Part shown: piece by piece, positions 1 to 64,000 of the stretch
How positions within the stretch are numbered: the first letter of the stretch is position 1
Layout: each line of letters starts with the position of its first letter
Assembly (NCBI GenBank): GCA_013407085.1
Contig: JACCGJ010000281.1
Location: 1 to 64,000 of the forward strand
DNA length: 64,000 nt
Direction of reading: 5' to 3'
Source of the DNA: Atriophallophorus winterbourni
Taxonomy: Eukaryota > Platyhelminthes > Trematoda > Plagiorchiida > Microphallidae
Program-made: the position numbers and the translations under genes
The notes under the pieces: generated by a model
What the model was told of the DNA's origin: nothing
The model's input: only the letters and a program-made list of their open reading frames with translations
The model's database searches: none

Positions 1-1344
1 AAGCCGATGTTCAAAGGTGGGAGTTTATTAGACCCTGTAAATTACCGTCCTGTTACACTTACGTCTGTCGTAGGCAAATTGCTGGAACGGATTGTAAAGG
101 ATAAGATAGAACAGTATTTGCGCGAGACCCAACAATGCTCGAATGCCCAACACGGCTTCACGAAAGGCCGCTCATGTATCTCTAATCTACTGACCGCCCG
201 AGAACATTGGTGCAGAAGCCTTGACGCTGGTTTGCCAGTTGATGTAGTCTTCATCGACTTCAGTAAAGCATTCGACCGTGTTTCACATCAGAGGCTTATT
301 TGGAAACTAAGAATGTCTGGTATAGAGGCTCCGTTGCTTGCTTGGATTGAGGATTTTCTCATCGGTCGGCGAAGCCTCGTTGAAGTCAATGGGGCCAGAT
401 CTGCATCCTTTATCCCAACTTCTGGTGTACCACAAGGATCCGTTCTGGGGCCAACCTTGTTCAAACTCTATGTGAGTGACCTTTCCGGTATTCTGAACAG
501 TGGTTGTCTCTTATTTGCAGATGATCTGAAGGTGTGGGCTTCTGTCACGACGGCCGCTGACGCTTCCCACTTGCAAGATGATTTGAATGCACTTCGGAGT
601 TGGACTGACAGATGGATGCTCCCGATTAATGAAAAGAAGTGTGCTATAATGCACATCGGGAGCAACAACATGCGACATGCATATCAGTTGGAGGGCCATG
701 GTCTCAGGATAGTTGATGTAGAGCGAGATTTGGGGGTGATGGTAACTTCATCCCTCAAAACTGCGGAGGATACTGCCAGAAAGATCGGTTCTGCCAGCCG
801 CATGTGGTGGGCATTGAGACGATCCTTCTTAGAGATAAATCCCAAAGTTTTTCAAGTTCTGTATAGCTCTCACGTCAGACCAATATTAGAATTTGGGCTT
901 CCGGTGAATTATCCGTTAACCAAAGGGGAGAAGAATCGTCTGGAGAAAGTCCAAAGGATGGCTACCAAGTGCGTGAGGGGTATGTTTCGTATTCCCTATG
1001 ACGACCGATTGCGGAAACTCAAACTTTTCCCACTGGAATATCGAAGAATGCGATATGATTTGCTGGTCACGCGGAGAATCCTGCTTGGATATTACGGAAC
1101 GGAACTTCAACAATTCTTTTCGGTATCCACGGACTCCAGAACTAGAGGTCATTCGCTGAAGTTGCAGAAGCGCCGAACGGAACACCTGGAGCCATCGTTT
1201 ACTCTGTCGACCAGAGTGGTCAATATTTGGAATGCACTCTCCGCTGATGCAATTGGGGCAGTCACCGAAGAGCAGTTTAAACGCATATTGGACGGTGAAC
1301 TTCCCGCTATCCTGCGCGATTCGCCTACTCTTTCAGCTCAGTAA
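1..1344 (+). CDS. LINE (CR1/Jockey-like) reverse transcriptase, C-terminal part, open
   Basis: This is an uninterrupted frame running in from the window edge (bases 1-6 are already in frame) to a TAA at 1342-1344. It covers the RT fingers, palm and thumb. The fingers motif NYRPVTL is at the start, IDFSKAFDRV carries the first catalytic aspartate, [11 protein letters not shown] follows, and LFADDLKVW is the catalytic FADD box. A C-terminal thumb/connection of about 230 residues ends in the WNALSA block seen in CR1-like elements. RT copies the element RNA at a nicked chromosomal target. All catalytic residues are present and there is no stop or frameshift, unlike every other CR1-type copy in the window, so this is probably a young insertion. 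The upstream endonuclease half lies outside the window. Assignment to CR1 versus Jockey clade is by motif style only. Confidence 0.9.
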   Translation, partial: KPMFKGGSLLDPVNYRPVTLTSVVGKLLERIVKDKIEQYLRETQQCSNAQHGFTKGRSCISNLLTAREHWCRSLDAGLPVDVVFIDFSKAFDRVSHQRLIWKLRMSGIEAPLLAWIEDFLIGRRSLVEVNGARSASFIPTSGVPQGSVLGPTLFKLYVSDLSGILNSGCLLFADDLKVWASVTTAADASHLQDDLNALRSWTDRWMLPINEKKCAIMHIGSNNMRHAYQLEGHGLRIVDVERDLGVMVTSSLKTAEDTARKIGSASRMWWALRRSFLEINPKVFQVLYSSHVRPILEFGLPVNYPLTKGEKNRLEKVQRMATKCVRGMFRIPYDDRLRKLKLFPLEYRRMRYDLLVTRRILLGYYGTELQQFFSVSTDSRTRGHSLKLQKRRTEHLEPSFTLSTRVVNIWNALSADAIGAVTEEQFKRILDGELPAILRDSPTLSAQ

Positions 1345-1448
1345 CTCCTCGTGGGGAATCTACGCTGAGATAGCAGAGACCCGGGAGGTGAAGCGGCTTT
1401 CACGGACTGTAATCCTCCTGCCGTCTATTCAGAAGAAGAAGAAGAACT
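1345..1448 (+). mobile_element. 3' UTR and GAA-repeat tail of the LINE above
   Basis: About 85 bases of GC-richer sequence follow the stop and end in a short run of GAA trinucleotides at 1432-1447. After that the composition drops abruptly to AT-rich DNA. Short 3' repeats of this kind are typical of CR1-like LINEs, so I place the 3' end of the element here. Confidence 0.65.
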
Positions 1449-2999
1449 CTTTCTACTCATTTTTGGGAGTCATTTTTATTTTTATTTATACGTAGCTGAA
1501 TCATTTGATGGGAGATTTGCTCATGTGTATTCTATAATTCTCAGAGATATGTTTCATTTATACAGTATATTAGACAACACAATACTTTACATTTATATAT
1601 TGATGTGCAGAATATTTGTAGCATAAACACTTATTATTATATTATTTGGACACAAAATGCGTACAATGTTTGCTTAAAATAATATTAGGTGCCTGTGAAA
1701 TCATAATGGAATCTCCTCCTATTAGATAAGCGAAAACCTAATGAAATCACGAAACAGAAGATATGGTGATAAAAAATGTGGTACTCAGTATACTTATACG
1801 CTTTGGTTCGTTTGCTAATAAAATAAGATGAAATCCAACTCTCCTTTTTATGATCTAATGCTAGTGCGATTTAGAAATTGTTTACACTATGTGACGCTAT
1901 CACTCGCAACTACCGTTGGTTATAATCTGCGGGCTAGATTTTCCCGAATACGGAATGAAACAAATATTCTACACATATATTTTCATAGAGTTTAGAATCT
2001 TACACAGTCTAAACGAATTACTCGAAGTGAGATCAACCTTCTGAATAATCCATTTCAAGTGTCTCACGTTTTACCTTCCATGAAATCGAATTTGCTGCAA
2101 AAAGAATCGTTTTAGAAATGTTAGCAGATTATACACTAATTTACATTTTGAACGAATACAAAATATCTCACAATTTGCTAATTTTGATACTATTTATCAT
2201 TCTAGGCTGATGCATATAATCAAGGTATTCAACTTATCATGATCAATGTATTATATAAACGATATGCGTCAGTTATGAATCAATATTAATCTTTGAATTC
2301 AACTTACGTGAGGGCACACAAGTATTTGGTTTATGCAGCTAAATTTTATTTGACTACTTCGGTTCTTATTTTGCGATATTTGTGTAATTTATAAATTTGA
2401 GATTTCCATCTTTTTTATCAAATAATTGTGTTAGGTTGCATTGGATTATATGTGTACATGGAATCGGTTCATGCAAATTAACCCCTTATTCTGTATTTCA
2501 AAACCAATAATTGTTTTTTTCATATTGGAGGAAGTGAAGTGAATTGTGAGGAATAAATCGTTATGCTGTGTGTGTTTCTGTTATATCCGCATAAAACATC
2601 AAATCTGAAACAGCCAGAGATCAAAAACCGCGTGGAGAAAGAGTATATTGTTATTAATGTATGTTAAATGCGTACTGTTGGTATTTACCAAATGGATGAT
2701 GTTAACTACGTTAACGATCAGGAAAGTAAATAAAATTTGTTGATAGCGATAAAAACGAAATCGATAGAACAATATGGCGTTATCTTAAAACAAAATGAAA
2801 CGATAATGTCTAAGTTTACAAATTAGGATGATAGAAAACACAAGTCAGTGCAAATCACTACATAACTCCCTCCTAAATCTTCAGAAAGCGCTCGATGTCA
2901 GCTGGAGTAGTGAAAAAATGTTTCCAGATCGGTGGACAGTTCAATTAGAGCGTGTGTATGAATAGGGACCGGGACGTTTCAAGCAAGACAATAAAATGG
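1449..2999. other. AT-rich non-coding stretch
   Basis: I see no ORF with coding character, no recognisable repeat and no RNA gene. The right edge may include the degraded 3' LTR of the Gypsy element that follows on the minus strand, but I could not delimit an LTR. Confidence 0.5.
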
Positions 3000-5175
3000 G
3001 TCAGCTGGTAAAATAGTCCTTCAGCCTTTTCTGCCATTTGACTCTACGGCCTGAGCGGGTTTTTCCTAATTGAGGGGGATTGTCAGAGACTGATTGTGAT
3101 TGGTCTGGAGGTTTTATTCGGTTGATGTGACTGTAGATAAACATTTGTGGGAATAGTTGAAACACAGTGTTTCGTGTTATCCTAATTAGAGAGAGATACA
3201 TGTGGAAGAAAGTGAAAATTCGACAAAGGCAGCTTTTAAACGATGAACGATAACTGTATCTTGCACACAATTTTTGTTGATGACAAAACATATTGGTTGG
3301 CTGGAAATCACTTTGAATGTTTCAGCGTATAAATGTTGGAAGGGTTTGATAACTTGGTCGCTTCTAGCAAAAACGAAATCACATGTTTCAATTCACTTAA
3401 GACATAGTCAAGGTGAGAGTGTAGCCTAAGTTGGAAGAGCACGTAATTCACGCATAAATGTAGGTAAGCGGTTGACGTTATTTGGGATGTTGACGTCAAC
3501 TGGTACATTGGAGGAAGCTATGAGTTCACTACAAAGGTGAATGGTAGTGCGATATATAAACTCTGTTGTTGAACACCCGAAATCTTCTCTTATAGATTTA
3601 CCAATAACGAGAAGAATCGAAGGTAAGTGTTCCGACTACTACCCTGTCTGTCCGTTTGACATTAGGGCGGCTTCCAGATGACGATGAAATCTCTCCTATA
3701 GACCGTTAGAGCAAGGGTGATATGCAGTAGTCTAAATGTGGTTTCCTCCCAGAAAATTATTTAATTAACGAAATAATGTGGATTTAAATTGTAAGCCACG
3801 ATTAGTAGTTATGGTAGATGGGACACCATGATTGCTTATCCAGTTTTGCAGGAAATCTCTAGCGACAGTTTATGCTGTGATGTCAGTAATGGAAACAGCA
3901 ATAGGCTAATAGTTTAAACGGTCAATGCACCTGAGAATGTATGTGAAACCGCTGGATACAGCAAGAGGGCTGGCTAAGTCGATGTGCACATTTTTAAAAT
4001 AATCGTGTGCTTGAGAAAATATACAAGGGCACTGATTGTATGGCACTGGGCTTTACTGCGTTGACACTGGATGCGAGATTTGGTCCATAGTGGAATACCT
4101 TTACGCATGTTTGGCCACACAAAACGATCACTGATCTATTTGCGGGTGTATCGAATACCCGGGTGGAATAAACCATGGAGTTAGTGAAATACTTGCCGTC
4201 TGAGTGATTGGGGAATAATGAGTCGTGGTTTAGTGGTTGAAAAGTCATAAAGTATGTACAAATTCGAATCACAAAGAGAAACTTGTTTGATACGGCTTGA
4301 ACTAGAATGTCAATAGTATTAAACTTCATCTTCCTTCTGTTGGGCAAGTGCTAACTGCTTGAGATCGAATGGAAGTTAGTTGACTGCATGTATCTGCATG
4401 CATGAAAATGCGTCAGCGACTGTGTTAGACGATCCAGATAGATAGCGAATGTCGCTGGTAAATTGTGAGATATAATCCAGTGACGTATTTATTGAGTAGG
4501 ATATCTATCCAATGATGCAGAAAAAACAAACGTTAGTGGGTTGTGATCAATCCATATTGTTAAATCACGGCCTTCAAGCAACTGTCTGAAATATCGTATC
4601 GCATAATAGATAGCCAGTAACCCAAGACTAAACGTACTGTATCGAATTTAAGCTGGTTAACGATGACTAGGAAAGAAAGTGTGTGACCTGGTGATATTGT
4701 TTACTTCCTGTTGGAGGACTGCACTGACTGTTTCTTGTGATGTGTCTTTAGCGAGCGACAATCGAGCACTGTGGATCGTTGATAGGAAAGTCACTGAAGT
4801 AACTTTGTTTAAAGCAGATTTGAGTTGCTCGAATGATATGATGGCTTCCTCACTCATAGTAAATTCACGTTTTTCCCCATGTAACATGTCAGTCATATAT
4901 TGTGAAGTCATAGCATATTGTGACCAAACCCAATAAATGTCTGACTTGGTGGATAGAGCTAGGACATTGATAATCTCGGACAGCTGTTAGTATTCTATGC
5001 ATTATCTATCAATTTGCTGTCCAAGAATTTCGAGAGAACTCACTCCAAACAGACATTAGTCAGAATTAACCACAATGCAGTAGTGGGATAGACGTTGAAA
5101 TACTACACGAAGGTGTTCAAGATATTCTGTGGGATTTGGACTAGGGATTAGGATACCATCCATGAAAAAGTAGAC
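3000..5175 (-). mobile_element. Degenerate Ty3/Gypsy LTR retrotransposon pol
   Basis: Read on the minus strand, the order is RT, RNase H, integrase, as in Ty3/Gypsy pol. RT palm remnants lie at about 5170-4930, where FMDG stands where YLDD is expected, followed by EYLEHLRVVFQRL. The RT-RNase H connection, with an AFEQLK-like block, is at 4911-4657. RNase H shows WIDHNPLTF near 4540. The integrase zinc-binding end (WPNMRK...CQRSK) is at about 4130-4030, the start of the integrase core (HVHIDLASPL, CIDRF) at about 3995-3915, and the pol C-terminus (KTRSGRRVKW) near 3030-3060. Many stops and frameshifts interrupt it and the catalytic RT motif is lost, so this is a dead copy. No LTRs were recognised. 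Confidence 0.8.
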
Positions 5176-5225
5176 GAAAGATAATCATGAAAATAAAGTT
5201 TGCAAAGAATCGGTTATAGCAAGTA

Positions 5226-5270
5226 TTTGGTCACGTTTCGCTTCTGAACACAGAAGCTTCGTCAGACCAA
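5226..5270 (-). ncRNA. Hammerhead ribozyme motif downstream of Penelope-like element (copy 1)
   Basis: On the minus strand the core CTGACGA (5265-5259) is joined by a 7-bp stem II (GCTTCTG/CAGAAGC, with one extra A after the first core strand) to GAAAC (5239-5235). Stem I pairs TTGGT with ACCAA across the ends. Base 17, at the cleavage site, is G (GTG), where a hammerhead needs A, C or U, so this copy should not cleave. Stem III is a minimal ACGT-type stem, as in Penelope hammerheads, which are thought to act as dimers. Confidence 0.75.
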
Positions 5271-5479
5271 GGGTGTCGGTACGAACAGTGTTCAGGTTTA
5301 AATGGCATTCTCTTGACCAATCCTGAGTTCTCTAAGCTAGACAGGGGAGATCAAGATAATTGATCACACCCCTAATTGCTGTGTTCATCCCTAATTGTTT
5401 ATTAATTGCAAAGGTCAGCGTCTGCCGACACACTGCTTACGTAATCATGTGCGTATTAGGTGTGATGTTCGTTAATCCT

Positions 5480-6010
5480 TATCCGCTGCAGAACCGAACG
5501 CCAGATTGTCGAGATATCCGCCCCATCCACTTTGTTCACCGCATTCGCCCCAGCCTTTGTTATTTCAACAGCCTTGGCGTCTTTCCCTATAAGATTTCAC
5601 ACCCCGTCTTAACACTTTAACGTTATCAGGATCTACGCTGTGTCCAGTGTCTAGCACGTGTTCAGCTAGGGCAGAATCCCGAATCAGTGATTGATATTTA
5701 CTGGGATTGCGGGGTTGCTTTCCCGCTCGTTTCCTGTGTTCGTGTACCCTAGTGCAGAGCACTCTAGACGTTTGTCGAATGTAAACACCCGCGCAACCCT
5801 TGCAGTTGATTTTCTAGATGCAGTTTGTCGCACAGACTAAAGGAGTCTTATCTTTGAGATGCATTAATACGGAGGGGAGAGTTCTACCTGCCTTATACGT
5901 TACTCTAATACCTGCGCTATTCAAAATTCGACTTATTCCTTCGGAGGCGCTTTTGACATACGGTAGAGATACCGTAGCTCGCCAAAGTTTTTCAGTCCAT
6001 AGCAAAATCG
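5480..6010 (-). mobile_element. Penelope-like retroelement, GIY-YIG endonuclease end
   Basis: Reading down the minus strand from about 6005, SLPYVKSASEGISRIL and a KAGRTLPSVL...KDKTP block lead, past a stop, into CKGCAGVYIRQTSR. This is the GIY-YIG nuclease start with its CxxC. RVHEHRKRAG, DSALAEHVLDTGHSVD and NVKVLRRG follow, and a frameshifted tail (KAGANAVNKVDGADIST) ends near 5480. This domain order is specific to canonical Penelope-like elements, where the nuclease nicks the target for reverse transcription. The RT domain is missing from this strand and the frame is broken by stops, so the copy is a 5'-truncated relic. The hammerhead at 5226-5270 lies about 210 bases downstream. Confidence 0.85.
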
Positions 6011-6014
6011 CTAT

Positions 6015-6130
6015 TCTACAAGGTTGACCGCCTCTGCAGCGATGATGCAGATAAGAGACGAGCTCATGAAGAAGTCAGTCGCCGACTTGTAAATCATGGT
6101 TACCCAAGAGCTTAATTAAGCGCCATTGAA
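6015..6130 (+). mobile_element. Penelope-like RT fragment in inverted orientation
   Basis: The plus strand reads VDRLCSDDADKRRAHEE then RLVNHGYP, ending at a stop near 6114. This resembles the RT thumb segment of Penelope-like elements (an RLC...E...L..NGYP pattern). It faces the opposite way to the GIY-YIG half that ends at about 6010, so two Penelope pieces meet head to head here. The match is short. Confidence 0.5.
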
Positions 6131-6379
6131 CCGAGTTAAACATCCGCAACCAAACTACTATTCGAGCGTCTCATTGTTGACGATCTGATGGAACAATTTG
6201 GAAATATTCAGTTATTTTGAAGAAAACTGTACGAATTTAGATGAAATGATTCCTGATCATCTAATTCACAGATTTCACTGGATGATTTGTCACGAGTGGT
6301 AAATAAAGTCGAGGCAATTATTAACTGCAACCTCAATATCTCCAAAGCAGTTAACCGTGATTAACACAGTCTACTACTA

Positions 6380-6580
6380 CAGAAACAAGAAAGGCTTAGA
6401 ATCAATGAAAAGGTTTACAAATGGCTAAATAACTACCTAACAAACAGCACTATCCAGGTACATTTTAATTCAAATCTTGACCCGATCCTCTTTCTATTAT
6501 ACTTTAATGAAATACCGAAACGTTTTAGCTGTAACATATTGTTATTTGTTGATAAAATGACGATATCGAGTTATATCCGT
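6380..6580 (+). mobile_element. CR1/Jockey RT remnant
   Basis: The plus strand gives VYKWLNNYLTNSTIQV, a gap where the PQGSVLGP motif should be, then LFLLYFNEIPKRFSCNILLF followed by VDK in place of ADD. This is the palm of a CR1-like RT with the catalytic aspartate lost and an internal deletion. It may extend to about 7250, where a CAGACCATTGAA-like sequence resembles the LINE tail at 17.5 kb. Confidence 0.6.
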
Positions 6581-6599
6581 ATACCTTAACACTGTTTGC

Positions 6600-8367
6600 T
6601 ATTACACTACACAGTTGGTTGTGTAAGGATGAACACACCACACAAACTCCGAATTTTAACAAACGAAGGCTCATGAGTTGTGATAAGCACGTAGATTTCA
6701 AATACAAGTTAGGTTAATACGTCTTTAAAAAGTGTATTGAAATAGAAACGATTTGGTTGTCTGTATATGCTCCAGCTCAAAATCCGCACCTTCAACAACG
6801 ACTGCTTTAACAAAAGCATCAGGTTTCCTCATTCCAGTGCAACTGTTTTTTGGAGTTTCATTCAAGAGATTCCCAAAGAATATGAATACATTTCTGTGAC
6901 CAGTCATGGTTTATACTGTGCAGTCATTGTCTCGGTGGCTAAGGAAAAATGTAAAACTTATGCATACGTTGGTGTTATCCAATTCACGTCTAAAATGTAC
7001 AATTTATTTATTCTGTTCTTGCGAGTATCCTTGTTACAGTTAGCCTTCTATCGTAATTTTCTCAACTAATTTTTATGGGTATAAAATCAACTTAGACGGG
7101 CTATTAACTATCCGTTTTATGACTACCTATATACTGTTTCGTTCAGAATGCTTAGTTTGTTTTTGTACACTAACATTTCAATTTTCCCCATCCTATGGTT
7201 ATTGTTAAGCTTGATACTTTTCAGACCATTGAATACCATGAATTACATTGAATAGGTATTGATATTCAATCGTTCCTTAATGATGAGTGTCGAACGAAAC
7301 TTGAAATTTCCACGCTCGAGAATTTTCTAATCAGGGATGATTTGCTGATAATCCTGTGGATCTCGTTGGGGCAGTATGACAAAGAGACGTCGAAGCATTT
7401 CACACTGAAGTAATGTCAGGACAAAAGTTTATCCATTAGAAGTGCACTTCAACCACAAAGATCGTGAACATAAGGAATGTTCTTACAATAAAGTTTCTGC
7501 CGCTAACGCGCAATAGCAATTCCAATGTGCCCTTGACAAATACTAACCAGTTGTTTTGTAAAGGGTATCTACAGTTAAATAAATAAAACCGTTATTATCA
7601 ATTGCTGAAATACGTCAACAAAGACAATGTGATTTGGTTACACTTCCTATTTGCTACTGCTCGGTCTATATACAAAAATCGAAGCCAAAATAGTTCTTTT
7701 AAACATCTTGTAAATAATTTCTATACAAATAAATTCTGGTGTACACATTGAGACCAATCATAAATGCTGGTTGCTCTTAAGATATCTGTCAACCACTAGA
7801 ATTCGAATGTAACGTAGGGACTTGGCATATTCGCCTATTTGGCTAAGTGAAAACAAAAGATCAGAGCTTAATAATGAGTGGTGCAGGAATATCTACAGAA
7901 CGATGAAAGGAAATCTGTTTTTAATCACGCTACATATGGAAATTAATTTCCTATAAACCAAATCCATTTATTTGTGTCTGTGTGTGATCAATAGTTACCC
8001 TTTATTTTGGTAAATTCAGAAGTTTTCAATAATCTTCATTGGCAGTATTTGGTTTTAATCGTATGTGATTGAATGTTATAAAAGCTTAAATTTCCATTCA
8101 TTCCAAATTTAACAAGTGATTTGCATGTCAGTTTTTCAAAAGTGTCGTATATATTGAAATTTGTTTTCGCAATGTCTCAGCTGGTAAATCAAATTGGGCC
8201 ACAAAACATTCAGAGAAGCTCAACGTTGAATCTACTTCGGCGTGCAGATCGAAGCGATCTAAGAAACATCGATCGAACATTAAAAACGCTCCAAGAAATT
8301 CCGAAGATATCATGTTAGTGCATTACTTGGATTATTTTATTTAAATTTAATATCTTGACAATGAACC
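6600..8367. other. Stretch without a recognisable gene
   Basis: No gene is recognised. A 100-codon frame at 6767-7069 has no family resemblance. A 48-codon frame from the ATG at 8172 ends at a possible donor (CAT|GTTAGT near 8313) and could be an upstream exon of the kinesin gene or chance; I cannot tell. The remainder is AT-rich. Confidence 0.35.
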
Positions 8368-8394
8368 ATTTTCCTTTAATATCATATTGCTTAG
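8368..8394 (+). repeat. Left target-site duplication of RTE element
   Basis: This AT-rich segment (ATTTTCCTTTAATATCA, then ATTGCTTA) recurs with a few differences at 12344-12369, just beyond the 3' end of the RTE element. Duplications of this length are plausible for target-primed insertion. The divergence of the two copies fits an old event. Confidence 0.6.
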
Positions 8395-11300
8395 TTCTAA
8401 GGTTGTCACGGCTGGGGCAGATTTCAATTCAAAAAAATACTCTAATAGCGCACGTCTTTTATAGCCTCTGACAACCAAGACCAGCTCTTGGCCTGCACGC
8501 GTCATCCTGTGTGACCCGGCTGAAATGCTTCTACCAACAGGAGAAAGGGTGAAAGCTGCTGACTGGCTCATCAAAACCAGCTTGCTTCGGCAGGTGGAGC
8601 TCTTAAGCCCATGTAGGCGGCTCACACACGGGATGGAAAACATTTTTCTCAAATAACCACGCCCTTGTGGCTACATCCAATCATGGAAAAGGCTTCAGGA
8701 GTCAACCTCGAGGAAAAATCCGGAGCCGGAGTCCAGTTAGACAGTCCGAAGTTATTTTCAACTTCTCCCTGACAACTCCTGCGACGGCATTGTTGTCCAA
8801 ATGTATCAGTCTAGATGTTCCTCTGGTTCCGGATGTGCCTTGGAGAATGAGCACTTGCTGAGTGGACAACAGCTAGTTCTCCACTTTGAACTGGCCTGGC
8901 GTACATCACAACGCACCAATGAAGAGGACATTCTATTCCGCTTCTAAGTATAATAACACGGGAAGCAGCATATGCCGGTTGAAAGATATGGCTAGACTAC
9001 CGTAGAGCTCAGCGCCTAATGCTGCTTCCGAGGGTGGGAGAGAAATTCAGGTCTCATTGGACCGCTACCGCCCGCCTCAAGCTGGACAGCCCTTAGTCTA
9101 TAAGGTGCTATCTCGCCACGGTCTGCTATCTTCATTGGGTACATGGGTATTAGAAATCAACCGACAAGCAGACAGTATTTTCCACACCAGCGAAACGAAT
9201 TACCAAACATAAAAGATCTGAAACTGGGAACCTGGAAAGGGTGGTCCATGCTTCCTGGATTTCATGACGACCTCTAGAATATCAGAGGCGTAAGAAAATC
9301 AACTGTGATTAACAATGAGCTCAAAAGGCTGAAATTCGACGTTGGTACTCTGCAAGAGACGCGATTACCACACACTGGCATGCTAACAGAAAGAGATTAC
9401 ACATTTTTGAAAGGAACTGGTTCTGATTAGCCTTGACTGCATGGAGTTGGCTTTACCGTGTGAGTCAGCCTAATAAAAGCAGCAGAACCAATCAGCAGCG
9501 GGAGCTAACGGATTTTGACTCTAAATCTGAAGTGCATTACTGGCACAATTACGTTGGTCAATGTTTATGCACTGACGCTCTCTGCGACGCCTGCTGAAAA
9601 ATACGCTTTTTATCAGTCCTCATAACCTGCCACAAACACGTGGCACAGGGTTATTTCAATGTCGGAGTTAGTGCAGAATACGAGTCTTGGCAAAATTATC
9701 TAGAAAGGTTCGGAGTAAGTATAATCAATGAGAATGGACAAAGCTTTTAAGAAATGTGCGCATAGTTCAGTCTTTTTGTCAGTAACACTTTCTTTCCAAC
9801 AAACAACAGCATAAATTCTCTTGGTAACATCCTCGTTCTAAGCTTTGGAATCAACTTGATCTTATTCTTGTTAGGCGCACGAATATAGGAAGCGTACTCC
9901 TCAACAGATCATATCAAGGCAGAAAATGCGACATTGATTATTCACTAGCCTGTGCAAAACTGATTTCACTGCACCAAATTTTCTTCTAAGCCAAGGATGG
10001 ACGTCACTCGCATGTGCGAAACTAATTTAGCTCAGCGATTTGTCAAAGCATTCACAGTAGAGTTCAACAAGACAACCCCACTCGAATCGCTAAAACGCTG
10101 CATATGCCGAGTCGCACTTTCCACTTACGGTCCGAAGAAAGCTCGAATCAACGACCGGTTCGAAACAAAGGCTTCTGAGATTACTGCCGTTTTGGAGGAG
10201 AAACGGTCAGCATTCTTGAAGTACAAAGGTATGCCAATAGATGAAAACTTACGACTACTTAGAGCAGCTAGAAATAAGGTCCAACAGACTGCAAAAGGAT
10301 ATGCAAATGACTATTAGACTGAAATTAGCCATAGTATCAAAAAGCTGCAGATACTGGAAATTTTCACGGTATGTATGATTGGATCAAGAGAGCCATTGGT
10401 CCAAACAAACTTAAAGCCCCTCCCATTAAGTCTGTATCTGGTAACTCGATTGTCGACAAAGCTCAACAGATGAAAAGACGGATAGAGTACTTCTCTTCTC
10501 TCTACTCTAGTGACAGTACGGTTTTGCCGCATGTACCTGAAAACGTTGAGCGTTTGCCAACCATTGAACATCTATATACTCCCCCTACTCTTAATGAGCT
10601 CAATAAGGCAATCAACCGCTTAGCGAATGGGAAGATCACCGGTTACGACGGAATTGCATCTGAGCTCATCAAATGTGTAGAGCAGCATTAATACAACCTT
10701 TTCATCATTTGCTTCTTCAGTGCTGGCAGGACGAGTGTGTCCCACAAGAGATGCGAGACACAAATATCATCACGCTATTTGATAATAAAAGAGATAGAGG
10801 CGACTGCAACAATTACAGAGTAATCTCCATTCTGAATGTTGTAGGCAAATTGTTTGCTTAAGTCTTACAGATCCGGTTACAGGTTTCAGCTTATATAATT
10901 AACTCCTTATCCCAATGTGGCTTCCGCAGGGGAAGATAAACCGTTGACATGATTTTATGCCTGAGACAACTTCAAGAAAATGTGTCGGGAAAAGCGTATG
11001 CATTATACGCTGTTTTTATTGATTTAGCAAAGGCAATCGACTACGTCAGCATGGAGGGTCTTTTCAAAATGATTGATCTGATAGGCTGCCCCCCGAAGCT
11101 GCTCAAACTCGTTATTTCGTTCAACTCAGGCATGAAAGGCTCAGTCCATTTTAACGGTTTCAGTTCAGAAGCCTTTGAATTTATCCGGGGCGTCAAACAA
11201 GCGTGTGTTCTTGCTTGCATGCTTTTCGGCATTTTCTTTGCTCCGCTCCTGTAGCACGCATTTAACAGGAGAACAGATTTCATTTACCTACGCACGCGAA

Positions 11301-12343
11301 GAGATGGCATGCTTTTCAATCTGAAACGATAGAGAGCACAAACCAAGGTACATGATGTGCTAATCCGTGACCTGCTGTATGTCGACGATGCAACCTTCAT
11401 TGATCACTCCAGTCGCTAATGGACTGTTTTTTGTCGGCATGCAAATACTTTGAACAAACAATCAGCACAAGCACGACCAAAGTATTTTTCAAGGGATTGC
11501 ATCGCCTCCAATCATCACTGTTGGAAACTGTCAGCTTGAATATGTACATCATTTCACATATCTCGTTTCAACCTTTTCGGATAACCTCTCGCTAGATACG
11601 AAGATTTATAAGCGGATTCTCGGAGCAGCTGTCATTTTGTCCCGATTGAACTCTCGTGTTTCGGGTAACCGCAAGTTGACTGTAAAGACAAAATGAAGGT
11701 AAACAGCGCGTCTGTAATAAATGCTTTACTATACGGCAGTGAAACCTGGAGCACCCACGCAAGACACGAACGGAAGCTGATTGCTTTCCATCTACGAAGC
11801 ATCCATCGTACCATGAATATGTTGTGGATGGACAAATGGACCAATTCTGAAGTGCTTTCAAAAGCTGGTCTGCAGAGCATGTTCACCTTACTACGACAGC
11901 GCTGCCTGCGGTGGCTTGGTAACGTCTACAGAATCGAAAATGGTCGTATTCCGAAAGGTCTACTCTATGATGAGTTGCAACCAGGAAGTCGACCATTGGA
12001 CAGTGCGCAATTGCAGTACAAAGACGTTTGCAAAATGAGATATGAAAGCTCTTTGTATTGACACCGTAAGTTGGGATGAACTCGCTCTCGACCGCTTACA
12101 TTGGAGGCATTGTGTAAAGCATACAGCTCTTGGCTGCTGAACGCAGATCACGCCGCCGATCTGCAACTGACACCCAACGATCGAGTTATGCCTATCGTTG
12201 AAAATGTTTCGGGAGAGTTTGTTCCTCCCAAATCGGACTGTTTAGTTATTCGAAAAGCTGTAGTAAATGAAAATTCATGCGATTGTGTTGTGTATCCTCC
12301 GTCGACACCGACCGAAGAAGGCCAACTGCAACAACAATAAACA
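8395..12343 (+). mobile_element. Full-length but decayed RTE-like LINE
   Basis: A non-coding 5' region of about 800 bases (8395-9200) precedes an AP-endonuclease (about 9226-9980, with LQETRLPHTGML near 9350). A linker frame follows at 9997-10317, then RT at 10371-12060. RT motifs include NGKITGYDGIASELIK, FIDLAKAIDYV, GVKQACVLA and the palm LLYVDDATFI near 11375. The 3' end is a CAA-type repeat (GCAACAACAATAAAC). The reading frame switches repeatedly and contains many stops. The imperfect 26-bp flanking duplication supports these ends. An element of the same family, 5'-truncated but better preserved, lies at 28640-30356. Confidence 0.85.
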
Positions 12344-12369
12344 ATTTTCCTTAATATCAATTTGCTTAA
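12344..12369 (+). repeat. Right target-site duplication of RTE element
   Basis: This is the partner of 8368-8394 (ATTTTCCTTAATATCA, then TTTGCTTA). See that entry. Confidence 0.6.
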
Positions 12370-12572
12370 TACATTGTCATTATTCTAGTACCTTATCGTG
12401 TACGCTGGCATTATAATTTTTTAGCGATGATTGCTATATGATTACAAAATTTATAGGTCATATTTTCCTCGTTAATAGTAAAGTATATTTCAGTTTGAAT
12501 TATGATAGAAAGATTATTGAAATAAAATTAATTATCAAAGTAAAGTGTTGCTCACATCCCCATCCCTTACAC

Positions 12573-12612
12573 ACCACTACCGGTTTCAGGCTGTTTGCCA
12601 TCGTCAGGTGGA
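12573..12612 (-). ncRNA. Hammerhead motif, 241-bp repeat unit 1
   Basis: On the minus strand, CTGACGA (12607-12601) and GAAA flank a stem II of three pairs (GGC/GCC) whose first position is a U-U mismatch. Stem I is CCAC/GTGG, four pairs. Stem III is the palindrome ACCGGT with a GTA cleavage triplet. The core is complete, but stem II is weakened, so activity is uncertain. Confidence 0.75.
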
Positions 12613-12813
12613 GACAGTAAGATCAGATTCAGTGAGCCTTGAAACAGTGGATTAATGGTAAACAAAGTTAAACTTGTATGCCACTGTTATATAGGGTTCT
12701 TACAAAGAACAACGATGTTCAAACACTGAATCACAAAGTGATTCTTGGTCAAGCACTCGAGGCGCTTATGGGTAACCAAAGTAAAGTGTTGCTCACATCT
12801 CCACCCCTTACAC

Positions 12814-12853
12814 ACCACTACCGGTTTCAGGCTGTTTGCCATCGTCAGGTGGA
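12814..12853 (-). ncRNA. Hammerhead motif, 241-bp repeat unit 2
   Basis: Through the core this is the same sequence as unit 1 (core strand at 12848-12842, GAAAC at 12828-12824), including the U-U mismatch at the base of stem II. Confidence 0.75.
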
Positions 12854-13053
12854 GACAGTAAGATCAGGTTCAGTGAGCCTTGAAACAGTGGATTAATGGT
12901 AAACAAAGTTAAACTTGTATGCCACTGTTATATAGGGTTCTTACAAAGAACCACGATGTTCAAACACTGAATCACAAAGTGATTCTTGGTCAAGCACTCG
13001 AAGCGCTTATGGGTAACCAAAGTAAAGTGTTGCTCACATCCCCATCCCTTACA

Positions 13054-13095
13054 CATTACTACCGGTTTCGTGCTGTTTGCACTCATCAGGTAGGG
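13054..13095 (-). ncRNA. Hammerhead ribozyme with canonical core, repeat unit 3
   Basis: The minus strand reads CTGATGA (13089-13083), stem II GTGC/GCAC closing a 5-base loop, then GAAA and the palindromic ACCGGT. The cleavage triplet is GTA, with cleavage predicted after the base at 13060. All invariant core bases are canonical and stem II is fully paired. Stem I is short here (CTAC/GTAA, three pairs). Confidence 0.85.
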
Positions 13096-13120
13096 ACAGT
13101 AAGATCAGGATGGGTTTAAG

Positions 13121-14849
13121 CCCATTAACATGTGTTTGGACACCTGTGATTGAACAGGGTTGGTCGTACCAGCCTTATCCAAAAGAGTTGATTATTTTGC
13201 ACGACTTATGCTCTCGATCAGCGAGTCGAAGTTGTTTATCACGCTGAACATTTTCTTCAATGATTTTAATGTCATTACTCTTCTGGTCGTAAGCAATTTT
13301 CCTTTCGACTAGATGTAGTATGCAGTTGTTTGCTTGAATTTATAAAAGCAGGAATAATTACTCTGAGATCTTGCTGTTAAGCGGATGTGCACTTGGTGGC
13401 CATTGAGTCCGAGCAGTTACATAAAAAACTTTGGTTATAAGTGTTAGTACTTGATGGTGATAGCACTCTAGATCTGCGCTACTAAACATTGCGGTTCGTG
13501 TATCACATTTAATGAATTCGGCTCCGAATTTTGTAAATATACACACTTATACACTTTGCATTCGTCTTGTTTTCTTTCATTTACCAAAATTCTTAAATAT
13601 TCGCGTTGAAATTATCATTTCCGTCGATAGCATTGGGTAGTTAAACGGTTAGGTCATTATTTATTTGAAAAAAATTCGATTACCGTATAACAATCACGAA
13701 TTTGCGGTCTGAGTTTTGAATAAATATCCACAAGCACAAAATAAGAACTCGGAAAGCAGGAACACGAAGGTGTACGGAATAACGCAAAGCCGTTGCTGGT
13801 CATTGTGTACAATATTTATGTGGTTAAAGTACTGCTGGTTGGCTGGATTACCATAACCGCCCAAGTGACATGTAGTGGCGGCAAGTGGAAGATGAACGTA
13901 TCCCAGCGCGAGCGCACAGTTCGACAAACCAACGTAGGAATAGTGATAATGATAAGCCTTCGACAGCATTTCACTCTTGTTGTGCAAAATGAAATAGAAC
14001 GACAAGATTGACGCAAAATACAAGTCCCTTTACACTGATTTCTGCTAGTTTTACACGCATAGATTTTACGTATGGATTCGAATTAGCTGCCTTCATTGGC
14101 TGGGAATGACTGATAAATTCAAAAAGCAGCGAGATGTAATTCAATTGCCGAATGCTAATCAAGTGACAAATCTAAGCCAAGGAATAAGAAAATAAATAAT
14201 AGAAAACCTTTATTTGAATTTAGTTGTATTATCACACCTGCGCTGACTTCAAAGTTTAGGCTAGGTTTAAGGTTTTTCCATTGTTTCAGAACATGCGGAT
14301 CCTGATGCGTGACTGCACTTACGAATAAAAATAGCACGAGACCAGACCTGAGGTGTATATTGGAAAAGCATGTAAACATTAATTTTATCAAGGTCAAATT
14401 TTGTTTTCAACGATATGTTTCTTAACTTCTAAAAAATTCCTATTGGTCAAAATTCAAAACGGCTTTTTAATACATAGAACACCGCTAGGCAGTCCTCAGC
14501 CGATCGGCTGCAGATGCACACCTACATCCTGTATCTGGAAGCTTTACACAATACTTCCGAAGCGGTCTAGCACAAGGTTTTTGCAAATCAAAGGGTCACA
14601 ATAAAAAGCTTTCATATCTCAGTTGAAATAGTCTTTGTACCGCATTTCCGGTCTGTCCAAAGGTCGAAAACCTGATTTCAACCCACCATTGAGTAAATCT
14701 TTTCGAACATGCCCACCTAGCGCGCCTGTACCATTGTGATATGGTGAATATCACTTCAGCGCATTATGTACTTTGTCCATCCACAATAGAGAGCATTCGC
14801 TCCATTAACAAGTTGTCTTCGTGAAAATCCCAATGCTATTGTAGATAAG
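13121..14849. other. Non-coding stretch upstream of kinesin exon
   Basis: No gene is recognised. It contains a decayed hammerhead-family copy (listed separately). Short frames on both strands at 13.7-14.4 kb show no family resemblance. Upstream kinesin exons might be hidden here, but none could be supported. Confidence 0.4.
14288..14375 (+). repeat. Decayed copy of the dispersed hammerhead repeat
   Basis: It starts with the same CATGCGGATCCTGAT leader as the intact copy at 28.5 kb and keeps AAAATAGCACGA where stem II and its loop should be. Both core strands are mutated, so it should be inactive. Confidence 0.55.
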
Positions 14850-40339
<25,490 letters not shown>

Positions 40340-40865
40340 GTAATCGATCGGTATTATGTTCATTTCTTGCATTGCTATTAACTTAGTGATATGTGGTCGA
40401 TGTAAGCGACGATGATGTATCGACAATGACATTTTTGGTACATTCCTCTGTTGCGGAATGCTTGGTTCTCAACTTAAAGATGTTGTCTTATTACGGAAAA
40501 TTTCCTCTCTGTTAAAATATAGTAATGGTTTCTAAGATGTCGTTTGATCACCCTTAAGGTGAGTCATATCATTGACCTCTTTTTTGCATGGGCTCAGGCA
40601 TCGTTCCTCGCGCAGCACCGTAATAAACATGTGGCGACGAACAACCACTCGGTAGCCGGATCTTTACGTGATAGATTACCACCGTTACAAATTCTTTGTA
40701 TTGAAGCATGGAACCTGAACCAATCCAATGGGTTATATTGGCCGAGTAGGAGACAAAAATGGATGTTTGGTCCATTGATGCTTCATCTTTACTGCAAATT
40801 TGTGCACACGAATAAAGCTATCCTATTCTTACAAAATCCGTATTTGCATGCATCTCGATCATACA
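40340..40865. other. Downstream of last kinesin exon found
   Basis: A 109-codon frame at 40544-40873 has no support as an exon. No kinesin-13 C-terminal helix could be recognised here or up to 50 kb. Confidence 0.35.
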
Positions 40866-40935
40866 CTCCATGACCTGTTCGCTGTTTGCACTCATCAAGT
40901 AGGGAGAGTACGGTCAGGATCCGAATGCATTATCC
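40866..40935 (-). repeat. Decayed hammerhead-family copy
   Basis: The minus strand keeps the GGATCCTGAC leader, CCCTACTTGATGAGTGC and AACAGC, but the first core base is U and GAAAC is mutated. Confidence 0.6.
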
Positions 40936-42160
40936 AACAAGTTCCAAATCGATTTTCTTCTTCCTTCTCTGTTTCATTATGCATGATTTTATGCTTCGGG
41001 CTCATGAAGATACTGTTCCCTTTGACCTAATTTATAAAAGTGACAGGATGATAAGGATTAGGTGGACATTTTTCGAAGGCAGTAAAGGCTCTGCCTAAAG
41101 CGTCCTCTCCGAAGACATTGCGTTATTCGTTAACCACCCTCGAATCCCGCTGGGTAACCGATTGGCAAACGGTCAAGTTACAGTACGCATATTACAAAGA
41201 GTCACACACGAACAGATTAATTAATTATTCAGCGAATTACAACGGAAGCTTCGAATCTGTTTGCAGCATTTTTTGATTCAATCTGACTTGACAGGAGATT
41301 TCGTGCGAACCGGTTACCCTAGAGCTTCTATGTGCGGCGCGTTTAACCCACATAACCGAATTGCATATCATTCAATAGATGCTGATGTTCACCTTCTGCT
41401 TCTGCTTCCAGATATGCATTTTCGGAAGCCATTCTTGATTCTTTCGCAACCCGAATTCTTGCGAGTTTGTGATTGATGTCGTTTTTCTCGGCTCTTGTGT
41501 TTTACCGGAGTGTGGTGTCTGCATATCAACTGCGGGTTCTTGATTCGCAGTTGTCGCTCTGCATAATGGTTTCGGTGTTCCGCGAAGTTAGTTAGTTTGT
41601 GTTTCATTACAAAGTTTAGTGGGGTGGGAGGGGTAAAAAGTGATTCTCTTGAAAGCTATCATATTGGCATAGAGATTTTAGTCTCAATCATGCACTAGGT
41701 TCCCTTGAAAAAGGTTACTGTTACTTAACTTTCTTCCGCGTTTACTATGAAGAACGAACTTCTGAGTGTTTATAACCATAAGAGGGAGGACGTAAAATCA
41801 TTATCAGTGAGACCTAAAACAGCGAGCAAATTCAATAACAAGTTTGATTAAAAATAAATTGTTCAATAACAATCGCATTATGAACCACATTGTTTGAACA
41901 ATGTTAACAGTGTGATTCCCGATCAAGCGCTCAAACCGCTTCTAAACTATTAAGTAGTGTGCTGCTTATATCACTCACACTTACATTTCATTTCCGCTGT
42001 TCACCAACATCAGACAGGGACACTGGATACAAGATTCAGGAATCTATGGTCACAAAGAGCACAGAGCATTACAATTACAACATCATAGTAAATATTTATT
42101 CATGAAAGTGAAACAACAAATAAATATGTAAATCCAAGTGTAGTCCAGTTGAATACTTAC
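40936..42160. other. Non-coding stretch with degraded repeat
   Basis: Positions 41790-42035 resemble a very decayed 241-bp repeat unit (AGTGAGACCTAAAAC, TTGAACAATGTT, GATCAAGCGCT, then TTTCCGCTGTTCACCAACATC). A 72-codon basic minus frame at 41389-41607 is unassigned. Confidence 0.35.
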
Positions 42161-42164
42161 CATG

Positions 42165-42890
42165 AGTCAATACGCAGCTATCGTTAAATCGTTATGCAAC
42201 AAATAAGTGTCCAAATTTCGGATGAAATTTTTGAAGCTGGGAGTGGTAACAATAGTTTCGTGAAGGGTATTCCCAAAAATCAGACACGTACAGAATAAAA
42301 ATATCGGCGACAGCTCAGAACTCATAAAGTTTAATGGTAGAAAAGCTAATGATGCATGCTCCATGTTTGGAATAAAGTAGGCTTTCGTGCTGGTGCGCAA
42401 CGTTCCAGGCGAGAAGGTTCTGAAAATCCGTCGCAGCATACCTAGAAACTTGGAAGCACGCTTCTAGGTGACCCCACAATACAGGCCGTTCTTCAGGCTG
42501 CCGCATACCTAGTCTCAAAGATCCCTTTCCAACTCGGTCGAGCTCAAAATCTTTGGCCCAAAGTAATATTGGTACTGGAATGTCCTACAAATTTGCAACA
42601 CCTTGCATTTTTGGAAATCGAACAACAGCTTATTCAATATTGAGCACTCATGGAGAACATCTAAATCACTTTGCAGCTGTACATATTCTGCAGTTGAGTT
42701 TATCAGCTTCCAAATCTTGATATCGTCAGAAAAGAGAATCACCTTGCATGATTGCGTCCCTCGTAATTCGTTGAACCGTGCAAAGAACTCTGTTTTGGTC
42801 CAACACATAAATACCTGGACTGATGCTTCCTGGCAACAATTTAGCAGAATTCGAATCAAAGTGAACGATCTCATCAAGGCAGACAAGCAA
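42165..42890 (-). mobile_element. CR1-like RT, palm and thumb relic
   Basis: The minus strand reads VILFSDDIKIWKLINSTAEY near 42750, where FSDD replaces FADD, then LQSDLDVLHE and, in other frames, RRIFRTFSPGTLRT near 42430. Frameshifts separate the blocks. It lies head to head with the plus-strand CR1 at 43.0 kb. Confidence 0.75.
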
Positions 42891-43009
42891 GATTCGGTTC
42901 AACGCTAAACCAGCTGTCTAACTTACAGTGATTCTACTATAAATTGAATTCAAACCAATACTGTTTGAATATTTCCTGAAATTGGTTTTTAAATGGTTTC
43001 GAGGAGCAG

Positions 43010-44480
43010 TGGATCATCGTAGGCTATATTCGTAAGATACCTTACAATGATCAACACCTCACGTTCAGAGAAATCACGGATAATGATTTGATACTGGAAG
43101 ATACACTTTGGTGTTCACTTGAATTAGCAACAGGTGAAAACTGTGTTGTTGGTGTCATTTACCGACCACCGTCAGCAGACGAAGCATACAATGCTAGTTT
43201 AATTGAGAAAAATCAGCTGGTTGTTTCCAGATATCAAAACAACGTCCTGATCATGGGTGACTTTAATCTCCCGAATTTACTAAAAAGCGAGATTCCACCG
43301 GTGAACTCTCTTGATCATCTATTCTACAAAATGTTCAACGAAATTCCTTTATTCAACCACATCTCAAGCAGCACTCGCTTCAGAGGCACAAACACGCCGT
43401 CCATTCTCGATTTTGTTCTGACGAGCGAGGAAAATGTCATCGAGGATATCCGCTATGAAGCACCTCTTGGAAAGAGTGATCATGTAGTCATTGTTTTCGA
43501 CTATATATCTGAAGCGAAAAGAGCAAGTGATGCTCAGAAGTTGATAAGAAAAATCGATACGGTTGCATTATCAATGTCTCTTCAAGAAGTCACCGACTGG
43601 GCACCGATTAGCACTGATGTTTAACAATGCTGGTCATCGATACTTCAGAAAATCAACCGAAAAATAGAACTCCACTCAAAATATGTTTCAAAACAACTGA
43701 AAAAAGGATTAGAATTCGTGATCCGGAGTCGAACACGGAAATGGATAAAGGTGAGAAACTGTACGTGGAGAAGCCACATACTGCATTCAACACCTGAATC
43801 TTGGGAATCTTACCGTTTGTTGAGAAACAAAGATACTAAACTTGTCCAGGAGGATGAAGAAAAATATCAAATGAATCTGATGGATAAAATTGAACGAAAT
43901 CCGAAGCTCCTCTTCCAGATCGTGAACAGAAAAGCCAGGGTAAAGCCAGGTGTTTCCGCTTTACTTACTACGACTGGAACTACATCCACAGCTCTCGAAG
44001 CCGCTAACGAACTCGCTCAATTTTACTCTAGAGTGTTCTACCCTAACGAGCGCGTATCCTACGATATACCTGCATTTAGGTCGCAGAATACAATACACGA
44101 AATCGTTGTGAAACCCGAGAGTGTCCTGGTAAAGCTACGCGGGTTAAATACAAAAAAATCCCCGGGTGCTGATGAAATAACACAATTCATCCTAAAGCAA
44201 TGCGCCCATGCTCTATTCTCACCACTCTCTGACCTTTTCAACCTGTCCTTGAGTTGTAGCACGGTTGCTAATGACTGGAAAAGTGGACTAATCACTCCGA
44301 TATACAAAGGAGGGAACCGATCTGATGTGTCTAACTACAGACCAGTCACGTTGTTGCCAGTGGTCTCTAAAGTTCTCGAACGACTTGTGGCTGACGAACT
44401 TATCAAACACTTGGAACAAAATAAGCTTCTTTCCATCGCACAGCACGGATTCAGGACAAGACACTCCTGTCTTCCATCGC
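43010..44480 (+). mobile_element. CR1-like LINE, endonuclease and RT fingers in one frame with a single stop
   Basis: One frame runs from about 43010 to 44485 with only a TAA at 43622-43624. The endonuclease shows ENCVVGVIYRPPSADEAYN, MGDFNLPNL, STRFRGTNTPSILDFVLTSE and GKSDHVV (catalytic GDFN and SDH). After the stop come NKDTKLVQEDEEKYQMNLMD, NTKKSPGADEIT, GLITPIYKGGNRSDVSNYRP and LLSIAQHGFRTRHSC. The RT palm is missing because another LINE begins at about 44485. Apart from the single nonsense and the truncation it is well preserved. Confidence 0.88.
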
Positions 44481-44739
44481 GCTGAGACTGGACCTTAACG
44501 TGGTGCGATGGTTTGTGTACCTCTGTGACCCATTGCGCTATGCTGGGTGATGCTCTCCGAGCACCTTCAGAGTCACTCATACCAGGAAGGTCAATGGATA
44601 GAGGTCAGACGATCACGGTCTCAACCTAACCCGCTGCCTTGTGGGTCAGGCTTTTTAGCCAAAGGCTTTGGTCGAGAACCCTAATTGTTCTCCTGTCTAG
44701 GCATGGGCGACCTGGCAGTATCCCAGCCCGCATACAACC

Positions 44740-45783
44740 ATGACCATGACTATTAATACGAAACCCAACTCCATAGTGCATCGGCCGTGGCGCACGATAA
44801 ACAGGGTCGCCTTACCTGCTGCATACAGCAGGGCGGGTAAGCGAAAACAAGCTACTGCTGGCCCTACTCTTCAAACTGTTTCCGACCCTTCCCCTCCCCC
44901 ATCTACTCTTAACAACTCTCCGTCTGTCAATCCCAGCTTTAGAAAAGACCGCGCTGAACATGTTGGAACATTTTCTGTTCGCGAATCTACAGATCATTTT
45001 CTTAAACCACGGACCTCTGCTCACATCGGAGCCATGAATGTCAGGACTCTGAGACAAATAGGCCAGCAAGCTGCAATAGCTCTTACCTTAGATAGTCTAT
45101 CTATTGATGTTTGCTGTTTATCGGAAACGCGCTTATATGATCCGTCTCTAATAACCGAACTTACTGCCCCAAACCTTTCAACTCGTTACTTTTTGCGCTG
45201 TTCTGGTGATTCTGTAGCTGCCCTTTCAGGACAGGCGGGTGTTGGTATAGTGCTGAATTCGCGCGCCGAATCCTGTCTAATCGATTGGATTCCTTGTAAT
45301 AGCAGGATGTGCGCAGTTAGACTAGCCACCAATATTAGACCAAACTCAAAATCTTCTAATGATCAGAGATGCTTGTTTATTGTAGCAACTTACGCTCCAA
45401 CTAACACCAATTCCGACGACGAGAAGAACGCCTTCTACGACGATCTTTATGCTCTTTTGCGACGTGCAAAAAGCTCCGATATTGTTGTCTTAGCAAGAGA
45501 TATGAATGCCAGACTAGGTCGCTTAGATACATCTGAATCACAATTAGGTGGCATGTTTGGTATTGAAAGCCAACGCACAGATAATGGTGAACGGTTTATA
45601 CAATTCTGTGCACAATCTCGATTATTCATTAGCAGCACCTCCTTTCGCCATAAAAGATGTCAATGTGCCACATGGCGCTCGCCGGATGGAAGCCAACCTT
45701 CGGCCCAAATCGACCATATCGCCATAAGTGCTCGCTGGAGAGGTTGCATTGAGGACTGCCGCTCTTTTGGAATACCTGCGTAG
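44740..45783 (+). CDS. RTE endonuclease ORF
   Basis: 347 codons. It has a Pro/Ser-rich leader, then HIGAMNVRTLRQIGQQAA (AP-endonuclease start), DVCCLSETRLYDPS (catalytic E), FIVATYAPTNTNSDDEKN, DMNARLGRL and QIDHIAISARWRG. The usual GDFN is ARDMN here, so the catalytic D-N pair remains but its flanks differ. The frame stops just before SDHALVR, which is present one frame away at 45785. Confidence 0.8.
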   Translation: MTMTINTKPNSIVHRPWRTINRVALPAAYSRAGKRKQATAGPTLQTVSDPSPPPSTLNNSPSVNPSFRKDRAEHVGTFSVRESTDHFLKPRTSAHIGAMNVRTLRQIGQQAAIALTLDSLSIDVCCLSETRLYDPSLITELTAPNLSTRYFLRCSGDSVAALSGQAGVGIVLNSRAESCLIDWIPCNSRMCAVRLATNIRPNSKSSNDQRCLFIVATYAPTNTNSDDEKNAFYDDLYALLRRAKSSDIVVLARDMNARLGRLDTSESQLGGMFGIESQRTDNGERFIQFCAQSRLFISSTSFRHKRCQCATWRSPDGSQPSAQIDHIAISARWRGCIEDCRSFGIPA

Positions 45784-45921
45784 ATTCAGATCATGCTCTT
45801 GTGCGATGTAGGTTCTCGTTAAAGTTCTCCGGTGCGAAGCCCTCGAATGGGAAACGCATTGCTGTCGAAAAATTCTTTCAGCCTGCAGTTCAAGACATTT
45901 ATAGGACCACCTTGAGTAACT

Positions 45922-46018
45922 AGGCCTGGGCAACCTGACAGTATCTTAGCCCACGTGCAGTCTCTGACTGTGCGGCACTTTGCCTGGACCAGGCTTGTGC
46001 TTTCATACATACATACAT
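45922..46018 (+). mobile_element. SINE-like element with CATA tail
   Basis: About 97 bases with a 13-bp duplication, ACCTTGAGTAACT, at 45909-45921 and 46019-46031. It starts AGGCCTGGGCAACCTGACAG and ends in four CATA units. Omitting it joins YRTTLSNS of the host LINE in frame. Related copies lie at 50781, 52903, 56195, 57862, 58602 and 60404. Confidence 0.85.
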
Positions 46019-46031
46019 ACCTTGAGTAACT

Positions 46032-46837
46032 CACTCCCAGTTGCCCAGTATGCAACTACCGATGAAAGGTGGAACAAAATAGCAGGGATTATGCGAGCCG
46101 CCGCAATAACAGCCTGTGAGACTGCACAACCAACCCAAAAGTCCCACTGGATTTCACATCGCTCTATAGAAATTCTTCACCAGCGACGCGAAATACCTCA
46201 TGGTCCTGGACACAACACAGAGCGTAGACGCGTGAGGAATGAACTTAAACGGAGCCTAAGACTAGACAGAGAAAGGTGGTGGCTAAATAAGGTCGAAGAA
46301 ATGGAAATAGCAAATAATGCGGGTAACGTGCGAAAACTCTTCCAACTTATTCGATCGACTGGGCCCACGAAACAAGGAGTGAGTGAGATTATAGCGGAAT
46401 TAGACGGTACTCTTATCACTAATAAGAATCGCCGCCTGTCACGCTGGGCCGAACATTTTGAAGAACAATTCAGCTGGTCGCCTGCAACAGAATCATTCCC
46501 TCACTTGAGGCAGTGTGATCCTTGGCCTGTTAGCGTAGATCCCCCTAATGATTTAGAAATTAAAGCCTGTATCGAATCTATGAAACGATTCAAAGCTGCT
46601 GGCCCCGATGACATACCGCCTGTTTTGTTCAAAAAAGGTGGCCAAGTCCTAATCAGCACATTAGGATATCTCCTCCGTGAAATGTGGATGTCAGAATCCG
46701 TCCCTCCGAGTTGGGGCGAATCAGTTATCATACCTATATTTAAAAAAGGTGTGCGAAGCTCATGCTCTAATCACCGTGGGATAAGTCTCACTCCCATCAT
46801 TACGAGATTATTAGCGTCCATATGTCTCGAAGATTAA
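46032..46837 (+). CDS. RTE RT N-terminal segment
   Basis: It is open from the SINE junction to a stop at 46837. It encodes DERWNKIAGIMRAAAITACE, then RLDRERWWLNKVEEME, SMKRFKAAGPDDIPPVLFKK and IIPIFKKGVRSSCSNHRGIS, the RT fingers. A frameshift near 46820 leads into the RT palm frame. Confidence 0.8.
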
Positions 46838-48117
46838 CATCGCATAGAGAACCACAGATCCGTGAGCAGCAAACTGGCTTCCGGCCTGGCAGAGGCTGTG
46901 TCGACCACATTTTTACTCTTCGACGGATATTAGAACTGCGGCACACCTATCGACAGCCGACAATAGCCATCTTTTTAGACTTCAAAGGAGCATTTGATTC
47001 AGTCGATCGAAATGTCCTGTTTAAGACCTTGCTGTGCAAAGGCGTTCCGCATAAGTATGTCAACATACTACGCGCACTTTATGCTCATACATCCGGATAC
47101 GTTAAGGTTTACAACGAACTTTCTCCCAAATTCAACACTACAAGTGGCGTCCGACAAGGATGTCCGATTTCTCCGTTTTTGTTCAATTTCGTAATTGATG
47201 CTATCATGGAATTATGCAGCGACGGTGCTCCAGCCTTCGGAGTTCACATAATGCCAGGCGTCAAGCTTCTCGACTTGGATTATGCTGATGACATAGTTCT
47301 GCTTTTCGACTCATACACAGATGCACAGGCGATACTGAACAAGCTATCTAGTATTGTGCCCGCATTTGGAATGCGTTTTGCGCCCTCTAAGTGCAGTGTT
47401 CTTCTGCAGGACATCGACTTATCGAACAAGGCTTTATTACTTGACAATCAGGCGCTTGAAATTGTGGATCGTTTTAAGTATCTCGGTAGTTGTATCAATA
47501 ATTCTGCATCGTTAGATTACGAGGTCTCGGCACGCATTTCTAAAGCGACCGTAGCATTCCGCAACCTAGGTCACCTCTGGCGTCAGAAAGGACTGTCTCT
47601 GCTACTCAAGGGTAGAGTCTATAAAGCGACAGTTCGGGCTGTGTTACTGTATGGGTGCGAAACCTGGACCTTACGTAAAGAAAACATTCAGCGTCTCCAA
47701 GTATTTGACAACCGGTGTCTCCGCAGCATTCTAGGAGTTAGCTGTTACAATCGTATGCGCACCGATGCTCTCCGAAATAAGTTGTTTGGTAGTAATGTCG
47801 ATATAGAGAAGCAGATTAACCTGCATAGGCTACGCTGGTTGGGTCACGTTTTACGGATGCCGGACCACCGACTTCCGAAACAGATTCTTTTTGCGACGCC
47901 ACATCCTGATTGGCGTAAATCTAGGGGTGGCCAAACCGTCACATGGCATAGGCAGCTAAAAATTCTTACTAGTAACCTTTCCAAAATAGGCGCAGCGCGT
48001 CTTCCAGGCTGGTGTCCCCGCGATCATATATCGCAATGGTTAGTTACGCTTCAGGATATGTCCCGAAACCGTGTTCAATGGCGGACTTGCACTAAGCATC
48101 TTGGAGTGTTTGCATAA
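46822..48117 (+). CDS. RTE reverse transcriptase palm, thumb and C-terminus, open
   Basis: 431 codons without interruption. Motifs are QQTGFRPGRGCVDHIFTLRR, IFLDFKGAFDSVDR, SGVRQGCPISPFLFNFV and the catalytic LDYADDIVLL, then FKYLGSCINNSASLDYEVSA and LLYGCETWTLRKENIQRLQV. LHRLRWLGHVLRMPDHRLPK is the usual RTE C-terminal block. All catalytic aspartates are present. Confidence 0.9.
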   Translation: MSRRLTSHREPQIREQQTGFRPGRGCVDHIFTLRRILELRHTYRQPTIAIFLDFKGAFDSVDRNVLFKTLLCKGVPHKYVNILRALYAHTSGYVKVYNELSPKFNTTSGVRQGCPISPFLFNFVIDAIMELCSDGAPAFGVHIMPGVKLLDLDYADDIVLLFDSYTDAQAILNKLSSIVPAFGMRFAPSKCSVLLQDIDLSNKALLLDNQALEIVDRFKYLGSCINNSASLDYEVSARISKATVAFRNLGHLWRQKGLSLLLKGRVYKATVRAVLLYGCETWTLRKENIQRLQVFDNRCLRSILGVSCYNRMRTDALRNKLFGSNVDIEKQINLHRLRWLGHVLRMPDHRLPKQILFATPHPDWRKSRGGQTVTWHRQLKILTSNLSKIGAARLPGWCPRDHISQWLVTLQDMSRNRVQWRTCTKHLGVFA

Positions 48118-50163
48118 CCTTGTATGTTGTCAAGCGGAGTGACGAGAAAAGCTTGTTATGATGCATGACAGTGAAAGCCGCAAGGAAGCTGCCGTGCTGA
48201 TGGTGCTCTACTCGTTCACGAAACTTGTTTGAATGCATGTTCCATTCGAGGTGTAGGCACCTCTTCCCAGTTTGTTGTGCTTACTCTTCTATAGAAGCCG
48301 TGCAAACATTTAAAGTCACACCCTCCCCACCTTTTAGGATTTATTTTCATGGTTGTATGGCAGTTAAGCAGTCGAGTACGTGCGCCGGTTTGTTTGTAAT
48401 GCGTCTTGATGATAATGACTCCAATTTAGCATGGTGTTAGCTGTACATCACAAAAATTACTGCGCGATTGCACATCCATGTAGGTTGTAGTGGAATAAAT
48501 TGGTTTAAGAAAATAGTTTCCAGCGTAAGAAAAGCCGAGCTTCGAGTGTGTTTGTGTTGCTTGTTTGTGATTGGTTTGAAAGCAACCATTCTTGCATCAA
48601 TGTTTCACTAATCATAATCGTCTTAATCAGGACAAAATGAACTCAAAAGTTGGGTAAGCTACAGAATCTTTAAACGAGTAAGCGCCGACCTCGAATAGAA
48701 CGTATATTCAAGTTTGGTGAACGAATAAAGTGACAGTACGTCAGCTTCCTTGCGGCTTTCACTTCATATGTCTAAACACAGTCTGCGCCCACGCGGTACC
48801 TTATTTGGATAAGGGTTGTGATTTCATACATACCGCTTTGAGCAAGCTGTTATTGTCACTCCACTTGACAGCAAGCAAGTTTAAACAGACACTCCAACAA
48901 GATGCTTATTTCGAGGCCGCAACTGAATACGGTTCTGAGTCATAGCTAGCCACTGCGATATCGGATTGCGGGGACACCAGCTCGGAAGACAGACGACACA
49001 GACCCTAAAACGTTAACTAGAAAGGGTCTTTAGCTGCCTATTTCAATTGACAATTTGATCACCACGAATTCTACGCCAATCAAAATTTGTCGTCACAAAA
49101 TAATACGCTTCAAAAATCGGTAGTCAAGTATCCGAAAAGCATGATCCGACCTGCATACCCTTTTCAGGTTGATCAACTTATTTATATTAACATTACTACC
49201 GAAGAGTTTATTACTTATATCATCGTTGTCAACGGTTGCCGACGTCGTGTATGCTCTTTACGTAATATCTAAGTTTCGCACCATGAAAGCAATACAACCC
49301 GAACTGTCGCTTTGTAGACTTGAGTAATAGTAGTCATTTCTTGCGCCAAAAGTGACTCAGGCTGTGGAATGCGACGGTCGCTTTAGAATTGTGTGCGAGT
49401 TATTGCTACCTCTATCGAGTTGAATTAATGGATCTACAGATTCTAGCGTCTGATTGTCGAGTAATAAGGTTCTGTTTGATAAATACATGTCCTGCAGCTA
49501 AACACAGCAATAAGGAGGTCTAAAACCCATTCATAATGTTAGCACATTAATAGATATCTTGTTTAGTATAGCCTATGCATCTGTGTACGATTGAAAAACA
49601 GAACTGTCATCAACGCAGTTTGGCGTACTATGATTTCTGAAAGTTTGGGTGCCATCGCTGCATACTTCCATAATGGCGTCATTTTTTAAATTAAATAGAA
49701 AGGAAGAAATCGGACTTTGTTGTTAGACGCCGCTCGTAATTGGAAATTCCGGCGAAAAGTCATTGTAAATTATAACACATCCAGATGTGAGATCATAAAA
49801 TGCACGCTATGTTAACATACCTTCGTGGAACACAAGACATTTCGATCTACTTAGTCAAATGCCCATTTGAAACCTGAAAGATGGCTACTGTTGGTTGCCG
49901 ATAAGTATCGCGCATTATATTATATACATTGATCTTATTTTCTGTCTGTTTGTTTAGTATTACTGTTTTCTCGACAACTGCGCTCACTGTTTAACCTGTG
50001 AAGGATGAATTCGGTGGCTATCTCCAGTCTATCTTTTAATGGTAAATTCTATATTCCGCTATTCTCGTCTGGCTATCCGTTGATAACCGATGTTTGCTCT
50101 TTTTGAAAACATGCGTGCAGATGAACCTTCATTCCTCATTTACTCCACAGTGTCCATATCCCA
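48118..50163. other. Intergenic stretch with dispersed repeats
   Basis: GTGAAAGCCGCAAGGAAGCTG at 48171-48191 recurs inverted near 48742-48764. The segment at 48424-48482 (GGTGTTAGCTGTACATCAC, then GCGATTGCACATCC) matches 58777-58832. No gene is recognised, and promoter elements for the LANCL gene could not be assigned. Confidence 0.45.
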
Positions 50164-50347
50164 ATGGAATTCCCAGATGAGCGTCATTTTAATAATCCAT
50201 GGATTTCGGAGAGCATCACTGCTCTTGCTGATAAGGAAGCTTGGGCAAATCAGATAACGTCAAAGCTCTCAGCGTTGACAAAAATTTTGTCCGCAGAATC
50301 AGCATCCCTCTCGTCTTCGGACATCTCAATGTATACTGGTCTTGCAG
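50164..50347 (+). CDS. LANCL: LANCL exon 1
   Basis: ATG at 50164 with AAT before it; donor GCAG|GTGAAG. It encodes FNNPWISESITALADKEAWA, then LSALTKILSAESA and SMYTGLA, the first barrel motif. It ends one base into a codon completed by exon 2. No in-frame upstream extension is suggested. Confidence 0.85.
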
Positions 50348-50584
50348 GTGAAGATCTCTTCCTCTCTTTTTTGTAGAAAAATTTAGTGGCCATATTTTAA
50401 GCCATGCGCAGCTATTTAGTATAGAATTGTCTTGATTTTTGATGTAATATTAAGTTATCACTAAGCACATTAGTGTAAGACCACATTGATGCGGCATCCT
50501 CCATTTTAAATTATCTCCTATAAAATATATAGTTTCCTATCATCTCTATAGATCTATATTATATACTACTATTATTATCTATTA

Positions 50585-50622
<38 letters not shown>

Positions 50623-53600
50623 TATATAGTTAGATAGAATGATATATATATAGGCATGATCCCGGAGCTTTGTAAAGTGTCACATAGCCTAGCCGTTTTT
50701 CGTTATCGCTTTTTAATTGCTTCTCTGTAACCACATTTACTCTAACCGGTTTTCGCCTTTCCTTTGCTACCTCACGCTCGTATATATGAAATCACAAGTC
50801 TGATCCAGGCAAAGTGCCGCACATTCATAAACTGCACATTGTCTAAGATACTGTCAGGTTGCCTAGGCCTAGACGCGCACATACGTTTGGATAGTGCTGA
50901 CAATTTATCATAAGCAATCACTGCTTTGCTGGACTACGTCATCGTGTTAGCTAGTTAGGTCCGATTCGTTGGCTCAGGAAAATGCGCGTCATTGGTTTAC
51001 GGCAGCTTGGTAAGTTTACCCTTGATATCTAGAGTGGTTTTTGACAAGAGGGCCAAGTTTGAAGGTGTAGTCGATTGTGAAAATTAGATAATGTGCATGA
51101 ACTTTGTAGGCGTATTTCTCAACACTTTTTCACACTTAACATGATAATCTCAGTAATACGATGAGTTGCCTACTCTGAAGAAGGACAATCCTATTGGCAA
51201 TCTAGTTTTATGCGGGACGCCTTATACCGACTTAATTTCAGTGAGTCCGCACTGCTACACGAGAAATTCGGACAAAATGGGAATCTATTCAATCTATATA
51301 CTGCCACATTTCGATCTCTTAAATCTAAAACTTCTTTAACTCCTTGCGGATCGTCAGTCTAAACTATTCGTGAAATTGTATGAGGGCTATATAATTGATT
51401 GTAGTCAATGAAATGCTACAAAGTTGTATTTTCTCTTATTCCAAGACAATACTTTTGTTTAAACAAAAGCTTCCTATCATCACAACCACGTCAAACAATT
51501 TCGTAGGCACATAATTTCGCTTGTTTGTAGGTATTGGACTATTTTACTATCGACTATCTCAGGCGAGACTGCAGCTTCCCGACGCATCCGAACACCAATC
51601 CGGAGCACTCTGCCAGGCACAACATCTTAGGCGGCGATGTTTACGACACGTTGACTTACAACGACTCAAAAAGAATGCAAGCGTTTTCACAAGTTCGATC
51701 GGTGCTCTTCTGCTAGGGGCGATCGTTCCTTGTTTCGCAATCAGATGGGCAGGAACTAACCCCAGATCGTTGTTTCGAAGAGATACTGGCAGCGTCCAAC
51801 TTTGTGACGTCATCCGACAACGAGATACCGGATGAGGCGTTATACGGTAGAACGGGCTATCTATGCGCTCTGTTGATTCTTGAATCGGCTGGATTCAGCA
51901 TAAACAGTAGTTTGTTCACTCAAGTACGTTTGCCAATCAAATGTAATTGCTGGTCGTTATCAGACGGCAATCCGTCTTTTTTCTCATAAAAGAAAAACTG
52001 TTGAGCAACCTTACACCGGTATCAAATACCGGGTGCTAATTACCGTATAACCATGACACGTTAAAAATCCTAAAAATGTTGGGAAAAGTAGGATCTAAAA
52101 AGCCACTAAACCTATAAAAGATTATGTGCAGACACACTCGTTTGAGGTGCCTATTCTTCGAATCAAGCAAGCGTTGTGAAAGAGTTGAACGTCTTCTGCA
52201 TAACGGCTTCCTCTTGGCTTTGCAAATTAATACCTTACCCTCTTATTTTTTTACGCTTTGTCACGTAAACCTGTGTTATTTGATTGAACTGGTTTGTACT
52301 GTGTACTTTTAAAGGTTAGTTCTTTCCTGTTGCAAAAATTTGTTGACCAATGATATTCTCAAAAGTAAAAGACATTAATGAATACAATGAATTTTTTATG
52401 CAATTGGTTAAAGTAGATTCATGTGAATTTTCGCCAAGCCAAGAGTAAGGGTCAGAACATGGGATGTCATAAGATAGCACTGTATTCATCGCGTCTAATT
52501 GGCCTTACCACTGAACAATCTAGAAATGTCAATTCACGTAGACTATGCCAATATCAGTTAGCCTATTTGCCAAGCAACGCACTTATCCGAGTTAATCCCT
52601 AAACGTGAATGCGGCGAAGGTTACTTGGCACTGCGGTTTACTTGTGCTTGACAAAAATCTATTACAATATGCTAAAGTTAATCACTTAAAAAATTGGGTT
52701 TAATGTTAAGCTTTATTTATTGTGACCCTTATCAAGAACGTTTCCCAAAACTGCTCTAAGTGATTGCGTACACGATGGGCGACAAACATTTTCAATCACC
52801 TGAAAGTGGCATCTTTCTGTTCGCCTTATTAAGACAGTGGATGAGCGAGACCGAAATCAAGAGATATGTTTTTGATTTTAAGTTATTTTTTCTGTGCAGG
52901 TGATGTATGTATGAAATCGCAAGTCTGATCGAGTCAAAGTGCCGCACAACGAAAGACTGCTTGCGTGCAAAGATACTAACAACTTTGTGCTAATTCGAGG
53001 ATAAATTCTCATTTGCAAATTGAAATTTAGCTTTTATGTGGGGACTAATCTAAGTCTTACAGTTGGTGCAATGTAGCACTAGTAACTGTTTGAAATATTA
53101 TCGCAGCATTCCAATAACAGCATGATTGTAGTTTTTTTCTTTTAAGTCAGATTTTTACTAATAAGTAGTATATGACGTTCGAAAAGCAGACGGAAGCACA
53201 CTAGCGGTTTTCGCGTTATTGCCGCTCATCAGGGTAGGCGTTCCGTGACCTGACATTCGAACGCCGTGCGGACTTGTGCTAACCCATTATCTTTGGAATT
53301 CGCGCATAAATCTTCATTTGTCAAATTGAAATTTAGCTTTAATGTGGGGCTAATCTAATCCCACCGTTGGTGCAATGTAGCACCGGCGTTCAGGTCACGG
53401 ATACGCATACCTGATGAGCGGCAATAACCGCGAAACCGCTCGTGTGCTTCCGTCCTGCTTTTCGAACGTCATATACTACTTATTAATACAAATCTGACTT
53501 AAAACACAAACTACAATCATGCTGTTATTGGAATGCTGCAAAAATATTCCAAACAGCTACCGGTGCTACATTGTACCAACTGTGGGACTTTCATTAATTC

Positions 53601-56600
53601 CCACATACAAGCTAAATTTCAATTTGCAAATGAAAATTTATCCTCGAATTCGCAAATACTGACAACTTTCCCAGACCTAAATAGCCGTGTTCCAACAAAC
53701 AGCTCATTCCTGTTGACCAAACATTGCAAACGATGGCACTCAAGCTCTTTTACAAGTGTGGTGGAGCGTTATGTAGAAATCTTTGATTGATAAATAAATG
53801 TTAGTAATCTTATTTACATGGTTAAGTGTACACGTGGCATATGCCTATGCGTTACCGAAACGACTAGGAAACTTCATATCGACCGCGAAGAATCTGGAAC
53901 CTCACTAAAAGCAACCATAAATGTGATTATGAATTTTATGCCCCTTCTTCAATGCTATCCTAGCACGTCTTGCATACAAAACAATATACACTACTTGCAT
54001 TCAAGCACCAAGTGCAACTACAAATCATGTGTTGCAACTTTTTGTATCTGGTATGTATTCGAGCAAAACTTGTGTGGCACGTATTTGTACAAAATCAATA
54101 TTCATAACTTACAAAGGACATTTTGCTCTTGTTATCTTTAATCTCATTCACTGCTTATCTACATGTGAATGACTGAATTATCCAATATATAGTTAAACAT
54201 GCAATTGATTTTTTGTAGTTTATCCGTCACATCGCGCCGTACAGTACACATGGTTGTTAGAGTAACGTTTAATCAATGTTTAGGAATCTTTTATTTCATC
54301 AGCAAGACGTTACTCAGTCGGCACCAACTCCTTCCATGGTGTTACTCGATTTTTAGTTTTTAAAACGTTTCGCTGTTGTCCTGCATCGTTCATCGTGATG
54401 ACACATTTGCTTAAATGCCATATTATTCTTTATCTTTTTCGCTAACACTTCGTTGTAGGTAGTTGAGGCAATTATTAAATCCGGGTTGAGAACAGCCAAA
54501 CGCTATCAAAATGATGGCTTGTACGCTGAACTCATGCAGCGTTCTTCTCACTCCAAACTACCCATGCCCCCTTTGATGTTTGAATGGCATGGCAAAGCTT
54601 ACTTGGGTGGTGCCCATGGCTTCGCCGGGATTTTACTCACACTGCTCAAGGTATGTATGTTCACCCGAAGATACCTTAACTTTACTCTGTCATATCGGGT
54701 CATTTGGGAATGCATCTTGCATTTGTAACGATTTGCCTCAATACATGAATGTGCTGTTTGTCATACTTTTGATAGCTGACTATCTAATGGTGTGCCGTTC
54801 GCTTCGTGTATCCCTAATGCTACCTCGCAATGTGGATGTATCGCCTCCAATCGTCACTGTTGAAAACTGTCAGCTTGAACCAGTACATCATTTCCGTTAT
54901 CTTGGTTCAATCATTGCGGATAACCTCTCGCTAGACACGGAGATTGGTAAGTGGATTGGCAGGGCAGCTGTCATTTTGTCCCGATTGAACTCTCGTGTTT
55001 GAAGTAACCACAAGTTGACTGTAAAGACAAAGATGATGGTATACATGGTGCGTACTAAATGTTTTAATGTACGGCAGTTAAACCTGGACTACTTGCGCAA
55101 GATACGAACGTATGCTGAATGCTTTCCATCTACGAAGCATCCGTCGTATCTTGAACATATCATGGATGGACAGAGTGACTAATGCTGAAGTGCTTTCAAA
55201 AGCTGGTCTACAGAGCATGTTCACCCTACTACGACAGCGCCGCCTGCGGTGGCTTGGCCACGTCTACAGAATGGAGAATGGTCGTATTCCGAAAGATCTA
55301 CTCTATGGTGAGTTGCAATCAGAAAGTCGACCATTGGGCACTTGGGGTACATAATCTTCCCACCCCTTACAATAATACTTTCTCGGTGTTGACAGTTTGG
55401 CCTCTTACACACGAAGTGATCTCTTTTGGCGCACTGTCCCCGTTTAACGAATAATGGTCTGCAATTGACTCTAGCTTTACTAAACTAGTGCTAAACAAAT
55501 ATTTTCATTTCAACCGAATTCTCAATTTTTTCAGGTTCATCATCGCCATCCGGAAGTGTTTTCTCCCAAAGCGGTTCAAGATTTGATTATGCCAACCGTG
55601 CGTTGGATGGGAGAATTGCAACTGAATTCGGGAAATTGGCCTTCCAGTTTGGGGAACAGTGTTGTTCGCGATGTTTTGGTCCACTGGTGTCATGGAGCGA
55701 CTGGAGTCGTGCCACTCATGCTGGCTGCTTATGAGGTTTGCGTGGCACTATCAACTATCCTACATCAGTTACCATTTCCCTGTGCTCTAAAATGCCGTAA
55801 AAACGTATTATGGTCTTCATGTCTCGCACAAGTCTCTAGTTGACTATCTTACACTCTGTACGAATCACGAATTTTGGTTAGTGCTTGTATTTCTTCTCTG
55901 ACGGCAGTCTGTCACTCATCAGACTAACTGGTTATTTTACCACGTATCCGATTGCCTAATTATAGATTGCGTTAAGATCCATTCTTGTTTCATCCGTTTT
56001 GCCATCCGGAGTGTAAAGAATGATGCTGCAAGCTCATTTCAACTAAGCATCTGCATGATTCACTTTCTTTTTACGTGTTTGCTTGTCTGCATTTCCTCCT
56101 TCATTTTGCTTGGCACTGTCTGGCTCCAGCCCTTAGCTTCATGATAACGATGATCATGATGCAACCTTGAGACTTGCATCATCTCAGCACACACGCGGTC
56201 TATCAGACTGCGCAGAACTTTGTCTAATTCCAAGTCTATGCTCACATGCATACATACGTACATACATACATACATACATACATACATACATACATACATA
56301 CATACATACATCCCTACTTCGGTGTAGGCAACCACCCTACTTCGGTGTAGGCAACCGGGTAGTATCATGCCTACGGTTCAACGATGCCGATGACAACGCT
56401 TTGGTACCCCCCTTCTCGCTTTGTAACATCTCATTGTTTAGTGTTAAACGCACTTATCTGTATCAGATTGTGCAAATATACGCAATAATAATCTAATACA
56501 TACATGCATACTATACATACATACGTACTCATACATACACACATACATACATACATACATACATACATACATACATACATACATACATACATACATACAT

Positions 56601-59600
56601 ACATACATACATACATGCATGCATACGTACATACATACACATATACATGCATCGTTACCTTTGAAACCGAATACTGCTGCAGTTTTAAAGCTGTTATAGT
56701 TTTCCTTAATCTTTGTCTAGTCATGGCAACTTGAGTGTGTCTCAGTAAACTTTCAGTGCTTTCATCGCTTGGCTTGTGCCTTCTTCTATTTCACCCAAAG
56801 TCCTAATTTTAATGTTGCTGGGACAATTCTGATTCATTCTTAGACTCGCACCTCACTATCTTATGGTCTATTTCTCTCTTTTCTCTGTTTAACTCAGATT
56901 CCTATCCTGCTGAGCTGCATTGTCATCTTCATTTTCATGCACCCCTCAGCCACCGGAGTATAAATAACAATATTCCACGGTCACGCTTGCCCGTCACACC
57001 ATCCAGTTGATTACATTTCTCTCTGAGCGACCATAAACAACTAGTTCCATGCTCTATGATCAATTATATATCTTTAATACCTCAGTCCCTCGCTATTACG
57101 GTGCTCTTCTCGCTTCTTTACTTTTTTGCGATTCCGCTTAAACAGCTTACCCAAGATGAATATTATTTGAAACGCGCTGTGAAAGGTGGTGATACGATCT
57201 GGGCTCGTGGGCTTCTGTTCAAAGGCTGCGGTCTTTGTCACGGCTCCGCTGGTAGTGGATACGCCCTGTTGGATTTGTACCGTTTGACGAACGACGAAAA
57301 ACACTTGTGGCGTGCACAAAAGGTAGTTTCATGTAGCCTGCTTATTGCCTACATGTATGAATGATGGCTTGGTGTAATGTATGCCGATCTCCACTGCTCC
57401 GTGGAGAGATACGGGGATTTTTTCCCACGTTATTTAGTTCTTTTCGAAGCTATGAGCGGAAGCTTTAACACGGTGCCAAATGGATTGCGACTGAAAACGA
57501 GTTGCATCCGACTACATGCTGCAGTTTTATTCCCATTGTCATTTTCCTATATCTGCCAATGTCTGGCCGCTTGACACTATCCCAGGCTTCTGTTTTTATG
57601 GATACACCCATATGCCCACGGAAGCTGACGGTTACACACAGCTTTACAGCTAGTGGCAATGATACTTTAGCTTGTTCTGACGTACAACTCATTATCGATA
57701 ACGATCATTTTAGTATGGTGTATCTTGCATTATTGGGTATCCAAGACTATGATTAGTTTGGAACAACTGAGGTGTTATGAACTGTGGTATGATCGTGCAG
57801 TACTTATGTGCTGTGTGCGGAAACACTGGTATCCCACTGCCATTTTCTCTTATATCTATCCATGGCTGGGCAACATGACAGTATATTAGTCTACACACAC
57901 TCTTTTACTGTGCGGTACTTAAGCTGGATACATGCTTGTGATTTCATGCAACCGTACTCATTTGATGGGAGTTTATGGTTGAAAGCCCTTCTTTACCGCT
58001 CACCCAGTAAAGCATTAACAAATCTAGTGGTACGTAATCATTGTGGCTGTTTATATCAACTTAAACTTGCACTCTGATGATACTCATGTCTTTCGACGAT
58101 TTTAGGTTGTTTCTCGTATCTGGAAATGAATTGTTCAATTAATGCGAATTATTAAACCCCGTTTTTGAATCTGGCTGTTCTCACTCAATATTATGATGAT
58201 ACACTATCTGAAATGGCCTGATCTTTAACCCAACCCCACCTCCTCACTTCAACTACTTTGCGTCTTTTCCCGGCAGTTTCCCTTTGCTCATGTAAAGCAA
58301 CGAAAAATGCACTTGTTGAAACAGTCTTCTTTGCTTTGTACGTTCCAGTTTGCTGAGTGGTGTACGGATTGTTTCAAAAATCGAACTCGCGTCGCCGATC
58401 GACCGTATTCGCTATTCGAGGGTGAGTTTATTTTGCCGTATTTAGTTTTGAGATCGAAACGTAAGCACACGTGGCTTGCAAGCAATCGCTTATGACAGTC
58501 GGTGGATAGCCTTCCGCTTCTGACGCATTCTATTACTAAGAGTGTTGATAGGTTGCGATGTCACGATCATTAACACATTGTTCCAGTTCCGGCTTGTTAA
58601 CTATGTATGGATGTATGAAAGCACAAGCCTGATCTAGGCAAAGTGCCGCACAGTCAGAGACTGCACGTGGGCTAAGATACTGTCAGGTTGCCCAGGTTTA
58701 GACAGATACGAGGAAGAAAAAATAACAGAAAATGGTAGCCTGTTTCAGCATGCAGCTCACTATCTCTGGCCAATCAATTTAGCACGGTGTTAGCCGCACC
58801 GCACAAAGTACTGCACGATTGCACATCCGTGCACAGCTTGTTAACTAAGCGTATTTATGCACGAATTTGTATTTTGTATTTGTTTCAAAACAGTCCCACT
58901 AGTTGGCAAATGACTGGACAGTTCCTCCGCATCATACACTATGTAGTTTTAGAGTTTGTTTTATTACTGGCGCGTATGTAAAATGCAACGCTTTCGTGGT
59001 TTCGAAGCGCTTGATTCGTTTTTGGTGGACGTACCGACGGTATTCTCGTGTTGTCATACCCCGTAATTTTCCCCGTTCATCAGATCTACCTGCATGACGT
59101 TAGCAGCAAACGTACGTTTTTTGCTCACTGACGAGTGACGTTCGTCATAGTGTAACGAGTGGGGGATTGAAGGGAGAAGCTGAAATTGATTGCGTCAGAT
59201 CATTTCAGGTCAACGAGTTGCTGCTGCCCGCATATCTGGCCAATTGTTACATTCCGATCCAACGATAACCACGTTACCCTCCGCTTTGTACGCCAGCACA
59301 TCGAAGGTGTCCCGATTCATCCCTGCGGTCAACCTGTCCAACGCTAGTCGCGTTCACCCACGAATCCCACAACACGAGAGGAATCCGATTGGTCAAAGGC
59401 GTTTATTACGCACAAGACAAATAATGAAGCACACGCCTATCTTATATAGACAAACAGACAATCGCAACGTGATGCTCAACGTATTTGTCACCGTTCACTT
59501 CAATCTGATTTGCCTGTCGATTTCGTGCCAACGCAGAGTTGGTTTGACTGACATTGACGAATTGCATATCATTCGATTGCGGCTGACGTTGTCCATCTTC

Positions 59601-60850
59601 TCATACTTCCGAAGATGTCGTCGCTCGAACTGTTCGAATGTAGTCAATCCGAGACCCGAATTATTCTCAGTTTGCAATTGTCCTCGTGGGACTTTTCGGC
59701 GCTTCCTACTCTTGTGTTGTGCCTGAGAGTAAGGTGTTCTGCATATCATTCGAAAGCTCGTGATTAGCACTTATCGCTAATGCACTTCGCACCTTCATAA
59801 CAGTACCAAGCCACACCAGCGTCAGTGATATTTTGATTGTATCCGCTATATTACTCGCGATTAGTGGCGCAAGTAGCAGCTAGATCAAACTTTTTATCAG
59901 GCGCTTTTCGGTCGTATTGGATGACAATGAGCCATTGAAGCACATTGATTGATATCCAATCATCTTTTCATGCCGCGTTCAATGCTGAGGATTATTTTTT
60001 TCTTATCCCGCTGTTGTTGAGGGTCGGTGCTTATGTCCGGTTTCTTCAACAAGCAGCGGTATTGGTGAACAAGGTACTGGGATGTCGCAGTTGTTTTCCT
60101 AAATACTGTTGCTACCCAGTTTGGGTTAACCACATTCTACACAATGTGCAACCGGACGGGGATTCGAACCTGGACCGTCTGATGAGCACAATTACCCGTA
60201 CTTTTGCAGTTGTACTATTTGCCCAAAGTTGTATAATTTCAGAAAGGTTACAATTAGGGTTTGTTCGCTACTATTTGACCTTTTAAAACACTCACCCGTG
60301 AAATATTTTCAATCGCTTACTCGATTTCCTCTCGATATTAAATTCTATCATTTTGAGTTGAATTTGTTTCCGTCCGCTTAGGTTCATCTTACATTTATTA
60401 ATCATGCACGTGGGCTAAGATACTGTCAGGTTGCCCAGGCCTAAACAGATATGAGGAAGAAAAAAGAACAGGAAATGGTAGTGAGACTCCAGCCTGTTTC
60501 AGCTACAACGACCACAATTAGCTTTTTAACCAACTCCCTTTCAGATGGGCACATCTGATGATGATGACTAAGTGGTTAGCTAAGTTGAGTTCTCTCAGCC
60601 TTTGTTAGACCGTGTGGGCGCATTTCATATTGTGCACAACCCCTACACTTACACATTCATCTACCGGCTTGTTAATTATTTAAACGCGGCTCCCAGTTTT
60701 CCGAATACGTTACGCTTTTCTGTTTTTTTTTTATCTCAATTTCATTTTACTCGAATACTGTTTTTTCCAGGTCTCGCAGGCACGTTATACTTCCTGGTAG
60801 AAATTCTCGATCCCTCCACTGCTCGATTTCCCCTTCTCAGTGGCTTATAA
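50164..60850 (+). CDS. LANCL: LanC-like (LANCL) zinc protein, seven exons, frameshift in exon 2
   Basis: Exons: 50164-50347, 51531-51923, 54459-54650, 55535-55735, 57146-57322, 58349-58421 and 60771-60850 (TAA 60848-60850); about 430 residues, close to human LANCL1/2 size. LANCLs are eukaryotic relatives of bacterial lanthionine cyclases, an alpha/alpha barrel with one zinc that binds glutathione and adds thiols to dehydroamino acids. Evidence: MYTGLAGIGLFY, LYGRTGYLCALL, LGGAHGFAGI, the zinc-ligand motifs HWCHGATGV and GLCHGSAGSG, YSLFEG and the C-terminus ARFPLLSGL. All phases agree except inside exon 2, where one base too many (or two too few) near 51720 shifts the frame. Either the assembly has an error there or the gene is damaged. 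Confidence 0.9.
50580..50655. repeat. TA dinucleotide repeat with palindromic flanks
   Basis: A run of about 20 TA units at 50588-50621 is flanked by TCTA/TAGA-rich sequence that could fold back. It lies in LANCL intron 1. Confidence 0.85.
50781..50876 (-). mobile_element. SINE-like CATA-tail element copy
   Basis: It is the reverse complement of the 45922 element (AAGTCTGATCCAGGCAAAGTG to GTCAGGTTGCCTAGGCC), with about 80% identity by eye, and its CATA tail is eroded to TATATATG. Confidence 0.75.
51531..51923 (+). CDS. LANCL: LANCL exon 2 with internal frameshift
   Basis: Acceptor TTTGTAG|GTATTG, donor TCAA|GTACGT. The first part reads IGLFYYRLSQ then LKKNASVFTSSIGALLLGAI in one frame. From about 51720 the family sequence continues one frame on as DGQELTPDRCFEEIL and PDEALYGRTGYLCALLILES. 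The exon is 393 bases, one more than a phase-consistent length, matching a single-base insertion. Confidence 0.85.
51924..52737. other. LANCL intron 2, left part
   Basis: No gene or repeat is recognised. Confidence 0.4.
52738..52780 (-). repeat. Penelope terminal-repeat scrap
   Basis: The minus strand reads AATCACTTAGAGCAGTTTTG then GGAAACGTTC, matching the sequence just beyond the hammerhead at 5.2, 37.1 and 62.05 kb. The other core strand is absent. Confidence 0.45.
52903..52980 (-). mobile_element. SINE-like CATA-tail element copy, truncated
   Basis: ATGTATGTATGAAATCGCAAG through GTGCCGCACA and AAGATACTA matches the reverse complement of the 45922 element. The distal part is lost at about 52980, next to the hammerhead family at 52.99 kb. 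Confidence 0.7.
53196..53245 (-). ncRNA. Hammerhead motif, left copy of inverted pair (degenerate)
   Basis: The minus strand has CTGATGA (53232-53226), GCG/CGC stem II and GAAA, but an extra A follows GAAA and an extra C sits before the core, disturbing stems III and I. It is probably weak or inactive. Confidence 0.7.
53405..53447 (+). ncRNA. Hammerhead ribozyme, right copy of inverted pair
   Basis: CTGATGA (53411-53417), stem II GCGG/CCGC closing CAATAA, GAAA (53432-53435) and a cleavage triplet CTC with cleavage predicted after 53441. Stem I is six pairs, GCATAC (53405-53410) with GTGTGC (53442-53447), including one U-G. Stem III (ACCGCT) is not a perfect palindrome, unlike the 241-bp family. 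Confidence 0.82.
53658..54458. other. LANCL intron 2, right part
   Basis: A 107-codon frame at 53818-54141 has no family resemblance. No repeat is recognised. Confidence 0.4.
54459..54650 (+). CDS. LANCL: LANCL exon 3
   Basis: Acceptor CGTTGTAG|GTAGTT, donor CAAG|GTATGT; exactly 64 codons. It encodes VVEAIIKSGLRTAKRYQ, then PLMFEWHGKAYLGGAHGFAG. The GxAHGxAG motif is the conserved barrel repeat of the family. Confidence 0.92.
54835..55345 (+). mobile_element. RTE-like LINE fragment (RT C-terminal part)
   Basis: It reads PPIVTVENCQLEPVHHFRYL, GSIIADNLSLDTEIG and LRQRRLRWLGHVYRMENGRI in shifted frames, homologous to 29500-29970. It is truncated at both ends and lies in LANCL intron 3, in the same orientation as the gene. 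Confidence 0.85.
55535..55735 (+). CDS. LANCL: LANCL exon 4: first zinc-ligand motif
   Basis: Acceptor TTTTCAG|GTTCAT, donor TGAG|GTTTGC; exactly 67 codons. It encodes VRWMGELQLNSGNWPSSLGN, then VLVHWCHGATGVVPLMLAAY. The Cys of HWCHG is the first zinc ligand. Confidence 0.93.
55736..56194. other. LANCL intron 4, left part
   Basis: No gene or repeat is recognised. Confidence 0.4.
56195..56315 (+). repeat. SINE tail expanded into (CATA)n microsatellite
   Basis: AGAACTTTGTCTAATTCCAAG then TATGCTCACATGCATACATAC aligns with the 3' end of the 45922 element, and the CATA tail here runs for about 15 units to 56310. The microsatellite therefore appears to have grown from a SINE tail. Confidence 0.75.
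56499..56645 (+). repeat. (CATA)n microsatellite
   Basis: About 30 CATA units with scattered substitutions (CATG, CGTA, CACA). Frames translating it as tyrosine/methionine/cysteine/valine or histidine/threonine repeats are artefacts of the repeat. Confidence 0.95.
56646..57145. other. LANCL intron 4, right part
   Basis: No gene is recognised. Confidence 0.4.
57146..57322 (+). CDS. LANCL: LANCL exon 5: second zinc-ligand motif
   Basis: Acceptor TTAAACAG|CTTACC, donor AAAG|GTAGTT; exactly 59 codons. It encodes DEYYLKRAVKGGDTIWARG, then LLFKGCGLCHGSAGSGYALL. The Cys-His pair of LCHGSAG supplies the other zinc ligands and the glutathione pocket. Confidence 0.93.
57323..58348. other. LANCL intron 5
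   Basis: It contains one SINE-like copy (57862-57950). Nothing else is recognised. Confidence 0.4.
57862..57950 (+). mobile_element. SINE-like CATA-tail element copy
   Basis: TGGCTGGGCAACATGACAGTA through ACTGTGCGGTACTT to GCTTGTGATTTCATGCA matches the 45922 element in the same orientation. The CATA tail is not expanded. Confidence 0.75.
58349..58421 (+). CDS. LANCL: LANCL exon 6
   Basis: Acceptor CGTTCCAG|TTTGCT, donor GAGG|GTGAGT. It encodes FAEWCTDCFKNRTRVADRPY then SLFE plus one base of the next Gly codon, matching FAEWC and PxSLFEG of the family. Confidence 0.92.
58602..58760 (-). mobile_element. SINE-like CATA-tail element copy with extended 5' part
   Basis: The minus strand matches the 45922 element (TGTGCGGCACTTTGCC, CAACCTGACAGTATC). 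The additional 58700-58750 block (GAGGAAGAAAAAATAACAG, then GGTAGCCTGTTTCAGC) recurs at 60450-60505, so the full repeat is longer than the 45922 copy. Confidence 0.75.
58777..58832 (+). repeat. Dispersed repeat shared with 48.4 kb
   Basis: TTTAGCACGGTGTTAGCCGCA and GCACGATTGCACATCC match 48424-48482. Function unknown. Confidence 0.6.
58833..59186. other. LANCL intron 6 segment
   Basis: Nothing is recognised. Confidence 0.4.
59187..59802 (-). mobile_element. LTR (copy 3), best preserved
   Basis: On the minus strand it runs from TGTTATGAAGGTGCAAAGTG (59802) to GACGCAATCA (59187), giving TG...CA ends and 616 bases. CTATATAAG (59449-59441) and AATAAA (59407-59402) are spaced as TATA box and polyadenylation signal. 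Flanking pentamers differ, so no target duplication is seen. Homologues are at 16626 and 27551. It is antisense in LANCL intron 6. Confidence 0.8.
59803..60403. other. LANCL intron 6 segment
   Basis: Nothing is recognised. Confidence 0.4.
60404..60510 (-). mobile_element. SINE-like element copy, partial
   Basis: TGCACGTGGGCTAAGATACTG, CAGGTTGCCCAGGCC and the GAGGAAGAAAAAAGAACAGG block match 58660-58750. The CATA-tail half is missing. Confidence 0.7.
60771..60850 (+). CDS. LANCL: LANCL exon 7 (last)
   Basis: Acceptor TTTTTTCCAG|GTCTCG. It completes the Gly codon and encodes LAGTLYFLVEILDPSTARFP then LLSGL and TAA at 60848-60850, the family's conserved C-terminus. Confidence 0.93.
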
Positions 60851-61670
60851 CCGTGTATATTTACTTATCATTTACCATATCTCATTTAATGCACTTTGCA
60901 TTTGAATTATAAAAGCATTTTCCTTGTTGATTGTTTTGTCTCAGAATTTGTAAAGGGGTCATGGCACGCTGTTTTTCGTTTCACGAGGGATTAAAAAGTT
61001 TAAGTATACACCAACTATGATATTTGGAATATTTATGTATAGAAGATGATGTTTGTAGATCATGATGGGTTTGTCAGGCATGCTGTATTCGCCGAGGTCT
61101 AATTACTTGCTGGTTGACAATATTTAGCAAAACATTATTCCTATTGACTCGTGGCTGATGGGCTTTTAAACAATATTCACCCGTTCGTTCCTGGCGCTTT
61201 CCCTATCGGTGACCTTCCTAGTCGATTTATTATTGGTCTATTCGTCAAGATTTATGACAAATAAGCACATTGCTGTACGATACCTTTGAATCTGTACATA
61301 AAACTTTAATAAATCGGAGTGTCAAATTTTGATCAGCGCGTTTCGGTGAGAAGTAAATTGATTGTTCATACAGTGTAGTCCAAATCGAGTATCTTGCCAA
61401 CTGGTAGAAGGAGAACCTTAGAGCACCTTCGCTACATGAATCGGTTGCAAACGACAGAAAAGGGGAATTGGAGGTTCCATGTTATTTTAATCAGGAATGC
61501 AATAATCCAGTGCATGCATGATGTGAAGGATATTACCAAAATACGTACATGTTTTGCCTCTCTTTCGAAAGCGTGTCCTTGGCATCATGAATGGAGGGTA
61601 ATCAATATAGGGTTGTTCGCGATAAAATCATATTTTTTTAGTTGAAATCAAACACTTGGTTTGAGTTGAG
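60851..61670. other. Region after LANCL stop
   Basis: AATAAA at 61308-61313 is a possible but unproven polyadenylation signal. No gene is recognised. Confidence 0.4.
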
Positions 61671-61899
61671 ACGAAAATACGCATGTGGCTGTCTTTGGAG
61701 GTTCGAAATATGTAGCACTAAATGCTCCAGTGTTGGAAGGCCGCATTTATTTTTCTATTGGCAAGGATTGGGTCACCTCGAATAAGCTTACGCACGAAGG
61801 TGTCCGTCCCATGTCTCGAGTAGCTTATACAATCCACCATTTTGGTTGCTTCATGATAGATCCTCTTCAGCTGCGCAATGTTCTTGCGGAAATTAAAAG
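61671..61899 (+). CDS. Unassigned coding-like exon
   Basis: It is open between an AG at 61669-61670 and a donor AAAAG|GTATCT at 61899. The residues are well mixed and protein-like: VAVFGGSKYVALNAPVLEGR, YFSIGKDWVTSNKLTHEGVR, SRVAYTIHHFGCFMIDPLQL, RNVLAEIKR. The acceptor lacks a good pyrimidine tract. I do not recognise the family. It may be an internal exon of a gene continuing to the right, since the LANCL frame has already ended. Confidence 0.4.
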
Positions 61900-62061
61900 G
61901 TATCTTTCTGCTTATTTAAATATATATATATATATAACTATCTAAATTGGCTTATTAGTCTAATCAGTTTGCATAAGCAAACAGCTGCTAGCATCTGTCA
62001 CTGAAAGAACTATTGTCTTTGCGATGCAAAGAAATTTGAGTGTAATCGGTTAGCGTAGTTT

Positions 62062-62105
62062 TTGGGTAACGTTTCACTTCTGACACAGAAGCTTCGTCAG
62101 ACCAA
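62062..62105 (-). ncRNA. Hammerhead ribozyme motif downstream of Penelope-like element (copy 2)
   Basis: On the minus strand, CTGACGA (62100-62094), a 7-bp stem II (GCTTCTG/CAGAAGT, one G-U, one extra A after the first core strand), GAAAC (62075-62071) and cleavage triplet GTT, with cleavage predicted after the base at 62068. Stem I pairs GGT with ACC and may extend past a bulge. Unlike the 5.2-kb copy, the cleavage-site base is allowed. Confidence 0.8.
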
Positions 62106-62363
62106 GGGTGATAGTCAGGACAGGGAACATGATTAAGTAATAGTCAACCCACCACCACTTATTTGACCTTACCGCTAAACAACCTATAGTACGCCTACAG
62201 TGTGTCACGTCTCGTGGGAATGACCAGGATCAGTGGTCGATTTTCCTCCTAGCGTGTATCCACGTCAATCTGATAATAGTGAAAACGGTCAAGGTCAGTT
62301 GACACAACGGCCCACATGCGTAAAAGTACATAACTAACGGGGCTAAGCAAGGTAATACTTGAA

Positions 62364-62452
62364 TGCCACTGTTGCATAGGGTTCGTACAACGAACCACGA
62401 TGTTCAAACACAGAATCACATAGTGATTCGTGGTCCAGCACTCGGGGCTAAG
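62364..62452 (+). repeat. Fragment of the 241-bp repeat without its hammerhead
   Basis: GAATGCCACTGTTGCATAGGG, GAACCACGATGTTCAAACAC and ATCACATAGTGATTCGTGG match 12675-12765. The small palindromes are kept with compensated changes. Confidence 0.8.
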
Positions 62453-62519
62453 GTTAAGCTATTTGTGAGAAAAAATCTAATTAACTAGTAGGTAAAAGGT
62501 GAATAAAAACTATTTACTT

Positions 62520-62720
62520 TCGCATCAGTGGCGAGCGCCCGATTGTGGAGATTTCTGCCCCATCCACCTTATTGACCGCCAGTCGACCTGCCTTGGTAAT
62601 TTCGACCGCCTTCACATGTAGGCGTTCGCTATACGGTTTAATACCGCGTCTCAATATTTCCACTGTCTAGATTGACCCAAAAACTGCTCTAACCGATTGC
62701 ACTCCAATTTCTTTGCATTA
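62520..62720 (-). mobile_element. Penelope-like element C-terminal fragment
   Basis: The minus strand reads VEILRRGIKPYSERLHVKA then VEITKAGRLAVNKVDGAEIS, homologous to the tail of the 5.5-kb element. The segment at 62680-62720 is an inverted copy of 62024-62066 (AATCGGTTAGAGCAGTTTTTG type). The hammerhead lies about 415 bases downstream. Confidence 0.75.
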
Positions 62721-62724
62721 TGAA

Positions 62725-64000
62725 TATACGATCGGTCCCAAACATATTCCAATCGATTGCTAACTATTGTCTTTATTAATAAGCGTCAAATCAATCGTCT
62801 TTCACCTGGTTGAGGCATAGTTACTTTGCAGCAACAGTACACGTTACTGCACTATCACAACCTATCAGCTTTACGTGGAACCACTGAGCAGCCGTACTTC
62901 CGGTTAGGGCCAGAGTCTTCTCGTAGATCGGTTCCCGCAATGTTTGGAAATTTTAGCTCACTAGCGAAGCGTAGGTAATCTTGCTAGTCCAGCTCAAAGG
63001 TCAGCGTTCGGGTTTGTTGGACAACCTCATATACGATCTGGCTAAAGGAGTGCTGCAATCGATTTGCTTGCCTCTAACCGAGGAAGCTACCTTTCATTAG
63101 TTTCATTTTTTCAATGAAAAATAGGTTGATATTATCAGCCATTACTAAAGGGACTTCTTTTGGCAAGATGGAGAATTAACTGATCAGTACCGATGATTAG
63201 GTCATTTAACATCGAATGTTTATCAGATGCTCGAATTGGCAGCAAAGTAGACATCACGTGGTTATGGTCGAAGGTTTTATTCAAAAGAGTCACGTGGCAC
63301 ATTTAAGTTGATCCAACGTTTTTAAGTAAGTATTATATTTTCAATTGGTGATGTGTTATGGTTTACAGAAGTTTCTTATTGTATTGTCAGCATGGTTATT
63401 TCAAGAAGTACATTTGGCGATGCAGTTTTATAAAACGGCAATGGAAAAGGAAATCTTCATGTATTCTCCTTGATTGACAATTGTTGTCAGAATCTACTTT
63501 AGCTTCACGTATAATATTTGTCGATAGAATATAAACCTCCCATCTTACATCTGTAAATGGACTTAATTCCTAGAACGCGAAAAATTTCGAGCTGCATAAT
63601 CAAGGTAGCAGTTCGCAGTGTTCAAATTATCAATTCAAGCATCTAGATCACTTTAGTGTGGTTTTTGTAATTGAAAATAATAAAAGCAGAATGAACCACA
63701 TTTAGCGCATTCATATTGTATGAAGTTAGCTGATTAAATCAATTGATTTCATTGCTTAACTTGGACCCACTGCGAATCGATGATTCATGGCTTTCGTCGT
63801 CAATTCTAAACCTCTGCAGTGAGTTTCGAAAACATTTTTATCCTTTTAACCATAAACAGTCTACGTCAGGAAGCAAAATTTTTATGTACTGCCAAATTAC
63901 GATAAAAGTAGATAACAGTTACGTTTGAATAGCATTTTACTGGTTATAGATTAGTTTGTCACCCCAAAACAGTTGTGCTGATAGGTTAAAGGTATCAACG
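62725..64000. other. Right edge, no recognised gene
   Basis: Short frames only (for example 63743-63928), none with family resemblance. AT-rich. Confidence 0.45.

What the first reader, a model, noticed from the sequence alone, without database searches (positions are those of the whole stretch)
12538..13120. Exact 241-bp tandem array with a hammerhead ribozyme in every unit
Seen directly: GTTTC landmarks at 12583, 12824 and 13065 are 241 apart, and each unit's minus strand has a CUGANGA - stem II - GAAA core followed by a palindromic ACCGGU stem III and a GUA cleavage triplet. Established: Schistosoma SINE-like hammerheads and animal retrozymes. Inference: minus-strand transcripts would self-cleave into 241-nt monomers that could circularise. 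The third unit has a fully canonical core, while units 1-2 share a U-U mismatch in stem II.
Basis: partly seen in the sequence, partly recalled or inferred. Interest (0 to 1): 0.88.

Follow-up and report, generated by a model that had tools for sequence, protein, structure and literature searches.

The report
Hammerhead retrozyme inserted like Penelope element
A short repeat carrying a self-cutting RNA motif sits in a fluke genome as one of many dispersed copies, and the ends of the copies suggest that they were pasted in by the machinery of Penelope-type jumping genes.

Summary
The array is real: 12536-13109, period 241 bp, 2.4 copies, a type I hammerhead (HHR) on the minus strand of each. 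The kind is known: animal non-LTR retrozymes. The array is only one arm of a larger insertion: an inverted 76-bp piece of a sister family (B) follows at 13110-13185, and an imperfect 8-bp repeat (7 of 8) flanks both.

In 101 non-duplicate insertions from this genome (115 fetched loci plus the window stretch), 3' ends cluster at two positions, about 42 and about 153 nt after the cleavage site. All 32 two-arm insertions are head-to-head; 26 pair one end of each kind. Exact edge repeats of 8 bp or more flank 19 of 104 insertions, against 1 expected. This matches published Penelope-like elements (PLEs), which extend both DNA strands from internal RNA sites. Best reading: a non-autonomous retrozyme placed by PLE-type, both-strand target-primed reverse transcription.

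Units of one arm are often closer to units elsewhere than to each other, so multimeric rather than single-circle templates are likely in many cases. Self-cleavage, circular RNA and the PLE partner were not shown; the PLE search did not complete.

The parts
12528..12535 (.). left edge repeat TTAATTAT, presumed target duplication
   Evidence: 7 of 8 positions like 13188-13195; 511 of 20000 random pairs do as well
12536..13109 (-). zone 1 arm: 2.4 family A units, sense 3' end at 12536 (phase 42)
12578..12607 (-). hammerhead core, unit 1 (U-U at base of stem II), from CTGA to the predicted cleavage site
12819..12848 (-). hammerhead core, unit 2 (U-U)
13060..13089 (-). hammerhead core of the third copy (canonical G-C); B-like up to about GAAACCGGT, A-like after it
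13110..13185 (+). second arm, inverted: family B body, phase 53 to 129, 91% identity
13188..13195 (.). right edge repeat TTGATTAT
34323..34422 (-). solo family A arm ending in zone 1, flanked by 13-bp exact repeats (34310-34322 and 34423-34435)
62348..62442 (-). solo family A arm ending in zone 2, flanked by 10-bp exact repeats (62338-62347 and 62443-62452)
28515..28628 (+). solo family B arm (phase 171 to 47) with canonical hammerhead at 28550-28579
   Evidence: 19.0 bits to Hammerhead_HH9, E 0.029
52987..53655 (.). family C: palindromic head-to-head insertion, hammerheads at 53232 (-) and 53411 (+), flanked by repeats alike at 13 of 14 positions (52973-52986, 53656-53669)

Best explanation
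The locus is an insertion of a non-autonomous, non-coding retrotransposon of the animal retrozyme kind in what is most likely a trematode genome. Transcripts of retrozyme arrays are taken by the reverse transcriptase/endonuclease of a Penelope-like element. The enzyme cuts both target strands about 8-15 bp apart, and each free DNA end primes reverse transcription inside the RNA at one of two preferred sites (zone 1, about 42 nt after the hammerhead cleavage site; zone 2, about 153 nt). The two cDNAs are joined head-to-head, often through a few shared bases, leaving both 3' ends outward and a target duplication. Here the minus arm began at zone 1 and copied 2.4 A units; the plus arm copied family B sequence and ends at phase 129. 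SHOWN: clustering of ends, head-to-head rule, pairing of zones, edge repeats. INFERRED: transcription, a PLE as the enzyme, priming on both strands, multimeric templates. UNTESTED: hammerhead cleavage and circles.
For: 3' ends: 17 of 36 A arms and 39 of 97 B arms fall in one 12-nt window; the largest values in 500 uniform draws were 9 and 16. 32 of 32 non-duplicate two-arm insertions are head-to-head; 26 of 32 have one zone 1 and one zone 2 end, and 0 of 20000 shuffles of the same ends reach 26. Of the 13 among loci fetched after the idea was noted, 11 fit windows 22-63 and 111-170, which I fixed after seeing them; 8 fit the ranges noted beforehand, 40-50 and 125-168 (my count). Exact edge repeats of 8 bp or more: 19 of 104 insertions against 1.02 expected from mismatched pairs; two-arm 11 of 32 against 0.31. 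Flanking 20 nt are 66.6% A+T against 61.8% at 120-220 bp, P 2e-5. Published PLEs: inverted head-to-head pLTR, 8-10 bp duplications, optional 31-bp tail at one 3' end (PMC3846280, passages); an Anolis PLE protein extends both strands from two internal RNA sites in an AC-rich stem-loop, and hammerhead mutants insert as well (PMC11167929, parts 1-2 of 4). Family C in this window has the same two-arm plan.
Against: No PLE was seen: the PF01541 search of this genome did not complete, and recalled PLE patterns match nothing in 355 kb of held sequence. Single arms: 45 of 69 end in zone 1, 12 in zone 2, 12 elsewhere, so the sites are preferred, not absolute. 6 of 32 two-arm insertions break the pairing rule. 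85 of 104 insertions show no exact edge repeat of 8 bp. In family C both arms end at the same site. The window's own edge repeat is imperfect (2.6% by chance). The two sites lie about 110 nt apart, against a 30-40 nt tail in PLEs. In the predicted circular fold of B both zones lie at small hairpins, but in A only zone 2 does.
Confidence: 0.66

Rival explanations
1. Published retrozyme model: the hammerheads cut, monomers are closed into circles, and a reverse transcriptase runs round one circle several times, giving tandem units.
For: Arms run across the cleavage site without a break. L040 has two identical units inside exact edge repeats; L009 roughly fits; the window's units 1-2 (0.971 to each other, 0.979 and 0.967 to the best elsewhere) fit about equally. 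Circles are shown in coral, mussel and axolotl (PMC7229834).
Against: The closest unit is in the same arm for only 42 of 213 A and 11 of 70 B units (6.7 and 2.6 expected at random); L033, L041 and L045, all with exact edge repeats, have units 90-93% alike that match other loci better.
Confidence: 0.3
2. Ordinary satellite DNA: tandem units spread by unequal exchange, with hammerheads as passengers and no transposition.
For: Long arrays exist (for example 17 full units in L026), and subfamilies are mixed within arrays.
Against: Many short dispersed copies, edge repeats far above chance, two fixed 3' ends, and head-to-head arms in 32 of 32. Does not exclude satellite growth after insertion.
Confidence: 0.06
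3. Insertion by a LINE, with the inverted arm made by LINE-type twin priming at a variable internal site.
For: LINEs are present; LINE twin priming gives the same head-to-head geometry (recalled).
Against: No poly(A) or simple tail in the listed ends; the second site is not variable but clusters near phase 153 in most two-arm cases. Only the window's LINE was compared.
Confidence: 0.14
4. The inverted arm arises by self-priming: the first cDNA snaps back and copies itself.
For: Proposed for rotifer PLEs with palindromic junctions (PMC3846280); family C is a long palindrome.
Against: The inner ends of the two arms lie within 15 nt in 3 of 32 cases, 4.2 expected at random, and the outer end of the second arm is not random.
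Confidence: 0.06

Closest known systems
Animal non-LTR retrozymes with type I hammerheads (Cervera and de la Pena 2020, PMC7229834, parts 1-4 of 6 read)
   Same: Short tandem repeats (170-400 bp; here 241 and about 235), low G+C, one type I HHR per unit, from few to many units. Retrozyme-like repeats in platyhelminths are already mentioned there. Axolotl HHR_Amex2 has the same U-U at the base of stem II; Amex1 has a palindromic stem III.
   Different: Two preferred 3' ends and head-to-head arms are not described in the parts read (supplement not seen). RNA and circles not shown here. Units within an arm are often unlike.
Penelope-like elements (PMC3846280 passages; PMC11167929 parts 1-2 of 4)
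   Same: Head-to-head inverted arms, duplications of about 8-10 bp, partial tandems, hammerhead near the start site, internal start of reverse transcription, A+T-rich targets.
   Different: No RT or GIY-YIG coding capacity; the two end positions are about 110 nt apart, not 30-40.
Schistosome hammerhead satellites and W-elements (PMC8490949 passages; Ferbeyre 1998 known only as cited)
   Same: Trematode, repeated, hammerhead-bearing, proposed to be mobile, one possible target duplication.
   Different: No sequence comparison was made here.
Newt satellite hammerheads (as described in PMC7229834)
   Same: Weak palindromic stem III, working best as dimers.
   Different: Different repeat size and host; dimer action is only inferred here.

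Membership tests
Animal non-LTR retrozyme | type I hammerhead in each unit | tested here: met
   cores in all three copies; Rfam below gathering score: 18.6 bits in the window, up to 32.9 in relatives
Animal non-LTR retrozyme | tandem units of 170-400 bp, non-coding, low G+C | tested here: met
   period 241; no stop-free frame of 120 aa over the element; G+C 0.40 in the 2-kb bin
Animal non-LTR retrozyme | target duplication, when present, longer than 4 bp | tested here: met
   8-15 bp in 19 of 104 insertions
Animal non-LTR retrozyme | no LTR, primer binding site or polypurine tract | not tested
   no LTR-like ends were seen, but PBS and PPT were not searched
Animal non-LTR retrozyme | self-cleavage | not testable with these tools
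   needs in vitro transcription
Animal non-LTR retrozyme | linear and circular monomer RNA in tissue | not testable with these tools
   no RNA-seq on hand
Animal non-LTR retrozyme | tandem units copied from one circle | tested here: inconclusive
   most arms have unlike units, L040 has identical ones
Penelope-like element | ORF with RT and GIY-YIG endonuclease | tested here: not met
   no frame of 120 aa over the element; no PLE pattern in held sequence
Penelope-like element | head-to-head inverted arms with short target duplication | tested here: met
   32 of 32 two-arm insertions; duplications above chance
Penelope-like element | 3' ends at two internal start sites | tested here: met
   the spacing differs from that of PLEs
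LINE-dependent SINE | 3' tail shared with a LINE, or poly(A)/simple tail | tested here: inconclusive
   no tail in the listed ends; only one LINE family was compared
Schistosome hammerhead satellite | sequence homology to those satellites | not tested
   no such sequence was fetched

The most novel reading that the evidence does not exclude
Animal retrozymes are inserted by a two-site, two-strand reaction: the reverse transcriptase starts at two different places of the retrozyme RNA, one per target strand, usually on multimeric transcripts whose hammerheads did not cut. Hammerhead cleavage and circle formation would then be a by-product or a brake rather than the route of transposition.
Probability: 0.4. 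Interest if true: 0.82.

Novelty: new member of a known kind. Interest (0 to 1): 0.6.

Why it matters
Which enzyme moves animal retrozymes, and what their hammerheads are for, are open; PLEs were named in print as strong or likely candidates (PMC7229834; PMC7761336). Mapping the ends of many copies in one genome gives a specific signature shared with PLEs and predicts where reverse transcription should start. It also gives a test of the circle model that needs only genome sequence: compare the units within one insertion.

Tried and rejected
Array tied to a LINE: the LINE copy ends at 12348, 188 bp before the array; pieces of the array near the second LINE copy lie 470 bp or more beyond its end, and the B copy at 28515-28628 lies upstream of it; dropped. 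HHR under purifying selection: in the 39 loci found by a body query, core stretches are 93.5-95% like the consensus, near the rest once subfamily sites are set aside; no signal. Exchange of monomers cut at the cleavage site: the rate of near-perfect matches elsewhere is 0.33-0.34 for cuts near phase 0 against 0.25-0.32 for other cuts; boundaries of near-identical blocks are enriched in about phases 168-48; linkage is low over the whole stretch 167-33 but rests on 3-5 site pairs; inconclusive. [quoted passage not shown] an RT stop or a transcript start, not resolved. Circular folds are moderately more stable than shuffles, z -1.6 (A) and -2.5 (B). PLE patterns, recalled: no match. A first BLAST script printed no hits and was rewritten.

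Full report
What was checked. The window is G000:C258:1-64000 of an unnamed 537-Mb assembly in 15840 contigs. For the reverse transcriptase frame at 46771-48117, the best hit that bears an animal's name is from Dicrocoelium dendriticum (63% identity, third in the list); Schistosoma, Trichobilharzia and Paragonimus follow among the best 120 listed, beside unnamed metagenome proteins and a few with bacterial names (8000 candidates scored). The host is most likely a trematode; no call names the species.

The repeat is at 12536-13109, period 241 bp, 2.4 copies. Units 1 and 2 differ at 6 of 241 positions; the third copy is about 92 bp long and homology ends at 13109. On the minus strand each copy has CTGANGA, a 13-nt stem-loop II, GAAAC and CGGTA, giving the palindrome ACCGGU as stem III and GUA at the predicted cleavage site. 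Units 1-2 have U-U at the base of stem II, the third copy G-C. Rfam lists nothing at gathering score in the window, 18.6 bits for the third copy, 19.0 bits for a family B copy at 28545-28584, and 25.1 to 32.9 bits for the family B copies in four other loci given (gathering score 34).

The family. The 483-bp query gave 136 matches with 39 of 4771 candidates scored, so copy number is a loose lower bound. Two related families appear: A (241 bp, GUA) and B (about 235 bp, GUC, canonical stem II), alignable over the whole unit. Among HHRs passing a core-and-stem pattern, A-type pair 10.1-11.1 is U-U in 84, C-A in 72 and other in 7; B-type is G-C in 76 and other in 3. U-U and C-A are two standing forms, not damage in one copy. 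Axolotl HHR_Amex2 has the same U-U, cuts weakly as a monomer and better as a dimer (PMC7229834). That A cuts poorly as a monomer is inferred from this likeness.

The insertion is larger than the array. Directly behind the third copy lies, inverted, a 76-bp piece of family B (13110-13185, phase 53 to 129). Outside both arms are TTAATTAT (12528-12535) and TTGATTAT (13188-13195), alike at 7 of 8; 511 of 20000 random pairs do as well, so this pair alone proves little. The third copy is B-like up to about GAAACCGGT and A-like after it, a chimera at or next to the cleavage site.

Where insertions end. I analysed 37 loci from the A search and 78 from the two B searches plus the window stretch, with one script. 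Of 115 insertions with at least 40 nt of flank on both sides, 14 were dropped as duplicates by flank likeness, leaving 101; clusters nearer to an edge were left out. Sense 3' ends cluster: 17 of 36 A arms and 39 of 97 B arms in one 12-nt window, against at most 9 and 16 in 500 uniform draws. The main cluster is about 40-48 nt after the cleavage site (zone 1), a second at about 149-160 (zone 2). Single-arm insertions: 45 of 69 end in zone 1, 12 in zone 2, 12 elsewhere.

Two-arm insertions. 32 of the 101 have two arms; all 32 are head-to-head with 3' ends outward (P 5e-10 against equal odds), and 26 of 32 combine one zone 1 and one zone 2 end; of the other six, five have a zone 1 end with an end outside both zones and one has two zone 1 ends; 0 of 20000 shuffles of the same ends reach 26. 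The idea was noted before the last 40 loci were fetched. Snap-back copying is not supported: the inner ends lie within 15 nt in 3 of 32, 4.2 expected. At the joint 22 of 32 show 2 or more bases of overlap and 9 show a gap of 1-19 nt, suggesting joining by microhomology in many; BLAST overshoot inflates this somewhat and no control was run.

Target duplications. For 104 insertions (the 101 plus three solo copies of the window), exact shared words of 8 bp or more at the two edges occur in 19, against 1.02 expected from mismatched pairs; in two-arm insertions 11 of 32 against 0.31; lengths 8 to 15. Two are in this window: 34323-34422 (zone 1 end, 13-bp repeat) and 62348-62442 (zone 2 end, 10-bp repeat). 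A third hammerhead family, C, sits at 52987-53655 as a head-to-head palindrome with hammerheads at 53232 (-) and 53411 (+), flanked by repeats alike at 13 of 14 positions (10 of 20000 random pairs do as well). In C both arms end at the same site, so the two-site rule is not universal.

What this resembles. A Penelope insert in a rotifer has an adjacent inverted pLTR, a 9-bp duplication and an optional 31-bp tail at one 3' end; head-to-head is called the most frequent arrangement (PMC3846280, passages). The purified Anolis PLE protein cuts and extends both strands and starts inside the RNA, in an AC-rich stem-loop, at two nearby sites that match the genomic tail; hammerhead mutants do not change insertion (PMC11167929, parts 1-2 of 4). 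The retrozyme ends show the same plan with wider spacing. In the predicted circular fold of B both zones lie at small hairpins (31-36/43-48, and 136-140/146-150 inside an 8-bp stem); in A zone 2 does (142-146/153-157) but zone 1 is in a longer stem. Published work names PLEs as candidate partners of animal retrozymes from shared hammerheads, tandem copies and co-occurrence (PMC7229834 parts 1-4 of 6; passages of PMC7761336, PMC11722881 and PMC8969392). In the literature searches I saw no account of head-to-head arms or two preferred 3' ends in retrozymes; I read only the parts and passages named, the rest as listings, and no supplements, and most subscription papers are not in that library.

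The template. Arms cross the cleavage site without a break, so the template was circular or uncut there. If one circle were copied round and round, the units of an arm should begin identical. The nearest unit is in the same arm for 42 of 213 A units and 11 of 70 B units; random expectation is 6.7 and 2.6. Of the five arms with at least two full units and exact edge repeats of 8 bp or more, L033, L041 and L045 have units 90-93% alike that match other loci better; L040 (identical units) and roughly L009 fit a circle. The window's own two units fit either (0.971 within, 0.979 and 0.967 elsewhere). Multimeric transcripts of mixed arrays explain the first group best; later gene conversion, and the choice of loci by likeness to the window, weaken the argument.

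What is missing. No PLE was seen: the GIY-YIG (PF01541) search was sent 29 times and never answered, and recalled PLE patterns find nothing in 355 kb of held sequence. No RNA evidence was available. End positions carry a few nt of uncertainty. All counts come from one genome and from copies ranked by similarity.

Verdict. A real, new member of a known kind (animal non-LTR retrozyme). The added value is the insertion signature, which turns the suggestion that PLEs move retrozymes into a specific, testable claim and questions the single-circle route for many copies in this genome.

Noticed in passing
window 52987-53655: Third hammerhead family (C): palindromic two-arm insertion with edge repeats alike at 13 of 14 positions; both arms end at the same site.
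   Followed up: partly
window 5265 (-), 27138 (-), 62100 (-): Hammerhead-like motifs with GAAACGT followed by TACC or GACC (very short stem III), possibly PLE-type minimal hammerheads; the genome search for the first did not complete.
   Followed up: no
window 10641-12348 and 28640-30366: Two copies of one non-LTR retrotransposon, 83% alike; a family B hammerhead copy (28515-28628) ends 11 bp upstream of the second.
   Followed up: partly
L013:1695-1749: Sub-threshold twister-P1 ribozyme match (32 bits, E 7e-4; gathering score 67.2).
   Followed up: no
family A hammerheads, many loci: Pair 10.1-11.1 is U-U (84) or C-A (72) in 156 of 163 scanned: two non-Watson-Crick states that change together; U-A is seen twice.
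   Followed up: partly
insertion edges, all loci: T-rich at positions 10-14 outward from the 3' ends, perhaps a cut-site preference at the far side of the duplication.
   Followed up: no
single arms of the set: 12 of 29 start at phase 161-180, giving short elements of about 100-130 bp in many cases; cause unknown.
   Followed up: partly
window 36110-36496: Kinesin motor domain exon (PF00225, E 2.8e-17).
   Followed up: no

Follow-up and report, generated by a model that had tools for sequence, protein, structure and literature searches.

How did a short repeat that carries a hammerhead motif come to stand in tandem in a trematode genome, and does its copying pass through RNA? The question is raised by an array in the window, the 64,000-nucleotide stretch of Atriophallophorus winterbourni DNA analysed here. 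The array probably arose as a non-LTR retrozyme copy: its minus-strand RNA is predicted to be self-cutting, and the resulting 241-nt circles would be reverse-transcribed into new sites. TRF assigned the interval in Table 1 a period of 241, with 2.4 copies and 95% matches, which makes two complete 241-bp units followed by a third cut short at about 13109. A sequence-only reading of this DNA had described an exact 241-bp array; the period stands, whereas exactness does not, units 1 and 2 being 97% identical, and the third unit is incomplete. The same reading placed a hammerhead on the minus strand of each unit, and the motif scan recovered all three sites at a spacing of 241, each with the CUGANGA–stem II–GAAA core followed by the palindromic ACCGGU and a final A.

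Table 1. Features of the array and of related elements in the window; predicted cuts are inferred from the motif.
Feature	Position	Strand	Core, CUGANGA to final A	Predicted cut	Basis and remarks
Putative family-A retrozyme array	12536..13109	(-), ribozyme sense			TRF and genome matches
Sense-3′ end of array	12536..12544	(-)			41 nt beyond the unit 1 predicted cut; recurrent family-A entry point
Hammerhead motif, unit 1	12572..12613	(-)	12578-12607	12578/12577	Sequence and motif scan; U-U at stem II base
Hammerhead motif, unit 2	12813..12854	(-)	12819-12848	12819/12818	Sequence and motif scan; U-U at stem II base
Hammerhead motif, unit 3	13054..13095	(-)	13060-13089	13060/13059	Core of family B, 3′ side of family A
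Family-B segment, inverted relative to its ribozyme	13110..13185	(+)			Comparison with B loci; 76 bases
Family-B hammerhead motif, canonical core	28544..28585	(+)			Motif scan
Truncated family-A monomer, core mutated	34323-34422 within 34310..34435	(-)			13-bp target duplication, 34310-34322 and 34423-34435
Family-E foldback	52988..53654	(.)			Inverted repeats; hammerhead 53390-53464 (+), degenerate inverted copy 53182-53248 (-)

The elements CUGANGA, GAAA and ACCGGU are common to family A, to which the array belongs, and to two further families, B and E. Motifs with both core and stems occur five times in the 64-kb window (three in the array and one each at 28550 and 53411), and the same scan of 60 first-order-Markov shuffles of the window returned none. 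Helix I has four contiguous pairs in units 1 and 2 and three in unit 3. In units 1–3, as in the B and E motifs, helix III is a single pair closed by a palindromic CCGG (A-CCGG-U), the arrangement that defines the newt type. Its energy is +6.0 kcal/mol as a hairpin and −8.3 as a duplex of two copies; since helix III lacks a stable hairpin and pairs between copies, the ribozymes would be expected to act as dimers. The one-pair helix III of families A, B and E similarly suggests that dimeric cleavage is favoured over monomeric cleavage, as has been described for newt and axolotl (PMC7229834). Its presence in three abundant fluke families extends the known range of the newt-type design.

In folds of single motifs the hammerhead is not the structure of lowest energy (−6.4 versus −8.9 in units 1 and 2; −3.6 versus −11.7 in unit 3), and helix III is open. 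Comparison with shuffled sequences is not decisive, as unit 1 folds no better than its shuffles (z 0.59) and unit 3 has a z of −1.79. Folded as circles, the sequences are 56–59% paired, with z of −1.2 and −1.6 against 100 shuffles. In a set of 17 chosen motifs from families A, B and D, both strands of helices I and II vary, yet at each position 12–17 of the motifs still pair; pairing is weakest at the base of helix II and in the outermost pairs of helix I.

A U-U mismatch had been noticed in stem II of units 1 and 2; it is indeed present, and lies at the base of the stem. The corresponding position in 188 aligned full family-A units is U-U in 139, C-A in 35 and a standard or wobble pair in four, and among 100 family-A sites listed from exact-motif matches it is C-A in 79, U-U in 14 and something else in seven. 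The persistence of U-U or C-A at this position is an odd feature. Units with U-U alternate with C-A units inside otherwise similar arrays at loci L028, L042 and L043. A higher-order repeat built from this alternation was considered and rejected, there being no lag-4 drop in L028.

A hammerhead covariance model, proposed by the sequence-only reading as a check, responds weakly here: none of units 1–3 reaches the Rfam gathering score, nor does any other match in the window. In a 1.1-kb scan with Hammerhead_1 (gathering score 34), unit 3 scores 18.6 bits at E 0.23 and units 1 and 2 go unreported at E ≤ 10; a whole-window scan at E ≤ 5 reports neither units 1–3 nor the family-B motif at 28544. The model HH9 scores the family-E foldback at 31.2 bits (E 5.2e-6), under its gathering score of 52, and at 13.8 bits. 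Genome-wide, Hammerhead_1 has at least 32 matches, with 74 of 96317 candidates scored, and 27 of the 32 lie over the cut-off; the 13 that were fetched comprise ten of family D, nine of them over the cut-off, and three of family B. Three family-B members score 34.6–37.2 bits (cut-off 34), and others fall below at 32.9 and 20.4.

Recognition by Hammerhead_1, used here as the mark of a Smalpha-type ribozyme, is lacking in units 1–3 and present in family D elsewhere, the motifs of which are presumably Smalpha-like. Family-D hammerheads adjoin a GTTCGA-type box, which we take to be a Pol III B box, at L070–L076, L079, L081 and L082. The comparison with Schistosoma SINEs that had been drawn for the array is better transferred to family D, the helix III of the array being of the newt and axolotl kind described in the available text of PMC7229834.

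The 537-Mb assembly (15840 contigs) contains 4521 exact 34-base motifs of family A (2332 + 2189), 2939 of family B (1409 + 1530) and 279 of family E (148 + 131), and reversed control patterns for the three families have no matches. A genome search with the 241-bp unit, also proposed beforehand, did uncover tandem arrays, with at least 209 matches when 40 of 4277 candidates were scored; the 307-bp family-E unit, present at C4214, C963, C11991, C14985 and C1232 as well as in the window, has at least 406 (40 of 1609 candidates scored). Up to 22 full family-A units were aligned at a single locus, L013, the most among the loci fetched. Each short tandem unit bears a type I hammerhead, at 241 bp in family A, about 231 bp in B and 307 bp in E, within the 150–450 bp of retrozymes, and the column-majority family-A unit from 188 units has a G+C of 0.44, below the retrozyme limit of 50%. 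Viral and prokaryote collections each yielded no match to the family-A motif. At L011 (3095-3158), L012 (2602-2664) and L029 (1027-1090) lies a further, related hammerhead-like element that shares the family-A 3′ end and whose stem II is shifted and weaker.

The ends of the insertions are informative about how they were made. Many family-A arrays share a sense-3′ end about 41 nt past the cut, with variable 5′ ends; family-B loci end 33–44 nt past the cut in 9 of 25 cases, and family-E arrays about 215 nt past it in four of six and about 72 nt in the other two. Recurring as they do away from the cut, these sense-3′ ends were not produced by the ribozyme. Among the loci studied, which were chosen from the best matches so that duplication and inversion rates are not genome-wide, target duplications of 10–15 bp accompany 5 of 19 family-A termini tested (four distinct loci), 3 of 25 family-B loci and 2 of 6 family-E arrays, and abutting inverted copies form seven junctions in the family-A set (L009–L044 and the window) and occur at 10 of the 25 family-B loci. 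Where present, the duplications thus exceed the 4 bp asked of retrozymes; the other 14 A termini (one of them that of the window array, with P 0.44), 22 B loci and 4 E arrays gave none of significance. At L018 and L032 the duplication encloses both the array and an inverted copy. The tally leaves out a 12-bp near-match at L025 (P 0.05), as well as 8 bp that match at L009 (P 0.20).

Thousands of motifs genome-wide, their arrangement in tandem, the target duplications that accompany a minority of copies and a recurrent sense-3′ end make up a DNA anatomy whose match to an animal retrozyme, the interpretation first offered from the window alone, is well supported.

Much of this anatomy could also arise by target-primed insertion from a long linear, multimeric read-through RNA with no circle, the hammerhead being a passenger or only a 5′ trimmer. 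Neither the duplications, nor the recurrence of the 3′ end, nor the variation of the 5′ ends needs a circle, and the single-motif folds do not favour the hammerhead. Such a route is nevertheless unlikely, as it requires RNA with at least 17 uncut units whose ribozymes are intact; the family-E array at C4214 has 17 full units and 17 intact motifs, with a mean difference of 2.6%. A linear RNA should, moreover, stop at the 3′ end of the array, yet the termini match unit sequence beyond it. At 18 family-A termini, taken from 32 hand-picked flanks and judged against assumed base frequencies, the flank resembles the unit sequence beyond the end above expectation, C standing at −1 in 13 and at −2 in 11; it looks as though the RNA template had continued past the array end.

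The divergence of units within arrays bears on the number of events that produced them. A single 13-bp duplication encloses the whole array at C4214, and unit difference there is unrelated to spacing (rho −0.06, P 0.68); one duplication, with near units no more alike than far ones, is expected if the array was copied from an RNA circle in one event. Of 14 family-A arrays, three show a weak trend of difference with spacing (P 0.04–0.05) and 11 show none of significance, and units differ by 6.8% within loci versus 9.7% between loci. Repeated copying of one circle in a single insertion fits this divergence best, although random exchange among units could flatten the spacing trend in another way.

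Exchange is central to the less probable proposal that the array is an ordinary satellite, multiplied by unequal DNA exchange, with the hammerhead as a relic. It is consistent with the family-A core, which is intact in 134 of 188 units, a degree of conservation that does not significantly exceed that of random positions (6.6% of random sets are at least as intact), and which therefore offers no proof of selection within family A. Some arrays also mix subfamilies, as exchange would do. A satellite of this kind accounts poorly, however, for whole arrays within single 13–14-bp duplications (C4214 and C11817), for a dispersed truncated monomer with its own duplication, for recurrent ends, or for the 11 family-A arrays and the family-E array in which difference does not clearly increase with spacing. 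Least probable of all is an origin of the units as pseudo-LTRs or as Penelope-like debris; elements of that type bear tandem type I hammerheads and are proposed helpers in the available parts of PMC7229834 and PMC7761336, but head-to-tail units at 241 or 307 bp leave no coding space.

Under the retrozyme reading, the minus strand of the array would be transcribed and the RNA would cut itself into 241-nt monomers, likely through pairs of ribozymes. The monomers would be ligated into circles, for which a tRNA-type ligase has been proposed in other animals (PMC7229834), and a helper enzyme would reverse-transcribe the circle round and round, by target priming, into new sites. Open reverse-transcriptase-type frames lie in the window at 7-1344, 43088-44485 and 44740-48117, and are possible helper candidates. 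Frame 46822-48117 has its best named match in a Dicrocoelium dendriticum reverse transcriptase (63% identical), with schistosomatids at about 52–54% among the best.

Unit 3 had been read as fully canonical. Its core is standard, but it is not an ordinary unit: positions 13058-13111 are identical (54/54) to the family-B locus L049, and beyond the cut on the 3′ side the unit is family A. Being a B/A chimera, it is not the natural copy for a first test. A jump of the enzyme from a family-A to a family-B template could have given rise to both unit 3 and its inverted tail, the inverted family-B segment probably representing a 5′ inversion of the insertion. A second A/B chimeric ribozyme is found at L047, within a 502-bp inverted repeat.

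It is tentatively proposed, as a plausible extension rather than the expected outcome, that families A, B and E form a guild of dimer-acting elements copied by rolling-circle, target-primed synthesis, with a fixed entry point away from the cut, at least 17 turns in one insertion, jumps between circles of different families that yield chimeric ribozymes such as unit 3, and frequent terminal foldback. Were this true, each turn of copying round an RNA circle would be on record in the genome.

Retrozymes of animals have already been published, as have hammerheads with a short stem III in schistosome satellites (PMC7229834, PMC8490949). Literature listings, which were partial and left subscription papers mostly outside the search, contained no hammerhead or retrozyme report on a non-schistosome fluke, and the available text of PMC7229834 gives a single sentence to retrozyme-like repeats in platyhelminths. 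The same source reports demonstrated expression of linear and circular RNA from non-LTR retrozymes in coral, mussel and axolotl, and a model in which the circle is copied by LINE- or Penelope-type enzymes. Whole arrays in one duplication, an off-cut entry point, chimeras and foldbacks are footprints that make this circle-copying model testable; in the main text of PMC7229834 the terms 'inverted', 'foldback' and 'template switch' have no occurrences, and foldbacks and chimeric units go unmentioned there.

Schistosome W elements and Smalpha, likewise satellites of flukes, combine type I hammerheads with a very short stem III, and three of five tested candidates were active in vitro, according to the part of PMC8490949 available; family A resembles the Smalpha-like family D only in the ribozyme core. 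Hammerhead repeats of Nematostella have similar target duplications, LINE-like and 15 bp long, and duplications around whole long arrays are undescribed in the accessible text (PMC4918200). Penelope-like elements and Terminons share the tandem type I hammerheads and, as far as the available text of PMC7761336 describes them, carry reverse transcriptase between the repeats, whereas none was seen between the fluke units. The animal retrozymes accessible in PMC7229834 agree with the fluke in its 241-bp size and G+C of 0.44, whereas the predicted fluke circle folds are less paired. Closest in ribozyme design are those of newt and axolotl in the same source: HHR_Amex1 has a one-pair helix III with a palindromic tetraloop, as do families A, B and E, and HHR_Amex2 has U-U at the base of stem II, as do units 1 and 2. 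The axolotl and newt units measure 330–350 bp, against 231–307 bp in the flatworm, in which U-U alternates with C-A.
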